NCBI RefSeq assembly: GCF_000828675.1
Contig: NZ_AP014510.1
Span: forward strand, 1,693,413-1,757,412
Direction: 5' to 3'
Origin: Thermotoga profunda AZM34c06
Lineage (GTDB): Bacteria > Thermotogota > Thermotogae > Thermotogales > DSM-5069
Length of the DNA stretch: 64,000 bases
Shown here: one piece after another, positions 1-64,000 of the stretch
Numbering within the stretch: the stretch's first letter is position 1
How the letters are laid out: every line of letters starts with the position of its first letter
The notes under the pieces: model-generated
Databases searched by the model: none
Told to the model about the DNA's origin: nothing
What the model saw: only the letters and a program-made list of their open reading frames with translations
Position numbers and translations under genes: made by a program

Positions 1-954
1 ATAACCAGAACCGTCAAGACGTTCGTGATGATACCGAATGATTTTTGCTGTCTCTCGTAACCCTGGAAATTTTTCAACGATTTGCGCACCTATTTCGGGA
101 TGAATTTGAATAATTTCGTATTCCTGTGTCGAAAGTTTTCCAAGCTTGTTGAGAATACTCTCTGGTACAGCGATTTTCCCTATATCATGGAGTATTGCTG
201 CTTTATATAGGAGTTTCAAATCTCTTTTTGAGAGTCTTGAAATCTTTCCGAGTTCCAATGAAATACGAGCAACCATTTTCGAATGATTTGCTGTATAACT
301 GTCCTTTTTGGAAAGAATCTCTATGATTGCTTCAAGACCTTCGTACTCATAATGCTGCCTTATTAGAAATCTCCTTAGACTCTCAAAGGATATGACTGTC
401 ATGAATGCTATAAGAAGAGAAATGATGAAACTGTAGAAACTGAAAATTCTCCCAGAATAAACGAGTTTAAAGTCACCGTTTTTATAAGATATACGAACGA
501 CATTCTTCAATCCAGTCTCTGTGAGAATACCACCGGAATCAAAAAGGGCATAAATCGATTTATCTTTTACCCTTAACTGCCCTTCATCATCGTAAATACC
601 AAATTTCATTCTGACAAAACCATTTTCATAGCCAATTTCGTACTCTTTCTCTATATTTTCATCTATCAAATCAACCTTAATCAAATTTGGATAAAGGCTT
701 TTCATCTCCTCAACTTGCCGACTTAGAAACCCTTCATCACCTCTTAAAATTGCCTTGAACATATCATCCCAATGAAAATATCCTTCGCTCAACCCCTTTG
801 CGGTGTATTGCAAATGTGCAACAAAAACCTGTAGAGCTAATTGCTCCACCTGTGAGGCTTTCTGGTGATTGATATTTATAAAAAACAATGCCGATAAAAC
901 AAAGGCAACTGTCAAAATAATTGGATGAAGTAGAAATTGTTTTCTGAAAATTAT
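1..954 (-). CDS. Membrane-anchored HD-GYP domain phosphodiesterase, 3' end outside window
   Basis: Only the 5' part of the gene is present. Reading 954 down to 1 gives an N-terminal membrane segment, about 130 extracytoplasmic residues, a second membrane segment (plus-strand 395-455) and an HD-GYP domain with LHDIGK and HHERLDGSGY motifs, cut just before the P of GYP. HD-GYP enzymes hydrolyse cyclic di-GMP; here the outer domain probably senses a ligand. The frame is open up to 990 but holds no ATG, GTG or TTG before the TTG at 915, which lies inside the first membrane segment. AGGTGA at 967-962 sits 7 bases before ATA (954) and 10 before ATT (951), so I place the start there, tentatively. 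It follows the Cys-rich gene directly and may share its transcript. Family assignment is firm; the start and the signal sensed are not. Confidence 0.85.
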   Translation of the reverse strand, partial: MIFRKQFLLHPIILTVAFVLSALFFININHQKASQVEQLALQVFVAHLQYTAKGLSEGYFHWDDMFKAILRGDEGFLSRQVEEMKSLYPNLIKVDLIDENIEKEYEIGYENGFVRMKFGIYDDEGQLRVKDKSIYALFDSGGILTETGLKNVVRISYKNGDFKLVYSGRIFSFYSFIISLLIAFMTVISFESLRRFLIRQHYEYEGLEAIIEILSKKDSYTANHSKMVARISLELGKISRLSKRDLKLLYKAAILHDIGKIAVPESILNKLGKLSTQEYEIIQIHPEIGAQIVEKFPGLRETAKIIRYHHERLDGSGY

Positions 955-961
955 ATTACTT

Positions 962-967
962 TCACCT
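962..967 (-). promoter_or_regulatory. Ribosome binding site AGGTGA before a non-canonical start
   Basis: AGGTGA overlaps the TAG stop of the upstream Cys-rich gene and precedes in-frame ATA (954) and ATT (951) of the HD-GYP gene. No ATG, GTG or TTG lies at a usable distance in that frame; the GTG inside this motif is in another frame and meets TAA after four codons. Confidence 0.5.
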
Positions 968-1160
968 ACTTGTGCTTTGAGATGAAGTTTTCAATCGATC
1001 TATCCCAACTTTTCTCATCTTCCTTTGAAAAATAACACGCAGGAAGTTCTCCATGAGATCTATGATAAGCAAGGCACTCACAGCAAATACCCTTTCGTGG
1101 ACATCCTGGGTATGAACAGTTGCAGCTTTTGAGGTTTCTTTCTCTGTTAACACAGTTCAC
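966..1160 (-). CDS. Small Cys-rich DUF6485-type protein
   Basis: A 64-residue protein with Cys in the patterns [12 protein letters not shown] and CCECLAYH, followed by [10 protein letters not shown]. This agrees with the DUF6485 family, small Cys-rich proteins found in anaerobes; a metal-binding role is likely from the clustered Cys but is not shown. The start is GTG at 1160, with AGGAGG eight bases upstream. The gene lies 13 bases after the ABC permease gene and runs into the HD-GYP gene, so it is probably the tail of the exporter operon. Function unknown. Confidence 0.75.
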
Positions 1161-1173
1161 AGAATCTACCTCC

Positions 1174-2226
1174 TCAATCAGCCTTCATGAAGATTTTAGC
1201 AGAAAACCACAAAGCCACAACCCCACAAACAAGGAAGATGATATTTGTCGTTACAAAATATATCGTGCTCATAGCCTGTGCATTCGCACTGTAACGAACA
1301 AGATCTGCGGCATATTTGACTGGAAGAATATAGGCGATCCATCTTATATAACTGGGCATGAAGTTGATTGGAAAATATACTCCCGAGAAAAAGACCATAA
1401 CTGTGTTGAGAATTGAAGCGGCGTTCGACGCCGCATTCGTGTTTTTAAATACAGATAAAAGTAAGACTCCTATCGCCATCATTCCAATCGTGACGAAAAC
1501 GACGGTTGGCACCAACAAAAACCAATTGAACTGTATATTACTCTTAAAGATCACGCTACACAGCATCAAAACAACTACAAGAGACAAAAAACTGAGAATC
1601 AATCTCACAAAAGAGACACTCGAAATAATCTTGATTGGCTCAACACCAGTCAAAGTCAATCTTCTAAGGGTACCCTTTTTCCTGTAATTTCCAAAAACCG
1701 TTATTATAGAAAACATCCCATTCGAGAACAAAGACAATGCTATAACGCCCATCATCATATAGTCAAAATCCGAGATTTCCGTAGTGGTTTGTTGAATTTG
1801 TTTACTGTCGATATCTATGTACTTTCTGGGTGAATTGATGGTTTTTTCAATAATTCCCTTCAAGGAAAGCTCTAAAATCTTTACTTCACCGATAAGCGAC
1901 GGGTTGTTTTGATAATATAAACTAACACTTGTTCCGAAGGTTGTTACTCCGATTGGAATCTTTGATTCTTGCACATCACTCAAGAGATCTTTATCATCAT
2001 GATAAATCTTTACATCCCAACTACCCAACTCTTCCAGTGCTGAGATGATCTTTGCATCGTCTGTATATATTCCAATCGTTCTTCTGTAAGAACTCTCACC
2101 ACTGAACACAAATCCGAAGATCAGAAGGAACACCACAGGGAAAAAGACTGTGAAGAAAAGACCAACTGAATTTCTCACAGATTCCAATGAATAAGCCTTC
2201 ATGAAAACAAAGAATTGCCTATTCAT
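1174..2226 (-). CDS. ABC-2 type transporter permease (second subunit)
   Basis: 350 residues with the ABC-2 permease layout: one N-terminal membrane segment (about 20-42), an extracytoplasmic region to about 150, then five or six membrane segments to the C-terminus. The outer region and the late [13 protein letters not shown] segment are typical of the drug/lipid-exporter type ABC-2 permeases. It overlaps the preceding permease gene by 8 bases and forms one exporter with it and the ATPase at 3401-4312. The two permeases are distinct paralogues, so the membrane part is probably a heterodimer. The substrate cannot be read from sequence; drugs, lipids or peptides are all possible. Confidence 0.85.
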
Positions 2227-3391
2227 AACCCATCACCCTCTTGAAGTTCAGAGAGAAAGCAACAATTGAACCTATGATCCACAATCCCGGAATGACCCAA
2301 AATTCCATTTGAGAAAAACTATATAGATGTAGTCCAAGGGAATATCTCAAATTTTCAACCAAATAGGTTGTCGGTAATATTCGCACCACGATTTTAATAA
2401 GCTGAGGCATGTTGAAATTCAAAACTGGAAAATAGAATCCTCCAAGGAACATCAATATCTGATAGGCAATCTGAGTAATAACCAGAGCGGTAGTGAACTT
2501 TCTGCAGAAAGATGCAACCACTATTCCCAAACTGAAACAAACAGCTATTGAATACAAAAGCTTCAATATGAATTCAATAGACAAACAAAGAGTACTTATT
2601 TTGTAAACTGCCAATCCCATTACATAGATCAATACGCAAGAGAGTACCATACTTGTGAAAAGACTCATACCCAGTGATAAAAGATAATCAAAAGAATTAG
2701 TTGGAGTTGTATACAATCTCTTGTTTACCGCTTGCTCTCGGTTGTAGATCAGTCCAAGCGGAAGGCTGAACAACGCTCCAGACATGATAGACATAAGCAA
2801 TATGGCTGGAAAAACATATGTTGGATAGTGAAATTGATTCGAATGTCTTTGCCCTTCAATAGGCTTTACAATAAAATCAACAACCTTGTACTCTCCACCA
2901 GATCTTAAAATCGCCTGTTTTGACATCTCAAGATCAACTTGTTGGAGAATGGATTGAAGTATTTTGCTCGCTATCTGTGATTCATAAGAATTTGCAAGTG
3001 TATAGAGCTCAATCTTTGCCGGACTACCTGAAAAAAGCATGACTCTCGCCATTGATATGTTCAACCCTTTTGGTATTCTGAGCACGAGATCTATCTTTTT
3101 CAACTGAAGATTTTTTTGTGCTTCATCTAAATCTTCAAACATTGTGATCTGAAATGGTTCTGGCTGAATCTTTTCGATAACTTGTTCCAGGATCTTTCCA
3201 AAACCCGCGAAATCTTCTTCCTTTACAATTCCAAGCCTGAAAATTATTCCACTGTCATTCGATGAAGTGCCTGAAAAAACTGAAACGAGTATGAAAAACA
3301 AGATCAATGGAAAAATGAATGGCCAGAAGAAACCACTGAATTCACGAACATCGTTCAAAAAGAAAGCCTTTGATAGTTTGAAAATTCGCAT
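2219..3391 (-). CDS. ABC-2 type transporter permease (first subunit)
   Basis: 390 residues: a membrane segment at about 20-40, an extracytoplasmic domain of roughly 150 residues and a cluster of membrane segments from about 195 to the end, with the ABC-2 feature FLGGFYFPVLNFNMPQ near 325. It partners the permease at 1174-2226 and the ATPase at 3401-4312, from which it is separated by 9 bases. Order ATPase-permease-permease with short spacing supports a single exporter complex. Substrate unknown. Confidence 0.85.
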   Translation of the reverse strand: MRIFKLSKAFFLNDVREFSGFFWPFIFPLILFFILVSVFSGTSSNDSGIIFRLGIVKEEDFAGFGKILEQVIEKIQPEPFQITMFEDLDEAQKNLQLKKIDLVLRIPKGLNISMARVMLFSGSPAKIELYTLANSYESQIASKILQSILQQVDLEMSKQAILRSGGEYKVVDFIVKPIEGQRHSNQFHYPTYVFPAILLMSIMSGALFSLPLGLIYNREQAVNKRLYTTPTNSFDYLLSLGMSLFTSMVLSCVLIYVMGLAVYKISTLCLSIEFILKLLYSIAVCFSLGIVVASFCRKFTTALVITQIAYQILMFLGGFYFPVLNFNMPQLIKIVVRILPTTYLVENLRYSLGLHLYSFSQMEFWVIPGLWIIGSIVAFSLNFKRVMGYE

Positions 3392-3400
3392 TTTCCCACC

Positions 3401-4312
3401 TCAATCTCTGAGGGAATGGCCGGTTAGATTCAGAAAGACATCTTCGAGATTTGGTCTTCTTATCACGATGTTATCGATATTAATTTCGAGTTGTTTTGCC
3501 TTGTTCAAAAGCATGTGGATCGATTCTTCAACATCACTCACTGGTAGGATCAGTTTATCATGGTCGGCAGTTCTCAAATTGACGATTTCTTTGAGAAGTA
3601 CCTGTGAGTTGTCAGCAGAAAATTCGATATAACTATCCATACCAATCGACTTCACAAGTTCCTGTACTGTACCAGAAGCTATGATCTTACCATGATCCAT
3701 TATAAAAACTCTGTCGGCGAGTTTTTCAGCCTCTTCCATATAATGGGTAGTTAAAAAGATTGTCTTTCCTTTCTGCTTTAGCTGTTCTATGATTTCCCAG
3801 ACATGTCTACGAGCTTGTGGATCGAGTCCAGTTGTGGGTTCATCGAGAAAAAGAATCTTTGGGTCGTTGACAAGTGCCACAGCAAGAGCCAACCTTTGAA
3901 GTTGTCCCCCTGAAAGATTTTTCACCCTACTCTTAGTCTTTTCTTGAAGTGCAACAAGATTTATCAGGTTTTCTATATCATTCTTCTTGGCTTGAATATT
4001 GTACAAACCCGCGAAAAGTTCAATTGTCTCATAAACAGTTAGATGTTCAAAAAAGGCCGTTTTCTGAAGTTGAACCCCTATTTGAGATTTCACGTCCTTA
4101 TCAATTTGGTCAACCTTTCTTCCAAAATAATAGATCTCTCCTTCGTCTTTTTTTCTTAACCCTTCTATGATTTCAACGGTTGTCGTCTTTCCTGCACCAT
4201 TTGGTCCAAGGAGTGCCACGATTTCTCCTTCAAATACTTCAAAACTGACACCATCGACTGCCTTTGTACTACCGTAATATTTTTTAAGATTCTTGACCAT
4301 TATTGCATTCAT
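3401..4312 (-). CDS. ABC transporter ATP-binding protein (ABC-2 exporter)
   Basis: 303 residues. Walker A GPNGAGKTT (about 35-43), signature LSGGQLQR (about 134-141), Walker B LFLDEPTTGLDP and the switch His in FLTTHYMEEAEK are all present, so the nucleotide-binding domain looks active. The C-terminal 80 residues are the extension seen in the CcmA/Nod-type exporters, ending in the NLEDVFLNLTG motif. The start is ATG at 4312 with GAGGGGG upstream. It is the first gene of the exporter operon and is divergent from the flavin reductase gene; the 49-base gap between them must hold both promoters (TATACT on this strand overlaps TATAGT on the other). Confidence 0.92.
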   Translation of the reverse strand: MNAIMVKNLKKYYGSTKAVDGVSFEVFEGEIVALLGPNGAGKTTTVEIIEGLRKKDEGEIYYFGRKVDQIDKDVKSQIGVQLQKTAFFEHLTVYETIELFAGLYNIQAKKNDIENLINLVALQEKTKSRVKNLSGGQLQRLALAVALVNDPKILFLDEPTTGLDPQARRHVWEIIEQLKQKGKTIFLTTHYMEEAEKLADRVFIMDHGKIIASGTVQELVKSIGMDSYIEFSADNSQVLLKEIVNLRTADHDKLILPVSDVEESIHMLLNKAKQLEINIDNIVIRRPNLEDVFLNLTGHSLRD

Positions 4313-4361
4313 TGAAATACCCCCTCGTGTACTTATGATAGTATAGTAAATAGGTGATGTT

Positions 4362-4823
4362 ATGGTTAAGGATGCATTTGATTATTTGGTACAAGGAGTT
4401 TACATTGTGTCAACAGAGTTTGAAAACCAGTTGTCTGGCTTAACTGCCGCGTGGGTTATGCAATCTTCTTTTAAACCAGCTATGCTTGCAGTATCACTTG
4501 GTCCAACGAGACGAACAGCAGAACTCATTGAAAAAAGTGGAAAATTCGCTATTCAGATCTTGGACGAGAGTCAACGCCAATTGGCAGAACTTTTCGGTTA
4601 TTATTCAAGTAGAAATTTCGACAAATTTTCAAAGGTCAAATGGTCAAAGAGTGAAAAGTTGGGATTACCAATAATCGAAGGAGTACTTGGTTATTTTGAG
4701 TGTGAGTTAGAAGGTAAGTTTGTATCAGGAGATCATTTCATCTACAATGGTAGAATTGTCAACCACAAAGTATTTAGACAAAATGGTAAACCAATGATCT
4801 TTCTCATGAGAGACTGGTTTTGA
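4362..4823 (+). CDS. Flavin reductase family (FMN-binding split-barrel) protein
   Basis: 153 residues matching the flavin-reductase-like split-barrel family: an N-terminal GVYIVSTEFENQLSGLTAAWVMQSSF segment in which Ser/Thr residues contact FMN, a central LGPTRRTAELI helix, and the late GDHFIYNGRIVNHK strand. Members bind FMN and act as NAD(P)H:flavin oxidoreductases or as small diiron/FMN electron-transfer modules. It is followed with a 15-base gap by the RemA-like gene, suggesting a two-gene operon. The electron donor and acceptor are unknown. Confidence 0.85.
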   Translation: MVKDAFDYLVQGVYIVSTEFENQLSGLTAAWVMQSSFKPAMLAVSLGPTRRTAELIEKSGKFAIQILDESQRQLAELFGYYSSRNFDKFSKVKWSKSEKLGLPIIEGVLGYFECELEGKFVSGDHFIYNGRIVNHKVFRQNGKPMIFLMRDWF

Positions 4824-4837
4824 AAAGAGGGATATCG

Positions 4838-5095
4838 ATGTTTATACAAGTGACCAGAGGGGTTTATGTTAACAGAGATCGTGTCAGAGCTGTCATATCG
4901 ATCAATAACATCACTGCAAAACAGATGCGCGAAACAGCCAGTTTTTCAAATAAGATGTTGAATTTAACCTATGGTGCACAGGCAAAAAGTGTCATTGTCA
5001 CAGACAGTGGTCATGTATTGCTCCTTGGTGAAAAGGCAAACAGAGTTAAACAGAGACTTTTCAAAAAGAAAGAGCAGGATCAGCAGTCACGCTGA
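4838..5095 (+). CDS. RemA-like (DUF370) regulatory protein
   Basis: 85 residues. The pattern YVNRDRVRAVI, then LTYGAQAKSVIVTDSGHVLLL and KANRVKQRLF, matches RemA of Bacillus subtilis (where the equivalent stretch reads YGRRTRAVIVMDSDHVIL). RemA is a ring-forming DNA-binding activator of biofilm matrix genes; in Thermotogota the targets are not known, so only the family is claimed. I chose ATG at 4838, which has AAGAGGG six bases upstream, over an in-frame TTG at 4820 that overlaps the upstream gene. The 3' end overlaps convergent tsaD by 35 bases. Confidence 0.82.
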   Translation: MFIQVTRGVYVNRDRVRAVISINNITAKQMRETASFSNKMLNLTYGAQAKSVIVTDSGHVLLLGEKANRVKQRLFKKKEQDQQSR

Positions 5096-6053
5096 GTGAA
5101 AAATTCACTCCTTCATTGAGTATCTCAGTGGCAGCCTGCGCTATCATTGCTGCATTGTCAGTGCAAAGGGATTTTGGGGGAATGTAAAGTTCAAAATCCA
5201 TCTTTTTCGCTGTTTGACTTAGTTTTTCCCGTAATCTCGTGTTCGAAGCCACTCCTCCACTGACCACGAGTTTTTTCAAACCAGTCATTTGCAGTGCACT
5301 CGCAGCTTTTTCAACAAGAACATCGATAACGGCTTCTTGAAAAGAGGCAGCGACATCTGCGACACAAAAATCTCTTTCCTTTTGTAAAAGATACAATACA
5401 GAAGTTTTCAAACCGGAGAAACTGAAATCGAGGTTTTCTTTTTCAATCATCGCCCTTGGAAAGTTATATTTGTGTGGATCACCATCTTTTGAAATCTTTT
5501 CTATAGCAGGTCCACCGGGATACCCAATGTTGAGTAATCTTGCCACCTTATCAAAAGCCTCTCCAGCAGCGTCATCCAAAGTTCTACCAAGTACCTTTGG
5601 CTTTGTTGTGGAATTTTCAAAAACCAAGAGCTCGGTGTGTCCACCAGAAACCAGTAAAGCAACATATGGAAGTGTCAAGTGATCAAAAGCCAAATGCGCT
5701 GCACAGACATGACCAAGTAGATGATTGACTCCTATTAATGGTTTATTCAGTGAGACTGATACTCCCTTGGCAAAGGAAAGCCCTACAAGCAGAGCACCTA
5801 TGAGTCCTGGACCTATGGTAACAGCGATCGCGTCTATTTCTGAAAGATTTATATTAGACTGATAAACTGCCTCTTTGTATATCACAGGCAAATTTTTCAG
5901 GTGTTGTCTTGCTGCTATCTCTGGTACGACTCCTCCGAATTTTCCATGAATTTCTATTTGCGATAAGACTATGTTGGACAAGACCTTTTTGTCCTCGACT
6001 ACCGCAACCGACGTCTCGTCACAAGACGTTTCAATTGCCAATACCAAAGGCAC
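5061..6053 (-). CDS. tsaD: tRNA N6-adenosine threonylcarbamoyltransferase TsaD
   Basis: 330 residues, the usual family length. TsaD transfers the threonylcarbamoyl group to A37 of ANN-decoding tRNAs (t6A). Visible are the N-terminal ETSCDETS phosphate loop, the metal ligands His111 and His115 in NHLLGH, the LLVSGGHTEL strand, and GGVASNTRLRE near the C-terminus. The start is GTG at 6053, sharing one base with the clpX stop (TAGTG), so the two are translationally coupled. The 3' end overlaps the RemA-like gene on the other strand. Confidence 0.97.
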   Translation of the reverse strand: MPLVLAIETSCDETSVAVVEDKKVLSNIVLSQIEIHGKFGGVVPEIAARQHLKNLPVIYKEAVYQSNINLSEIDAIAVTIGPGLIGALLVGLSFAKGVSVSLNKPLIGVNHLLGHVCAAHLAFDHLTLPYVALLVSGGHTELLVFENSTTKPKVLGRTLDDAAGEAFDKVARLLNIGYPGGPAIEKISKDGDPHKYNFPRAMIEKENLDFSFSGLKTSVLYLLQKERDFCVADVAASFQEAVIDVLVEKAASALQMTGLKKLVVSGGVASNTRLREKLSQTAKKMDFELYIPPKSLCTDNAAMIAQAATEILNEGVNFSLSVTADPALSF

Positions 6054-7267
6054 TACGCTATCTCCCTCATTACCATTCTTGGTTTCTCAGTTCCTTCAAC
6101 TGCTTCACGAGTTACGATAACTTTCTCAATATCTTTTGAAGAAGGAATCTCAAACATGATATCTATCATGATTTCTTCAAATACACTCTTAAGTGCTCTT
6201 GCGCCAGTTCCTTTTTTGAGTGCTTTGCGGGCAATGGCATAGAGCGCATCGGTCGTTATCTCGAGTTCTATGTTATCAAGCTGGAGTAATTTTTTGTACT
6301 GTTTTATGATCGCATTCTTTGGCTCGTTGAGTATTCTGACCAAATCCTCCTCGCTAAGATCGTCTAATGTGGCTATCACGGGAAATCGTCCGACGAATTC
6401 CGGTATCATTCCATACTGGACAAGATCATCTGGTGTCACATAAGATAAGATCTCACCGAGTCTCATTTGTTTTTTACTCTTCACGTCTGCCCCGAAACCC
6501 ATCGTAGAATCTTGAATTCTTCTTTTCACAATTTCCTCGAGTCCGTCGAAGGCACCACCAACGATGAACAGAATATTAGTCGTATCAACCTTTATGAATT
6601 CTTGATATGGATGCTTTCTGCCTCCTTGGGGCGGCACGTTTGCTATGGTTCCCTCTACGATCTTTAGTAATGCCTGCTGTACACCTTCTCCCGAAACATC
6701 CCTTGTAATAGAAGGGTTGGGAGACTTACGGGCGATTTTATCAATCTCATCGATGTAAATGATGCCATATTGAGTTCTCTCTATATCAAAATGTGCAACC
6801 TCTAAGAGCCTCAGAATGACATTTTCAACATCTTCTCCCACATAACCGGCTTCTGTCAATGGCGTTGCGTCAGCTATTGCAAAGGGTACATCCAGTATCT
6901 TCGCAAGAACCCTGGCTATCAAGGTTTTCCCACAGCCCGTCGGCCCTACCATCATTATGTTGGATTTTTCTATTTCAACATCATCGTTATCGGTACCATA
7001 GAAAACTCTCTTGTAATGATTATAAACGGCAACTGATATTATCTTTTTTGCTCTTTCCTGACCAACTACATATTTGTCAAGCTCGGCTTTTATCTCAGCG
7101 GGTTTTGGTAACTGCCGCTTTTTTTCTCTTTTGACACGCTTGTCGGTAACAAGAAGATCATGAAACAACTCAACACACTCATCACATATGTATGCGCTCG
7201 GACCGGCTATCAATTTGTTTACCTGACTCGCAGGTCTTCCACAAAATGAACAGAATTTTTCTGCCAA
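6053..7267 (-). CDS. clpX: ATP-dependent Clp protease ATP-binding subunit ClpX
   Basis: ClpX is the AAA+ unfoldase that feeds substrates to ClpP. The N-terminal zinc domain has CSFC and CDEC; the AAA+ domain has Walker A GPTGCGKT, pore loop GYVGEDVE, Walker B IIYIDEID and the sensor region near [10 protein letters not shown] set the start at TTG 7267, which has GGAGGG six bases before it; the frame could be extended 10 residues to 7297, but that would bury the ribosome site. The resulting protein is 404 residues, in the family range. No clpP lies in the window. A TACAAT hexamer lies just upstream of the ribosome site. Confidence 0.97.
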
Positions 7268-7347
7268 ATATCTCCCTCCGGTGTCATTGTAACACAATGA
7301 ATGGTTTTCATAGTTAATAAGAGTTCACAAAATTATGATCAGAAAAA

Positions 7348-8502
7348 TCAACGACCAGCCAGTTTCTGTGACAGAATCCTTTGCTTTTCCCAATATCCAT
7401 CGAGCTTACCTTGCGATGAAAGTTGTGCTATTCTCTTCCTAAACCATTCTGGAATAACTGCACTACCTATCTGTTCTAATTCTGTACCAGGTAAAGGCAT
7501 GAAAGTATGCGCGTGTATTTTGCAGCCAATACGAACGAGTTTGTCGATCAAATTGAGTGTCTCGTATCTATCTTCATCTGTTTCAAAGGGAAATCCAAAG
7601 ATGAAATCGACATACGGTGTAAAATCATTGGAAAGGATCAGATCGATGGCTTTCAGCAGATTCTCGACAGAATGAGTCCTTTTGATCTTTTTAAGTACTC
7701 GCTCACTTCCACTTTGAGCACCTATAGTGATTGATCTGTTGTTGACGTATTTTTTGATCGCCTTTAGCAAATCGTCACTAACCGATTCCGGTCTGACATC
7801 AGACGGAAAGGTACCAAAGTATATCTCTCTCATACCGATTTTTTTCAATTCAAACAACATTGTGTCTATAGCATTTACATTGGGTTTGATACCATCGATC
7901 GAACCATATCCAAAAGAATTGGGTGATATAAACCTGGCTATGTATTTGTTCTTCTTCAAACCCAATTCACAGTAATGGATTATCGATTCGATACTTCTGT
8001 GCCTTGGCTTTCTACCTCCAATTAGCGATGTCTCGCAATAAGCGCAATCAAAGACACAGCCTCTTGTTATTTCAAGAGGCATGAAAAGATCTAAATCAAC
8101 ACAAAATGGAGGATAATCATCGAGATTGATTCGATTTTTAAGTCCATCGAAGATAACGTCTTGTTCGCCATTCAAGAATCTTATGAGATTCTCCTCACCA
8201 TCTCCTATGAAGATGTGATGAAAACCAAGTTCTAAAGATTTAAATGGTCTTGCTGTGACATGTGGTCCACCGGCTATCAATGTATAACCCAAGACCTTCA
8301 GTTTTTGTATCTCTTTAGAAATCTGATCAAGATCAAAACTCATGAAAGAATACGCAACGACAGCGGGTGGCTCTATTTTCAAAATCTCCCGTACATCATT
8401 TGCAAGAAATATCTGTACATCTTTTACTCTACTGTGTACAGCGCTTATCAATGGTATGAGGCTATAACGGTTGTTTTTCTGCATTCTGAAGATGAGTTTC
8501 AA
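7348..8502 (-). CDS. Radical SAM protein with B12-binding-like N-terminus (MJ1487-type)
   Basis: 384 residues. The N-terminal 130 residues form a Rossmann-like domain (LIAGGPHVTARPF, IFIGDGEENLIRF) typical of cobalamin-binding radical SAM proteins, though a clear cobalamin-ligating DxHxxG is not seen. The radical SAM core has GCVFDCAYCE (CxxxCxxC for the 4Fe-4S cluster) and later GFPFETDEDRY. It most resembles the B12-binding radical SAM proteins of the MJ1487 type, whose reaction is not known to me. It overlaps holA by 4 bases and is the last gene of the long murB operon. Confidence 0.85.
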   Translation of the reverse strand: MKLIFRMQKNNRYSLIPLISAVHSRVKDVQIFLANDVREILKIEPPAVVAYSFMSFDLDQISKEIQKLKVLGYTLIAGGPHVTARPFKSLELGFHHIFIGDGEENLIRFLNGEQDVIFDGLKNRINLDDYPPFCVDLDLFMPLEITRGCVFDCAYCETSLIGGRKPRHRSIESIIHYCELGLKKNKYIARFISPNSFGYGSIDGIKPNVNAIDTMLFELKKIGMREIYFGTFPSDVRPESVSDDLLKAIKKYVNNRSITIGAQSGSERVLKKIKRTHSVENLLKAIDLILSNDFTPYVDFIFGFPFETDEDRYETLNLIDKLVRIGCKIHAHTFMPLPGTELEQIGSAVIPEWFRKRIAQLSSQGKLDGYWEKQRILSQKLAGR

Positions 8503-9449
8503 GGCTTATCACCTATAGTTTGACAGACGGATTCTATAAAAAGATGAATGGGAATCGTTTTGTTCTCAGAAGATTTTATCTCCCTATCGAGCGATTGAAG
8601 TTGATTTAATATCGATTCTAATTTCTCAAAATCATAAATCTTTAAATGATTAATAGTGCGAGGCTGACCTTTAAAAGTGAATCCCATTATCCTCGCGGCT
8701 CTCACAATTGGTATATCAAGTTTCTGTGAGATATCTTTTATATAAACCCATGAATAACTCTCACGTCTGTCAGCAACAGACAAGATTTTATACAGATCGA
8801 TAAAATGTTTACAGAGGGCATTCACGATGAGTACTGGCTCAGCATAGGAAAGGACCATTGACAGGATCTTGTGAGATTGCTCTTGATTGCCCGATGATAT
8901 AGAAAAACACAATTCGTCGATTTGTAATTTAGAGTGGTTGAAGACAAATTCTTTCACCAATTCAGATGTGATCTTTTTACCAACACAAACGAGTTTTTCT
9001 ATCTCTCTTTCTATGAGAAGATCATCGGGACCAACCATATCAAAGAACGTCTCTAAGGCAGCTGTGTCAAAAGATAATGAATGTTTTTTCAATCTTTCCT
9101 GTATGTATTCAAGCCATTTTTCACGTTCCCAAGGCTTAGGCAGGGAAAAATCCATTGATTCAAGATCTTTAATCGGGGTGGAAGTTCTCACAACAACAGG
9201 TATAGATGCCGCCTCAATCTTTTCTAAAAACTGTTTCTGGTCTTCTTTCTTCCAACTACTGTAATCAACCACATCTATGAGAAACGACGCAAAAAGATTA
9301 TTTTGAGACAAGATCTCAGAGATTCTTTGAGCATCATCAACATCGATTTTTATTCTCGTCAGATTTTTTTCCAAAGCGATATTTTTTACATATTCATCTT
9401 TCAAAACCCTTGCATCACCTGAAAGTACAAGTACATTCAGTTCGATCAC
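8499..9449 (-). CDS. holA: DNA polymerase III subunit delta
   Basis: 316 residues, divergent but with the delta-subunit layout: an N-terminal degenerate AAA-like domain without Walker A, the PKPWEREKWLEYIQERLKKHSL linker helix region, the DDLLIEREIEKLV segment, and a C-terminal all-helical collar domain. Delta opens the sliding clamp within the clamp loader. The predicted start is GTG at 9449, but the site AGGTGA overlaps it, so a start a few codons later is possible. It overlaps the radical SAM gene by 4 bases and follows the activase gene by 7. Confidence 0.85.
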   Translation of the reverse strand: MIELNVLVLSGDARVLKDEYVKNIALEKNLTRIKIDVDDAQRISEILSQNNLFASFLIDVVDYSSWKKEDQKQFLEKIEAASIPVVVRTSTPIKDLESMDFSLPKPWEREKWLEYIQERLKKHSLSFDTAALETFFDMVGPDDLLIEREIEKLVCVGKKITSELVKEFVFNHSKLQIDELCFSISSGNQEQSHKILSMVLSYAEPVLIVNALCKHFIDLYKILSVADRRESYSWVYIKDISQKLDIPIVRAARIMGFTFKGQPRTINHLKIYDFEKLESILNQLQSLDREIKSSENKTIPIHLFIESVCQTIGDKP

Positions 9450-9456
9450 CTACAAT

Positions 9457-12400
9457 TCATATTTTATCCTTAGTTTTTATTTGAGCTATAAATGAATCTA
9501 TCTTTGCTTCGACAGAAGGTGTGAAAGGATTTCCATCAACTTCTATGGAAACAAAAGGTAATCTTTTTGAGGTATCTGCTTTTCTTTTTTCCAACTCACT
9601 CTTTATTATAGACTCCGCAATTCTACTGGGCATGCACCCGAATGGTCCAATAGATATCACTCCATCATAATACCCACCAATCTCGGCTAAAGTGCTCCCT
9701 ATGGTCAAGATCGCTTCTCCTGTTAGGACTGGATCGAGTGATGAAGAAGCACACTTTATCACATGTTCTATGTTCAACATTCTCGTGTCACACAATCTCG
9801 CTTTTGCGAAGATCTCTTTGACCTTTTTTTCAAAATACCTTTTCACGAGTAGCTCTGGGAGTTTTTTAGCACGTTGTAGAAACGTTGAATTCTTACTCGT
9901 TAATTTCTTTAGGAATATGTAATCTGTGTAATACATCCATTCATGAATCGGAGATATTTGGAGAATTATTCCTTCTGATGCAAAGAGTTCTTCCATCTTC
10001 CTTCTGCTGAAGTCATCCCACCTGACATAGATCTCACCTGTGAGCAAAACCTTTGGTGATTGCGAATATCTCTCATGCAATTTTAAAGATGCTAATTCTT
10101 GTGATATTTCTCTAATAGTATTGAAGACACCGGTCAAATTATCTGATTCGAGCGATTTGATTATCTGTTGTTGATGTCTCTTGATCATCTTTTTCGCCAA
10201 AGACTTGTCTTGGTGAAGTGCCATTAGGGATCTTTCAATGTTCGAATATAAGTCAGATATCAAAATTGCGATCCAAGCTCTCAATGTAAAGGCGATACCC
10301 AAACCACCATAGGCATTTTCTGAGCTCAGCGACAGTAGAGCTACATTGTCGATGTTGTTCTGTCTTAGCCATAGTTTCATGTAAATATTGTATTGGCCAA
10401 ATCGACAAGGTCCTGAGGTTTGCGGCATGAAATAGAGTGTAATCTCATCATTTGATCTTTCTTCAGACAGGTACCTGATCAAACTTCCAAGGGTTAATTG
10501 TAAGGGAAGACATTCCTTTGATAGAGAATTGCCTCTACCCAATTTGTATTCGAGTTCTCCCATTGGTGGACAAACATAGGTATTCACACCAAAATGTCTG
10601 ATGGCTGCCGCCAAACAAGATGCACCAAATGCACCCATCGTTGGAAAAACAAGACGTACACGTTTATCGGTCCAAGGTATTATTTTAGAACCGCTGCGTA
10701 TGAATACTCCACTTTTGTTTATAGTAATATCTAATGGTTTATATTCTCTTTGAATCTGCTGTTTATTTTTTCTATACCTTATCACATCGAAGAAAGCTTC
10801 GATTCGTGTTTCGATACCGGCATCTGCCGTATGACTGTCGAGTTCGAGTATCAAAACTGGTTTGTCTTTCATTACGTCTTTGAAATAGGAAAGTACGAAA
10901 GAATCGGGACCACAACTGAAATTCGTTATGTAAACTGGATAGAGATTCGGATGATCTTTGACATAATTTGCTGCCTTTAATATCATCTCACCCCAAGCCC
11001 AATACATGTTCTCATAGCCAGGTTTGTCATCAAAGGGCAGTGTATCAAAGCTCGTGACAGGATAACCATAACTGGATATCTTCCTGGGAACACCAAGGTT
11101 AGCGTAACTCAGAAAGGCGTTATAAGACCTTCCAAAGATCACTATTCCAATGCCTCTTTTCTCAACTTCATCAAGAAAATCCCTGCCAATTTCTTTCAAG
11201 TTGTGCTCGAATTCTTGCTGTACTCTTTTGGCAGAATAGAAGGCATTTCTGACATCTTTATCGCTTATTTTCAGTGGTTTTAGCATTCTGTCGAGTGAAT
11301 CTATGATTTTTTCTTCAGGCTCGGTGAAGTCGATATTACATGTCAATAAATCAGTATTCTTGAGTTCTTTAATGTCAGCCCTTAACCAGTCGATTTCACT
11401 TTGAACAAAGGGGCAAAAGACCCCATTGGTCTGTGAATGCTTGACTTTTATCGCCCTGATCCTTGGTACGAAAATAAAATCTGGTTTTTTCTTCAACAAA
11501 GAGATCATAAAACCGTGGGATTGTTCGACAGGAAAACAAAACTCCGCACCCATTTTGTCTTTGCCTTCTTCATCAGGGTCATCTGGAAGAACAATTTCAA
11601 AACCAAGCTCGGAAAAAAACCTTGAGAAAAATGGAAACAGAGTATTCATGGCAAAGGATCGACTCAAACCAATTTTCTTGCTGCCAGCACTTCCTTCAGG
11701 TAACGTGTACAAACGAAGTTCCCTTTTTCTCAAAAAATCAAGGCTCTCAGTGTCTTCACGATTTTCCCGGATATTTTCGTACATATTGCACGAACCACCA
11801 AAAAAGAGTTTCTTACCGTCTATTTGTATGACACTTATGGTGCATTTCCTATCGCACTTGTTTTTGCCACCAGAACACACAAATGGTTTGAGATAATTCA
11901 CCTGCCGGTCTACCAGTTCTCTCAAATCATATGATTTTCTTTGTACAATACCTTTTTCCAAGTTTTCCATCGTCATCAGAGCGACTCCATATGCACCCAT
12001 GAGTCCTGGCTCTGGTGGTACTATCACCTTTTTCCCCGTTAATGCCGCCATCGCATATGGAATTGCCTTGTTGTAACAGGTACCACCTTGGACAAACAGT
12101 TTTTTACCTACAGGTCTGTTTCCCTTCACTCGATTGATGTAATTCATACAAATGGAGTAAACAAGGCCGGCACATATATCTTCGGCAGAGATTTGTTCCT
12201 GAATGGCTGTTTTTATATCGCTGTTTATAAAAGCGGCGCATTGATCACTGAAATTTGGAGGATTTGGTCCTTTTAAAGCAAAGTCTGCTATCTGTGTATA
12301 ATCTATCCCGAGTGATTCACGTGCTGCTTCTTCAAGAAAGGATCCTGTGCCAGCAGAACAAGCCTCGTTCATTGCATAATCATAAGGTATACCTTCATTC

Positions 12401-13596
12401 AAATAGGTGTACTTGGCGTCTTGTCCTCCTATTTCAAAGATCGTGTCTACATCTGGATCAAAAAAAGCCGCAGCTTTGGCATGAGCCATGATTTCATTGT
12501 AAACTGCATTTGTACCAACATGCAATCCAACTATCTTTCTGCCAGAACCTGTTACACCAACTGCGATTATCTTGATAGGTACGTCGATTTGCCGGAGTAT
12601 CTCTTCATAACACTTTTTGGAAGCGTTGATAGGATCTCCAAGTGTTCGTAAGTAACTACTTGCGAGAATTTTCTTATCCTTTATTCTCACCAAAACTGCT
12701 TTGGTAGTTGTCGAACCAACATCCACACCCAGAACACATTCGTCGTCTTTTTGAGCTGCTCCTCTTTCCATTTGCTTGAATTCAACCATTGATGAAAAAT
12801 TGAGCAGTGGTTGATGCCTTGAAAATGCCGATGGCAATTTGCCAGAGAGTATACTCGATTTGTCGATGAACCACATAGGATGCCTGTCGAGCCAAATGTA
12901 TGCCCCCAAAGCTTCAAAATATGTCGATTCCTGAGGTATAACGAATTCTATTTGACCTTCAAGGTTTTTGAGCATCAATTCATTTTTGGTAGTACCTCCT
13001 ATGAGTAGTATCTTGTTCACGTGAGCAGAATGTGCAAGTTGTAGTATTTTGTCTGCCATCACCTTTCCAAGACCATTTAAAACCATTTGTTTTGGAATCC
13101 CTTTGTTCAACGCATGGGTACAATCACTTTTACAAAACACCGTACACCTTGAGGAAAGTTTGTAGATTCCATCAAAACTGAAATAAGCTATTTCAGACAG
13201 ATCTATACCCATTCTCTTGATCTGTTGCAGGAAAAATTCACCTGTTCCAGAAGCACATTTGTTACCCGTATAGATACCATTTATTCGGCCATCTCTGTCG
13301 AGTTTGTACAGAACGAAATTCTCCCCACCAGCCGATACGATGGCTTGACATTCTTTGTATTTTTCCTTTAGATGAGAATATGCAATCTCACATGCTTCGG
13401 ATTCAGAAATTGAAGGTGCATTGAAGTACCTTCTGAGTTTTCTACCGGTAAATGCGATTTGCATGGAATCTGGGAAATCTTTGAGAATTTGTCGTACAGT
13501 GTTGATTGGATCTCCATTGTGTTGGATCCAAAGTGGTGAATTCGTATCTGAATAGACCGATACACTACTTGAACCAACACAAACACCAACCTTCAC
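9457..13596 (-). CDS. Giant acyl-CoA dehydratase activase-like protein (two BadF-type ATPase domains, DUF2229, HgdB-like C-terminus)
   Basis: 1379 residues. Two ASKHA ATPase domains of the BadF/BadG/BcrA/BcrD type lie at about 1-245 and 285-560; the second has the full GVDVGSTTTKAVL phosphate motif, while the first has a weaker GVCVGSSSVSVY. Each keeps the two Cys expected for a 4Fe-4S cluster (KCASGTG and RCTVFCKSD; EACSAGTG and DQCAAFINSD). Then come a DUF2229-type domain (about 640-890) and a C-terminal part resembling the HgdB-type dehydratase subunit. Activators of 2-hydroxyacyl-CoA dehydratases inject one electron per ATP-driven cycle; this fused form has unknown substrate and no separate dehydratase beside it. 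Start GTG with AAGGTGA overlapping the glmM stop. Confidence 0.88.
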   Translation of the reverse strand: MKVGVCVGSSSVSVYSDTNSPLWIQHNGDPINTVRQILKDFPDSMQIAFTGRKLRRYFNAPSISESEACEIAYSHLKEKYKECQAIVSAGGENFVLYKLDRDGRINGIYTGNKCASGTGEFFLQQIKRMGIDLSEIAYFSFDGIYKLSSRCTVFCKSDCTHALNKGIPKQMVLNGLGKVMADKILQLAHSAHVNKILLIGGTTKNELMLKNLEGQIEFVIPQESTYFEALGAYIWLDRHPMWFIDKSSILSGKLPSAFSRHQPLLNFSSMVEFKQMERGAAQKDDECVLGVDVGSTTTKAVLVRIKDKKILASSYLRTLGDPINASKKCYEEILRQIDVPIKIIAVGVTGSGRKIVGLHVGTNAVYNEIMAHAKAAAFFDPDVDTIFEIGGQDAKYTYLNEGIPYDYAMNEACSAGTGSFLEEAARESLGIDYTQIADFALKGPNPPNFSDQCAAFINSDIKTAIQEQISAEDICAGLVYSICMNYINRVKGNRPVGKKLFVQGGTCYNKAIPYAMAALTGKKVIVPPEPGLMGAYGVALMTMENLEKGIVQRKSYDLRELVDRQVNYLKPFVCSGGKNKCDRKCTISVIQIDGKKLFFGGSCNMYENIRENREDTESLDFLRKRELRLYTLPEGSAGSKKIGLSRSFAMNTLFPFFSRFFSELGFEIVLPDDPDEEGKDKMGAEFCFPVEQSHGFMISLLKKKPDFIFVPRIRAIKVKHSQTNGVFCPFVQSEIDWLRADIKELKNTDLLTCNIDFTEPEEKIIDSLDRMLKPLKISDKDVRNAFYSAKRVQQEFEHNLKEIGRDFLDEVEKRGIGIVIFGRSYNAFLSYANLGVPRKISSYGYPVTSFDTLPFDDKPGYENMYWAWGEMILKAANYVKDHPNLYPVYITNFSCGPDSFVLSYFKDVMKDKPVLILELDSHTADAGIETRIEAFFDVIRYRKNKQQIQREYKPLDITINKSGVFIRSGSKIIPWTDKRVRLVFPTMGAFGASCLAAAIRHFGVNTYVCPPMGELEYKLGRGNSLSKECLPLQLTLGSLIRYLSEERSNDEITLYFMPQTSGPCRFGQYNIYMKLWLRQNNIDNVALLSLSSENAYGGLGIAFTLRAWIAILISDLYSNIERSLMALHQDKSLAKKMIKRHQQQIIKSLESDNLTGVFNTIREISQELASLKLHERYSQSPKVLLTGEIYVRWDDFSRRKMEELFASEGIILQISPIHEWMYYTDYIFLKKLTSKNSTFLQRAKKLPELLVKRYFEKKVKEIFAKARLCDTRMLNIEHVIKCASSSLDPVLTGEAILTIGSTLAEIGGYYDGVISIGPFGCMPSRIAESIIKSELEKRKADTSKRLPFVSIEVDGNPFTPSVEAKIDSFIAQIKTKDKI

Positions 13597-13602
13597 GTGA
13601 AT

Positions 13603-14913
13603 TCACCTTCTCTGAAATTCTCCTAAGGTTCTAACAAGATCTGCTATTTCTTCCACGGCTGCCTTTATCTTTGATTCATCTTGACCTTCTGCCATGACAC
13701 GTATAACTGGCTCTGTTCCCGATGCCCTTACAACGATTCTAAAACCGTTTTTTTGCAACTGTGAAACTTTTTCTTTTAAATGTGGATGATCGACGATAGC
13801 TTTGTTCTTCACCTCGACATTGACCATGTATTGTGGTAGATCATTCACTTGTTTTTCGAGTTCAGACGAATCTCTTTGGCTCAATACCATAACCCGTAGA
13901 AATTCCAAAGCCGTTATCAAACCATCTCCTGTCGTTGATCTATCTAAAAAGATTATGTGTCCAGATCTCTCACCGCCTATATTGGCATCGGATTTCAGCA
14001 TTTGCTCAAGTACATATCGATCGCCAACCTTGGTTCGAATCATATCGATTTGATTTTCCTTCAAAAAAATCTCCAATCCGAAGTTGCTCATGATCGTTGC
14101 AACTACGAGATTGTTTTTCAATCTTTTTTCCCTTTTCATCGAAAGGGCAAGGATCCCCATGATTTTGTCGCCATTTATTTCTCCACCTTTTTTGCTCAAA
14201 AGTATACATCTATCTGCATCACCATCGTGTAATACCCCCAAATCAAAGCCAGAGATTTTCTGTGCCAGATATTGTGGATACAATGAACCGCAATTATCGT
14301 TTATGTTTTTCCCATCCGGCTGATTGTAGTAGCAGGTCACTTTTATACCAAGTTTCTCTAAGACCATCGGAGTAGTTCTATACGCAGCACCATTCGAAGT
14401 ATCAACAACGACGGATATTCCATGAAAATCAACATCTGAGAACATATTCGAGATCGTTTCTATGTAGATTTTCTCTGCTTCTGAAAAGTCAATGATTTTT
14501 CCAGTATCATGCTTAGAAAAAGAATGATCTTTTACTTCAAGCCTTTTTTCAATCTCTATTTCTTCTTCATCGGCGAGTTTGAACCCAGACTTCATCAATT
14601 TTATGCCGTTGTAATAATATGGATTGTGTGAAGCAGAAATCACCACGCCAAACCAATTCTTCATTTTCGTTATCAGCGCTGCCGCTGGTGTTGGAAGTAT
14701 CCCACCTAAATAAACCGTCGCACCGCTCTTAACAAGACCACTCGCTATAGCTTTCTCCAAAGCCAACCCAGATTCACGTGTGTCACGTACAATTAAAAAT
14801 TTCCCATCTGGATGCATACTTCCTATCGTCAATCCAACTTTGTACGCAAGATCTTCAGTCAAATCTTGGTTGTATACCCCCCTTATCCCATCGGTTCCAA
14901 ATAGCTCTCTCAT
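13603..14913 (-). CDS. glmM: Phosphoglucosamine mutase
   Basis: 436 residues. GlmM interconverts glucosamine-6-phosphate and glucosamine-1-phosphate for UDP-GlcNAc synthesis. The N-terminus FGTDGIRG, the phosphoserine loop VISASHNPYYYNGIK, the metal loop DGDADRC and the C-terminal RASGTEPVIRVM phosphate loop are all present. The family is separated from ordinary phosphomannomutases by FGTDGIRG and overall length. It overlaps the TPR gene upstream by 4 bases and belongs to the murB operon, which fits cell wall precursor synthesis. Confidence 0.95.
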   Translation of the reverse strand: MRELFGTDGIRGVYNQDLTEDLAYKVGLTIGSMHPDGKFLIVRDTRESGLALEKAIASGLVKSGATVYLGGILPTPAAALITKMKNWFGVVISASHNPYYYNGIKLMKSGFKLADEEEIEIEKRLEVKDHSFSKHDTGKIIDFSEAEKIYIETISNMFSDVDFHGISVVVDTSNGAAYRTTPMVLEKLGIKVTCYYNQPDGKNINDNCGSLYPQYLAQKISGFDLGVLHDGDADRCILLSKKGGEINGDKIMGILALSMKREKRLKNNLVVATIMSNFGLEIFLKENQIDMIRTKVGDRYVLEQMLKSDANIGGERSGHIIFLDRSTTGDGLITALEFLRVMVLSQRDSSELEKQVNDLPQYMVNVEVKNKAIVDHPHLKEKVSQLQKNGFRIVVRASGTEPVIRVMAEGQDESKIKAAVEEIADLVRTLGEFQRR

Positions 14914-15458
14914 TTTTTCACCTCCAAAAGTAGTTTCTCAATTTCCTGAGCTTTAACTATCTCACCGGTTTTTCTGTAGATATCGATCAACAACTGCAAA
15001 GCCTTATTTCTGTAAGGTGAGTTTTCAAGGTTCACAAAGGTTGATAATTCCAACTTTGCTTCTTGAAGTCTATTGGAATTGACAAGAGAAATCGAAAGAT
15101 AATACAAAAGTTCATCTTTTCGAGGATCTCTCTCATCGAGTTGTTGTAAAGCCTTCTTGAAAAACTCCACAGCGGAGGCGAAATTACCCAGATTGAAATC
15201 TTTCACGGCAGCCATATAAAATTGCTGAAACCTTTGCTCTTTTATAGTGACGTTCAGATAAGACAATTCTTTTAATTTGTATTGATCAACGTATTTCGAA
15301 AATTCGTCGTATTTACCATAACAATATAGCTCATAGGCTTTGACGATCTTTTGATACCTTTCCTGAGATTGCTTTGTCCAGCGATATGCCTGAAAAGTGA
15401 TCAAGAAGAGTAAAGCAAAGACACTCATCAAAACTAAGAAAAACTTATCTCGTTTCAT
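14910..15458 (-). CDS. Membrane-anchored TPR protein
   Basis: 182 residues with a single N-terminal membrane segment (about 6-26) and two or three TPR-like helical hairpins (residues 85-170, including the FNLGNFASAVEFFKKAL and NSRLQEAKLEL units). It is probably anchored in the inner membrane with the repeats outside. It overlaps both neighbours by 4 bases (YigZ gene before, glmM after). No specific function can be assigned; a scaffold role is the usual guess for such proteins. Confidence 0.75.
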   Translation of the reverse strand: MKRDKFFLVLMSVFALLFLITFQAYRWTKQSQERYQKIVKAYELYCYGKYDEFSKYVDQYKLKELSYLNVTIKEQRFQQFYMAAVKDFNLGNFASAVEFFKKALQQLDERDPRKDELLYYLSISLVNSNRLQEAKLELSTFVNLENSPYRNKALQLLIDIYRKTGEIVKAQEIEKLLLEVKK

Positions 15459-16042
15459 ATCACCTTCACCAACTTTTCCTTCACCTGAGCATGGAATTGA
15501 TCGATTTTTTGTGGTAACAAAGCCCTCACAGTCACACGATCACTCTGCTCGATTTTCTCTATTTTCCCACCAAGTTTCCTGATTATACCAAGCAATATTC
15601 CAAGTTCTTCGTATTTGCATTCAAAAACATGTTCAAAGACTTTCTTGATCTCGACGATCTCTGTTTTCGCAAGTGCAAGTCGAGCTGCCTGCGAATAAGC
15701 GTCTATCAAACCCCTGATTCCAAGTTTTACATCGCCGAAATATCTGATAACGACACAACAGAGATTTACCAAATTATTCTCTTTCAAGACGTTCAAGATC
15801 GGAAAACCCGCCGTCCCGCTCGGTTCACCCCCATCTGAAGATAGTTCGATGAGTTCTGTTTCTATTACCCTTAAAGCCCAACAAAGATGCGTCGCGTCAT
15901 TGTAAGATCTTGAAAGGGCTTTAATCCTTTCTCTTGCCTGTGATACACTGTCTATTTCAAAGACATGCGAATAGAACTTCGAACGTTGTACATTGAGCTC
16001 TGCAAAAGATTCATGCAAAATCGCTGAAAAATCTGTCACCAA
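15455..16042 (-). CDS. YigZ/IMPACT family protein
   Basis: 195 residues with the UPF0029/IMPACT N-terminal domain: RSKFYSHVFEI, ATHLCWALRV, SSDGGEPSGTAGFPIL and VVIRYFGDVKLGIRGLIDAYSQAA are the family signature, followed by the short DUF1949 ferredoxin-fold domain (about 130-195). Bacterial YigZ proteins bind nucleic acids or ribosome-associated factors in an unclear role. The start is TTG at 16042 or the GTG next to it, both inside the end of murB. Confidence 0.9.
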   Translation of the reverse strand: MVTDFSAILHESFAELNVQRSKFYSHVFEIDSVSQARERIKALSRSYNDATHLCWALRVIETELIELSSDGGEPSGTAGFPILNVLKENNLVNLCCVVIRYFGDVKLGIRGLIDAYSQAARLALAKTEIVEIKKVFEHVFECKYEELGILLGIIRKLGGKIEKIEQSDRVTVRALLPQKIDQFHAQVKEKLVKVI

Positions 16043-16896
16043 ATCTCCACCTCTGGCTCAAGGTGTATTCCATAGTTTTTATACACCTCTTGTTGAATGA
16101 TCTTGATCAATTCTTTGACGTCACTTGCCCTTGCATTACCAAGATTCACTATGAAACCAGCGTGTTTTGTGGAAATTTGAGCATCTCCTACGCGCAATCC
16201 TTTTAAACCGATCTGTTCGATCGCTTTACCAACATAAAAATCCTTTCTTGGTCTTTTGAAAACACTTCCGGCACTTGGTAGATCGAGTGGTTGGGTTTGG
16301 ATTCTTTTTCTCATGATTTGTTCCATACGATCTCTGACGGCTTGACTGTTAGATGGTTTTAATCTCAGTGCCACTCTTAGAACGACCCAATCAGTTTCCT
16401 TCAAAATACTCGATCTATAAGAAAAATTCATTTGAGATTTATCGAGCTTGATAATGTTTTTTCGATCATAAATCTCAACATATTCAACAATGTCGCATAT
16501 TTCTCCATCGTATGCACCTGCATTCATATAGACAGCTCCACCTATGGTACCAGGTATACCGTAGGCAAATTCCAAGCCAGATAATCCATGGTCTGCCGCT
16601 TTCTTACACAGAGTAGATAACAATACACCAGCTTCGCTTATGATTAGATCGTTTTTTATTTGATACTTGTTCAACCCAAGGGTGTTTATGACGATATCAA
16701 CACCTTCGTCTGGTGCAAGAACATTGGTGCCCTTTGCAAGAATTTTCGCGTATTGAAATCTTTCAAGTGTACAAATCAAAGCTTCTATTGACTTTGGTCT
16801 GACAAAAATTCTCGCACAACCACCAATCTTGAAACTCGTATGTTTATTTAACAATTCATCAAATCTGTATTCGCAAAGTTTTTTATCCATCATCAC
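16036..16896 (-). CDS. murB: UDP-N-acetylmuramate dehydrogenase
   Basis: MurB reduces UDP-GlcNAc-enolpyruvate with NADPH through FAD. Visible are the N-terminal HTSFKIGGCARIFVRP, the FAD loop AKGTNVLAP, YGIPGTIGGAVYMNAGAY, the catalytic Ser in SAGSVFKRP and the late Glu in HLEPEVEIW. The length (about 285) is normal. The start offers GTG ATG ATG at 16896, 16893 and 16890 with no ribosome site, but an extended -10 box lies only a few bases upstream, so translation may be leaderless from one of the ATGs. It is the first gene of the operon that runs to the radical SAM gene at 7348. Confidence 0.95.
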   Translation of the reverse strand: MMMDKKLCEYRFDELLNKHTSFKIGGCARIFVRPKSIEALICTLERFQYAKILAKGTNVLAPDEGVDIVINTLGLNKYQIKNDLIISEAGVLLSTLCKKAADHGLSGLEFAYGIPGTIGGAVYMNAGAYDGEICDIVEYVEIYDRKNIIKLDKSQMNFSYRSSILKETDWVVLRVALRLKPSNSQAVRDRMEQIMRKRIQTQPLDLPSAGSVFKRPRKDFYVGKAIEQIGLKGLRVGDAQISTKHAGFIVNLGNARASDVKELIKIIQQEVYKNYGIHLEPEVEIW

Positions 16897-16901
16897 AGAG
16901 A

Positions 16902-16910
16902 ATTATATCA
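16902..16910 (-). promoter_or_regulatory. Extended -10 promoter TGATATAAT for murB operon
   Basis: TGATATAAT read on the minus strand is a perfect extended -10 element. A transcript starting 6-8 bases after it would begin at about 16896-16894, directly on the GTG ATG ATG start cluster of murB. No clear -35 box is seen at the usual distance, as expected for extended -10 promoters. Confidence 0.5.
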
Positions 16911-16972
16911 TTGTTCAGGAAACGAAACTTGTGGTCTATAGTAAAATCAAACTGTACAAAGAGGTGATTTTT

Positions 16973-18274
16973 TTGCAAAAAGAGGATTTCGTTGATAAAG
17001 TCAAGATCTTCGTCAAAGCCGGTGATGGTGGAAATGGTGCGGTGAGTTTTAGAAGAGAAAAATACGTTCCAAAAGGTGGGCCAGATGGTGGAGATGGCGG
17101 AGATGGTGGTTTTGTCATTTTGCGTGCAAATCCTGGCTTATCGACTTTGTTGAATTTCAAATACCAAAGAAGATTCATTGCTCAAAATGGTCAACACGGA
17201 AAGGGTAAGAAGCAATCGGGAAAAAGTGGGGAAGATCTCGTCATAGATGTTCCTGTGGGTACACTTGTAAAAGATGTAGACACTGGTGAGATATTGGCAG
17301 ATCTTGATAGACCATGGATGATGGTTTGTGTTGCACGTGGCGGGAAAGGTGGGCGTGGAAATATACATTTCACTACAAGTATCTTTAGAGCACCACGCAT
17401 AGCCGAAAAAGGTGATGAAGGAGAAGAGAGATGGCTTGAACTTGAATTGAAATTACTCGCAGACGCAGGACTGATTGGCTTTCCCAACGTTGGAAAATCG
17501 TCTCTGATCTCTGTAATGAGCAACGCAAGACCAAAGATCGCAGATTATCCATTCACCACTTTGATACCAAATCTCGGCGTCGTGAAAATAGACGAAAACA
17601 ACGAATTTGTTTTGGCAGATATACCTGGATTGATAGAAAAAGCAAGTGAAGGCGCTGGACTTGGAAATCTCTTTCTAAGACATATCGAAAGATGCAGTGT
17701 ACTCGTCCACGTAATAGATATCTCTGGCTCTGAAGGTAGAGATTTTATAAAAGATTACGAAATCATCATCCAAGAGCTTCGTAAATACAGCGAACAGCTT
17801 TCAAGAAAACCACAGATAATCGTCGCAAATAAAATTGATTTGCTCGAAAAAGAAGAACTCGAAAAACGATTGGAAATTCTTGAAAAACACACAAATCAAA
17901 AAGTTTACCCAGTTTCTGCACTTTTGAGAATAAATATAGATGTTCTGAAACAAAAAATCTATGAAACGGTTGGAAAGAGTAAGTTACTGATGCAAAAACA
18001 ACCAGTCCCAGTTTTTGAAAAACCCAAGCCTATTCGAAGAAAGATCGAAGAAAAATTCGATTTTGAGATAAAGAAAACTCAAGATGGATTTGAAATCTGT
18101 GGTGAACAGATAGATAAATGGTTGAGTAGATATTCACTCGAACAAAGAGATGCGCTTGAAAGATTTCTCGATATCTTAGAGAGAAACGGACTGAGTGAAA
18201 AACTCAAGCAAATGGGGGCTCAAGATGGAGACACAGTGTGGATTGGACAACACAGTTTTGAATTCAAAGAATAG
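16973..18274 (+). CDS. obg: GTPase Obg/CgtA
   Basis: 433 residues with all three Obg domains: the glycine-rich Obg fold (about 1-158, including GGPDGGDGGDGG), the G domain with GFPNVGKSS, DIPG and NKID motifs (about 160-330), and the C-terminal OCT domain (about 350-433). Obg acts in 50S ribosome assembly and stress control. The start is TTG at 16973, with AGAGGTGA five bases upstream; this gives the family N-terminus ...FVDKVKIFVKAGDGGNG. A longer frame from 16829 would overlap murB and is rejected. It is the first gene of the obg-nadD-dus-htrA operon. Confidence 0.97.
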   Translation: MQKEDFVDKVKIFVKAGDGGNGAVSFRREKYVPKGGPDGGDGGDGGFVILRANPGLSTLLNFKYQRRFIAQNGQHGKGKKQSGKSGEDLVIDVPVGTLVKDVDTGEILADLDRPWMMVCVARGGKGGRGNIHFTTSIFRAPRIAEKGDEGEERWLELELKLLADAGLIGFPNVGKSSLISVMSNARPKIADYPFTTLIPNLGVVKIDENNEFVLADIPGLIEKASEGAGLGNLFLRHIERCSVLVHVIDISGSEGRDFIKDYEIIIQELRKYSEQLSRKPQIIVANKIDLLEKEELEKRLEILEKHTNQKVYPVSALLRINIDVLKQKIYETVGKSKLLMQKQPVPVFEKPKPIRRKIEEKFDFEIKKTQDGFEICGEQIDKWLSRYSLEQRDALERFLDILERNGLSEKLKQMGAQDGDTVWIGQHSFEFKE

Positions 18275-18851
18275 AATAGGTATCTTTGGTGGTTCTTTCA
18301 ATCCACCACACGTTGGGCATCTGATCGTGTCCCAATATGTAGTGGATATCTTATCGCTTGATTTGTTGTACATCGTACCAACGTATATCCCACCACATAA
18401 ACCAAATGACCTTGCACCCTTTGAACTCAGATTCGAATGGTGTAAAATAACCTTTGAAAATCCAAACGTATCGATCAGTGACTATGAAAAAACTCGTCAG
18501 GGTATCTCTTATTCTCTGTATACTGTTTTGTATTTTAGCCAACTTCACCATACGAAACCTTATTTCATAACCGGCGAAGATTCTCTGTCATATATTCAAA
18601 ACTGGTACAGGTACAGAGATCTTTTGGAAAATTGTCATTTTGTAGTCTATCCAAGGTATTGTAACAAACCATACGAAGAACAAGCAAAAAATGTGCTTAA
18701 AGAACTATACGATAACATCATCTTCTTACAAGCCCCTTTGATTCAGATATCGGCAAGCGATATAAGAAAAAGAATCAAAGAAAGAAAATCAATCAAAGGC
18801 ATGGTTCATCCCCAAATAGAAGAGCAGGTGATAGAATATTATTCACTTTGA
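18225..18851 (+). CDS. nadD: Nicotinate-nucleotide adenylyltransferase
   Basis: NadD makes nicotinate adenine dinucleotide from NaMN and ATP in NAD synthesis. The nucleotidyltransferase motif GGSFNPPHVGHL and the late ISASDIRKRI motif are clear. The gene starts inside the end of obg: ATG at 18225 follows a GGGGGC stretch by seven bases, but TTG at 18258 is also possible and would give a more typical N-terminus of about 8 residues before the beta strand. Protein of about 208 or 197 residues. Confidence 0.95.
   Translation: METQCGLDNTVLNSKNRIGIFGGSFNPPHVGHLIVSQYVVDILSLDLLYIVPTYIPPHKPNDLAPFELRFEWCKITFENPNVSISDYEKTRQGISYSLYTVLYFSQLHHTKPYFITGEDSLSYIQNWYRYRDLLENCHFVVYPRYCNKPYEEQAKNVLKELYDNIIFLQAPLIQISASDIRKRIKERKSIKGMVHPQIEEQVIEYYSL
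18826..18831 (+). promoter_or_regulatory. Ribosome binding site AGGTGA before ATT start of dus
   Basis: AGGTGA lies inside the end of nadD, six bases before an in-frame ATT (18838) and nine before a second ATT (18841). An in-frame TAG at 18832 bounds the frame upstream, and no ATG, GTG or TTG occurs in it before ATG 18880. Confidence 0.7.
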
Positions 18852-19815
18852 GTATCCAGGTGTTGTTGGGCTCGCACCAATGGCAGGTATCACAAATAGG
18901 GCTTTCAGAAAGATTTGCACCAATTGGGGTGCACAATTTTCATTCACCGAGATGATAAGTGCAGAGAGTGTCATCAGAAACTTCAAGGTAGTTGAAAAAA
19001 TGCTTCCAAAAGACGAGTCAAATGTCGCAATTCAACTCTTTGGAAATGAACCAAAAACATTGGCTCAAGCCGCAAAGCTCGTTGAATCTTATGCGGCATG
19101 GCTCGACATAAACGCTGCATGCCCTGTGAAGAAGGTGATAAAGAAAAATTCTGGTGGAGCCTTGCTCAATGATCTTGAAAGACTCGGAAAGATCATAGAA
19201 TCTGTCAAATCATCTGTTCAAAAACCTGTGACTGTGAAGATAAGAATCGGTTTTGAAAAAAATATTCTGGATCAGATTATACACAGATGTATAAAAGCAG
19301 GTGCCGATGGAATAGAAGTTCATGGGAGAACCGTTGTCCAACAATACAGTGGCAAAGCTTTATGGGACTTAAAACTCTCACAGTATGGTATTCCCATTGC
19401 CGTGAGTGGAGATATCTTCGAGATCGAAGATTTTCATAAAGCACTTGAAATATCTGGTGCTCATTCAGCTCTTATAGCCCGTGGAGCTTTGAGAAAACCA
19501 TGGATCTTTGCACAGATCACTCAAAAAAGAACGCCACGAATCGAAGAAATCAAAGAGATATTCACAAAACACTTGAAGATGCAAATCGAAGATGAAGGTG
19601 AAAACTCCATCTACAAAATGCGTCAATACATAGCGGGATATACCCATGGTATGAGAGGTGCAAGGGAGTTCAGAGAGAGATTTATGAAACTGAATAAACT
19701 GGAAGATATGGAAAAGTTCACAGAAGAGTTTTTTAATAGTTTTCTAATGAACGAATGTAACGATAAAGTAGTCGAATGGATTGAAGAGAGTCTTGACAGG
19801 AGGTGTTGCACATGA
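18838..19815 (+). CDS. tRNA-dihydrouridine synthase, probable ATT start
   Basis: Dus enzymes use FMN and NADPH to reduce uridine in the tRNA D-loop. The catalytic Cys lies in INAACPVKKVIKKNSGGALL, and FMN contacts include VHGRTVVQQYSG, VSGDIF and IARGALRKPW. The first canonical start, ATG 18880, would delete the strand VVGLAP that precedes MAGITNRAFR, which is part of the conserved FMN-binding N-terminus in all Dus proteins. The codons from 18838 encode this strand and follow AGGTGA by six bases, so I set the start at ATT 18838 (or 18841); the protein is then 325 residues. It overlaps nadD by 14 bases and the HtrA gene by 4. Confidence 0.93.
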   Translation: MIHFEYPGVVGLAPMAGITNRAFRKICTNWGAQFSFTEMISAESVIRNFKVVEKMLPKDESNVAIQLFGNEPKTLAQAAKLVESYAAWLDINAACPVKKVIKKNSGGALLNDLERLGKIIESVKSSVQKPVTVKIRIGFEKNILDQIIHRCIKAGADGIEVHGRTVVQQYSGKALWDLKLSQYGIPIAVSGDIFEIEDFHKALEISGAHSALIARGALRKPWIFAQITQKRTPRIEEIKEIFTKHLKMQIEDEGENSIYKMRQYIAGYTHGMRGAREFRERFMKLNKLEDMEKFTEEFFNSFLMNECNDKVVEWIEESLDRRCCT

Positions 19816-21182
19816 AAAAGCTTCTCTTGGTTGTATCGGTGTTAATTGTTAGTGTAGCCATTTTTGGTTATGTAAACCCAGACTACCAGAGCCCAGTAGT
19901 GGCAGTTGTCGAGCAGTGTGCACCTGCTGTGGTGAAGGTAGAAGCGGTCAAGTACACAACATCGCCTTACTTCGATCCATTCATGGAAGAATTTTTCAAA
20001 CGTTGGTTTGGTTACAATCCATTCGGTGGGACACAACAGTCAACAAGTCTTGGATCGGGTTTCATTTTTGACAAACAAGGATATATACTGACCAATGAAC
20101 ATGTAGTAAGTGGATCAAAGGATATAACAGTCACATTACTCGACGGTACAACTTACAAAGCAGAGTACGTAGGTGGAGATAGCGAACTGGATATAGCCGT
20201 GTTGAAAATCAAGCCAGAGAAGGATCTTCCCGTAGTGGAATTTGGTGACTCAGATAATTTGAAGATTGGTGAATGGGCAATAGCAATAGGAAATCCACTT
20301 GGATTTCAACATACAGTAACGATTGGTGTTGTCAGTGCGACTGGAAGAAGGATTTCAAAACCAGATGGCTCAGGCTATTACACCAATCTAATTCAAACCG
20401 ATGCGGCAATCAACCCCGGAAACAGTGGTGGTCCACTTTTGAACATCCACGGACAGGTTATAGGAATAAACACTGCAATCATCAACCCACAGGAAGCGGT
20501 GAACCTGGGATTTGCCATTCCAATCAACACCGTTAAAAGATTCATCGACCAACTGATAACAACCGGGAAGGCACAGAAGGCATACCTTGGTGTGAGAGTC
20601 ATGACCGTTACAGAAGACCTTGTAAAGGCAATGGGTTTGAAGGTCAACCAAGGTGTATTGGTCGTTCAAGTGATGGAGAACTCTCCTGCTGAAAAGGCAA
20701 AGCTTCAAGAAAACGACGTTATCTTAAAATTTGACAATGTTTCCGTCACAAGCGATGCAGAGCTCGTGTCTTTGATCCACAGCCATGTACCTGGCGATGT
20801 TGTGACACTTTTGGTGAACAGATCTGGAAAAGAGATCACTTTGACGGTTAAACTCGGCTCTTCAATTGAAGAAGGTGTCGAGACAACACAGGCTGCTCAG
20901 GAATTTTTGGGAATAGTTGTGGATGAAATCACAGGTTCAGATAGGGAAAGCTATTCACTTCCAGCTTCACTCGATGGCGTGATAGTAAGACAGGTGAAAA
21001 ACTCGGTACAAATTCAAAAAGGAGATGTGATATACCAAATCGCAGTGAATGGAAAAAACAATATCATCAAGTCTGTTAGTGACTGGAACAATGTCGTGTC
21101 AAAGATCAAACAAGGAGATTTTGTAGCGCTCTTCGTCTATCGTAAAGGAGCAAAGATGATCTACAGCTTTACATACCGCTGA
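19812..21182 (+). CDS. HtrA/DegP-type periplasmic serine protease
   Basis: 456 residues: a signal peptide (about 1-20), a trypsin-like domain with the triad His in LTNEHVVSG, Asp in SELDIAVLK and Ser in NPGNSGGPL, then two PDZ domains (about 265-355 and 370-456, the second more divergent). These proteases degrade or refold damaged envelope proteins. The start ATG 19812 has AGGAGGTG six bases upstream; the frame could begin at a GTG nine bases earlier, but that GTG is part of the ribosome site. It overlaps dus by 4 bases. Confidence 0.95.
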   Translation: MKKLLLVVSVLIVSVAIFGYVNPDYQSPVVAVVEQCAPAVVKVEAVKYTTSPYFDPFMEEFFKRWFGYNPFGGTQQSTSLGSGFIFDKQGYILTNEHVVSGSKDITVTLLDGTTYKAEYVGGDSELDIAVLKIKPEKDLPVVEFGDSDNLKIGEWAIAIGNPLGFQHTVTIGVVSATGRRISKPDGSGYYTNLIQTDAAINPGNSGGPLLNIHGQVIGINTAIINPQEAVNLGFAIPINTVKRFIDQLITTGKAQKAYLGVRVMTVTEDLVKAMGLKVNQGVLVVQVMENSPAEKAKLQENDVILKFDNVSVTSDAELVSLIHSHVPGDVVTLLVNRSGKEITLTVKLGSSIEEGVETTQAAQEFLGIVVDEITGSDRESYSLPASLDGVIVRQVKNSVQIQKGDVIYQIAVNGKNNIIKSVSDWNNVVSKIKQGDFVALFVYRKGAKMIYSFTYR

Positions 21183-21220
21183 GGACTCGATTTTCTGAAA
21201 ATACTCGAGGGGGTGATTGA

Positions 21221-21868
21221 ATGAAAGGTGTGAAACTTTGGCTACTTGGAATAGCAGTTGTGGTGATTTTGGCTATTGTAGGATGTGCGCCTGGATATCC
21301 AATAAAACCAAGCGTTGCTCATAACATAGTAGAAGTAACTGCAAACATTACAGATAGTGATTTAGAAGATCTTGCCGATTGGTGTGATGATAACGATTTT
21401 CTAATGCTTTGGTATGATTTTGACGATCAGCCAACTGGATTTGATGATCGAAAAACAGTTTTCGAACAAGCAGCAGCTGATAAAAATGTCTATGCAAACA
21501 ATCAGTATGCGGGTAACTATGGTACAACTTCTTTAGATCAAATTGAAATTCAAATAAATAGTCTTGCAGAAAATCTAAGTGGTACATTGACTCTCTTACT
21601 CAGAGCCACAGATATACTTGGAACCACATACGATTTGATAATAAATGATCCCGAAAAGAATAAAGCTGAAATCACCACGTACGTACTTGTCGAATTTACA
21701 GAGATTGAATCTAATGTCTACAAAGTAACTAAGGTACAGGTAAGCGGCGAATGGGAGAATTTTACTGTGCCAAAGAACATTCCTGTGTCAGACCTTGCAA
21801 ACAAAGGTTTTGCGTTCTTTAGAATTGACAATGATAAAGTTGTAGATGCACGGGTAATATATCCATAA
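21221..21868 (+). CDS. Lipoprotein of unknown function
   Basis: 215 residues. The N-terminus has a basic start, a hydrophobic stretch and the lipobox AIVGC (Cys at about 25), so it should be a lipid-anchored envelope protein. The rest is acidic and rich in beta-strand pattern, without a motif I recognise. A strong site GGGGGTG precedes the ATG. It lies between the HtrA protease and the PEGA protein genes and is probably co-transcribed with them. Confidence 0.75.
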   Translation: MKGVKLWLLGIAVVVILAIVGCAPGYPIKPSVAHNIVEVTANITDSDLEDLADWCDDNDFLMLWYDFDDQPTGFDDRKTVFEQAAADKNVYANNQYAGNYGTTSLDQIEIQINSLAENLSGTLTLLLRATDILGTTYDLIINDPEKNKAEITTYVLVEFTEIESNVYKVTKVQVSGEWENFTVPKNIPVSDLANKGFAFFRIDNDKVVDARVIYP

Positions 21869-21880
21869 GGGGGGATATGA

Positions 21881-23707
21881 ATGAAAAAAACCTTACTGGT
21901 GGTACTTGCTCTAACGATCTCGGTATTGAGTTTTGCAGAGATGCAGTTAAAGAATGTGATCATAGTTCCAAAACCGAGTGAACTTGAAGTGAAAGTCTGG
22001 CTCAATAAACCTGAAGGTGCTGTCTACCAAGTCAACGAGTCTTTGAACATCTATTTCAAAGCGAACAAGAGTTGTTATGTTTTGATCTATGATATCAGAA
22101 CCGATGGCAAGATCACGCTTTTGTTTCCAAACAAATACGATTCAAACAACTACATCGCACCCAATGTGAACTATAAGCTCCCCATATCGAATCTGTATTC
22201 GTTCAAAGTGTCTCCACCTGAAGGTAAGGAGTACATTCAAATCATCGCTTCAACAAGTTTCATCCCAATAATTCAACAACTCAAAAACCTTGGCACAACC
22301 CAATCTTTCCCAATTTTGTCTGAAGACGCAGAGAATTACGTGCAAAAACAGATTATTCCATATCTATCTGGTGAATGGGCAAGCGATATCACCTACTTCT
22401 ATGTCGGTAGAGGTGCGAGGACCGGTATCGCTCAACTTGAATCCAATCCAACAGGTGCCTATGTGTATGTAGATGGAAAGTACATTGGAAGAACTCCTGC
22501 ACGGGTTGAACTCGATGAAGGCCAACATTTTGCAACCTTCTATTGGCAGAATGAAGTGGATACAGAGACCTTCTTCATCACAGCGGGACAAACCGTTGTT
22601 GTAACAGGCAACTTCGTCAGAAAGTCGATGCTCGATATAAGAACAAATCCATCGAGTGCACAGATCTTTCTGGATGGTAATTACGTAGGTGTCAGTCCAA
22701 TTCAGGTAGAAGTACAACCAGGCCAGCACACCGTTTTAGCGACAAAGGCCGGGTATGCACCCGCTCAACAGAGTTTTACAATCTCACCGGGTGAAACCAG
22801 GACAATTACATTAAATCTCAATCCTGAACAAGCGACTTTGAATATCTTCACAGTTCCAAGTGGTGCTTCTATATACGTGAACAACCAGTACAGAGGAATA
22901 GCACCATCGTCTGGATTGAGTCTCAATGTTGCTCCTGGTACATACACCATCACGGCAAGGCTGACAAATTATCAAGATGCATCTTTTACAGTTACAGTCG
23001 ATCCAGGTGAAGTGAGAAGAATAGACCTAACACTCATTCCAATAGTGAGAAAGGGTACATTGAATATTTTCACAAATCCCACTGGTGCCACGATATATGT
23101 AGACGGTAATTACGTGGGAGTATCACGCACCGGTGGATTGAGTGTACAGGTCGATCCAGGCGTCCACACGATCATAGCACAGCTTGCAGATTATCAAGAA
23201 TCGAGTATCAGTGTGAATATCTCATCTGGAGAAACAAGAAGAGTTGACATAACACTCATACCTGTAGTCAAAAAAGGTGTCGTCAGGGTATACACCAACC
23301 CTGTAGGAGCCACAGTTTATGTCAATGGCAATTCTTGGGGTCAAGCTCCTTCGGGAGGAATGAGTATAGAACTCGATGCAAATGTCTTATACAGAATCTC
23401 GGCATCTATGCCAGATTATGAAGATGCCACAGTGGATGTTCAAGTAGCACCAAACGAGACAAAAACCATTACCTTGACACTTCAGCCAATACAGAAGACA
23501 GGAACGGTGAGCATCAACACGTCGCCAAGTAACGCGCTTGTCTACGTCAATGGTTATCTAAAAGGTGTCACACCGCTCAAGATCGACCTTGATTATGGAA
23601 CATATCAATTGGTATTGATCAAAGGTGGCTATTACGCGGAATTAATAACTTTGAAAGTAGACAGGAAGAACGTGTCTGTCAACACCACGTTGAAGCCTAT
23701 TCAATAA
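21881..23707 (+). CDS. Secreted DUF4384/PEGA-repeat surface protein
   Basis: 608 residues with a signal peptide, an N-terminal DUF4384-like domain (about 38-150, with YQVNESLNIYFKAN and LIYDIRTDGKITLLFPN), and six tandem PEGA domains from about 182 to the end. Each repeat carries a variant of NPTGATIYVDGNYVG ... PGVHTI ... GETRRVDITL. PEGA proteins are surface or S-layer-associated; the repeats probably form a rod of small beta sandwiches. A strong terminator follows directly, so this is the end of the obg operon or of a sub-operon with the lipoprotein. Confidence 0.88.
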   Translation: MKKTLLVVLALTISVLSFAEMQLKNVIIVPKPSELEVKVWLNKPEGAVYQVNESLNIYFKANKSCYVLIYDIRTDGKITLLFPNKYDSNNYIAPNVNYKLPISNLYSFKVSPPEGKEYIQIIASTSFIPIIQQLKNLGTTQSFPILSEDAENYVQKQIIPYLSGEWASDITYFYVGRGARTGIAQLESNPTGAYVYVDGKYIGRTPARVELDEGQHFATFYWQNEVDTETFFITAGQTVVVTGNFVRKSMLDIRTNPSSAQIFLDGNYVGVSPIQVEVQPGQHTVLATKAGYAPAQQSFTISPGETRTITLNLNPEQATLNIFTVPSGASIYVNNQYRGIAPSSGLSLNVAPGTYTITARLTNYQDASFTVTVDPGEVRRIDLTLIPIVRKGTLNIFTNPTGATIYVDGNYVGVSRTGGLSVQVDPGVHTIIAQLADYQESSISVNISSGETRRVDITLIPVVKKGVVRVYTNPVGATVYVNGNSWGQAPSGGMSIELDANVLYRISASMPDYEDATVDVQVAPNETKTITLTLQPIQKTGTVSINTSPSNALVYVNGYLKGVTPLKIDLDYGTYQLVLIKGGYYAELITLKVDRKNVSVNTTLKPIQ

Positions 23708-23709
23708 TT

Positions 23710-23731
23710 AAAGGGGGCTTTTGCCCCCTTT
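23710..23731 (+). terminator. Rho-independent terminator between convergent genes
   Basis: AAAGGGGGC (23710-23718), a TTTT loop and GCCCCCTTT (23723-23731) form a perfect 9-pair stem flanked by A- and T-rich sequence. It can end the PEGA transcript from the left and, being symmetric, also the CBS-gene transcript from the right; it overlaps the stop codon of the CBS gene. Confidence 0.88.
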
Positions 23732-24371
23732 ATTCTTTTACATCGACAATTGAAGCAGAAGGGATACCCTCGAGAAATTTTCTTTCAAATTCCTGCCTTT
23801 TGAGATTTCTGACTTTGACTACGACGTTGTATTCTTCTTCTGATTTTTCATAAGTGGTAACAGAGATCAAATCTCCACCACATTGATACATCAGATACAG
23901 TATCTTTGATAAAATACCTGGGACATTTTGTATGCGAAAGACATACCTTGTACCTTCTTCTCTTGCACCCAGCATATTTATAAAGACTTTGAAGATATCG
24001 GATTCGGTGATTATGCCAATTAATCTTTCTTCTTCAAGGACTATGAGTGAACCTATTTTCTTGTCTGACATGATCTTTGCTGCATCTTCTATAGGTGTGT
24101 TCGGATGAACATGAACGACGTCCTTTCTCATAATTTGTTTTATCTTCAATTTGCTCAAAAGGCTTGTGAGCTCCCAGACATCAAGAGTGGTTGCTTGAGA
24201 AGGTGAAGCAGAGAGTAAATCTTTTTCTGTGATGATTCCAACAACCTTTTCATTTTTAACCACAGGTAATCTCCTTATGCCTTTTTTCCTTATGATATCC
24301 ATCGCTTCGGAAAAGGTTGTCTCTGGCGAGACGGTTATCACTTCTTTGGTCATAACATCCTTGACAAACAC
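23730..24371 (-). CDS. CBS-pair and ACT domain protein
   Basis: 213 residues: two CBS repeats (about 1-55 with PVVKNEKVVGIITEKDL, and 70-130 with GSLIVLEEERLIGIITESD) and a C-terminal ACT-like domain (about 140-213, VFRIQNVPGILSKILYLMYQ). Such AcuB-like proteins bind adenine nucleotides or other small ligands and act as metabolic sensors. I chose GTG 24371 because GGGGGTG lies five bases upstream; an ATG 18 bases further up is inside poorer context. Single-gene unit, convergent with the PEGA gene. Confidence 0.85.
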   Translation of the reverse strand: MFVKDVMTKEVITVSPETTFSEAMDIIRKKGIRRLPVVKNEKVVGIITEKDLLSASPSQATTLDVWELTSLLSKLKIKQIMRKDVVHVHPNTPIEDAAKIMSDKKIGSLIVLEEERLIGIITESDIFKVFINMLGAREEGTRYVFRIQNVPGILSKILYLMYQCGGDLISVTTYEKSEEEYNVVVKVRNLKRQEFERKFLEGIPSASIVDVKE

Positions 24372-24450
24372 ATAAACACCCCCTGACAATTATCTTACTA
24401 CATCTGTGAATCATCTGCTTCATTATCACAGCAAGAGACACAATCTAAAT

Positions 24451-24476
24451 AAAAAAAGGACCCACAAGGGGTCCTT
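24451..24476 (-). terminator. Rho-independent terminator of the SLH anchor gene
   Basis: Read on the minus strand, AAGGACCC (24476-24469), a 5-base loop and GGGTCCTT (24463-24456) are followed by a run of T (24455-24451). It lies 20 bases after the SLH gene, as expected for a highly expressed envelope gene. Confidence 0.88.
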
Positions 24477-24495
24477 ATTATGCTTGATCAACTTT

Positions 24496-25701
24496 TTAGA
24501 AGAGCATTCCAAGTAACCCGATCACGGCACCTGCCGCACCAACTATGATACCTATCAGAGCCATGTTGTATACTTCGTCGATTTTCTTTGAGAATTGAAC
24601 TGTGGCAGCCTCTATGTCCGTCTTCCATGGTTTGCCATCTACGGTCTTTTTAACTGCTGCTATATCCTGTTCATTTTGAGACACCTTTTGGTTCAAAGAG
24701 ACGACTTGTCCGGCAAGTGTACCAACATTTCCTTCAAGAACTGAAACTTTTTTCGCAGCCTGTGTTGCATCTGCCATATCTTTCTTGAGTTTTTCGACAT
24801 CTGTTGCAAGAGAAGCAACCTGACCTTCGACCAATGAGAGTCTTGCATCCAGTTGGTTTGAAGTTGTGGTGAGTGCTTTTTTCAAAGAATCGACATCAGT
24901 GGCAAGTTTTGATTCAAGTGTGGCTACTCTTGCCTCAAGGTCTGCAAAGCTTTTTCTGAGTGTGAGAAGTGTTTGTATATTGCTTTCAACTGCGTCAACT
25001 CTCTTACTCAAGGTAGTGACATCTACTTTAACCTGGTCTACAGATTTTGATATCGCATCGACCTTTGCAGATAATGAATCAACCTTACTTGAAACAGATG
25101 AAATATTCGCGTTGATAGCGTCTATATTACCCTTGAGTTGTGAAAGGATCTGTGAAGAAATCTGAGCTTGAAGATCTGATACAGTTTTTTCAACAGCTGA
25201 GACCTTTGCAGAAAGTTGGTTGTACATGGTCATCATTTTGTTCTCCGATGCGGCAATCATTGTCGGCATATCCTTTTTTACCTGGGCGATGTCCACAATC
25301 GTTGATTTTAAGTTTGAAATCTCTGCAAGTACTGTTTGCAAGGTTTGATCACTTGCGGAGATTTGCTCGCTGTTCCTTTGAACTCTTGTCAAAGTTGTGC
25401 TGATCAAATCTTCAACTGTAGAAAGTCTTTTGATCACGTTCTGTAAATCACCTGAAGCCATACCCTTCTCAATTTGCTGAGTCAGATAATCCATGAGTTT
25501 TTTCATTGCGACTGCAACTTGGTAGCGCGTCATTGGGTTGTTACCTTGAAAAGTACCATCAGGCATTCCTGAAACTATCCCCAATTTAGAAAGTGTCGTC
25601 ACGGCTTCATAAGCCCAGTGATTGACTGGAACATCTGAAAAACTCTGCGCATAAACAAAGGCAGCAACAGTTAATACAACTACCAGAAGAACTTTCTTCA
25701 T
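24496..25701 (-). CDS. SLH-domain coiled-coil outer membrane anchor (Omp-alpha type)
   Basis: 401 residues: signal peptide (about 1-20), one SLH domain (about 21-80; SFSDVPVNHWAYEAV, LGIVSGMPDGTF, MTRYQVAVAMKKL), a long coiled coil rich in regularly spaced hydrophobics (about 90-375) and a C-terminal membrane segment (LIGIIVGAAGAVIGLLGMLF). This matches the Omp-alpha protein of Thermotoga, which spans the periplasm and ties the outer toga to the cell body through the SLH domain. The start ATG 25701 has GGAGGTG six bases upstream. A terminator follows. Confidence 0.92.
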   Translation of the reverse strand: MKKVLLVVVLTVAAFVYAQSFSDVPVNHWAYEAVTTLSKLGIVSGMPDGTFQGNNPMTRYQVAVAMKKLMDYLTQQIEKGMASGDLQNVIKRLSTVEDLISTTLTRVQRNSEQISASDQTLQTVLAEISNLKSTIVDIAQVKKDMPTMIAASENKMMTMYNQLSAKVSAVEKTVSDLQAQISSQILSQLKGNIDAINANISSVSSKVDSLSAKVDAISKSVDQVKVDVTTLSKRVDAVESNIQTLLTLRKSFADLEARVATLESKLATDVDSLKKALTTTSNQLDARLSLVEGQVASLATDVEKLKKDMADATQAAKKVSVLEGNVGTLAGQVVSLNQKVSQNEQDIAAVKKTVDGKPWKTDIEAATVQFSKKIDEVYNMALIGIIVGAAGAVIGLLGMLF

Positions 25702-25778
25702 GAATTCCACCTCCATCTGACGTTTTCTTTTACTATATTACCATAGCAACTAATCATTAGACATTCAAGAATGTGCAG

Positions 25779-25807
25779 TTGTTTAAAAAACGAAGATGTG
25801 ATATAAT
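25779..25807 (+). promoter_or_regulatory. Promoter TTGTTT-N17-TATAAT for ccdA
   Basis: TTGTTT at 25779-25784 and TATAAT at 25802-25807 are 17 bases apart; TG before the -10 also makes it an extended -10 (TGATATAAT). It lies 35 bases before the ccdA-like gene. Confidence 0.75.
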
Positions 25808-25841
25808 GTAGACAAATACAGTCTGAATTTGGAGGTTTTCT

Positions 25842-26492
25842 ATGGCAATTTCACTAACCCAAGTCGATATTCTCACAGCCTTTTTACATGGCATTATATC
25901 TTTTTTCAGCCCATGTGCGATACCTTTGATTCCTTCATTCATAGCGCTGTTAATCTCAGAAAAAAATATCAAATCCCTTTGGAGGATTCTTGGATTTTTC
26001 ATCGGACTTTCAGCTACCTTTTCAATCTTGGGAGCTTTGTCAGGCTCGATTGGCGTTCTAATTGATAGACTAACAATGAGATACATAGCTGGTTCTTTAA
26101 TTCTATTGATGGCAATTCTTTTTTTGTTCCAGATTCAGATCTTCAAAGTCAGATCTTTTAACTTTTATCGTTTCAAGTCAGGTGGTCTTTTTTCAGGAAT
26201 AATCATAGGCATTGGTATAGGTCTTGTGTGGATTCCGTGCGCGAGTCCTGTTCTCGCATCGATATTGGTAATTGCTTCCACGAAAGGAAATGTTTTGAAA
26301 GGCTTGTTGATGCTTTTTGTGTATTCTCTGGGAATATCTATACCGTTTTTGTCGATCGGTGGAATTGTCTCGAGAATCTTCACACGAGTGAGTTTCAAAA
26401 AACCGGTATTTGAAAAGGTGCTCAAGTACATCTCGGCTGTCTTACTCTTTGCCATAGGCATACTGGTCTTCACGGGAAGACTCTTTGGATAG
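25842..26492 (+). CDS. CcdA-type thiol:disulfide transmembrane protein
   Basis: 216 residues, six membrane segments. The CcdA core is visible: FFSPCAIPLIPSF in the first half and VWIPCASPVLASI in the second carry the two redox Cys that shuttle electrons from cytoplasmic thioredoxin to the periplasm. The family length (about 220) fits. GGAGG precedes the ATG. It is followed by a thioredoxin-like secreted protein, the likely acceptor. No cytochrome c genes lie nearby, so the pair probably serves general disulfide reduction in the periplasm. Confidence 0.9.
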   Translation: MAISLTQVDILTAFLHGIISFFSPCAIPLIPSFIALLISEKNIKSLWRILGFFIGLSATFSILGALSGSIGVLIDRLTMRYIAGSLILLMAILFLFQIQIFKVRSFNFYRFKSGGLFSGIIIGIGIGLVWIPCASPVLASILVIASTKGNVLKGLLMLFVYSLGISIPFLSIGGIVSRIFTRVSFKKPVFEKVLKYISAVLLFAIGILVFTGRLFG

Positions 26493-26504
26493 AGAGGTGA
26501 TTGA

Positions 26505-27173
26505 ATGAAAAAATCCATGATTTTCACGATCTTGATTTTCAGTACCTTGATCATGGCTCAATCGATTCTTTTTACCGATCTTGAGATCGCAGTGAATTTG
26601 GCAAGGATAGAACAAAAGAAACTCGCAATAGTTTTTACCACACAAACTTGTCCTTACTGTGCAAAGTTGAAAAATGAAACACTGACTGACAAAACTGTGA
26701 AAGAGTTAGTACTTGCCAATTACATCTTCGCTGAGGCTTTGTTTGATTACAACAAGAAAACAGCGGCATTTGGCAAACCGATGAGTTATCCCGAACTCTT
26801 CTCTGCCTTCCAGGTGAACAGTGTACCTGTCACGTGGTTTTTCACAAGCGAAGCTACGCCATTGGTCTATCTACCGGGTTATGCTCCTGCACAGACCTTT
26901 GCACAAGTTCTCAAGTATGTGTATCAGGAATTGACTGAAGATTTCCAACAATACATGAAAAGAAAAGACGATTTTCAAGGAGAGAGAAAAATCATTCCAG
27001 TGAATGAAGAGCAAGCCAAATACGTCCTGAAAAACGATCCATATTCAATACAAATAGATAAATTGCCACAGAAAATCGATCCATACAAGGTGTATGTTGT
27101 GCAAGAAGAGACCTTGGCTCAACAGCTCTCAAATGCAGGTGTATTCAGAGTACTCCTCGTCGAACAAGATTAG
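26505..27173 (+). CDS. Secreted thioredoxin-like protein
   Basis: 222 residues with a signal peptide (about 1-20) and a thioredoxin-fold domain bearing the active site TQTCPYCAKL (CPYC, as in glutaredoxins) at about 47-56, then VNSVPVTWFF with the cis-Pro. The C-terminal 80 residues are not recognised. It lies 12 bases after the CcdA-type gene and is probably its redox partner in the periplasm. The 3' end overlaps the convergent membrane-protein gene by 4 bases. Confidence 0.85.
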   Translation: MKKSMIFTILIFSTLIMAQSILFTDLEIAVNLARIEQKKLAIVFTTQTCPYCAKLKNETLTDKTVKELVLANYIFAEALFDYNKKTAAFGKPMSYPELFSAFQVNSVPVTWFFTSEATPLVYLPGYAPAQTFAQVLKYVYQELTEDFQQYMKRKDDFQGERKIIPVNEEQAKYVLKNDPYSIQIDKLPQKIDPYKVYVVQEETLAQQLSNAGVFRVLLVEQD

Positions 27174-27883
27174 TCAGTTTGAGCCTTTTGTTGTCTCTTT
27201 CTTTTTGAGAAATTAAAATAGATTCCCAGGGCAAACACAACCAACGAAAGTACTAATAAAGCCACAAGACCCACCGTGCTCGAAAAGAGTGCGGTGGTCT
27301 TTTCTTGATCTTTTGACAGGAAAAAATAAATCCATCCAATAGCCTCAATTGAAAGAATCACAGATGCAGCTAAAAGGCTGAGTATCGCTATAACTGAAGA
27401 ACTCTTTCTCACGGCAAGAAGTCCAGTAATGATTCCGAAGACTGCACAGATTCCAAGCATTATTACAAACCAATTTTGTTGAATGAACTGATTTGTCTTT
27501 GACAAAACATCGAATCTCTTTATCAAAAAGTCTAAAAGATAATAGACCACGCCACCACCCACAAAGAAACCAACTAAGAAGACAAAAACCTTGAAAAGTA
27601 CATACAACGCTATTGCACATATTATTCCAAGAACAAAGAAAGCCACATATTGGGTCAATTCCGATCCAGTTACCCATTCGCGAAATTTTTCGAATCTGTC
27701 GTAGAGCATGGGATAAACCACAAATCCTCCCAAGAGAAAACCGAACAGGCTTACAGAAATCTTTTCCACAAACCTTGCCGCAAAGATCAAAAACACACAG
27801 ATTGGTATAACTACGTACCAACTTTGCATCAAAAGCCATAGGTATTGATTTGCATTTTCCACCAATTGCTCAAAGGATAGCAA
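27170..27883 (-). CDS. Polytopic membrane protein of unknown function
   Basis: 237 residues with six or seven predicted membrane segments, glycine-rich turns (FGFLLGGFVVYPML, VGFFVGGGVVYYLL) and a basic C-terminal tail (FSKRKRQQK). The layout resembles the DUF4203 group but I am not certain of it. The start is TTG at 27883 with GGGGGTGAG five bases upstream. It stands alone on the minus strand between plus-strand operons, ending in a 4-base overlap with the thioredoxin-like gene. Confidence 0.75.
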   Translation of the reverse strand: MLSFEQLVENANQYLWLLMQSWYVVIPICVFLIFAARFVEKISVSLFGFLLGGFVVYPMLYDRFEKFREWVTGSELTQYVAFFVLGIICAIALYVLFKVFVFLVGFFVGGGVVYYLLDFLIKRFDVLSKTNQFIQQNWFVIMLGICAVFGIITGLLAVRKSSSVIAILSLLAASVILSIEAIGWIYFFLSKDQEKTTALFSSTVGLVALLVLSLVVFALGIYFNFSKRKRQQKAQTD

Positions 27884-27940
27884 AATAACTCACCCCCATA
27901 GTATAATAACACTTGTCATGATAACAAGGAGGTCTTGCCC

Positions 27941-29080
27941 ATGCAAATATCGATGAATGTTTCTTCTATACCCGCATCAAAGACACTTGAGGTGAATGCA
28001 CTTGCGCAGGAACTCAAGAAAAAGGGTGTCGATGTTGTAAATCTGACGGCGGGTGAGCCTGATTTTCCCACACCCTCTCCCATAGTAGATGCCGCGATAG
28101 AGGCTCTCAAAATGGGATTCACAAAATACACAGATTCTTCTGGAATCCCCGAATTGAGAGAAATGATAGCCAAGCATGTCTCAAAGAAATTCAAAGTTCC
28201 ATGCACAGCCAACCAAGTCGTCGTGAGTAATGGTGGAAAGCAAGCGATTTTCAATGCACTTGCAAGTGTGATAAGCCAGAACGATGAAGTGATCATAATC
28301 GATCCATGCTGGGTTAGTTACGAACCAATGGTTCTATTACTTGGCGCAAAGGCCGTCCATGTGAAAACCCAGTTTGAAAAAGAATTCATTCCAAATCCAG
28401 AAGAGATAGAGAAATCCATCAGTCCTGCAACAAAGGTTATAATTGTCAATAGCCCGAACAACCCAACTGGTACAGTCTATGATGAAAAAACCCTTTATGA
28501 AATATATGAAATTGCAAAAAAGTATGATCTTTTGATCATAAGCGATGAGGTTTATGAACCTTTGGTTTATGATACAGATCATATTTCTCTGTTCAGCATA
28601 TCCAAGGGTGACAGGACAGTTCTTGTGAATGCCTTTTCAAAATCTCATTCCATGACAGGTTGGAGAATAGGTTACTTAGTAGCTCCAATAGAAATAGCCA
28701 GAGCTGCAGCAAAGATCCAAGGACATTTGACTTCTAACATAAACAGCATTACCCAGTACGCTGCCTTAAAAGCCTTCGAAGTCGATACGACCTATATGAA
28801 GGACAGATTTAGAAAGAGGAGAGATCTGGTTTGTTCTATGCTCTCTGAATTGAAATTGAATTATCTAAGACCAAAAGGCGCGTTTTATGTTTTGATAGAT
28901 GTCAGGGAATTTGAACAAGACGATGTGCAATTTTGTATGAAACTTTTGAACGATCAACACGTTGCACTTGTACCTGGATCGGCTTTTAATGCACAAGGCT
29001 TTGTGAGACTCTCTTTCGCGACTTCTGAAGATCTACTCAAAAAGGGTATTGATAGGATAGGAAAATTCATAAGAAGGTGA
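27941..29080 (+). CDS. Class I aminotransferase (aspartate aminotransferase family)
   Basis: 379 residues of a PLP-dependent fold-type I enzyme. The N-terminal NLTAGEPDFPTP substrate loop, the NSPNNPTGTVY and ISDEVYEPLVY segments, and the Schiff-base Lys in NAFSKSHSMTGWRIGYL are visible, with the carboxylate-binding Arg in RLSFA near the end. It most resembles the aspartate aminotransferases of the I-gamma group, which in thermophiles often take aspartate, aromatic or prephenate substrates. The start ATG 27941 lies eight bases after AAGGAGG. TATAAT at 27902-27907 may be the -10 box. Confidence 0.93.
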   Translation: MQISMNVSSIPASKTLEVNALAQELKKKGVDVVNLTAGEPDFPTPSPIVDAAIEALKMGFTKYTDSSGIPELREMIAKHVSKKFKVPCTANQVVVSNGGKQAIFNALASVISQNDEVIIIDPCWVSYEPMVLLLGAKAVHVKTQFEKEFIPNPEEIEKSISPATKVIIVNSPNNPTGTVYDEKTLYEIYEIAKKYDLLIISDEVYEPLVYDTDHISLFSISKGDRTVLVNAFSKSHSMTGWRIGYLVAPIEIARAAAKIQGHLTSNINSITQYAALKAFEVDTTYMKDRFRKRRDLVCSMLSELKLNYLRPKGAFYVLIDVREFEQDDVQFCMKLLNDQHVALVPGSAFNAQGFVRLSFATSEDLLKKGIDRIGKFIRR

Positions 29081-29086
29081 AGATAA

Positions 29087-30817
29087 GTGATCAAAGAATT
29101 TTTGAAAAAGCATTGGTACAGATATCTGCTGGGTATCTTGGTGCTCGTTTTGGTAGATCTATCTCAACTTTTTGTTCCCAAACTCGTTGGTCAGGTTGTT
29201 GATCATTTGAAACTGCCCAATCCAAATCAGAGATACATATGGCTCATGATAAGTTGGATAATGGGTATAGCTCTTGGAATGGCTATTTTGAGGTTCTTTT
29301 GGAGATATTTCATCATAGGCGCTTCAAGAAGATTTGAATATGTCTCGAGAAATTTTTTGTTTGAAAAGCTCATGTCTTTGACACCTGGATATTTCGACCA
29401 AAATCGTAGTGGCGATCTGATGGCAAAGCTCACCAACGATTTGCAAGCCGTGAGAATGGCTTTGGCACAGGGAGTTGTGATGTCAGTTGATGCAACTTTC
29501 ATGGCTGTTATGACCTTGTTTTTTATGGGTTCAATGGTCAGCTGGCGCCTGACCTGGCTTTCTTGTATTCCTTTACCTGGACTTGCCTTTGTTGCCTTGT
29601 TCTTCGGTAGGATGATTCATAAAAGATTCATGGAAGTTCAGAGAGAATATTCTTCTTTGAGTGAACTAACCGAAGAAACCATCTCGGGTGTGAGAATTGT
29701 AAAGTCTTTTTCCGCAAATGATAGAATACACCAACTGTTCAACGAAAGATCACAAAGAAATTACCAGGCGGGAATGTCTCTTGCAAAAGTCTCTTCTTTG
29801 TTCTTCCCATTGATGACATTTTTTGCAGCTTCATCACAAATACTCGCACTGGGTTTTGGTGGAAAGATGGTTATAAATAACACAGTGACGCTTGGTGAGT
29901 TTGTCGCATTCAATTCTTATCTTGGTATGCTCACTTGGCCTATGATGGCTCTTGGCTGGGTGTTGAACATGATTCAAAGGGGTAGGGCGTCCTATCAAAG
30001 ATTGATGCAAATAGTCAATGAAAAGCCTCAGGTAACAGAGCCAGAAAATCCTACAAAAATAGAGAAGATCGAATATGTCGAATTCAAAAACCTGACCTAT
30101 CGCTATCCGAACACAGAAAGAGATGTTCTCAAGAATGTGAGCTTCTCTTTCAAAAAGGGTGACATGGTTGGTATAGTTGGAACTGTGGGGAGTGGTAAAT
30201 CCACATTGGTTAGACTCCTCACGAAATTGTATCCAGTTGAAAGGGGCAAAATATTCATTAACGGTGTCGATATAAACGATATTTCATCAAAAAATATAAG
30301 AGAACTCATCGCTTTTGTGCCACAGGAATCTTTTCTTTTTTCAGATCAAATTCAGAAAAATATCGCCTTTGCACAGGAAAAAATCGATCATGAAAAAGTG
30401 GTACATTACGCAAAGCTTGCATCAGTTCATGATGAAATAGAAAAATTCTCCCACGGCTATGAGACAGTCGTTGGTGAAAGAGGTGTGACACTTTCGGGTG
30501 GGCAGAAACAGAGAGTGACAATAGCAAGGGCACTCTACACTCAGAGAGATCTTCTCATATTCGACGATTGTCTATCTGCAGTAGATCCTGAGACAGAAGA
30601 AAAGATCATCGGTGCGTTGAGAAAAAACTACAGGGAAAAAACTATGATCGTGATCACTCACAGATTAAAAGTACTCAAAGATGCAGATGTCATTATAGTC
30701 CTTGATGAAGGCGAGATAGTTGAAAAGGGAAATCATGAACAATTGATGGACTTCGACGGAATGTACGCAAGAATGTTCAAAAAGCAAATGATCGAGGAGG
30801 AACTCGAGTGTGAATAA
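29087..30817 (+). CDS. ABC half-exporter (MdlA-like, Asp in place of catalytic Glu)
   Basis: 576 residues: six membrane segments (about 1-310) followed by a nucleotide-binding domain with Walker A GTVGSGKST, Q-loop VPQESFLFS, signature LSGGQKQR, Walker B LLIFDD and switch His in ITHRLKVL. The residue after Walker B, normally the catalytic Glu, is Asp (FDDCLSAVD). This pattern is usual in one half of heterodimeric exporters such as MdlAB or TM287/288. No second half-transporter is next to it, so the partner must be encoded elsewhere. It lies 6 bases after the aminotransferase and overlaps the next gene by 8. Confidence 0.9.
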   Translation: MIKEFLKKHWYRYLLGILVLVLVDLSQLFVPKLVGQVVDHLKLPNPNQRYIWLMISWIMGIALGMAILRFFWRYFIIGASRRFEYVSRNFLFEKLMSLTPGYFDQNRSGDLMAKLTNDLQAVRMALAQGVVMSVDATFMAVMTLFFMGSMVSWRLTWLSCIPLPGLAFVALFFGRMIHKRFMEVQREYSSLSELTEETISGVRIVKSFSANDRIHQLFNERSQRNYQAGMSLAKVSSLFFPLMTFFAASSQILALGFGGKMVINNTVTLGEFVAFNSYLGMLTWPMMALGWVLNMIQRGRASYQRLMQIVNEKPQVTEPENPTKIEKIEYVEFKNLTYRYPNTERDVLKNVSFSFKKGDMVGIVGTVGSGKSTLVRLLTKLYPVERGKIFINGVDINDISSKNIRELIAFVPQESFLFSDQIQKNIAFAQEKIDHEKVVHYAKLASVHDEIEKFSHGYETVVGERGVTLSGGQKQRVTIARALYTQRDLLIFDDCLSAVDPETEEKIIGALRKNYREKTMIVITHRLKVLKDADVIIVLDEGEIVEKGNHEQLMDFDGMYARMFKKQMIEEELECE

Positions 30818-32384
30818 ATTAGTCGTTGTCTTTTTAATAATCTATTCTTCGCTCTTTGCTGCTGTTAGTTATTATTTTGAGAGTGCCAATCTGGTTATAA
30901 AAGGTTTGGAAAGCTATGATTCTGTAAAAATCATTGTGGATCAGATCAATTTCACCGTAAATGCAAAAGATATCAAGATACCTTGGCAGAAAAATTCCGA
31001 TGCAACTATCAAACTCATACCAGTAAAGGATAATCAGGAGAAAGAACCTGTGACATTGAAAGTCAATGCAACTAAGGACCTTGCTCCAAAGATCACTATC
31101 GACGTCCCAACTTATGTTCCAGCCCAAAAAATAGAATTTCCCGTATCGATATTGGATGACTGGGATGAAAATAATAAATTGACCATCAGAACTTATCTTG
31201 ATGGCAAGTTTTTCGACGGTTTTAAAAATGGTTCCATCGTTGTTGACGCCTTTTTGCTTCATTCTGGGGAACATCGACTCAGAGTGGTTTGTAAAGACAG
31301 TGCCTCAAATGTCGTCGACAAAACCTATAAATTCATAGTGGTTCCACAGATTCCAGTTGCTCCTTCGATCAACCTTGGTAAGATCGTCTCAAACAGGACC
31401 CATCGTGCTTACTATATAGAAAGCAGTGAGTTGAAAAAAGATGATTTCAAGCAGAATACATTCGAGAAAGACTTTTATTTTGTCTGTGATGTCGATGGTG
31501 CGGGAAACGAGAGTTTTCCTGTTTTGAATTACTCACTTAAAAATCTTGAGAGAATCGCGACCACAAATTTGATCACCTTGAATAGCGGTTTACTCACATC
31601 ATCGGAATACACTGTTTTTGGTAAATTGGTGATACCCTCATCGGAAACGGTCGTTTTGAGACAAAATGCCGTTTTGAAGATTCCACAGGGCTGTGAAATA
31701 ACTGTGAAGGGTACACTCATAGCTGAAGCAGGGACAAAGATCATCGGACAAGGTAAATTAATCATAGCAGACGAAGGACGTTTTGCAGCAGTTAATGCAA
31801 AGTTAGAAATTAACCTATCGATTTCTGGCTCTTGTATAGTCTGGTTTTCAGATCTTGATCTTTCAAAATCAAACTTTTCAGTAACCCGTGCAGCTGCCAT
31901 TTCATTCAAAAATGTGAAAGCAAAGGAACTCGAACTGACAAATATCAAGAAAGCCTGGTTTAATTCTTGTGAAATGGGCAAACTCATTATAAAGAACGTT
32001 GGTAAGTTTTTTGTTACCGACTCAAAGATAAATCACCTGAACGTTTCGAATTTCTCTTCGGGAAGACTTTATTCAACATCACTTTATTCCAACGATATCA
32101 CTATTTCAATCAGTAACTTCTCGGTCGTGGAATTTGTCGATAGCTGGATCTCTGCAAACAAATGTGCTCAGGTACAAGATTACTCTGTTCTAAGATTGAG
32201 AAGTACACAAATAAATGGTGATGTTGCCATCACTCTTTCTGGTTACTCTGTCTTTGACAGTTTTGCCAATGACATTTCTTCTTCAACAGCACTCTATGCC
32301 AAGGACTCAAGAGTTAGGCTCTTCAAAACAAAGATCCTTGGAGAGGTTGTCAAGGTTGGAAAATCAGAGATCATCAGTATGTGA
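30810..32384 (+). CDS. Secreted protein with Ig-like region and right-handed beta-helix
   Basis: 524 residues with a signal peptide (about 1-17). Residues 20-190 look like two Ig-like beta domains (an SGEHRLRVVCKDSASNVVDKTYKF unit is clear). From about 265 to the end short repeating strands (VKGTLIAEAGTKI, GKLIIADEGRFAAVNAKL, KELELTNIKKAWFNS and so on) form a regular ladder typical of parallel beta-helices. No catalytic residues of pectin lyases are evident, so it may be structural. The start is GTG, overlapping the ABC gene by 8 bases. Not recognised as a named family. Confidence 0.75.
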   Translation: MNKLVVVFLIIYSSLFAAVSYYFESANLVIKGLESYDSVKIIVDQINFTVNAKDIKIPWQKNSDATIKLIPVKDNQEKEPVTLKVNATKDLAPKITIDVPTYVPAQKIEFPVSILDDWDENNKLTIRTYLDGKFFDGFKNGSIVVDAFLLHSGEHRLRVVCKDSASNVVDKTYKFIVVPQIPVAPSINLGKIVSNRTHRAYYIESSELKKDDFKQNTFEKDFYFVCDVDGAGNESFPVLNYSLKNLERIATTNLITLNSGLLTSSEYTVFGKLVIPSSETVVLRQNAVLKIPQGCEITVKGTLIAEAGTKIIGQGKLIIADEGRFAAVNAKLEINLSISGSCIVWFSDLDLSKSNFSVTRAAAISFKNVKAKELELTNIKKAWFNSCEMGKLIIKNVGKFFVTDSKINHLNVSNFSSGRLYSTSLYSNDITISISNFSVVEFVDSWISANKCAQVQDYSVLRLRSTQINGDVAITLSGYSVFDSFANDISSSTALYAKDSRVRLFKTKILGEVVKVGKSEIISM

Positions 32385-33042
32385 ATTCGATGAAGATCTT
32401 CTAAGAATTCTCAAGTTACCCGATGTGGGCAAGTCTTATCGTCCAACACATGCAACCACATTGTTGGCATGGTACTCAAAACCCAGTAAATCTCAGAGAA
32501 GATTGATCGAGCTCGGTTGTGCTACTGGAGCTGTATGTGCATATCTTGCCTTGAGATATAAAATAATCGTCACTGCCATAGAAAAGGATGAATTTTTATT
32601 CAAATCTGCACAGAAAACAATTGAAATGAACAATTTGTCAAATATGACGGTTCACAACATCTCTTGTTCGCAGGTACGTGATTTTTTTCAGGCGGAATCT
32701 TTCGATATGGTCGTGGCAAATCCTCCACACCACTTGACAAATATACCAAGTCCAGATTCCCTGAGGAGGACCACCAGAACGGCTGATTTTCAAAGTGCCA
32801 TTGAATTCATCGAGGCAACGAGTTACCTTCTCAAAAACAAAGGAGTCTTTGTTTACATACTACCACCAACGCATTTGAGTTTCTGGGTGGTGGAGTTTAC
32901 AAAAAGAAAACTCCAACCAAAAAAGGCGCTGCCAGTCTATGGAAGTCCAAAAGGTAATGCACAATTTTTTCTTCTGAAGGGTGTGAAAAATGGGGGCATC
33001 GGACTCATAATCGAGCCCCCGTTATTTCTCAAAAGAGCTTGA
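32356..33042 (+). CDS. SAM-dependent methyltransferase (TrmN6-like)
   Basis: About 228 residues with the class I methyltransferase fold: motif [17 protein letters not shown], acidic loop VTAIEKDE, and the N6-adenine/glutamine motif VVANPPHH. The N-terminal [16 protein letters not shown] segment is typical of the tRNA1(Val) A37 N6-methyltransferase group, so a tRNA or other nucleic-acid substrate is likely but not proven. The frame is open far upstream inside the beta-helix gene; I chose TTG 32356, nine bases after GAGAGG. The 3' end overlaps ackA by 14 bases. Confidence 0.82.
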
Positions 33043-34246
33043 GTTCCTTTATTCCACTTTCGACTATCTGCTTTGTGTCTCTCGCTATGACCATTTCTTC
33101 ATCGGTTGGAACTATCAAGACGGCTACCTTTGAGTCTGGCGTACTGATAATTCTTTCCACTCCTTTTACTTGATTTAGATTTTTATCTATTTTTATTCCA
33201 AGAAATCCAAGGTACTCACAAACCTTTTCACGCACATAAGGTGAGTTTTCTCCTACACCTGCGGTGAAAACTATTGCATCAACACCATTCATCGCTGCAG
33301 CATAAGCGCCGATGTATTTTGCTATTCTATAGACATAGATATCAAGGGCAAGCTGAGCCATTTCATTTCCTGAATGAGCTGCATCTTCGATATCTCTCAT
33401 GTCAGAACTCAGTTGTGATAAACCAAGCACACCACTTTTTTTGTTGAGTATATCGTAGACTTTATCAACAGACATTCCAAGGTTTTGTTGCATGTAGATA
33501 ACTATTGCTGGATCGATATCACCAGATCTTGTGCCCATGACGACTCCTTCAAGTGAAGTGAATCCCATCGATGTGTCCACAGACTTTCCATGTCTCACAG
33601 CAGCTATCGATGCCCCATTACCAAGGTGACAAGTTATTACTTTGAAATCATAATAATCTCTTCCAAGTATTTCAGCCGCTCTTTTAGAAACATATCTATG
33701 ACTCGTACCATGGAAACCATATCTTCTGATCCTGTATTTTTCGTAGAATTCGTATGGTATAGGATAAAGAAAAGCCTTCTTGGGCATCGATTGATGAAAA
33801 GCAGTGTCAAAAACACCTACGTTTGGAACATTTGGTAGTAATTTCTGAACGGCGCGAATTCCCATGATGTTCGGTGGATTGTGTAAGGGAGCAAGATGAA
33901 CATTTTCTTCTAAGACCTTCATCACTTCATCGTCAATCAAAACCGAGCTTGCAAATCGCTCTGCACCATGTACAACCCTGTGGCCAACTGCGCTGATTTC
34001 GGACAGATCTTTTATAACACCTATCTCTGGATCGAGCAATACTTCCAATATCAATTTCAGGGCTTCTTCATGATCTTTCATGGGTTTTTCGATCACATGT
34101 TTGTCGGCATTGACACGATGAACAAGTCGGCTACCCTCGATACCAACTCTCTCGGCAAGTCCTTTGCACAAGACTTTTTCACCTTCCATATCGATAAACT
34201 GATACTTCACCGATGAACTGCCACAGTTGACAACCAATATCTTCAC
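33029..34246 (-). CDS. ackA: Acetate kinase
   Basis: 405 residues, normal length. AckA makes ATP and acetate from acetyl phosphate. The N-terminal [11 protein letters not shown] adenosine/phosphate motif, [10 protein letters not shown], the catalytic region [34 protein letters not shown] and the late [11 protein letters not shown] are all present. The start is GTG 34246 with GAGGGA upstream. It follows dprA by 13 bases. In a fermenter this is a main route of substrate-level ATP synthesis and fits with the Rnf genes nearby. Confidence 0.97.
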
Positions 34247-34259
34247 AAGATTCCCTCCT

Positions 34260-35276
34260 CTAAACTCTATTGTAATGCCCCGTTGGAAATTTCATGACCA
34301 AACCCTTTAATTCATATTCCGTCAATTTTGATAAAACCTCGGGAAGTCCCAAATTCAGCTTGCTCACAATTTCCTCTGCCAACAGCGGACCTTCATCAAA
34401 AATTTTCAAAAAATCATCTTGTCTCTCATCTTTTACCAAAGTTATTCCATAGTATTCAAGTATCTGAGTTGAATCTGTTAGTGGTATTGCGCCCATTTTT
34501 AAAAGCCAGTTACAACCCTCGCTCATTTTTTTGTCTATATCTGCAGGTACAGCGAAAACATCACGCCCTATCTCAGCAGACATTCGAGCGGTAATCAAGG
34601 CACCACTATCCATAGGTGCTTCAATGACGATCGTTGCTCTGCAAAGGCCTGCAATGATCCTATTTCTGGCGGGAAAATTCTGTTTTGCCGCTTTCGTACC
34701 AAAAGGGTACTCACTCACGATGCAACCGTTTTCAACGATTCTCTCGTACAACCTTCTATTAGAGGCTGGATAACATACATCGACTCCCGTCCCAAGTACG
34801 GCTATTGTTTTTCCGTTGTTTTCAATCGAAATTTGGTGAGCAAGACTGTCGACTCCAAATGCCATACCACTCACTATCGCAAGATCTGCATGAACCAGTT
34901 CAGGTAATATTTTCTTTATTACCAACCTTCCATAATCAGTGATACGCCTTGTACCAACAACCGCTATACATTTCTCATTGAGCAGTTTTTTATTACCAAG
35001 GCAGAATAAAACAGCTGGTGGAGAGATCGTTTGCCTTAAAAGTTCGGGATAATCTTCATCCCAAAAACTAATTATCTCTGTACCGATTTCTTTGGCTCTT
35101 CTTTCTTGATCATTCATGAACTTTTCATCATAATGTGCTTTGAATCTCTCAAAACCATCCATGAAGTCTGCCTTCAGAATTTCTTCAATAGAATCAAATC
35201 TTGAAACGATGCGCTCAAGTTCTTCAATTGAAAACCTTCCAAAATAAGAGAGTGCAAAGATCTCAATTGGTTTCAT
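34260..35276 (-). CDS. dprA: DNA processing protein DprA
   Basis: 338 residues. DprA loads RecA on incoming single-stranded DNA in natural transformation. The extended Rossmann domain (about 70-270) has [43 protein letters not shown] and [11 protein letters not shown], the family hallmarks; an N-terminal helix-hairpin-like segment and a C-terminal winged-helix-like DprA domain (about 285-338) complete it. It overlaps the short rnfB by 14 bases, an unusual neighbour. Confidence 0.95.
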
Positions 35277-35550
35277 TTTTTTGCATAATCTCCTTTATTT
35301 TATCGGCCACTCCAGATGGTTTACCTGGTATGCACATGTCGTAAGATGCCTTACCAGCAACCACAGCCTTTGCATAGGCTTCACAACCGGCATAACCACA
35401 AGCACCACAATTGGCACCAGAAAGGACCTGCTTGATCATCTCAACTCTTGGATCTTCTTTTACTTCAAATTTTTTCGCAGAATACGCCAAAAAAGTACCA
35501 AAAGCAAAACCAAGAACTGTTAACAACAAAGTCGAATAAAGTACAGTCAT
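35263..35550 (-). CDS. rnfB: Short RnfB subunit (membrane anchor plus one 4Fe-4S domain)
   Basis: 95 residues: an N-terminal membrane segment (about 5-24) and one Fe-S domain with Cys in CGACGYAGCEAYA and a fourth Cys at DMCIPG, as in the first domain of RnfB. The usual RnfB continues with two ferredoxin-like 4Fe-4S clusters (total about 190 residues or more), which are absent: the gene stops and dprA overlaps it by 14 bases. No CxxCxxCxxxCP is encoded in the downstream frames. It is the last of the six rnf genes, which are otherwise of normal size. Confidence 0.88.
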   Translation of the reverse strand: MTVLYSTLLLTVLGFAFGTFLAYSAKKFEVKEDPRVEMIKQVLSGANCGACGYAGCEAYAKAVVAGKASYDMCIPGKPSGVADKIKEIMQKNETN

Positions 35551-35559
35551 CTTATCACC

Positions 35560-36135
35560 TCACAGCTTTATCAAGCCTTGGAAACCCATGAAAGCCATCG
35601 AGATTATAGAAGCAAGTATCAAAGCTATTGGTAACCCTTCAAATGATTTTGGTAAATCGTAGAGTTCAAGTCTCTCTCTGATACCAGCGAAAATTACCAA
35701 AGCCAATAAAAATCCCAGCCCAGCACCAAGTGCATGAGAAGCCGCCTCGAGTAATGAATAATTTGCCTGTGCGTTCAAAATCGCAACTCCAAGTATGATA
35801 CAGTTTGTAGTGATTAATGGCAAATAAATCCCAAGAGCTTCATAAAGTCCTGGACTGTTCTTCTTCAAAAAGAACTCGACAAATTGCACAAAAGTTGCTA
35901 TCACAAGTATAAACACCACAATCTGCAAAAATCCCAATCCCATTGTGACAAGTAATTTGTTCACAAACCATGTTATGACCGACGACATCACAAGTACAAA
36001 CGTAGCTGCAAACCCCATGCCAACGGCTGTGTCCATTTTCTTCGAAACACCGAGAAATGGACAGATTCCCAAAAATCTTATAAAGACATAGTTGTTAACT
36101 AAAAGGGCAGAGAAGAGTATCAGAAAAACTCTCAT
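35560..36135 (-). CDS. rnfA: Electron transport complex subunit RnfA
   Basis: 191 residues, six membrane segments. RnfA and RnfE are inverted-topology paralogues that hold a membrane-embedded Fe-S cluster; the NYVFIRFLGICPFLGVS motif (with Cys) and the TTNCIILGVA motif (second Cys) are visible. It overlaps rnfE by 4 bases and precedes rnfB by 9. Confidence 0.95.
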   Translation of the reverse strand: MRVFLILFSALLVNNYVFIRFLGICPFLGVSKKMDTAVGMGFAATFVLVMSSVITWFVNKLLVTMGLGFLQIVVFILVIATFVQFVEFFLKKNSPGLYEALGIYLPLITTNCIILGVAILNAQANYSLLEAASHALGAGLGFLLALVIFAGIRERLELYDLPKSFEGLPIALILASIISMAFMGFQGLIKL

Positions 36136-36743
36136 TTCTGTTCACCTCTTTGTTTACGCTTCATTCCAATGAATGCAAAAAGTGCAGCCAAAAGACCAAG
36201 GGTCATATAACCACCAGGAGGCAGTATCATGGCAAAGACGTTGAAAGCCTTACCCCAAATATGCAAACCAAAAACAGTCCCATTTCCCAAAAGCTCTCTG
36301 ATACTACCCAGAAGGACCAGAGATCCGGTGAATCCAAAGCCAACACCAAGCCCATCTAAGAAAGAAGCCCAGATACCATTTTTTGAAGCAAAGGCTTCGG
36401 CACGTCCCATGATTATACAATTCACTACAATCAATGGTATGAAAAGTCCAAGTGTTTTCCACAGATCATAGATGAAAGCGTGCATCAATAAGTCAAGGAT
36501 TGTAACAAAAGTTGCTATAACAGTTATAAAGATAGGTATTCTGAGATTTTTGGGGACATTCTTTCTTATTGAAGAAATCACCACATTGGACAAAGCCAAT
36601 ACACTTGTTGCAGCAAGCCCCATACCAAGGCCATTGATAGCACTCGTAGTAACTGCAAGGGTCGGACACATACCAAGTACTTGAACGTAGGTGGGGTTCT
36701 CTTTGAAAAATCCCTTTGTGAATTCTTTCAAAGAACTCATCAT
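36132..36743 (-). CDS. rnfE: Electron transport complex subunit RnfE
   Basis: 203 residues, six membrane segments, paralogous to RnfA. ENPTYVQVLGMCPTLAV and IVVNCIIMGRAEAFAS carry the two conserved Cys. Overlaps rnfG and rnfA by 4 bases each, so the three are translationally coupled. Confidence 0.95.
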   Translation of the reverse strand: MMSSLKEFTKGFFKENPTYVQVLGMCPTLAVTTSAINGLGMGLAATSVLALSNVVISSIRKNVPKNLRIPIFITVIATFVTILDLLMHAFIYDLWKTLGLFIPLIVVNCIIMGRAEAFASKNGIWASFLDGLGVGFGFTGSLVLLGSIRELLGNGTVFGLHIWGKAFNVFAMILPPGGYMTLGLLAALFAFIGMKRKQRGEQK

Positions 36744-37408
36744 TTCACCCCCGATTTCAAATAAGAAAGCATGGCATTGATTGCATTAACAACCGCTCTG
36801 GGTGTTATAGTTGCACCGGTCATCACATCACTGACCTTTACAACCCCTTTTGTCTTAGCTTCTTGGGGCGATAAATTTGACATATTCGCATCTTTATCCA
36901 CACGAAGACCATTTTCCAATGCAGATGGCTCTATCGGATAAAATCTTTTTTGAATATCTTCTTCCCCTATTTTTGCACCAAGGCCAGGTGTTTCTTGAGA
37001 GTAATCTGTCACGCGAATCGATAAAAGCATGAAACCATCTGATTTTCTAACAAAACTCGCAACAACGGAAACCGCTCCTCCATATCCTATAGCCGATCCA
37101 CTCAGTACATAGACAATTCCCATATCTGAATCAAATTGATAAACCGGAGAATAAACCTTGCCATTGTTTTCTTCAAAGATTACTTTTGTTTCATCTTTCA
37201 CCTGCGCAACGGTTGTCTTGATTTTGTCCAAAGGCACTACGTATTGTCCGCTTTCATCTTTTAACACCGCTTCTATGGCTTCAAACTTTTTTCCGAGCTC
37301 TACTATCGCAATACGATCCTTTGTAATGGTATACACCAAACCGAGTGCGAAACCAGCAACGGCACAGTATATTAGTAGGATGAATCCCATCTTCACATAT
37401 TCTTTCAT
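36740..37408 (-). CDS. rnfG: Electron transport complex subunit RnfG
   Basis: 222 residues: one N-terminal membrane segment (about 8-28) and a periplasmic FMN-binding domain with the covalent attachment motif in DVMTGATITPRAVV (FMN on the Thr of TGAT). QETPGLGAKI is also a family motif. It carries electrons between the membrane clusters and the RnfD flavin. Confidence 0.95.
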   Translation of the reverse strand: MKEYVKMGFILLIYCAVAGFALGLVYTITKDRIAIVELGKKFEAIEAVLKDESGQYVVPLDKIKTTVAQVKDETKVIFEENNGKVYSPVYQFDSDMGIVYVLSGSAIGYGGAVSVVASFVRKSDGFMLLSIRVTDYSQETPGLGAKIGEEDIQKRFYPIEPSALENGLRVDKDANMSNLSPQEAKTKGVVKVSDVMTGATITPRAVVNAINAMLSYLKSGVK

Positions 37409-38379
37409 GATTTCACCTCACCGAAAATCCTTGGCTTGAAAACACGATCTATCAAAGGAGTTAGAGCGTTCATCAAAAGTATCGCCAAAGATACACCTTC
37501 TGGATAACCTGCAAAATATCTTATTGTCATAGTGACAAGACCACATCCCAAACCAAAAACCGCTTGACCTTTGAAAGTCATAGGGCTTGTAACCATATCT
37601 GTAGCCATGAACAAAGCCCCGAGAAAGAGTCCACCACTCAATATATGAAACAAAGGTGTACCGAATCTACCAGGATTTATGAAATAAAATAAACTCGAAA
37701 ATAGGAAAACTGTACCTATGTAAGACAATGGAATAATCGGACTGACTCTTTGCTTGTACAATAAATAGACAAATCCAATCACCAACAAAAGTACACTCGT
37801 CTCACCTATGCATCCACCCACGTTGCCAAAGAAAAGATCGGTATAACTAAAACTGCTCAAAGCTTCTTTCAATCCCTGTTGCTTTAGAACTCCAAGTGGT
37901 GTAGCCGACGTCAAAACATCCCAAGGAGATTTTGAAAAAGCCATCAACGGATTGATCCATCTTGTCATGAGTGTAGGAAATGATATTAAGAGAAAGACCC
38001 TTCCAACAAGCGCAGGGTTGAATATATTTTGACCTATACCACCAAAAGCCTGTTTTGCGATACCTATTGCTATTATTATTCCAATCAATAAGAGCCACCA
38101 CGGAGCAGTTGGTGGGAGGTTCATGGCAAGTAACAATCCTGTCACTGCGGCGCTAAAATCAGGTACAAATTCTTTCTGCTTTCTCAAAACCTTGACTATA
38201 AACCACTCGATCATCTCAGCCGCAACCGCTCCAAAGATACATAGAAAAAGTGCATACCAACCAAAAAACAAAGCCGCTCCTGCAACTGCTGGACCGAGTG
38301 CGATCAAAACATCAATCATTATATTTCTCACAGTATCTTCACTTCTTATATGTGGTGCATCTTTTGTGATTAACTTCAT
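37405..38379 (-). CDS. rnfD: Electron transport complex subunit RnfD
   Basis: 324 residues, nine or ten membrane segments. The covalent FMN site is visible in DVLTSATPLG (Thr of TSAT), and GQNIFNPALVGRVFLL is the family motif. RnfD forms the ion-translocating core with RnfA, RnfE and RnfG. Overlaps rnfC and rnfG by 4 bases each. Confidence 0.95.
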   Translation of the reverse strand: MKLITKDAPHIRSEDTVRNIMIDVLIALGPAVAGAALFFGWYALFLCIFGAVAAEMIEWFIVKVLRKQKEFVPDFSAAVTGLLLAMNLPPTAPWWLLLIGIIIAIGIAKQAFGGIGQNIFNPALVGRVFLLISFPTLMTRWINPLMAFSKSPWDVLTSATPLGVLKQQGLKEALSSFSYTDLFFGNVGGCIGETSVLLLVIGFVYLLYKQRVSPIIPLSYIGTVFLFSSLFYFINPGRFGTPLFHILSGGLFLGALFMATDMVTSPMTFKGQAVFGLGCGLVTMTIRYFAGYPEGVSLAILLMNALTPLIDRVFKPRIFGEVKS

Positions 38380-39689
38380 TTTTTACCACCCCTCAGAGCC
38401 TGATAGACCTTCTTAGCGAGTTTAATCGCTCGCACATGGTCTATCTTTGAAGGACATACATAGGCACATGAACCACATTCTACACATGCCAAAAGACCTT
38501 CTTCAACTGCATCGTCGTATTTTCTCTTATTTGCAAGAAGATACAACAAGTAAGGTTGCAATCCCATCGGACATGCAAAAACACATTTTGTACATCTGAT
38601 ACATGCCTTTTGAACATATTCTTTTTCCTTCAAAAGAACTGTTATTCCACTTGTACCTTTCATGATAGGTATATCAAGCCTATTTATGGCTATACCAGTC
38701 ATCGGGCCACCGAGAATTACCCTTTCTGCTTCTTCTTTTATCCCTCCTGCGTACTTCAAGATCTCTTCTACAACGGTACCTATCCTTGCTACAACGTTGA
38801 TAGGTTTGTTAACCCCTTCTCCACTTATCGTCAAACCTCTTTGAACAAGAGGTTTTCGATCAACAACAGCTTCCTTTATCGCAATGACCGTTTGTACATT
38901 CTGCACGACAACACCCACATCCATTGGAAGACCACCAACTGGGACTTTTCTACCTGTAATGGCATATATGAGTTGCTTTTCTGCCCCCTGTGGGTATTTA
39001 GTCTTCAAAAGCTTCAATTCAATTTGATCTGAATTCAGAAGAGTTTTCAAATGTTCATAGGCATCGATCTTATTGGATTCAATGCCGATGTATGCCTTTT
39101 GAACTTGTAGTGTTTTCATGACTATCTTTATACCTAAAATTAAATCCTGAGCCTTTTGAAGCATTAACTTGTGATCGATTGTCAAATATGGTTCACATTC
39201 GGCTGCGTTAACTATGAATGTGTCTATTTTTTTGTCGGCAGGAGGGGAGAGCTTTACATGTGTTGGAAACATTGCACCACCAAGACCGACTATTCCGGCT
39301 TTTTTGATAGTCTCGAGAAGTTGTTCTTTCGTAAGATTTTCCCAATCGGCGTGCTCTAAATACTGCCATTCATCGTCTGAAGTCTTCTGTATGACCACTG
39401 CCTCCATTGGTCTACCCTGTATCGGGTGATAGATCTTGTCTATCTTTTTCACAACACCTGTAATTGGCGAGTGAACATAAGCCGAAATAAAACCACCAGG
39501 CTCTCCTATCACTTGTCCGGTCTTTACTTGATCATTCTCCTTTACAATGCATTTTGCTGGTGCTCCGGCATGATTAGAGAGAAAGACATAAACAACTTCT
39601 GGTGGATTAAGGTAAAGTAACTGTGATTCTTTCGCCAGTTCCTTTTTTTCAGGTGGATGAATTCCTCCTCTAAAACTCAGCAACCTCAC
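38376..39689 (-). CDS. rnfC: Electron transport complex subunit RnfC
   Basis: 437 residues. RnfC is the soluble subunit that exchanges electrons with NAD. The N-terminal GGIHPPEKKELAKE motif, the NADH/FMN region GLGGAMFPTHVKL, and two 4Fe-4S motifs, CIRCTKCVFACPM and CVECGSCAYVCPSK, are visible. The start is GTG 39689, five bases after GGAGGTG and overlapping the stop of the radical SAM gene (GTGA); the frame runs open 34 codons further up but without a ribosome site. First gene of the rnfCDGEAB set. Confidence 0.96.
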   Translation of the reverse strand: MRLLSFRGGIHPPEKKELAKESQLLYLNPPEVVYVFLSNHAGAPAKCIVKENDQVKTGQVIGEPGGFISAYVHSPITGVVKKIDKIYHPIQGRPMEAVVIQKTSDDEWQYLEHADWENLTKEQLLETIKKAGIVGLGGAMFPTHVKLSPPADKKIDTFIVNAAECEPYLTIDHKLMLQKAQDLILGIKIVMKTLQVQKAYIGIESNKIDAYEHLKTLLNSDQIELKLLKTKYPQGAEKQLIYAITGRKVPVGGLPMDVGVVVQNVQTVIAIKEAVVDRKPLVQRGLTISGEGVNKPINVVARIGTVVEEILKYAGGIKEEAERVILGGPMTGIAINRLDIPIMKGTSGITVLLKEKEYVQKACIRCTKCVFACPMGLQPYLLYLLANKRKYDDAVEEGLLACVECGSCAYVCPSKIDHVRAIKLAKKVYQALRGGKK

Positions 39690-40591
39690 TGTTTCACCTC
39701 CCGCATCAGATCGATATTCTTGAGAAGTTCTTTTGAATGTATGTTGTAAAGTGGCTCGCCAGGTTTTTCGTTGTAATAGGGTCTTGAGCAATCTGGACAG
39801 CCACTCGTCAGTAAAGCACTGCCGGCATCAGCAGGAATTCGTTTAAAACCAACTATGTCATTTCCTTCCAGAACGATGAGATCTGCCCTGTTGGTGAAGA
39901 TCAAATAACGTGCCAACTGAATCCTTCTATATCTTTCGATTGAAGGTCTTTTAGTACTTGACAGTACCGTCCCTTTGATTGGCATAAAGGCAAACAAAGC
40001 CACTTGAATTTCAAGTTCACGCATCTTGTTCATCACTTCAAAGAGTTCTCTGTCTGTTTCACCTAAACCAACGATTATATGAGTTGAGATTTTTTTAGGG
40101 AAGGAACGTGAAGAGTCTTCAAGTAGTTTCATTGTTTGTTGAAAACTTCCACCCCTGATTTTTGTGAAAAATCTTTCGCTGGCAACATCCAAAGCAATAC
40201 TGACTCTATCGACACCTAATTCAAAATATTCGTTGACTTCATCTATGTTTTCTGCTCGAACAGAAATAGAGATAGCCCTATTTGTTTGTTTGATTTTGGT
40301 CAAAAGATGTCTCAGATCTTTACGATAGCCTTTATATGAAACAGTTTGAATACAGATTCTCTTCAGATCACTTGATTTTATCGGCTCGATGATCTGATCG
40401 AAGTTGACCTCTTCCCAAACTACACGACTCAAAAATCTGTGGTTTGTCTTGGATGTCAAAGCATGTGTACAATACAAACAATTAAATTGACACTTCCCAT
40501 CGAGCATCAAATACGCTGTCTCAAGATCCAGAGTTACCCCTCTGCGCAGTCCCAATTTGTAAAGTGTTCCAACTGATGCTCTGAGTATCAA
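39686..40591 (-). CDS. Radical SAM protein of unknown function
   Basis: 301 residues. The cluster motif is CQFNCLYCTH (CxxxCxxC) at about 33-40; an extra CPDC near 269-272 may bind a second cluster or zinc. The SVRAENIDEVNEYFELGVDRVSIALD and HIIVGLGETDRELF strands belong to the BioB/LipA-like TIM barrel. It is not BioB itself, since the substrate residues of BioB are not seen. The start is TTG 40591, overlapping the pseudopilin stop by 4 bases; it in turn overlaps rnfC. The coupling to rnf genes suggests a role in assembly or cofactor supply, which is inference only. Confidence 0.8.
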   Translation of the reverse strand: MILRASVGTLYKLGLRRGVTLDLETAYLMLDGKCQFNCLYCTHALTSKTNHRFLSRVVWEEVNFDQIIEPIKSSDLKRICIQTVSYKGYRKDLRHLLTKIKQTNRAISISVRAENIDEVNEYFELGVDRVSIALDVASERFFTKIRGGSFQQTMKLLEDSSRSFPKKISTHIIVGLGETDRELFEVMNKMRELEIQVALFAFMPIKGTVLSSTKRPSIERYRRIQLARYLIFTNRADLIVLEGNDIVGFKRIPADAGSALLTSGCPDCSRPYYNEKPGEPLYNIHSKELLKNIDLMREVKQ

Positions 40592-40872
40592 TTTTTATCA
40601 TCTCCGACTTGATAGATGTATATTTTTTCATCAGACTCCAAGTCAATCTTACCACTTGAATAGTGTATATCAAAGCCATTCAGTTGTTCTGGGATCTCAG
40701 CGTTCACAGCCTTTCTGACTAAGATGTTAACAGCTGTACGTTTCGACAAATCTAATTCGTACGCCCTATGAGCGAGAGTTCTTTGATGTGAAACTGTGGA
40801 AAATACAATTGCCGCTATTAGACTTATGAGCAATAAACCGACAATTACGTCTAAAATCAGAAATCCTCTCAT
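40588..40872 (-). CDS. Type IV pilin-like (pseudopilin) protein
   Basis: 94 residues. The N-terminus MRG followed by FLILDVIVGLLLISLIA is a class III signal: cleavage after Gly3, a Phe at mature position 1 and a hydrophobic helix. Mature position 5 is Asp where pilins normally have Glu. A short C-terminal beta region follows. No other pilus or secretion gene is adjacent. It may serve a type II secretion or competence pseudopilus; minor pilins often vary at position 5. No clear ribosome site is seen, so it may be coupled to the upstream gene 6 bases away. Confidence 0.75.
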   Translation of the reverse strand: MRGFLILDVIVGLLLISLIAAIVFSTVSHQRTLAHRAYELDLSKRTAVNILVRKAVNAEIPEQLNGFDIHYSSGKIDLESDEKIYIYQVGDDKN

Positions 40873-40878
40873 AAGTTA

Positions 40879-41919
40879 TCAAAATTGCATGAAGAAATAC
40901 GATGCTATCAATATTATTCCTAAAATCATTAAAGTCATCAAAAAAGCCATGAGAAAATCAGACCCACTGGATTCATGAGAAGGCTTGGTACGATGTGGTT
41001 GTGTCTTTGAGATCTTTGATGAATCTTCTTGTATCATCTCAGATATCTTATCTTCCCATTTTTGCTGTTGCATGGAACTGATTTTTTCTTCAAACCTATT
41101 TTTCTCTGACATGATCTTCACAGATTTTGGAACAATTCCTCTGGCTATAATCCCTTCACCCATATCAACCTTTATGAGAAAATATTCTTGCTTTTTTCCT
41201 TTCAGAATTTCTTTACCAACAAGAGTTCCTGCCAATGGCATGACATTTCCCTTATCTGAAAAATGTTTTGGATAAAGGCTTTTCAGTTTTTCAAGGTTCT
41301 CTGGATTTCTAACATTGAGAACAACGAAGAACAACGGTTCAGACAAATCGAATTCGGCAAGAGTCCTTCCCCTTATTGGGTCTACAAGTGGAAAGATTTC
41401 TGGAAGATTTGATATATCAGGTCTTTTGAGAATCTCAGCCAATCCTTCGTCATCAAACTGCTCCCATAACTGCATGAAATTCTCGGCAGAGATCTCTTCA
41501 TAATTTACCTGCTTGAAATCAACACTAATCTCGATCTTTGGTGCCCATTCTTTGAAAATTTCTGAAACGATGTACTGAACAAGTTCTTCATCCTTATCTT
41601 GAACGGCTGCAGTGATCTCAGCACCAAAGATTTGAGAGCCTTTTCTGGAAATATAACTTGAAAGATAATTCAAAAATTCACGTGACAGATCTGTACTCTC
41701 TGGAATTTGAGCGAATATTTTGTTTTTCATCTCATTAAAAGCTTTTATGAAACCAGCATAATCAGAAGAAAGGTCTATATTCAAATAGCTTGAATACCTA
41801 CTTGGTATAACCACTAAGTCATACTCAGGTTGCTCATTAGCCTTTCCAAAGAAAAACCCCACACCCTCCTCTGCAGTCACGCGACTTTTCAAGTGATATT
41901 TGACAAAATAAAAATCCAA
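40879..41919 (-). CDS. Tail-anchored protein of unknown function
   Basis: 346 residues, mostly hydrophilic, with one membrane segment at the very C-terminus (FLMAFLMTLMILGIILIASYFF), giving a tail-anchored topology with the bulk in the cytoplasm. Residues 270-320 are low in complexity (Ser, Lys, Gln). No family is recognised. The start is TTG 41919 with AAGGAGTGAGGA upstream. It is flanked by glgC and the pseudopilin gene, each within 6 bases, in a continuous minus-strand operon. Confidence 0.7.
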   Translation of the reverse strand: MDFYFVKYHLKSRVTAEEGVGFFFGKANEQPEYDLVVIPSRYSSYLNIDLSSDYAGFIKAFNEMKNKIFAQIPESTDLSREFLNYLSSYISRKGSQIFGAEITAAVQDKDEELVQYIVSEIFKEWAPKIEISVDFKQVNYEEISAENFMQLWEQFDDEGLAEILKRPDISNLPEIFPLVDPIRGRTLAEFDLSEPLFFVVLNVRNPENLEKLKSLYPKHFSDKGNVMPLAGTLVGKEILKGKKQEYFLIKVDMGEGIIARGIVPKSVKIMSEKNRFEEKISSMQQQKWEDKISEMIQEDSSKISKTQPHRTKPSHESSGSDFLMAFLMTLMILGIILIASYFFMQF

Positions 41920-41925
41920 AATTCC

Positions 41926-43188
41926 TCACTCCTTGTGCAGTATGTAATCACCTGATTCCAAAGTTACAGATTCGAAATCCCTTTCTGTAACACCTATTCC
42001 AATTACACAATTCTTACCAATGACAACATCAGATGGTATTTTTGAATACATACCTATCACACTTATATGATCACTATACACCTCTTTATCTAATCGGCTA
42101 AATGCAGGTTCACCTTGACCTATTATTACCCGTTCCCTTACAACTACACGTTCTGCCACAATGGTATCTGAAATCAAGCAATCCTTTTCAATACAAGTTC
42201 CTGTCATAATAACACTGTTTCTGATAACGGTATTCTCACCAATATATACTCCTTGAAAGATTACACTGTTTTCAACAGTGCCATGAATTTCACATCCTTC
42301 ACTGATAATTGAATTGATAATTTTAGAAGATGGTGCACAGTAGGCAGGTGGCATTTCTTCGGTTTGGGTGTAAAAACGCCAATGACGGTCATATAGATTA
42401 AGTGGTGGAATGGGTCTTGTTAATTCTAAATTGCTTTCCCAATATGATTTAATAGTTCCAACATCTCGCCAATAACCACTGAATTTGTAAGCGTATACCT
42501 GCCTATCATCCTGAATCATTTTCGGTATCAAATCATGTCCAAAATCATGCGTGCTTGACTGGTCCATTTCATCCTTGATCAAGTATTCCTTGAGAAACTT
42601 CCAATTAAAGACATAAATCCCAAGTGATGCAAGATTTGAGCGAGGTTTGGCGGGTTTTTCTTCAAAATCGATTATCCTATGTTCCAAATTCGCTACCATA
42701 ATACCAAACCTACTGGCTTCTTCTATGGGTACTTCCATACAAGCAATCGTGCCATCTGCCCCTTTTGATATATGAAAGTCAATTATGTCATTGTAATCCA
42801 TTGCGTATACATGATCACCAGACAGGATGATCACAAAATCAGGATTGTGTGATTCTATATATTCAATATTCTGATAAACCGCATTTGCCGTACCCTTGTA
42901 CCAACCCGAGACACCACCAAGGTATGGAGGTAATATAGTAACTCCACCTTTTTTTCTATCCAAATCCCAAGGTCTACCAATATTGATGTGATTGTTGAGC
43001 AAATGAGGGCGATACTGAGTGAGAACACCCACTTGATAAATCCCAGAATTCACACAGTTGCTCAAAGTGAAATCGATCAATCTGTATTTACCACCAAACG
43101 GTACCGCCGGTTTTGCTATCTTCTCTGTGAGTACACCCAATCTCTTACCATGACCTCCAGCTAAAATAAGTGCAAGAACACTTCTCAT
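41926..43188 (-). CDS. glgC: Glucose-1-phosphate adenylyltransferase
   Basis: 420 residues. GlgC makes ADP-glucose for glycogen. The N-terminal [34 protein letters not shown] nucleotide loop, [10 protein letters not shown], and the C-terminal left-handed beta-helix hexapeptides (from about 290) are evident. I chose ATG 43188, with GAGGTG six bases upstream, rather than the GTG nine bases earlier. It follows glgD by 10 bases; paired GlgC and GlgD form a heteromeric enzyme in several Firmicutes and in Thermotogota. Confidence 0.95.
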
Positions 43189-43198
43189 CTGAACCACC

Positions 43199-44305
43199 TC
43201 ATAGAACTGCTCTTTTCTCCAGAACGGCTATGGAGTCTTTGCCAACGAGTCGTGCCTCTTGCCTTATGAGAACTTCTTTGTCAAGGACAGCGTTTTTCAC
43301 AACCGCACCTTCCTCAATAACAGTATCCTGCATGACAACGGAATTTTCGACTATAGCACCTGCTTTTACATAAACACCTCTGAACAATACGGAGTTTTCC
43401 ACACTTCCATTGACGATACAACCATCGGAGACTATAGAATTTCTCACAAACGCAGTACCACCGATCTTTGGTGGTGGTAGATCCTTCAATTTTGTATAAA
43501 TCTTGCCATATCTGTAGAAAAGTTCTTCACGTACATCCTTTTTCAAACCATCCATGTTTATACGAAAATATTCTGCTATTCCCTTCTTCACGTTTCTCCA
43601 GTAACCATTGAAAAGATATCCACAGACTTTCAGTCTATCCAGCTGAGATATCACAATATTCAAAAGATCTGTCTCGCCCTTTGCAGCGTAATTGTACAAG
43701 AGCTCCATGAGGAGGTACTTGTTCATGAAATAAATTCCGAGAAAGCCTATGTTCGTTTTAGGTTTTTGAGGTTTTTCTTCAATTTCTACTATGCGATTCC
43801 CAGACAATTCGACTATTCCATACTGTGATAAATTATAAGTCTCATCGAGTTCTTTAATCAATAGAGTTATATCAGCTCCACTTGAAAAATGAAACTCAAA
43901 GACTCGAGAAAAGTCTATTTTATATATGTGATCGCCTGAACCAATTAAAACGTAATCTTCTTCTCCTCTTCTGAGCAACGTCATATTTTGAAATATGGCA
44001 TCGGCAGTTCCTTTGTACCAATAATACCCTTCTTGGCTGACATAGGGTTGTAATAAGAACAATCCACCATTCTTCCTATCCAAATCCCACTCTTTACCAG
44101 AGCCAAGATGATCCATCAAGCTGCGTGGGTTATATTGGGTTAAAACCCCCACTTTCTTAATCCCTGCATTAACCATGTTGCTCAAGGTGAAATCAATAGC
44201 ACGGTATTTGCCAAAAACAGGTAAAGCTGCACTTGCTCGTTTTGCAACAAGTGAACCGAGCGATTCACTTTGCCCTCCAGCAAGTATTAAACCAAGGACT
44301 CTCAA
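43199..44305 (-). CDS. glgD: Glucose-1-phosphate adenylyltransferase regulatory subunit GlgD
   Basis: 368 residues, a shorter, more divergent paralogue of GlgC. The nucleotide loop is degenerate ([30 protein letters not shown], lacking the GxxTRL-like part), while the acceptor [10 protein letters not shown] and the C-terminal beta-helix remain. In characterised pairs GlgD has little activity alone and modulates GlgC. Start TTG 44305 with GGAGGG seven bases upstream. First gene of the minus-strand run that reaches ackA. Confidence 0.92.
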
Positions 44306-44385
44306 AAAAATCCCTCCGCGTTAATTTTATCATTTGAGTATAGAAAAACACATGTTGGTATACAATCTTAAAGGAGGTTCTCTTC

Positions 44386-45180
44386 GTGTGGTATCCAGGA
44401 CACATGGCAAAAGCTTCGAGAGTTATTGAAAATCTCAAAAAGTACATTGATTTAGTCGTTGAGCTATTGGATGTGAGAGCTCCAGTTGCAACTCGCGCTT
44501 ATAGCCGGAACCCGATCAAAGCGAAAAAGAGCGTTATAGTCCTCACGAAATCCGATTTGGCTCCAGATGGCGAAGTGGTTCGTTGGAAAGAATTCTTTGA
44601 AAAATCAGATGAGCCTGTATTTGTTTTCAATAAAAACACTAATAGAGAGAAAGTTGTCGAATTCATAGCAAAACACGTCCAAAGAAATGGTTTTGTCATA
44701 GTCGTAGGGGTTCCAAATGTTGGAAAATCAACCTTCATAAACAAATTGAAAGGGACCAGATCGGCTCAGGTTGGTGCAATGCCTGGTATAACAAAAGGCT
44801 TGCAGTGGTTTTCTGTTGCTGATAAATTCAGAGTATTGGATACACCTGGACTACTCCTGCCAAATCTTTGGAGCGTCGATCTGGCTGCTAAACTCTTGTT
44901 GGTTGGGAGTCTCACTGTAGATATGGTACCACCAAAGGTTTTACAGAGAGCCTTCGAGATATACGCCAAAGCTGTTGGAGTTACAGATGTGGATTTGGAA
45001 AATTATCTTGAAAAATATGCATTGGAAAAAAAGATGATCATCAAGGGAGGTCAACCAGACAAGAAGAGGGCTTTAGTAAACTTCTTTAATTCAATCGCTC
45101 AGGGAAAAATCGGAAAATTCATATTTGAATACCCACAGGAGGCGATAGATTATCAAAGCGATCGTCTATCTACCACTTGA
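44386..45180 (+). CDS. rbgA: Ribosome biogenesis GTPase RbgA (YlqF)
   Basis: 264 residues, a circularly permuted GTPase: the G4 motif TKSD (near residue 53) comes before G1 GVPNVGKST (about 109-117) and G3 DTPG. The N-terminal WYPGHMAKA is the hallmark of YlqF/RbgA, which acts late in 50S assembly. A C-terminal helical domain follows. Start GTG 44386, six bases after AAGGAGG. The next gene begins inside its 3' end. Confidence 0.95.
   Translation: MWYPGHMAKASRVIENLKKYIDLVVELLDVRAPVATRAYSRNPIKAKKSVIVLTKSDLAPDGEVVRWKEFFEKSDEPVFVFNKNTNREKVVEFIAKHVQRNGFVIVVGVPNVGKSTFINKLKGTRSAQVGAMPGITKGLQWFSVADKFRVLDTPGLLLPNLWSVDLAAKLLLVGSLTVDMVPPKVLQRAFEIYAKAVGVTDVDLENYLEKYALEKKMIIKGGQPDKKRALVNFFNSIAQGKIGKFIFEYPQEAIDYQSDRLSTT
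45137..45142 (+). promoter_or_regulatory. Ribosome binding site AGGAGG before ATT start of TPR gene
   Basis: A perfect AGGAGG lies inside the end of rbgA, six bases before ATT at 45149. An in-frame TAG at 45146 ends the frame just upstream, and the next canonical start in frame is TTG 45227. Confidence 0.8.
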
Positions 45181-46774
45181 TCCCGAAAAGGCAAAGAAAT
45201 CAAACCTTCCAATAAAATTACCTATATTGGTTGAGGATTTTCCAACGATAGTGGATATGAATCAAATACCAATTGATATAGTGATTCGTGGTCTCGAAGC
45301 GCAGTATGGATTGTCAAAAGATCCATATTATGGATCTTACCTTGCATATTTCTACTACGAAAAGGTTAAAATTTCACTCAACAACGAGGATTTAAGATCT
45401 GCCGAGAGTTGGTTGGAAAAGGCCTCGGAATTTGGTAAGGATTACAGATATGATTTTTTCAAAGGATTGATCGCATCAAAATTAAAAGATTACGAGTTAG
45501 CGGAAGTTTTCCTCAGATCAAGCGTATCAAAAAATGAAAAATTCGTGTTGGGACATTATGAACTTGGAAATATCCTCAGGGCGAAGAAGGAACTCGAAGA
45601 TGCGATCTTAGAATATCAAAAAGCCTTTGAACTGGACAGAAATTTTTTACTTCCTCTTTTGAGAATAGGTGATTGTTATATGGAACTCGGTGAAATACGA
45701 CAAGCCTGTGATTTCTATCAAACACTGACACAACTCGACCCTGAATTTTCTCAAGCCTACTCGAGATTGGGTGTGGCTTGTAATATGCTTCAAAGATATG
45801 AATATGCTGAAAAATCATTGAAAAAGGCACTTGAACTTGAGCCTGATGACTCAGACACTGCATTTAACCTTGCACATACTCTTTCCAGATCAGGAAAACA
45901 CTTTGAAGCCATGAATATTCTCAAGCAACTCGCTGATAAAGAACCTGAGAACATTTCTTTTTTGAATGAATACGCCTTGACATTGAGACGATTGGGATTT
46001 TATGAGCAAGCAAAACAGGTAATAGACAAAGCCAGACAGATCAGCGATGATCAAATGATAATGTACAATCAAGTGTTGTTGACATTTTTTATTGATAAAA
46101 ACGGAGCTCATTCATTACTCAATAGTCTCTCAAAAGATTACAGAGAAAAAATCGACGAACTGGTCTTTTTCTTAAATGAATGGGATGGTTCTGTGATCAT
46201 TCCAGATTTCATAAGTCAGAAAGTGAAGATGGTAAGATCCTGTATGAGTGGATCAAGTTTTGATATACGCAAATTAGCACATTTTCTCGAAGATGGAGAT
46301 AGAATCGAGGCGCTTAGAGATGGATTTTTCCCATTTCAAGATATGGTTGTAGATACTGTAAAGTGGCTTGATATAATCGTAGCAATCATATTGGCGAGCT
46401 CGAAAGATCCATTTGAAATGGAGAAGAACATTACAAAAACAGCCGTCGCAATATATGGAAGTGGCATAATGCTTGCCGTTGCTATTGGGTTGATAAGACT
46501 CTTTTTCCACGTAAAAATAAACGAGAAATTCGATCTCTCAGGTTTTATAAATGATGTTGTACCAGATCTCCAGGAATATCATTGGAGCTTTGCCAAGAGA
46601 GTCTCTCGACTTGAGGAAGAAAGCTTTTCCTTTGAAGACATCAACTTTAATGTTGATAAAGGAAGTGACTTTTTTATAGAGCTTCTAAAGGCACTGTCCA
46701 CAGAAATCACCGAAGGTATCAACAACAAATTCTTCAAAGATATATATTCAATCTTTCGAATGCAGTGGAGGTGA
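45149..46774 (+). CDS. TPR-repeat protein, probable ATT start
   Basis: 541 residues if read from ATT 45149. The first 26 codons encode IIKAIVYLPLDPEKAK and so on, well-formed coding sequence that follows AGGAGG by six bases; the first canonical start (TTG 45227) has no ribosome site. TPR hairpins run from about 60 to 300 (for instance VLGHYELGNILRAKKELEDAILEYQKAFEL and AYSRLGVACNMLQRYEYAEKSLKKALEL). The C-terminal 200 residues are helical with one hydrophobic segment (IMLAVAIGLIRLFF). No partner is identified. Overlaps rbgA by 32 bases and precedes apgM by 4. Confidence 0.85.
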   Translation: MIKAIVYLPLDPEKAKKSNLPIKLPILVEDFPTIVDMNQIPIDIVIRGLEAQYGLSKDPYYGSYLAYFYYEKVKISLNNEDLRSAESWLEKASEFGKDYRYDFFKGLIASKLKDYELAEVFLRSSVSKNEKFVLGHYELGNILRAKKELEDAILEYQKAFELDRNFLLPLLRIGDCYMELGEIRQACDFYQTLTQLDPEFSQAYSRLGVACNMLQRYEYAEKSLKKALELEPDDSDTAFNLAHTLSRSGKHFEAMNILKQLADKEPENISFLNEYALTLRRLGFYEQAKQVIDKARQISDDQMIMYNQVLLTFFIDKNGAHSLLNSLSKDYREKIDELVFFLNEWDGSVIIPDFISQKVKMVRSCMSGSSFDIRKLAHFLEDGDRIEALRDGFFPFQDMVVDTVKWLDIIVAIILASSKDPFEMEKNITKTAVAIYGSGIMLAVAIGLIRLFFHVKINEKFDLSGFINDVVPDLQEYHWSFAKRVSRLEEESFSFEDINFNVDKGSDFFIELLKALSTEITEGINNKFFKDIYSIFRMQWR

Positions 46775-46778
46775 TTAG

Positions 46779-47987
46779 ATGCATTACGACAGACAGCAGA
46801 TTCTAAGTGAAGTTATTCAGCCAGCACAAACCAAGATCGTTTTACTTGTCATGGATGGAATAGGAGATCTACCCAAGAATGGTAAAACACCATTGCAAAC
46901 AGCTAAGACACCAAATTTGGACAAACTGGCAACTGAATCTGATTTAGGTCAAACGATACCTGTTTTGATGGGTATCACACCTGGTAGTGGACCAGGTCAT
47001 TTGGCATTGTTTGGTTATGATCCTGTGAAGTATCAGATAGGTAGGGGTATCTTGGAGGCACTTGGTTCAAATGTACCGGTGGGCGAGAAGGACGTAGTCG
47101 CACGAGCCAATTTCGCAACTGTTAAAGATGGTATTATTATCGACAGAAGAGCCGGCAGACCAACAACAGAAGAAAGTTCAAAAGTAGTAGAAAAACTCTC
47201 TAAATCTATCAAGGATATAAAGGGTGTTAAGGTAACCTTTTATCCCGGTAAAGAACACCGATTCGTTGTTAAGCTAACTGGTGAAGGTCTCGATGATAAA
47301 CTGACCGATGCCGACCCCCAAAAAGAGGGTAAGCCAATTCTTTTCACAGAACCATTGCGTGATGATGCAAAGAAGACTTCAGAAATAGTCAATGAGCTGA
47401 TGAAAAAGATTGGTGAAATTCTCTCTGATGAACCAAAGATGAACTTTGCTCTGATCAGAGGTTTTTCAAAATACCCCAAACTCCCTCAATTCCCACAAGT
47501 GTATAAAATGAAAGCCTGTGCTATCGCAACCTATCCAATGTACAAAGGCATAGCCAAACTCGTCGGTATGGATGTCGTCGAAACTGGTTCTACAGTTCAA
47601 GATGAAGTGAACACACTTAAAGAAGTTTGGAATAACTATGATTTCTTCTATTTCCACGTTAAAAAGACCGATTCTTACGGAGAAGATGGGGATTTTGATT
47701 CAAAGGTCCATGTTATTGAAGAGGTTGATGGATTGATTCCACAGCTTCTCTCACTCAAACCAGATGTCCTGGTAGTTACAGGTGATCATTCAACACCAAC
47801 TATCTTGAAGTCTCACAGTTGGCACCCCGTGCCATTCATGATCTGGTCACCTTATACCAGAAAAGGTTTGAGTAAATTCTTCGATGAATTCGAATGCGCT
47901 AAAGGTAGTCTTGGAACCATATATGCCGTAGATGCAATGTCATTGATGCTCGCACATGCTTTGAGACTTGAGAAATTCGGTGCATGA
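46779..47987 (+). CDS. apgM: 2,3-bisphosphoglycerate-independent phosphoglycerate mutase, ApgM type
   Basis: 402 residues, the archaeal-type enzyme of the alkaline phosphatase superfamily. Metal and catalytic segments are visible: VMDGIGDLP near the N-terminus, TPGSGPGHLALFGYDP with the catalytic Ser, and VTGDHSTPTILKSHSWHPVP near the end. It interconverts 3- and 2-phosphoglycerate in glycolysis. It lies 4 bases after the TPR gene and overlaps the ComEC-like gene by 4. Confidence 0.95.
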   Translation: MHYDRQQILSEVIQPAQTKIVLLVMDGIGDLPKNGKTPLQTAKTPNLDKLATESDLGQTIPVLMGITPGSGPGHLALFGYDPVKYQIGRGILEALGSNVPVGEKDVVARANFATVKDGIIIDRRAGRPTTEESSKVVEKLSKSIKDIKGVKVTFYPGKEHRFVVKLTGEGLDDKLTDADPQKEGKPILFTEPLRDDAKKTSEIVNELMKKIGEILSDEPKMNFALIRGFSKYPKLPQFPQVYKMKACAIATYPMYKGIAKLVGMDVVETGSTVQDEVNTLKEVWNNYDFFYFHVKKTDSYGEDGDFDSKVHVIEEVDGLIPQLLSLKPDVLVVTGDHSTPTILKSHSWHPVPFMIWSPYTRKGLSKFFDEFECAKGSLGTIYAVDAMSLMLAHALRLEKFGA

Positions 47988-49270
47988 AATATTTCTGGTT
48001 GATCGCGCTTTTGGGATTATCGACTGGGGTCTTGCTTTCCCCAGTCTTTTTAATTGTTCCACTTTTCAGTGTGTTGTTTTTTTTCAAAGGGGTTCCGATC
48101 AAAATCTACACGATGTGCGTCATCATAGGGTTTTTGATTGCCCTACCAAAAGTTGGTTCAAAAAAGGTGGAACTCGTTGGATTAGTTGTGTCTAAGAAGT
48201 CAAATTATGTCATCGTGACCAATGCCAAGATTTATACAACAAACCATTGGAAGAGTTTAAACCATCAAGTGAAGATAGTAACAAAAGATCTCAATCTTGG
48301 TGAACAGATATATGCCTATGGTGTTATATCGAGTTCTTTTTCATACCCACATTATGTCCTTGAGCCGACTTTTTGTGCTGGACTTACACAAGCTGTAAAA
48401 GGTTTTTCGCAAATTCTCACAATGCTTCAAAAGATGAAAGAACAGAGCAAGGAATTCATTCAAAATACACTTGGGGATCTGGGAAAGATAATAAATGGGT
48501 TGTTATTCAGTGAGGGGGAATTCGACAGGTCTGAATCTATACAATTAAGACAAAGTGGTTTAGCACATCTATTTGCCGTCTCGGGTCTTCACGTTGGAGT
48601 GATATACGCTCTTTCAGATATAGTAGTGAGCTTCTTCACCTACAGATTTTTTTTGAGAAGGATTATCAGCTGCCTGATAGCACTGCTTTTTGCATTCAGC
48701 ACAGGTCCAACGGCATCGGCTTTTAGAGCAGCAATTATGTTGATCATGTGGAATTTTTTCAAGATCGTAGATTATCCAATAGAATCTTTCAATGTACTGG
48801 GGTTTGTGGGCACAATAAATCTTTTGATTGAGCCATATTCGATTCTATCTCCATCTTTCTTGATGAGCTATTCTGCAACAGGTGCAATATTAGTCGTTCA
48901 AGAAAAGATCAAGAAATCAAATTTTCTAATTAAAAATTTTGTTGTATCAACTGCTGCATTTATTGGCGTTGCACCTTTTTTGAGTATCTTCTCATCTTTA
49001 AATCTTCTAACCATAGCCATCAGTTATCCAGCAACACTTCTTGCCACACCAATAATTTGGATTGGCTTTCTTTCAAATATTTTAAAAATAATCAATCTGG
49101 ACAAAATAGCACAAATCTTATTATTGGGTGCAACGCCTTTTGTATATCTTCTTAAAAAGATAGTTGAATTTTCCTCAATCTTCCCAAATTTATCACTTGG
49201 ATTGACTGGCTATATCCTTTTTTCTGTATTGGCACTTCTCCTACTTTGGCATCTTGGGCACAAACCATAG
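47984..49270 (+). CDS. ComEC/Rec2-like DNA uptake channel without nuclease domain
   Basis: 428 residues. An N-terminal pair of membrane segments, a beta-rich domain (about 55-135) and the competence domain with HLFAVSGLHVGVIYA (about 198-212) and eight or so membrane segments match ComEC. The C-terminal metallo-beta-lactamase domain seen in many ComEC proteins is absent; the protein stops after the last membrane segment. ComEC passes single-stranded DNA through the membrane during transformation. The 3' end overlaps the Fur-type gene by 61 bases on the opposite strand. Confidence 0.88.
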   Translation: MKYFWLIALLGLSTGVLLSPVFLIVPLFSVLFFFKGVPIKIYTMCVIIGFLIALPKVGSKKVELVGLVVSKKSNYVIVTNAKIYTTNHWKSLNHQVKIVTKDLNLGEQIYAYGVISSSFSYPHYVLEPTFCAGLTQAVKGFSQILTMLQKMKEQSKEFIQNTLGDLGKIINGLLFSEGEFDRSESIQLRQSGLAHLFAVSGLHVGVIYALSDIVVSFFTYRFFLRRIISCLIALLFAFSTGPTASAFRAAIMLIMWNFFKIVDYPIESFNVLGFVGTINLLIEPYSILSPSFLMSYSATGAILVVQEKIKKSNFLIKNFVVSTAAFIGVAPFLSIFSSLNLLTIAISYPATLLATPIIWIGFLSNILKIINLDKIAQILLLGATPFVYLLKKIVEFSSIFPNLSLGLTGYILFSVLALLLLWHLGHKP

Positions 49271-49671
49271 AATTTTATGTCGTAATCGTTTATCAAATAT
49301 CCTGTTTTTGTTTCAACGCTTTTTACCAAATCCTTTACTGTTTTCTCGTCTATCTCTATGAGCTCACCGCATGTCTTACAGATCACATGTTGATGAAGTG
49401 TCTCTGATTCAGGAGTTGCCAACTCGTACCTATAAACACCTTCACCAAACTCCAATCTTCTCAGAAAACCGAGTTTTGAGAGTAATTCTACTGTCCTGTA
49501 TACTGTTGCTTTGCTGATTCTGTACCTCTTTTCAATCAATCTTCTGTAAACATCTTCAGCACCAAGATGTTTTTCTCCAGATTCAGCAAAGATTTTCAAA
49601 ACGATCTCTCTTTGGGCGGTCATCCTATACTTTTTTGAGCGAAGTTCTTTTCTCAAAGACTCGTAGATCAC
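49210..49671 (-). CDS. Fur-family metalloregulator
   Basis: 153 residues: a winged-helix domain (about 1-85; KYRMTAQREIVLKIF, YRISKATVYRTVELLSKLGFLRR) and a C-terminal dimer domain with LHQHVICKTCGELIEID and CPRC near the end, the structural zinc Cys pairs. Whether it senses iron, zinc, manganese or peroxide cannot be told. The last 61 bases are antisense to the end of the ComEC-like gene, so the final 20 residues are constrained in both frames. Confidence 0.93.
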   Translation of the reverse strand: MIYESLRKELRSKKYRMTAQREIVLKIFAESGEKHLGAEDVYRRLIEKRYRISKATVYRTVELLSKLGFLRRLEFGEGVYRYELATPESETLHQHVICKTCGELIEIDEKTVKDLVKSVETKTGYLINDYDIKFYGLCPRCQSRRSANTEKRI

Positions 49672-49684
49672 GAATATCCTCCTT

Positions 49685-50719
49685 TCACAGATTCATCACA
49701 GGTTTGATATCTATCTTCCAACCTGTCAGCTTAGCAGCGAGTCTGGCATTTTGGCCACCTTTACCTATTGCAAGCGAGAGCTGAGTAGGTGGTACCAAAA
49801 CACGCGCGGCCTTTCTCTCGAAATCCAATATTTCAACATTTGTTGCAGAAGCAGGTGCAAGTGCATTGGCTATCAATTGTCTTGGGTCCTCAGACCATCT
49901 GAAGATATCGACTTTTTCCCCTTTTAATTCCCTAAGTATTGCTACTATGCGACTTCCTCCTTCACCAATACATGCACCAACCGGGTCAACTTGAGGATTC
50001 GTCGATATAACTGCTATTTTGGTCCTAACACCGGGTTCTCTCGCAATAGCCTTAATCTGTACTATACCATTTTCAACCTCTGGAACTTCAAGTCTTAACA
50101 AACCCGAAACGAATTCCGGTGCTGCTCTGCTCACAATAATCTTGGGACCCTTCTTGTCTTTGAGGACGTTTTCAACATAGACCTTTATCAAATCTCCTGG
50201 CTTTATCGTTTCGTTACCTATCCATTCCTTCTTAGGTAATCTGGTTTCTATTTTTCCAATCCTAATATCTGCCCAATCAGAAGTGACTCTTATGACCTCG
50301 GCAGTTATAACGCTCCCAGCGAGACCTGAGTAATGTTCGTACTGTCTTTCTTTTTCGAGCTCACGTATTCTCTGTATCAACACTTGTTTTGCGGTTTGTG
50401 CCGCTATTCTGCCAAAATTCTTCACACTCATTTTCTTGTAAACTTTCTTTCCGATATCAACTAATGGATCGATCTTCTTGGCTTCTTCTAAACTAATCTG
50501 CGTTAATTGATCCTGAACGTCTTGGACCACGTCAAAAACCTGGAAAAGCTGTATATCACCAGTCATTCGGTCTATCTTCACATCGACATTTTTCGCCGTA
50601 CCGAAATTTTTTTTATAGGCGCTCACAAGGGCTTTTTCGAGTATTTGTATAATCTCATCTTTTGATATACCTTTTTCTTCTTCGAGTTGATCAAGTGCAT
50701 CCAAAAGACCGAGGTTCAT
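49685..50719 (-). CDS. nusA: Transcription termination/antitermination factor NusA
   Basis: 344 residues, the short NusA form without the C-terminal acidic repeats. N-terminal domain (1-130), S1 domain (about 135-200), and two KH domains with DPVGACIGEGGSRI and AIGKGGQNARLAAKLTG are visible. It binds RNA polymerase and RNA in termination and rRNA antitermination. It follows rimP by 12 bases, the common rimP-nusA pair. Confidence 0.97.
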   Translation of the reverse strand: MNLGLLDALDQLEEEKGISKDEIIQILEKALVSAYKKNFGTAKNVDVKIDRMTGDIQLFQVFDVVQDVQDQLTQISLEEAKKIDPLVDIGKKVYKKMSVKNFGRIAAQTAKQVLIQRIRELEKERQYEHYSGLAGSVITAEVIRVTSDWADIRIGKIETRLPKKEWIGNETIKPGDLIKVYVENVLKDKKGPKIIVSRAAPEFVSGLLRLEVPEVENGIVQIKAIAREPGVRTKIAVISTNPQVDPVGACIGEGGSRIVAILRELKGEKVDIFRWSEDPRQLIANALAPASATNVEILDFERKAARVLVPPTQLSLAIGKGGQNARLAAKLTGWKIDIKPVMNL

Positions 50720-50731
50720 GAGCCCACCTCC

Positions 50732-51178
50732 TTAAAATTCAACCTCGAGTTTACTTTTATTCACCTGCTCGGGTGAAAAGTCTACCATTCCTGACTCTGT
50801 TTCAACTACAACTTTCACTTCATCGGCGTGTCTTATGTGTCCCATTATGAACCGACCATCTATGAGCCAAAATTTCGCCAGTCTTCCGACAAATCTTTTG
50901 TAATCTTGAACACCTCTCATGGGTCTATCAAGCCCCGGAGAAGATACCTCAAGAACGTAGCTATGCTCAATGAGATTGTTCACGTCAAGATATTGACCCA
51001 ATTCGTTTGAAACCTTTTCACACTGTTTGATACCAACATATCCGTTTGGATCATCGATCACAACTCTCAAGACCCAATTACCCTTTTCACGTTTAAATGA
51101 AAGATCAAATAATTCGAGTCCGAGGTTTTTCAATATGTCAACAACAACAGGCTTCAATTTTTCAATGACCTCTTGCAT
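50732..51178 (-). CDS. rimP: Ribosome maturation factor RimP
   Basis: 148 residues. RimP acts in 30S assembly. The N-terminal ferredoxin-like domain (LGLELFDLSFKREKGNWVLRVVIDD) and the SPGLDRPM motif preceding the C-terminal SH3-like domain are typical. The start is ATG 51178 with GGGGTG six bases upstream; the frame is open to 51367, but that region holds the tRNA-Ser gene and its terminator. First gene of rimP-nusA, and possibly reached by readthrough from the tRNA promoter. Confidence 0.93.
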   Translation of the reverse strand: MQEVIEKLKPVVVDILKNLGLELFDLSFKREKGNWVLRVVIDDPNGYVGIKQCEKVSNELGQYLDVNNLIEHSYVLEVSSPGLDRPMRGVQDYKRFVGRLAKFWLIDGRFIMGHIRHADEVKVVVETESGMVDFSPEQVNKSKLEVEF

Positions 51179-51195
51179 ACGAATCACCCCTACTG

Positions 51196-51218
51196 AAAAA
51201 CCGGGACATTTGTCCCGG
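51196..51218 (-). terminator. Terminator or attenuator between tRNA-Ser and rimP
   Basis: Read on the minus strand: CCGGGACA, AA loop, TGTCCCGG (51218-51201), then TTTTT (51200-51196). It lies 6 bases after the tRNA and 18 before the rimP start. No other promoter for rimP is visible between, so part of the tRNA transcript probably reads through. Confidence 0.85.
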
Positions 51219-51223
51219 TACTT

Positions 51224-51314
51224 TGGCGGAGAGGGTGGGATTTGAACCCACGGGTGGGTTTTGCCCACCACACGCTCTCCAGGCGTGCGCCTTAGACCGC
51301 TCGGCCACCTCTCC
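51224..51314 (-). tRNA. tRNA-Ser (anticodon GGA), CCA encoded
   Basis: The minus strand folds as a class II tRNA: acceptor GGAGAGG/CCTCTCC, D arm GCC/GGC, anticodon stem CACGC/GCGTG with loop CTGGAGA (GGA at 51280-51278), a long variable arm GGTGGG/CCCACC and T arm GTGGG/CCCAC with TTCAAAT. Discriminator G, and CCA is encoded at 51226-51224. The long variable arm and the G73 discriminator fit serine. Confidence 0.97.
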
Positions 51315-51338
51315 TGAATCTGAACACTTGCAAAATTA

Positions 51339-51367
51339 TTTATATCATAAATGAGAAAGATTCGCAA
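51339..51367 (-). promoter_or_regulatory. Promoter TTGCGA-N17-TATAAA for tRNA-Ser
   Basis: On the minus strand TTGCGA (51367-51362) and TATAAA (51344-51339) are spaced by 17 bases, about 25 bases before the tRNA 5' end. The -35 box lies a few bases after the stop codon of the interrupted upstream gene. Confidence 0.75.
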
Positions 51368-51523
51368 GTATCATTGTGATTTTTTGACTTGAAAAGTCCC
51401 TCCGACATTTGCATTCTGTATGGTGTAACTGCCCTGAATCGCATTACCTTGAAGAGTGCCTGTGAAGATTACAGAAAATTATCCAGAAAGCACATTCCAT
51501 TTATGGGATTGTGATGAATGGCT

Positions 51524-51552
51524 TTGACAAATCATAAACAATGATGTATTAT
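51524..51552 (+). promoter_or_regulatory. Consensus promoter TTGACA-N17-TATTAT inside the element
   Basis: TTGACA (51524-51529) is a perfect -35 box and TATTAT (51547-51552) a near-consensus -10 box at 17-base spacing. It would transcribe rightward through the hairpin region and across the right end into the antisense strand of the interrupted gene. Confidence 0.8.
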
Positions 51553-51603
51553 AATGTACATAAAAGGGAATGAATACACACTCTTAAAGTATACTGAGAG
51601 ACA

Positions 51604-51821
51604 TGTCAAATACTCCATTGAGTCCAACAACCTATGGATAGACTTCATGAACAGTCTATCGCTCAATGGAGTAAAGGAAATAGCAACGTAAGGGTATCTC
51701 TGAATCCAGTTAATGCTGGATAGGAATAGAAGGCACTTGACCCGCCTGGTCAGAGTAGCGATAGCTACGTACTGACTTAAAGAATCCCATCTCCTTTAGG
51801 GGATTGGGAGTAGGTCAAAAC
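51604..51821 (+). ncRNA. Putative omega (TnpB-guide-like) RNA
   Basis: Downstream of the promoter the plus strand can form: a 12-pair stem TACTCCATTGAG/CTCAATGGAGTA (51611-51622 with 51662-51673) that encloses ATAGACT/AGTCTAT (51638-51644 with 51653-51659); ATCCAG/CTGGAT (51704-51709 with 51716-51721); TGACC/GGTCA (51738-51742 with 51748-51752); GTAGC-GATA-GCTAC (51755-51768); and the bulged right-end hairpin. Omega RNAs end at the element right end, with the guide drawn from the flank; here that flank begins ATACTGTGTTTG at 51822. The 5' limit is a guess. A short frame ending in VAIATY before a TGA at 51773 may be a relic of the tnpB 3' end. Confidence 0.6.
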
Positions 51822-52209
51822 ATACTGTGTTTGATAGTATGTCGACATCACAGTTGCGGTAATCTTTACAGTATTCCCAGAAATGGTACCAGTGAATTCA
51901 CCATAATCAGAGTCATCAATATAGACCTCACCTTGCAATCTATTGGCAGACTGCTGGATGTTGAACTCAATAGTACCTTGTTGCCCTGTTGCAGAATTTC
52001 TGTAAGTCCCTGAGAAATTACCCGAAAGATTCACGATTGTTCCTGTTGAAGTACCACTTGGTTGAGTCTGTTGACCAGTAGTTTGCTGCGGTAGTGTATA
52101 ACCCCAGTCTTTCAGAATCGTCGTTGGTAGAGAAGGTAATTCAGGAGAAAGAACTCCTTGTCTTTGAAATTCTGCTACATTGACCACAAAAAATTTTCCA
52201 AACTCCAAT

Positions 52210-53376
52210 TTATTCAGTTCTTCCGTGTTTGTTGTGAATAGCCAGATTGTACAATGATTTACAAAACTCTATCGCATCCTGATCTTTTGTAGACGCAGCA
52301 ACTCCACCAGATAATTGACTGACCATACCAGCAAAAGCCTTGACAGGATCATCCAGATGTGTAACATAAGCTGCGATTAACGGAGTATTTGAAAAATTGT
52401 CGATCCAGGTACCCGTTCTTTCTTCTTCGGGAACATTCGAAAATTCAAATTGATTTATGCCCAATACTTGTATTCTCTTTGTGATTGTATCGGTATAAAC
52501 TTTATTTGAACGATCTTTGTAAGTATATTTTATTTGTAGATCACACGGAGTCTGTGATTTTAATTGCGCTATCGTGGAAGATATAATGGGATAATACAGA
52601 TCGACGACGGCACCACCTGGTGTTACAACATCATAGACTGCTTCAGGAGACCAGGAAGTATAATCACCCAATTTGTATGAGATTCTCAAATCCAAAATAT
52701 CACCTTGACCAGTATTCAGAAAGATCGTTTTTGCAACCCAATAAGCACCATCCATCACTTCAGGCATGCCGTACACTTTGTACAAAGAAGACATTATTCG
52801 TGGTTTGACCTTCACATTTACCTCTGCACTGACCTTTCCTGAAAGATTCCTTCTTTTCATTGAATAATAGAAAAAGCCTGTTGATGAATCGCATTTGAAA
52901 TCCGAACAGTCCTTTGGGAAAGTCAATGTCATGGTCATGAAGGCAACTTCTTCAGCCGATAAAGGCTCTACCAGAACAAAAATCGCTTGTTTGTTGTCAG
53001 AATAAATCAACTCCGCACCCTTTCCAAGGTTGAATTCCCATCTTTGCCGCTTGTTCGTACACGCTCCAATCACTTTTGCATCGAGCAAAATGGAATTTTT
53101 CGCATCGTCATAGTTTATCTTCACATCAGATAGTTCAAAGACGCTACTGAACGTGGTCATGTTTCTAACCAGTACATATGGATTTGGATAAGCATTTTTC
53201 ACCTGAAGGTACAACGCATTGGTTGGAAAGACCCATTTGAAGGAAAGGCTCATATTACCTTTTTCATCAATAGCACCATTGGCGTAGATCTTTATAGTGT
53301 TAAGCTTTGTTATCTGAAAACTGAAAACGGCGACAACCAAGAACAACATAAGAAGTATCAGGATTTTACTTTTCAT
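52210..53376 (-). CDS. Secreted protein of unknown function, probably 5' part of a frameshifted gene
   Basis: 388 residues with a signal peptide (about 1-19, after MKSK) and a beta-rich body; no known domain is recognised. The start ATG 53376 has GGGGGG seven bases upstream. The last 11 codons (NKHGRTE then TAA) look unlike the preceding sequence, while the frame one base over reads NTEELNKLEFGKFFVVN, which fits a continuation into the pseudogene region 52268-51371. A one-base insertion in the short A run near 52235 would explain this. The full protein would then be about 535 residues. Confidence 0.7.
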   Translation of the reverse strand: MKSKILILLMLFLVVAVFSFQITKLNTIKIYANGAIDEKGNMSLSFKWVFPTNALYLQVKNAYPNPYVLVRNMTTFSSVFELSDVKINYDDAKNSILLDAKVIGACTNKRQRWEFNLGKGAELIYSDNKQAIFVLVEPLSAEEVAFMTMTLTFPKDCSDFKCDSSTGFFYYSMKRRNLSGKVSAEVNVKVKPRIMSSLYKVYGMPEVMDGAYWVAKTIFLNTGQGDILDLRISYKLGDYTSWSPEAVYDVVTPGGAVVDLYYPIISSTIAQLKSQTPCDLQIKYTYKDRSNKVYTDTITKRIQVLGINQFEFSNVPEEERTGTWIDNFSNTPLIAAYVTHLDDPVKAFAGMVSQLSGGVAASTKDQDAIEFCKSLYNLAIHNKHGRTE

Positions 53377-53434
53377 CCAGCATCCCCCCTTGGAGCACCG
53401 TTGTGCCCTCAGTTGAATCATACCACCAAATGTG

Positions 53435-54091
53435 TTAAGAACTCAGAAGCAAAGGATATTCACAGTAATTTTTGATAGGACAATGATGGCAATTGGGTTT
53501 ATGTTTTGTGCAAATATCCTTCGCATGTTTGACTATCAATGCGTGGTATTCTTGATATATTTGTACATTCGGTGGAATTAGATTAAAAAGTCTTTGAATA
53601 TCGTCGTAATCATCTTTTTGTGAAATTGCACCCAGCCTTTGTAAAATTCGCTTGGTATAGTTATCCACGACAAAAACGGGAATGTTGAAGGCATAAAGTA
53701 AGATCGAATCTGCTGTCTCTTTTCCCACACCTTTTATGCCTAAGAGTTTTTCTCGGGTTATAGATTTAGAAAGTTTATGAAAATCAAAATCATACTCTTT
53801 GAGAAAATCAAGTAGATTTTTCAATCTCATAGCTTTCAAATTGAAAAAACCAGCGGGTTTTATCAACGCCGCAAGTTGTTCATTTGAGAGTTCATAGAGC
53901 CTCTTAGGTTCTAACAATCCATTAACCTTCAGGTTTGATATCGCTTTTTCAACATTTCTCCAAGATGTGTTTTGAGTCAAAATAGTTCCAATAACTATTT
54001 CAAACCAACTATCTGCAGGCCACCAACCCTGTGGACCATATTTTTCATATAAAATCTCATACACCTCTATTAAAAGTTGTCGTACATCCAT
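53435..54091 (-). CDS. HhH-GPD DNA glycosylase, MagIII-like
   Basis: 218 residues. The helix-hairpin-helix GIKGVGKETADSILLYAF and the catalytic Asp in VFVVDNYTKRIL identify the endonuclease III superfamily, and the C-terminal CTKHKPNCHHCPIKNYC binds a 4Fe-4S cluster. At the position of the catalytic Lys of Nth (GVGRK) the residue is Glu (GVGKE), as in the MagIII group of 3-methyladenine glycosylases, so it should be a monofunctional glycosylase acting on damaged bases rather than a beta-lyase. Convergent or unlinked to its neighbours; the start is divergent from the DUF4438 gene. Confidence 0.85.
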   Translation of the reverse strand: MDVRQLLIEVYEILYEKYGPQGWWPADSWFEIVIGTILTQNTSWRNVEKAISNLKVNGLLEPKRLYELSNEQLAALIKPAGFFNLKAMRLKNLLDFLKEYDFDFHKLSKSITREKLLGIKGVGKETADSILLYAFNIPVFVVDNYTKRILQRLGAISQKDDYDDIQRLFNLIPPNVQIYQEYHALIVKHAKDICTKHKPNCHHCPIKNYCEYPLLLSS

Positions 54092-54183
54092 TGATATATA
54101 CCTCCTATGAAAAGATCATATCTCATAAAATGGAAATTCGTTTTTCGAACAGATTTGATAGGATATACATCGGAGGTGTAATA

Positions 54184-55065
54184 ATGAGGACAAACAAAGA
54201 TAGACTCGTCATGATTTCCGTTCAGGGTACTATCGTCAAACCAGAGCATTCCGGTAGACACAGTGTTTCTCACGATGGAAGACCTTTCATGTTACCTGGA
54301 ACCGGGGGAATAACCTACAATGTGAAAGTGGGAGATTGTGCCTTTGGTTGGGAAGTGGATCACGTTGAACCAGGAGTCTCCACAATCCTTGATCAGGAAA
54401 AAAGAGAATCTGGACCAAACAGAGGTTATAACTTCTACGCATGTATTGGAAATGAGGCAAAGGTTGTTACCGGAGACGCAAAGGGTGCAAAAGGTGTTGT
54501 TACGGGTCACCATGGTGGGGCAGAACACGTTTTGATCGATTTTTCCGATGATGTACTCGAAAAACTCACTTTGGATGATAAGATATTGATCAAAAGTTTT
54601 GGTCAAGGGCTGAAGCTTTTAGATTACCCCGACGTCTATGTGTACAACATCGACCCAAATCTGCTTGAAAAACTTTCAATAGAAGAAAAAGACGGCAAAC
54701 TTCACATACCAGTTGTGGCAATTGTACCTTCTTTCCTGATGGGTTCTGGTATTGGTTCAACGAGTATGGGTACAGGTGATTACGACATAATGACTGCCGA
54801 CGAAAAAACTTTGAAAAAATACGGGTTAGACAAACTCAGATTCGGTGATATCGTTTACATTCAAGATCACGATAATGCCTTTGGGAGATGTTATCGAAAA
54901 GGAGCGGCAACCATAGGTGTTGTTATTCACAGCGATTGCAAATACGCAGGTCATGGACCTGGTGTGACAACGGTAATGACATGTGCAAAGCCAAAACTTA
55001 AACCCATCATCGATCCCGATGCGAATATTGCCAAGATATTAGGTATAGGACGGTTTCGAAAATGA
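54184..55065 (+). CDS. DUF4438 family protein
   Basis: 293 residues belonging to DUF4438: VSVQG-type start, GRHSVSHDGRPFMLPGTGGITYNVKVGD, a GANRGYNFYACIGNEA-like segment (here GPNRGYNFYACIGNEAKVV), VTGHHGGAEHVLIDF, and the C-terminal GPGVTTVMTC. Structures of this family show a compact beta fold; enzymatic role unknown. Start ATG 54184, five bases after GGAGGTG; a frame from 54031 overlaps the glycosylase gene and is rejected. A terminator follows at once. Confidence 0.88.
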   Translation: MRTNKDRLVMISVQGTIVKPEHSGRHSVSHDGRPFMLPGTGGITYNVKVGDCAFGWEVDHVEPGVSTILDQEKRESGPNRGYNFYACIGNEAKVVTGDAKGAKGVVTGHHGGAEHVLIDFSDDVLEKLTLDDKILIKSFGQGLKLLDYPDVYVYNIDPNLLEKLSIEEKDGKLHIPVVAIVPSFLMGSGIGSTSMGTGDYDIMTADEKTLKKYGLDKLRFGDIVYIQDHDNAFGRCYRKGAATIGVVIHSDCKYAGHGPGVTTVMTCAKPKLKPIIDPDANIAKILGIGRFRK

Positions 55066-55090
55066 GCGTGGCCCTATGGCCGCGCTTTTT
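55066..55090 (+). terminator. Rho-independent terminator after DUF4438 gene
   Basis: GCGTGGCC (55066-55073), loop CTAT, GGCCGCGC (55078-55085), then TTTTT (55086-55090). Eight pairs with one G-T pair. The T run touches the stop region of the convergent beta-barrel gene. Confidence 0.9.
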
Positions 55091-55661
55091 AGAACTTATA
55101 GCCCAGCTTCAAGGAAACCGGCACGCTGAGAGATCTCACAGACACATTTCTTGCTGGGATACTCAGATCATGAAATCTCACACCAAAGCCAAAACCAACA
55201 GAAAATTGGTCGCTCAATTCCCACAAAAAATCTACTTGTCCGTGATAAACCCATCCCTGAAAATTACCGGTCCCAGAGAGACCAAAGCCAGCCAAGCTAC
55301 CTGTTGGTCCAAATAAGACAAATGACACACCACCACTTACCTGAGAGGTGATGTCAAGAAGATCAAAGGTAAAACTCGGTGACAATCCCATGCAAATTAA
55401 ATTGGTATTGACCGAGTCTATTTCGGTTGCAATACTCATATTCAGAAGAGAAAAGTCTACACCCATTCTCAAACCTCTCAAAAGGCCGTACTCGAATTTA
55501 ATATCCATACCATAATCTGTAATTGCCCTGATTTGTTTTTTGTCGGTTGCGTAGACTTCACTGTACCAGGAAAATCCCAAAGACGAATTGAAGGAAACAA
55601 AGACTTCTGCAAAGATCATCGATGAGAGTATCAGCAAAATAGCAGAAATGGTCCTTCTCAT
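55089..55661 (-). CDS. Small outer membrane beta-barrel-like protein
   Basis: 190 residues: a signal peptide (about 1-18), then alternating hydrophobic-polar strands (VSFVLFGPTGSLAGFGLSG, FSVGFGFGVRFHDLSI) and a terminal strand ending LKLGYKF with aromatic Phe at the C-terminus, the outer membrane insertion signal. About eight strands fit. The Thermotogota have an outer toga membrane where such a barrel would sit. No family is recognised. Confidence 0.75.
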   Translation of the reverse strand: MRRTISAILLILSSMIFAEVFVSFNSSLGFSWYSEVYATDKKQIRAITDYGMDIKFEYGLLRGLRMGVDFSLLNMSIATEIDSVNTNLICMGLSPSFTFDLLDITSQVSGGVSFVLFGPTGSLAGFGLSGTGNFQGWVYHGQVDFLWELSDQFSVGFGFGVRFHDLSIPARNVSVRSLSVPVSLKLGYKF

Positions 55662-55712
55662 TCACATCGCCCCCAAAGAGAATAATACCACGTCGTTTAA
55701 GAAAATGGGTTT

Positions 55713-58109
55713 TCAATCTATAGCGGTCATTTCTTCTAACACCGACAAAAACACTTCCACCACTTTTGGATCAAAGTGTTTTCCACTTTGATTTTTAATG
55801 TACTCTATGGCTTCTTCTTTGCTCCAAGCCTTTCTGTAAGGCCTATCACTTGTTAGTGCATCGTATACATCTACAACGGCAAATATCCTTGCAGATAATG
55901 GTATCTCTTGTCCTTTCAAACCCATAGGATATCCTGTCCCGTCCCATTTTTCATGGTGATAGTAAGGAATATCCAAAGCTGGCCTGAGATATTCTATTCT
56001 TGACAGCATTTGATACGCATAAACAGGATGCTTTTTCATTATCTCCCACTCTTGATCTGTTAACTTCCCTGGTTTTAAAAGTATCTGATCGGGTATACCC
56101 ATCTTACCTATATCGTGTAGCAATGCACCTCGCTTTACATGGAGCAACTCTTCATCTTTCATACCCATCTTTTTTGCTATCTTTAATGTAAGCTCAGTTA
56201 CCCTTTCACTATGACCTTCCGTTTCTCTATCTCTCAAATCAAGTGCATATGCCCAACCCTCTATTGTTGCATCATAAGCCTGTAGTAATTCGATATTCTT
56301 CCTTTGAAGATCTTCAAACAACTTGGCATTGTCTATTGCTATCGCGGTTTGTTGACCAAGTACTTGCAAAAATTCAAACCACTCTCCATTTTCCTGTATA
56401 TCCGAGCGATTGAAGACTTCTAAGATTCCTAACAATCTCCCTTTTGCCATTAGAGGAACCGCGGCATAAAACACAAAACCTTCTTGAGCAAAGATCTCGC
56501 TTCTTTCACAATGACGATTTTCAAATTCCTTACAATATTCACAGATATTACCACTGATTTTCATAGAACTTTTATCCATTCCGATTTTTCCAATTAAACC
56601 TGTACCAAGTTTAATCGGTTTTGGATTTATCCTACGTGTACGAAAACCCCTTCCAGCGGCATACTCAAAATTCATAGAATACTCATTGAATAAGAATATA
56701 TCTGCAGCGTGCACATTGAGTTGGTGTATCACCTGATCTAACAACACACTCATGACAACCTTCAAATCAGTACTTGCACTTATTGCTCTATCGATCTGAT
56801 GTAATGCCTCAATTCTTCCAAGTTTTTTCTCAAGTTCCTCAAACAATCTCGCATTTTCAAGTGCTGCAGCAGCCATGTGCGAAATAATTTTAATCTGTTC
56901 AACTTTTTCTTTACTGAAAAACCCATATTTGTCACTGTACAAAACAAGCGCCCCAAAAACACCACTCGGACTAATCAACGGAAAGGAAAGAACTGTTTTA
57001 AGATTATATGGGGCTATCTTATCTTTCCATGCAATGAATCTCTCATCATTGAGGACATCTTCAATGATTTGATACTCACCCGTCTTAATAGACCTTCCCA
57101 CGGCACCTTGCGCATATGGACTGTCATCCCATCTGACGATTAGATCTTTCACATATGGATGATTTTGAGGATAAGATCCAACTATCTTCACACTTTTGTC
57201 TGGTGCCGCATAACCAACCCACACTAATGAAACATCAAGTAGCTCGACACACATCTTCGATAGAGTATTAGCCCTTTCATGAACGTTTAATTTTTCTAAG
57301 ACAAGTTTTTCGGCGATTGAATACAAACTCTCAGACAGTTTTAACTGTTGAGCGAGTTTTTCTTGCATTTGCCTTAATTCTGTTATATCAAGGCCTGCGC
57401 TCAATGAACCTGCAACATTTCCAAAATCGTCTTTGATAATGGTATTCTGCCAGGCAATTATTCTCTCAATACCATTTTTTGAACGCACTGGATTTTCGTG
57501 ATAATCAAAAGCTCCATTTGGTAATTTCTTCACTTGATCAAAGTATCCACTCAAACCATTTCTAATGCCGTTTGGTACAAAATCTTTAAACCAGTTCTTG
57601 CCTATGAGTTCATTGTATTCATAACCAAGTACATCACAAGTTTTCTTGTTTGCTAAAATGATATTTCCATCCACGTCTAATCCTACGATCATCACCTGCA
57701 CAAGATCAAAATAGCGTTTGAATCGTTCAAATAATTCTCTGTATTTGATTTCATTCTGCTGCTGTACTTTTCTTTGATTTTCGATTTTTCTGAAAACTAC
57801 GACAAGCATGATCATCAAACAAAAAAGTAGAGAGATTCCAGCCACCAGATATTCTAACGGCATTTTGTTGTAAGCTCCAACTGTGAAGATGATCGTGCCT
57901 ATATTCAAAGCGATCACGGCACCTTTTATTTTCCAATACAGAAAAGACAATACAAAATTCAGGACAAGCAATAGAATTTGAATTATCGCTGATCTTTGTA
58001 CCAGAAATGTGAGTAATAATGTCACAATGTAGATAGCTGTTATGATCAATATCATCAAAATAGAAGATTTTAACTTTTTTATATTACTGAAAAAACCATT
58101 CATGGACAA
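55713..58109 (-). CDS. PAS/GAF sensor HD-GYP phosphodiesterase
   Basis: 798 residues: N-terminal membrane segments (about 10-100, probably four), a PAS domain (about 125-250), two GAF domains (about 270-425 and 440-590; the second has CEYCKEFENRHCERSE with several Cys), and an HD-GYP domain (about 610-798) with LLHDIGKMGIPD and HHEKWDGTGYP intact, so it should hydrolyse cyclic di-GMP. The start is TTG 58109, seven bases after GGAG; ATG 58103 is also possible. It is divergent from the sugar transporter operon. A second HD-GYP protein lies at the left end of the window; no GGDEF protein is present. Confidence 0.93.
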   Translation of the reverse strand: MSMNGFFSNIKKLKSSILMILIITAIYIVTLLLTFLVQRSAIIQILLLVLNFVLSFLYWKIKGAVIALNIGTIIFTVGAYNKMPLEYLVAGISLLFCLMIMLVVVFRKIENQRKVQQQNEIKYRELFERFKRYFDLVQVMIVGLDVDGNIILANKKTCDVLGYEYNELIGKNWFKDFVPNGIRNGLSGYFDQVKKLPNGAFDYHENPVRSKNGIERIIAWQNTIIKDDFGNVAGSLSAGLDITELRQMQEKLAQQLKLSESLYSIAEKLVLEKLNVHERANTLSKMCVELLDVSLVWVGYAAPDKSVKIVGSYPQNHPYVKDLIVRWDDSPYAQGAVGRSIKTGEYQIIEDVLNDERFIAWKDKIAPYNLKTVLSFPLISPSGVFGALVLYSDKYGFFSKEKVEQIKIISHMAAAALENARLFEELEKKLGRIEALHQIDRAISASTDLKVVMSVLLDQVIHQLNVHAADIFLFNEYSMNFEYAAGRGFRTRRINPKPIKLGTGLIGKIGMDKSSMKISGNICEYCKEFENRHCERSEIFAQEGFVFYAAVPLMAKGRLLGILEVFNRSDIQENGEWFEFLQVLGQQTAIAIDNAKLFEDLQRKNIELLQAYDATIEGWAYALDLRDRETEGHSERVTELTLKIAKKMGMKDEELLHVKRGALLHDIGKMGIPDQILLKPGKLTDQEWEIMKKHPVYAYQMLSRIEYLRPALDIPYYHHEKWDGTGYPMGLKGQEIPLSARIFAVVDVYDALTSDRPYRKAWSKEEAIEYIKNQSGKHFDPKVVEVFLSVLEEMTAID

Positions 58110-58202
58110 AATTGCACTCCTTTTCTTTGAAACCATTTTTTGAATATTGTACCACAGAAAATATGAAGTCCAAGAACTCACAGGGTATTTTTACACGATT
58201 GA

Positions 58203-58230
58203 TTCACATACTCACAATGTGCTTTATAAT
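58203..58230 (+). promoter_or_regulatory. Probable promoter TTCACA-N16-TATAAT for sugar transporter operon
   Basis: TTCACA (58203-58208) and TATAAT (58225-58230) lie 25 bases before the binding-protein start. The -10 box is perfect; the -35 box is fair and the 16-base spacing slightly short. Confidence 0.55.
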
Positions 58231-58255
58231 TATAACTTGTGAGGAGGTGGAACCA

Positions 58256-59518
58256 TTGCGCAGATTTGTGGTGATGATTTTGATTGGTCTGGTGAGTCTT
58301 TCTTTTGTATTTGCCGAAGTTGTGACATTGAGAGTCATTCAAGTTTTCACAAGCCCGTTGAGAACAAAGGTTCTTGAAGAGATTATCTCAAAATTCGAGG
58401 CACAAAATCCCGACGTCAAGGTGGAACTCATCTCACCACCATACGAGACAGCCTATCAAAAAATCTACTTAATGGTCAGTGCAGAAGAGCCACTTGATAT
58501 CGTCGAAGTCGGAGATTGGTCTTTGAGCGCACTGGCGAGTATGGGTAAATTGCTCTCTTTGGAACCATATCTCGCAAAATCTGATCTGATAAATCATCTT
58601 GCACCTGGAGTTCTTGAAGCCGCAAGAACTTACAAAAACACCGCCTATCTCTTGCCAAATGCCATTTATGTAAAGACACTCTTCTTCAGACCCGATATCA
58701 TCTCTAAGTACAATATAACCGAGGTTCCAAAAACAATGGACAAACTCCTCGAATTTTGCAGAGCTTTGACCAAGCCAGAGCAAAATCAGTTTGGTTTTGA
58801 CTTTCGTGGCAAAGGATATCCAACAGCATTCATCGACATTGTGATGACTTCCTTCTTCGACGACATAGATCCAAATTGCATGTATTTGAAAAAAGATGGA
58901 AAACTCATCTTCGAAGATAAACGTGCACTTGATGGAATTAATTTTTATCTTGAACTTTTCAAAACGGCACCAAAAGATTCTATAAACTGGGGTTTTGATG
59001 AACAGGTGAATTCTTTTGTTTCAGGTATCACTCCATACTTATTCCAAGACCCAGATACAGTTGGACTTTTAAATGAACTTTTGGGTCAAGACAAATATCG
59101 AACTGCCCCCCTCCCAATTGGAAAAGGCGGTAAAGCCTATCCTACGATTGGTTTTGCTGGGTGGGGTATCACCAGTTATTCAAAATACAAGGACATCGCA
59201 TGGAAATTCTTAGAATTCTTCAATTCACCCCAGATCAATGCTTTTTGGTGCAGAGATTATGGAGCCCTGCCAGTCGATATGAGAGTCTATGATATCGATC
59301 CATATTTCAAGAGTGATACATTCAATGGTTGGAAGGCAATGTTCGACGATCCACAACACTATCAATTCACGAAATACCCATTAGACAATGAAGCTTGGAG
59401 TGAATGGAATGACCTTCACGAAACGACCATGCAACAGGTTTTACTTGGTAAAATAAAACCAGAAACAGCTCTGAAGACATGGGCCGATTTCTGGAAAAAG
59501 GCAGGTCTTGGTAAGTAG
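58256..59518 (+). CDS. ABC transporter sugar-binding protein
   Basis: 420 residues with a signal peptide (about 1-20) and the family 1 solute-binding layout: FEAQNPDVKVELISPPYETAYQKIYLMVSAEEPLDIVEVGDWSL near the N-terminus and a late GFAGWGITSYSKYKDIAWKFLEF. It should bind an oligosaccharide or sugar outside the cell. The start is TTG 58256 with GAGGAGGTGG five bases upstream. It heads an operon with two permeases; no ATPase gene is in the window, so a shared ATPase is likely. Confidence 0.92.
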   Translation: MRRFVVMILIGLVSLSFVFAEVVTLRVIQVFTSPLRTKVLEEIISKFEAQNPDVKVELISPPYETAYQKIYLMVSAEEPLDIVEVGDWSLSALASMGKLLSLEPYLAKSDLINHLAPGVLEAARTYKNTAYLLPNAIYVKTLFFRPDIISKYNITEVPKTMDKLLEFCRALTKPEQNQFGFDFRGKGYPTAFIDIVMTSFFDDIDPNCMYLKKDGKLIFEDKRALDGINFYLELFKTAPKDSINWGFDEQVNSFVSGITPYLFQDPDTVGLLNELLGQDKYRTAPLPIGKGGKAYPTIGFAGWGITSYSKYKDIAWKFLEFFNSPQINAFWCRDYGALPVDMRVYDIDPYFKSDTFNGWKAMFDDPQHYQFTKYPLDNEAWSEWNDLHETTMQQVLLGKIKPETALKTWADFWKKAGLGK

Positions 59519-60396
59519 TGAATAAATTGAGATTTTGGATCTTTTTGATGCTCCTGCCAACTTTTATTTTGATCTTGTTCATAAACCTTTACCCCCTCGT
59601 ACGTGGGGGGGTAATTTCATTTCAAAGATTAACTGTTTTCAATCTGAACAAACCAAGATTCATCGGTTTTGATAATTACAGGGCCGTTTTGAACGATCCT
59701 GGTTTTTGGAACATATTTTTTAACACATGTATTTGGATTTTCTTTTCTGTTTTTTTCCAACTTGTCTTTGGTTTTATCCTCGCACTGCTTTTAACAAAGC
59801 CTTTCAAAGGAAGAGGCTTTTACATGGGTATTGTCTTTTATCCATGGGCTTTATCTGGTTTTGCAATAGGTCTACTCTGGTCATGGATATTGAATGGACA
59901 GTTTGGTGTGCTCAATGATCTTTTGATGAAGCTTCATCTGATAAGTAAACCCATTAGTTTTCTTTCAGACCCGAGCTTTGCGATGTTTTCTGTAATAATG
60001 ATCAACGTTTGGTACGGGATACCTTTTTTTGCAATAATGCTCCTTGCAGCTTTGCAGTCGATACCAAAAGAACTCTATGAAGCAGCGGAAATAGATGGCG
60101 CGGGTGTGTGGAGTAAATTGATAAAGGTGACGATACCCTATATTAAACCAACTATACTCAGCACGGTCCTTTTGAGAATTATCTGGGTCATGAATTTTCC
60201 AGACATAATCTATGGGACCACAAGGGGAGGACCAGCCGGAGCGACGAATATTCTCTCTGTTCAGATGATAAATATAGTTTACTACCAAAATAATTTTGGA
60301 AAGGCTTCTGCTCTGGGAATGGTAATAACTATGATATTACTTCTGTTCACCGTTCTCTATTTACAGATCTTCGAAAAAGGTGATTTTGAGATATGA
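59518..60396 (+). CDS. ABC sugar transporter permease (MalF type)
   Basis: 292 residues, six membrane segments, with the coupling-loop motif EAAEIDGAGVWSKLIKVTIPYIKP (EAA motif) at about 197-220. The start GTG shares a base with the upstream TAG stop. Forms the membrane channel with the next gene. Confidence 0.93.
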   Translation: MNKLRFWIFLMLLPTFILILFINLYPLVRGGVISFQRLTVFNLNKPRFIGFDNYRAVLNDPGFWNIFFNTCIWIFFSVFFQLVFGFILALLLTKPFKGRGFYMGIVFYPWALSGFAIGLLWSWILNGQFGVLNDLLMKLHLISKPISFLSDPSFAMFSVIMINVWYGIPFFAIMLLAALQSIPKELYEAAEIDGAGVWSKLIKVTIPYIKPTILSTVLLRIIWVMNFPDIIYGTTRGGPAGATNILSVQMINIVYYQNNFGKASALGMVITMILLLFTVLYLQIFEKGDFEI

Positions 60397-61223
60397 AAAA
60401 ACATCGAATCATGTCAATCACAAAGACTGTTGGTTTGATCATATATTTCATCTTTGCTGTTTTTCCATTGATCTGGATTGTGTTGACTTCACTCAAGCCA
60501 GCAACTGAAGTTTACACATTTCCTGTAAAGTATCTCCCAAGTCGAATCACTTTTGAGGCATACAGATATCTTTTTAGTTTTGCGAGATTTCACATCTATT
60601 TCAAGAACAGCATCTTAGCCGCCACGTGTTCTGCTTTGTTATCAACCATATTTTCTCTAATGAGCGGCTACGTTCTTTCAAGATTCAGATTTAAAACCAG
60701 ACACCTTCTTTTACTGACCTTGTTTTTTGTTCAAATGATACCAGCTTATCTTTTGATGATCCCACAATTCACGATGTTCTCCAAGTTGAAATTGACCAAT
60801 TCCTTGTTGAGTATCGTCATCATATACACCGGGCTTGGTGTGGCATTCGGTACAATTATGACTCGAGCATTTCTGAAATCTCTGCCAAAAGAAATAGAAG
60901 AAGCCGCATGGATAGATGGTTGTACAAGGTTAAGAGCACTTTTTAAGGTTGTTCTCCCAGTCTTTTTACCAAATGTGGGTGCGATATTCAGCTTCTGTTT
61001 TGTCAACAGTTGGAATGAAGTTTTCACGGCGGTTTTGTTTTTGCACAGCGATCACAAGATGACTGTACCAGTGGCACTATATTCATTCGTTTCAAAAGCG
61101 GGGATTCAATGGAACGTGATGGCTGCCGGAATTGTCGTTGCCCTTTTACCTACGGTATTTGTCTTTGCCATAGCACAAAAATACATTGTTCAAGGTTTGA
61201 CGCAAGGGGCTTTGAAGGGATGA
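60393..61223 (+). CDS. ABC sugar transporter permease (MalG type)
   Basis: 276 residues, six membrane segments, EAA motif EEAAWIDGCTRLRALFKVVLPVFLP at about 168-192. It overlaps the MalF-type gene by 4 bases (ATGA). The C-terminal GLTQGALKG is the usual end of MalG-type proteins. Substrate unknown. Confidence 0.93.
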   Translation: MKKHRIMSITKTVGLIIYFIFAVFPLIWIVLTSLKPATEVYTFPVKYLPSRITFEAYRYLFSFARFHIYFKNSILAATCSALLSTIFSLMSGYVLSRFRFKTRHLLLLTLFFVQMIPAYLLMIPQFTMFSKLKLTNSLLSIVIIYTGLGVAFGTIMTRAFLKSLPKEIEEAAWIDGCTRLRALFKVVLPVFLPNVGAIFSFCFVNSWNEVFTAVLFLHSDHKMTVPVALYSFVSKAGIQWNVMAAGIVVALLPTVFVFAIAQKYIVQGLTQGALKG

Positions 61224-61267
61224 TAAAATTTTCATTTTGGACGATAATATAACACGAGGTGAATTTC

Positions 61268-61480
61268 ATGAGAATCGAAGGTATAGGATATGTTTACAAT
61301 CCATATACTTATTCAAAAACGGAAAATACTTCTACTGCACAAACACCACAAATACTCAACAAAGATCAGATGATGCAAATTCTCAACTTCATGATCTACC
61401 AACAAAATGGCCTTGCCATGAAAATGGTTAGAATTACCACAGAAAATTATGTCAAGGCACAGATGAATCAATTGGCTTAG
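61268..61480 (+). CDS. Small protein of unknown function
   Basis: 70 residues, start ATG 61268 with GAGGTG six bases upstream. Residues 1-35 are polar and probably unstructured; 36-70 form an amphipathic helix (QMMQILNFMIYQQNGLAMKMVRITTENYVKAQ). No family recognised. It lies between the permease and iadA genes, within 45 bases of one and 9 of the other. Confidence 0.7.
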   Translation: MRIEGIGYVYNPYTYSKTENTSTAQTPQILNKDQMMQILNFMIYQQNGLAMKMVRITTENYVKAQMNQLA

Positions 61481-61489
61481 GTGATATAA

Positions 61490-62641
61490 ATGATAAAGAT
61501 TATAAAGAATGTGGAAATTTTTTCACCACAACCACTCAGCAGGAAAGACATTCTCATTGCCAACGATAAGATATTGGCAATAGAAGAAAACATCGTTTTA
61601 AACAGTCGTCATGTTCAAATAATCGATGGTTCAAGTAAAATCGCCGTACCGGGTTTTATAGATTCTCATGTCCACATAATCGGTGGCGGGGGAGAAGGTG
61701 GATTTAAAACACGAACACCGGAACTCATCTTTTCAGACCTTGTCAAAGGTGGTATAACCACAGTCGTTGGTTGCCTTGGTACAGACGGTGTGACAAGAAA
61801 TCTCAATTCTTTATATGCAAAGGCAAAGGCACTCGATGAGGAAGGTGTGACTTGTTATATTTATTCTGGTTCGTATAGGGTTCCGATCATCACATTCACA
61901 GGTAGCTTATTGCAAGATTTGATACTGATAGACAAAGTAATTGGGGCTGGAGAGATAGCAATTTCCGATCATCGATCTTCCCAACCAACTTTGGAGGAAC
62001 TCAAAAGGATCGCAGCCGATGCAAGAGTGGGAGGAATACTCTCCGGCAAGGCAGGGATTGTGAATCTTCATCTTGGCGATGGAGATGATAAATTAAACAT
62101 GATCTATGAAATTGTTAACAAAACAGAGATCCCCATCACTCAATTCTTGCCGACACATATAAACAGAAACAAAGAACTCTTGAATGAGGGATTGAACTAT
62201 GCAAGAATGGGTGGTTTTATTGATTTTACAACCAGTACTGGAAGTCTTTTGGAGGAAGATCTCCAAGCCTGGAAATCGTTGAAATTGTATGTTGAAAATG
62301 GCTTTGAAAACCACATTACGTTCAGTTCCGATGGTCAGGGAAGTCTGCCAAGATTCAATGAGAAAAAGGAATTCATAGGGCTTGATGTGGGTAAAGTGAC
62401 TTCTGTTTATGAACAATTCAAAATCGCTGTAGAAAATGGAATAACACTTGAAAAAGCGCTGAAGGCAGTCACTCAAAATCCCGCAAGAATCCTCAAACTC
62501 ACCAATAAAGGAATCATCGCCAAAGGAAAGGATGCAGATATAATTTTACTGGATAAAGACCTGAAAATCACCGACGTCATCGCACAAGGTAGAATATTAA
62601 TGTCAAATTATGAGATAATTGTAAAGGGAACTTTTGAGTAA
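61490..62641 (+). CDS. iadA: Isoaspartyl dipeptidase
   Basis: 383 residues of the amidohydrolase superfamily. Metal and substrate segments follow the IadA pattern: GFIDSHVHIIGGGGEGG, the Tyr in IYSGSYRVP, ISDHRSSQP, VNLHLGDG, LPTHINRN and TFSSDGQGSLP. It cleaves beta-aspartyl dipeptides left by protein ageing, a useful activity in a hot-growing cell. The start ATG 61490 lies 9 bases after the small gene. Confidence 0.93.
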   Translation: MIKIIKNVEIFSPQPLSRKDILIANDKILAIEENIVLNSRHVQIIDGSSKIAVPGFIDSHVHIIGGGGEGGFKTRTPELIFSDLVKGGITTVVGCLGTDGVTRNLNSLYAKAKALDEEGVTCYIYSGSYRVPIITFTGSLLQDLILIDKVIGAGEIAISDHRSSQPTLEELKRIAADARVGGILSGKAGIVNLHLGDGDDKLNMIYEIVNKTEIPITQFLPTHINRNKELLNEGLNYARMGGFIDFTTSTGSLLEEDLQAWKSLKLYVENGFENHITFSSDGQGSLPRFNEKKEFIGLDVGKVTSVYEQFKIAVENGITLEKALKAVTQNPARILKLTNKGIIAKGKDADIILLDKDLKITDVIAQGRILMSNYEIIVKGTFE

Positions 62642-62644
62642 TTC

Positions 62645-62651
62645 AAGGGGG
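62645..62651 (+). promoter_or_regulatory. Ribosome binding site AAGGGGG before ATT start
   Basis: AAGGGGG follows the iadA stop and lies five bases before ATT 62657. The zinc-ribbon frame is bounded upstream by TAA at 62639-62641 and contains no ATG, GTG or TTG before the first Cys motif. The ATG at 62653 is in another frame and meets TAA after five codons. Confidence 0.75.
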
Positions 62652-62656
62652 TATGT

Positions 62657-62821
62657 ATTTTCTATTATAAGTGCCCAAATTGTGGGCAGATTTATTATTC
62701 TGCCGCTGAGTTATCTGAAGACAAATTACTCTGCGAAAAATGTGGCACAAAAGTTGTGGCTGTATCCATTGAAGAAATTGTGAAAAATCACCAAAATAAA
62801 GAAAGACAAGGAGGCCAATAG
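62657..62821 (+). CDS. Small zinc-ribbon protein, probable ATT start
   Basis: 54 residues reading FYYKCPNCGQIYYSAAEL and so on after the initiator, with CPNC and CEKC forming a four-Cys zinc ribbon, then a helical tail. The gene is too short for most predictors and lacks a canonical start; ATT 62657 is placed five bases after AAGGGGG. It fits exactly between iadA and the next membrane protein, whose ATG follows its TAG at once. The Cys spacing leaves little doubt that the frame is real. Function unknown; such ribbons often bind nucleic acids or proteins. Confidence 0.82.
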   Translation: MFYYKCPNCGQIYYSAAELSEDKLLCEKCGTKVVAVSIEEIVKNHQNKERQGGQ

Positions 62822-63040
62822 ATGCTGTATTTCTTTGCAATCCTTGGTGTGATATTTTTGATCTATCTCTTTTTTAAAGTTTTTCCACTCTTTGCAGGTA
62901 TTGGTGGGTTAATCCTTGCTGGAACAATACTTGCTTTGCTTTTCATTGGTCTTGTAATCGTTGCTATACCTATACTCATTGTCATCTTGATAATCCTGGG
63001 TATCGTCTGGATAGTCAAAAAGGCTACCAAAGGTAGTTGA
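62822..63040 (+). CDS. Small hydrophobic membrane protein
   Basis: 72 residues, almost entirely hydrophobic, with two or three membrane segments and a basic end (VKKATKGS). Start ATG 62822 with AGGAGG upstream, adjoining the zinc-ribbon stop. No family recognised. Confidence 0.75.
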   Translation: MLYFFAILGVIFLIYLFFKVFPLFAGIGGLILAGTILALLFIGLVIVAIPILIVILIILGIVWIVKKATKGS

Positions 63041-63045
63041 GCTAC

Positions 63046-64000
63046 TCAGACCAAGTCACATGCAACTTTTACCAACTCATATTTTCTCGAACCAAGCCCT
63101 ATCTCTTCAGCATAACTGAGCTGAGTTTCCCATGTAACCTTTGGATGAACTTCAAGGAATGGATCTTTACCTTGAGTTTCTCTCACAAGATCTATGCATG
63201 CCTGATCAAGTGCAACTGGATCTGTACTCGCCAGTATACCGATATTTGGAGCTACTGGTGGTCTATTAGTATGCCAACAATCGCAATCTGGTGAGATATC
63301 TGTCAAGAAAGATATGAAAACTGCCTTCTTATTCTTTAAAACTGCCAAGGTGTATTCCACCATCTTTTTGCTCAGCAACTCCGAAGAATCTCCCCATTTT
63401 GGTGACATCGCACCGTAGTTACACATTGCGATACACTGACCACAACCTATACACTTTGCATAGTCGATCACCGCAAATTTTGTTACAGTTATCGCATTGG
63501 CAGGACAATTTCTTTCGCACATTCTACAAGCAATGCAATTCTCCACCACAACATATGGTTTTGACTCTGAATGTTGCTCAAGCTTTCCTGCCCTTGAAGC
63601 ACTACCCATCCCAATATTTTTCAAAGTACCACCAAAACCAGTCTGTTCATGTCCTTTGAAGTGAGTCATAGCAACTAAAACATCTGCTAATGCTATTGCT
63701 GAACCGATCTTTGCCTCTTTGACATAGGTCTTGTTTATTTTTATTTTCACTTCATCTGAACCCCTCAGACCGTCTGCGATAACGACAGGAGCACCTGTGA
63801 CTTCATAGCCAAATCCATTTAGATATGCGTTTAAAAGATGATCCACGGCATTTGATCTATGACCCCTGTAAAGTGTATTTGAATCCGTTAGAAAAGGTTT
63901 ACCACCATATTTTTTTACCTGATCAACGACCACTTTGACATACTGTGGTCTTATGAAGGCAAGATTTCCATATTCACCAAAGTGAATTTTGATTGCAACA
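63046..64000 (-). CDS. DUF362 ferredoxin-domain protein, 5' end outside window
   Basis: The frame is open to the right edge (codons reading VAIKIHFGEYGNLAFIRP continue beyond the Val at 63933), so the start lies outside. The DUF362 body has GGKPFLTDSNTLY, GAPVVIADGL, THFKGHEQTGFGGTLKNIGMG, and two 4Fe-4S motifs, CIACRMCERNCPA and CIGCGQCIAMCNYGAM. DUF362 proteins are Fe-S proteins of uncertain role in anaerobes. It ends 5 bases from the convergent membrane protein gene. Confidence 0.92.
   Translation of the reverse strand, partial: VAIKIHFGEYGNLAFIRPQYVKVVVDQVKKYGGKPFLTDSNTLYRGHRSNAVDHLLNAYLNGFGYEVTGAPVVIADGLRGSDEVKIKINKTYVKEAKIGSAIALADVLVAMTHFKGHEQTGFGGTLKNIGMGSASRAGKLEQHSESKPYVVVENCIACRMCERNCPANAITVTKFAVIDYAKCIGCGQCIAMCNYGAMSPKWGDSSELLSKKMVEYTLAVLKNKKAVFISFLTDISPDCDCWHTNRPPVAPNIGILASTDPVALDQACIDLVRETQGKDPFLEVHPKVTWETQLSYAEEIGLGSRKYELVKVACDLV

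Follow-up and report, generated by a model that had tools for sequence, protein, structure and literature searches.

Comparative sequence analysis indicates that a TPR protein gene of the window, i.e. the whole stretch of 64,000 nucleotides analysed here, very probably starts on a near-cognate codon within positions 45149-45154, the bulk of this confidence being placed on ATC 45152. A strong Shine-Dalgarno sequence (SD) followed at one fixed codon by AUA, AUC or AUU (AUH) appears to be kept across most of the Thermotogales. The habit of starting on AUH is rare, is best known from infC, the gene of initiation factor IF3, and is overlooked by gene-finding programs. To our knowledge, few bacterial genes keep a non-canonical start over a long evolutionary distance, and these are mainly infC.

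The sequence around the start site is CCCACAGGAGGCGATAGATTATCAAAGCGATCGTC, and the features discussed are collected in Table 1. A preliminary description of this region had placed the start on ATT 45149, six bases after a perfect AGGAGG and directly behind an in-frame TAG, and had reported that the first canonical codon, TTG 45227, has no ribosome site; all these coordinates are correct, as is the lack of an SD at the TTG. The latter is the first in-frame ATG, GTG or TTG, 26 codons downstream of ATT 45149. Read from this ATT, the open frame has 541 codons (45149-46771) and its stop runs to 46774. The best NCBIfam match of the overlapping rbgA-like gene is TIGR03596 (YlqF; E 2.9e-55), with a score of 187.6 bits that lies below the cut-off of 208.2.

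Table 1. Features at the TPR gene start and putative near-cognate starts of other genes. Positions are those of the window, except where a locus is named.
Feature	Position	Strand	Remark
rbgA/YlqF-like GTPase gene	44386..45180	+	29-nt overlap with the TPR gene, in a different frame
SD AGGAGG of the TPR gene	45137..45142	+	seen in the sequence; inside the 3' end of the rbgA-like gene
In-frame TAG	45146..45148	+	rules out any upstream start in the TPR frame
ATT, residue 1, start proposed previously	45149..45151	+	spacing of 6 nt from AGGAGG; varies among orthologues
ATC, residue 2, most likely start codon	45152..45154	+	9 nt after AGGAGG; AUH, AUG or GUG in relatives
TPR protein gene	45152..46774	+	540 codons and stop, counted from ATC
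TTG, first canonical codon in frame, probably not the start	45227..45229	+	no SD match
dus, putative start ATT	18838..18840	+	in register with AGGTGAT 18826-18832, at a spacing of 9 nt
hisS, putative start CTG behind SD	L171 2847	+	CTG in G000, G001 and G003
smpB, putative start CTG behind SD	L162 15608	-	CTG in G000 and G001
trmFO, putative start CTG behind SD	L163 14890	-	CTG in three g1 genomes; TTG in g3
Prepilin gene, putative start ATA	L163 3199	+	ATA only here; ATG at that codon in the family's other genomes
OmpR/PhoB-type response regulator gene, putative start AUA/AUC/AUU	L150 6637	-	AUH in at least 9 of 10 family genomes examined

The 26 codons preceding the TTG had been described as good coding sequence, and substitution patterns agree with this. 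By Nei-Gojobori counts, pN/pS within the genus is 0.15 for codons 3-26, 0.20 for codons 27-50 and 1.31 for codons -11 to 0; the three values are 0.12, 0.13 and 1.07 within genera, and 0.21, 0.27 and 1.07 across the order. These values point to protein-level selection on the codons before TTG 45227 that is as strong as downstream, and all the comparative evidence argues that this stretch is translated. Residues 2-26 of the frame are furthermore conserved among Thermotogales orthologues, with a strongly conserved N-terminal motif, xIKAIVYLPL[DK]PEKAKxxNLPxKLPV. All 61 relatives have an orthologue, as do 99 of 103 Thermotogota genomes, and the alignments begin at residue 2-5 of the frame. Orthologues starting at the TTG position, which the preliminary description had named as evidence that would refute its proposal, were not seen among those examined. 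Outside the order, most orthologues have a canonical codon (ATG, GTG or TTG) at or close to the start proposed here. The position of the coding boundary, at which pN/pS changes sharply, is shown at the level of sequence.

The encoded protein is composed of short N-terminal beta strands, a TPR array and a C-terminal helical part, and PF07719, PF00515, PF13181 and other families score above their gathering thresholds. Its AlphaFold2 model (mean pLDDT 92.6) predicts a helical superhelix, with residues 4-8 and 22-26 (counted from ATC) as beta strands, and TPR folds were matched in the PDB. Searches for a function by sequence, fold and family returned generic TPR scaffolds only, and a search of a plasmid collection gave no match.

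When 45 Thermotogales are compared, codon 2 (ATC 45152 in the window) is ATA in 23, ATC in nine, ATT in five, ATG in three, GTG in two, CTA in two and AAA in one. It is thus AUA, AUC or AUU in 37 of the 45 and AUN in 40, and the genomes with CUA (twice) or AAA (once) offer an upstream ATG or GTG, at a distance of three codons or one codon. The GTG is that of genus g14, where it lies behind an SD, AAAGGAG, at a spacing of 8 in L048; in genus g12 codon 2 is an ATG without SD, within an ATGA overlap. Codon 1 varies freely among orthologues (AAG, AAA, AGT, CTT, AAC, GGT and others). Fourteen genomes, from seven genera (g1, g3, g4, g5, g8, g10 and g11) and three families, have no ATG, GTG or TTG in the interval from the in-frame stop to codon 5 (L002, L006-L008, L015, L027-L031 and L037-L040, the window's genome included); this absence and the conservation of SD and AUH are read directly from the alignment. 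Most genomes of families f1 and f3, and Thermotoga as well, carry an SD that precedes codon 2 by 7-9 nt. The SD is absent in g7, g12 and g13, in all of which a canonical codon is present, and in the Fervidobacterium-like g6 a GTG stands inside the SD. One of the fourteen, L015 (Thermotoga-group, match beginning at 1501), has its ATGA-overlap ATG out of frame and an in-frame TGA just before CAA GGT ATA, so that only CAA, GGT or ATA could start the gene.

The conserved isoleucine could be an ordinary hydrophobic residue where another start exists, but not in the fourteen genomes devoid of canonical codons. Codon usage at residue 2 is similar to that at residue 5, an ordinary isoleucine position, and codon usage alone therefore does not prove initiation. 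Two groups of genomes could use canonical upstream starts. In Thermotoga proper, six of seven genomes possess, as part of an ATGA overlap, an ATG that is in frame and lies five codons upstream but lacks an SD. In G001, G003 and G002, an ATG, ATG and GTG, respectively, stand at the codon occupied here by TAG (codon 0), 3 nt behind AGGAGG. G001-G003 may nevertheless use ATC too, because a spacing of 3 nt was seen in none of the 119 AGGAGG-start pairs of the sampled part of the window's genome.

The two candidate codons and the readings that dispense with both have to be weighed together. If the gene started on ATT 45149, as previously proposed, AUC 45152 would simply encode residue 2. Six nucleotides after AGGAGG is a spacing that this genome permits (6 nt in 15 of the same 119 pairs, 7 in 41, 8 in 33 and 9 in 18), so that spacing alone cannot choose between ATT 45149 and ATC 45152; moreover, ATT is itself an AUH codon, and G003 has the same one. 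Codon 1 is, however, AGT in G001, CTT in G002 and AAG in G006, whereas codon 2 is the constant one and is AUG or GUG in sister genera. For these latter reasons ATC 45152 is the likely start; ATT is possible but less likely than ATC, and on the whole we regard it as improbable. What stands of the earlier claim is thus a non-canonical start upstream of TTG 45227, which is strongly supported, the exact codon being probably off by one; the order-wide extent of such a start could not be seen from one window.

Translation from TTG 45227 or from another internal canonical codon, with the upstream codons untranslated, is what gene finders limited to ATG, GTG and TTG would choose. It is very unlikely, given the absence of an SD, the low upstream pN/pS (0.12-0.21) and the confident structural model, in which such a start would delete strand 4-8, which is conserved, together with the greater part of strand 22-26. 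Even less credible is a TPR gene without a start of its own, entered by ribosomal frameshifting from rbgA. Although the two genes overlap in different frames here, the upstream neighbour varies: f1 has rbgA, f2 has a different long gene whose end falls at the start or immediately ahead of it, and f3 differs from both and includes cases without rbgA overlap. In f2 and f3 the upstream gene is either not rbgA or stops ahead of or within the SD, and in g11 it ends on a TAG that overlaps the SD. Codon 2 is retained despite these different upstream genes, and so, for the most part, is the SD. Since AUH persists while the upstream gene differs between families, a frameshift fusion is excluded, and since it persists without rbgA upstream, the rbgA overlap does not account for the unusual codon. 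A sequencing error as the source of the non-canonical start was likewise rejected, as this start is seen in many genomes.

Near-cognate starts in this genome were surveyed in a sample of 864 kb comprising 782 ORFs. Of 32 SDs for which the ORF offers no canonical codon within reach, 12 have AUH or CUG at 6-10 nt, compared with 11.5 percent when motifs are permuted (P 1.3e-4), and in the subset with a GGAG or GAGG core the count is 7 of 17 (P 0.0015). Other genes of this genus also appear to begin on AUH or CUG, generally at codons where AUG, GUG or UUG is found in relatives, and comparison of orthologues bears this out for several of them (Table 1). In particular, dus, a second case within the window, has AGGTGAT, an in-frame TAG and then AAT ATT ATT (18826-18843), without a canonical start; the putative start is ATT in four g1 genomes, G001-G003 included, and ATG stands at the same codon in g3. 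Elsewhere, hisS has TTG or GTG at or next to the start codon, and smpB starts on GTG or ATG. Further candidates are an ABC permease gene (ATA; L175 18063, +), a NUDIX-like gene (ATA; L155 14647, +), a transporter-like gene (CTG; L143 2253, -) and a membrane protein gene (CTG; L140 16523, +). Samples of G021 and G012, which both carry AUH at codon 2 of the TPR gene, showed no significant near-cognate excess, which argues against order-wide laxness. When six genes (infC, the TPR gene, dus, hisS, smpB and trmFO) were compared order-wide, AUH was order-wide only in infC and the TPR gene, and the near-cognate starts of dus, hisS, smpB and trmFO were lineage-limited. An odd initiator tRNA was considered as a source of lax initiation and rejected: the anticodon arm of tRNA-fMet is ordinary (GGG CTCATAA CCC) in 10 of 11 family genomes.

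We propose that the strong SD inside the end of the upstream rbgA would position the ribosome, and that fMet-tRNA would pair with AUC through the first two codon bases. Translation of the TPR protein would thereby begin on a near-cognate codon of the AUH type, AUC 45152 being the most likely one; its use by ribosomes is inferred from the sequence anatomy. AUH might be kept because it holds expression low and IF3-sensitive, as in infC; for the TPR gene, both the low output and the IF3 dependence are inferred from precedents, infC among them. A near-cognate start that is real but neutral, due to lax start selection or to the rbgA overlap and devoid of a regulatory role, competes with this supposed role of IF3 and not with the start itself, and we consider it a substantial possibility, though not the favoured one. 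It is in line with the AUH and CUG starts of several unrelated housekeeping genes in the survey above and with the at least 4-5 changes of TPR start state on the tree (built from 128 residues). Against it, AUH reappears in three deeply diverged families, even though a single third-base change would give AUG; G021 and G012, with AUH at the TPR codon, show no significant general excess; and the f3 cases are free of rbgA overlap. Either AUH is an old state that has been replaced several times by canonical codons at differing positions (-3, -1, 0, 1 and 2), or it arose repeatedly. More tentatively still, and rather doubtfully, the Thermotogales might possess a small IF3-sensitive AUH regulon (infC and the TPR gene order-wide), and the window's genus might have extended AUH and CUG starts to about 1 percent of its genes, including hisS, smpB, trmFO and dus, so that standard annotation would be systematically wrong there.

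The TPR gene would be a second gene, beside infC, that keeps a non-canonical start through three families of a thermophilic order, and why selection would retain an inefficient start becomes directly testable. Where annotation allows no start but AUG, GUG and UUG, conserved N termini would be truncated in this group, those of essential genes included. A re-annotation of T. maritima found 370 genes with differing lengths, mostly a matter of start assignment, and no mention of non-canonical starts was found in its text (PMC3636130).

Both infC and the TPR gene have AUH behind a strong SD, conserved across taxa and in the same genomes. In this order, infC lacks canonical codons near its 5' end and has GGAGG-type SDs followed at a fixed codon by AUC (25 of 28, by reading of the alignment) or AUA (3 of 28), whereas the third base is more variable in the TPR gene. 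Furthermore, infC encodes a translation factor, a role not known for the TPR protein, and direct autoregulation is not implied. In E. coli, infC and pcnB are precedents for inefficient near-cognate starts with low or IF3-tuned output (PMC9410913). The AUU start of pcnB (Binns and Masters 2002, as cited in PMC9410913 and PMC13009471) is, like that of the TPR gene, found outside infC, but in a different gene and phylum, and the conservation of the TPR start has been followed through an order. S. aureus ccpN, cvfC1 and citZ have AUA or AUU starts with extended SDs, from which expression in poor medium reached about 10 percent of the AUG level (PMC13009471, Nat Commun 2026). They resemble the TPR gene in combining a non-canonical start with an extended SD, and ccpN and cvfC1 are conserved; they are, however, different genes, and their starts were demonstrated by Ribo-Ret and reporters, whereas that of the TPR gene, from a thermophilic phylum, is proposed from comparative sequence. 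As conserved non-canonical starts are thus known (infC, pcnB, ccpN), the TPR gene appears to be a new member of this group, one whose conservation is unusually wide.
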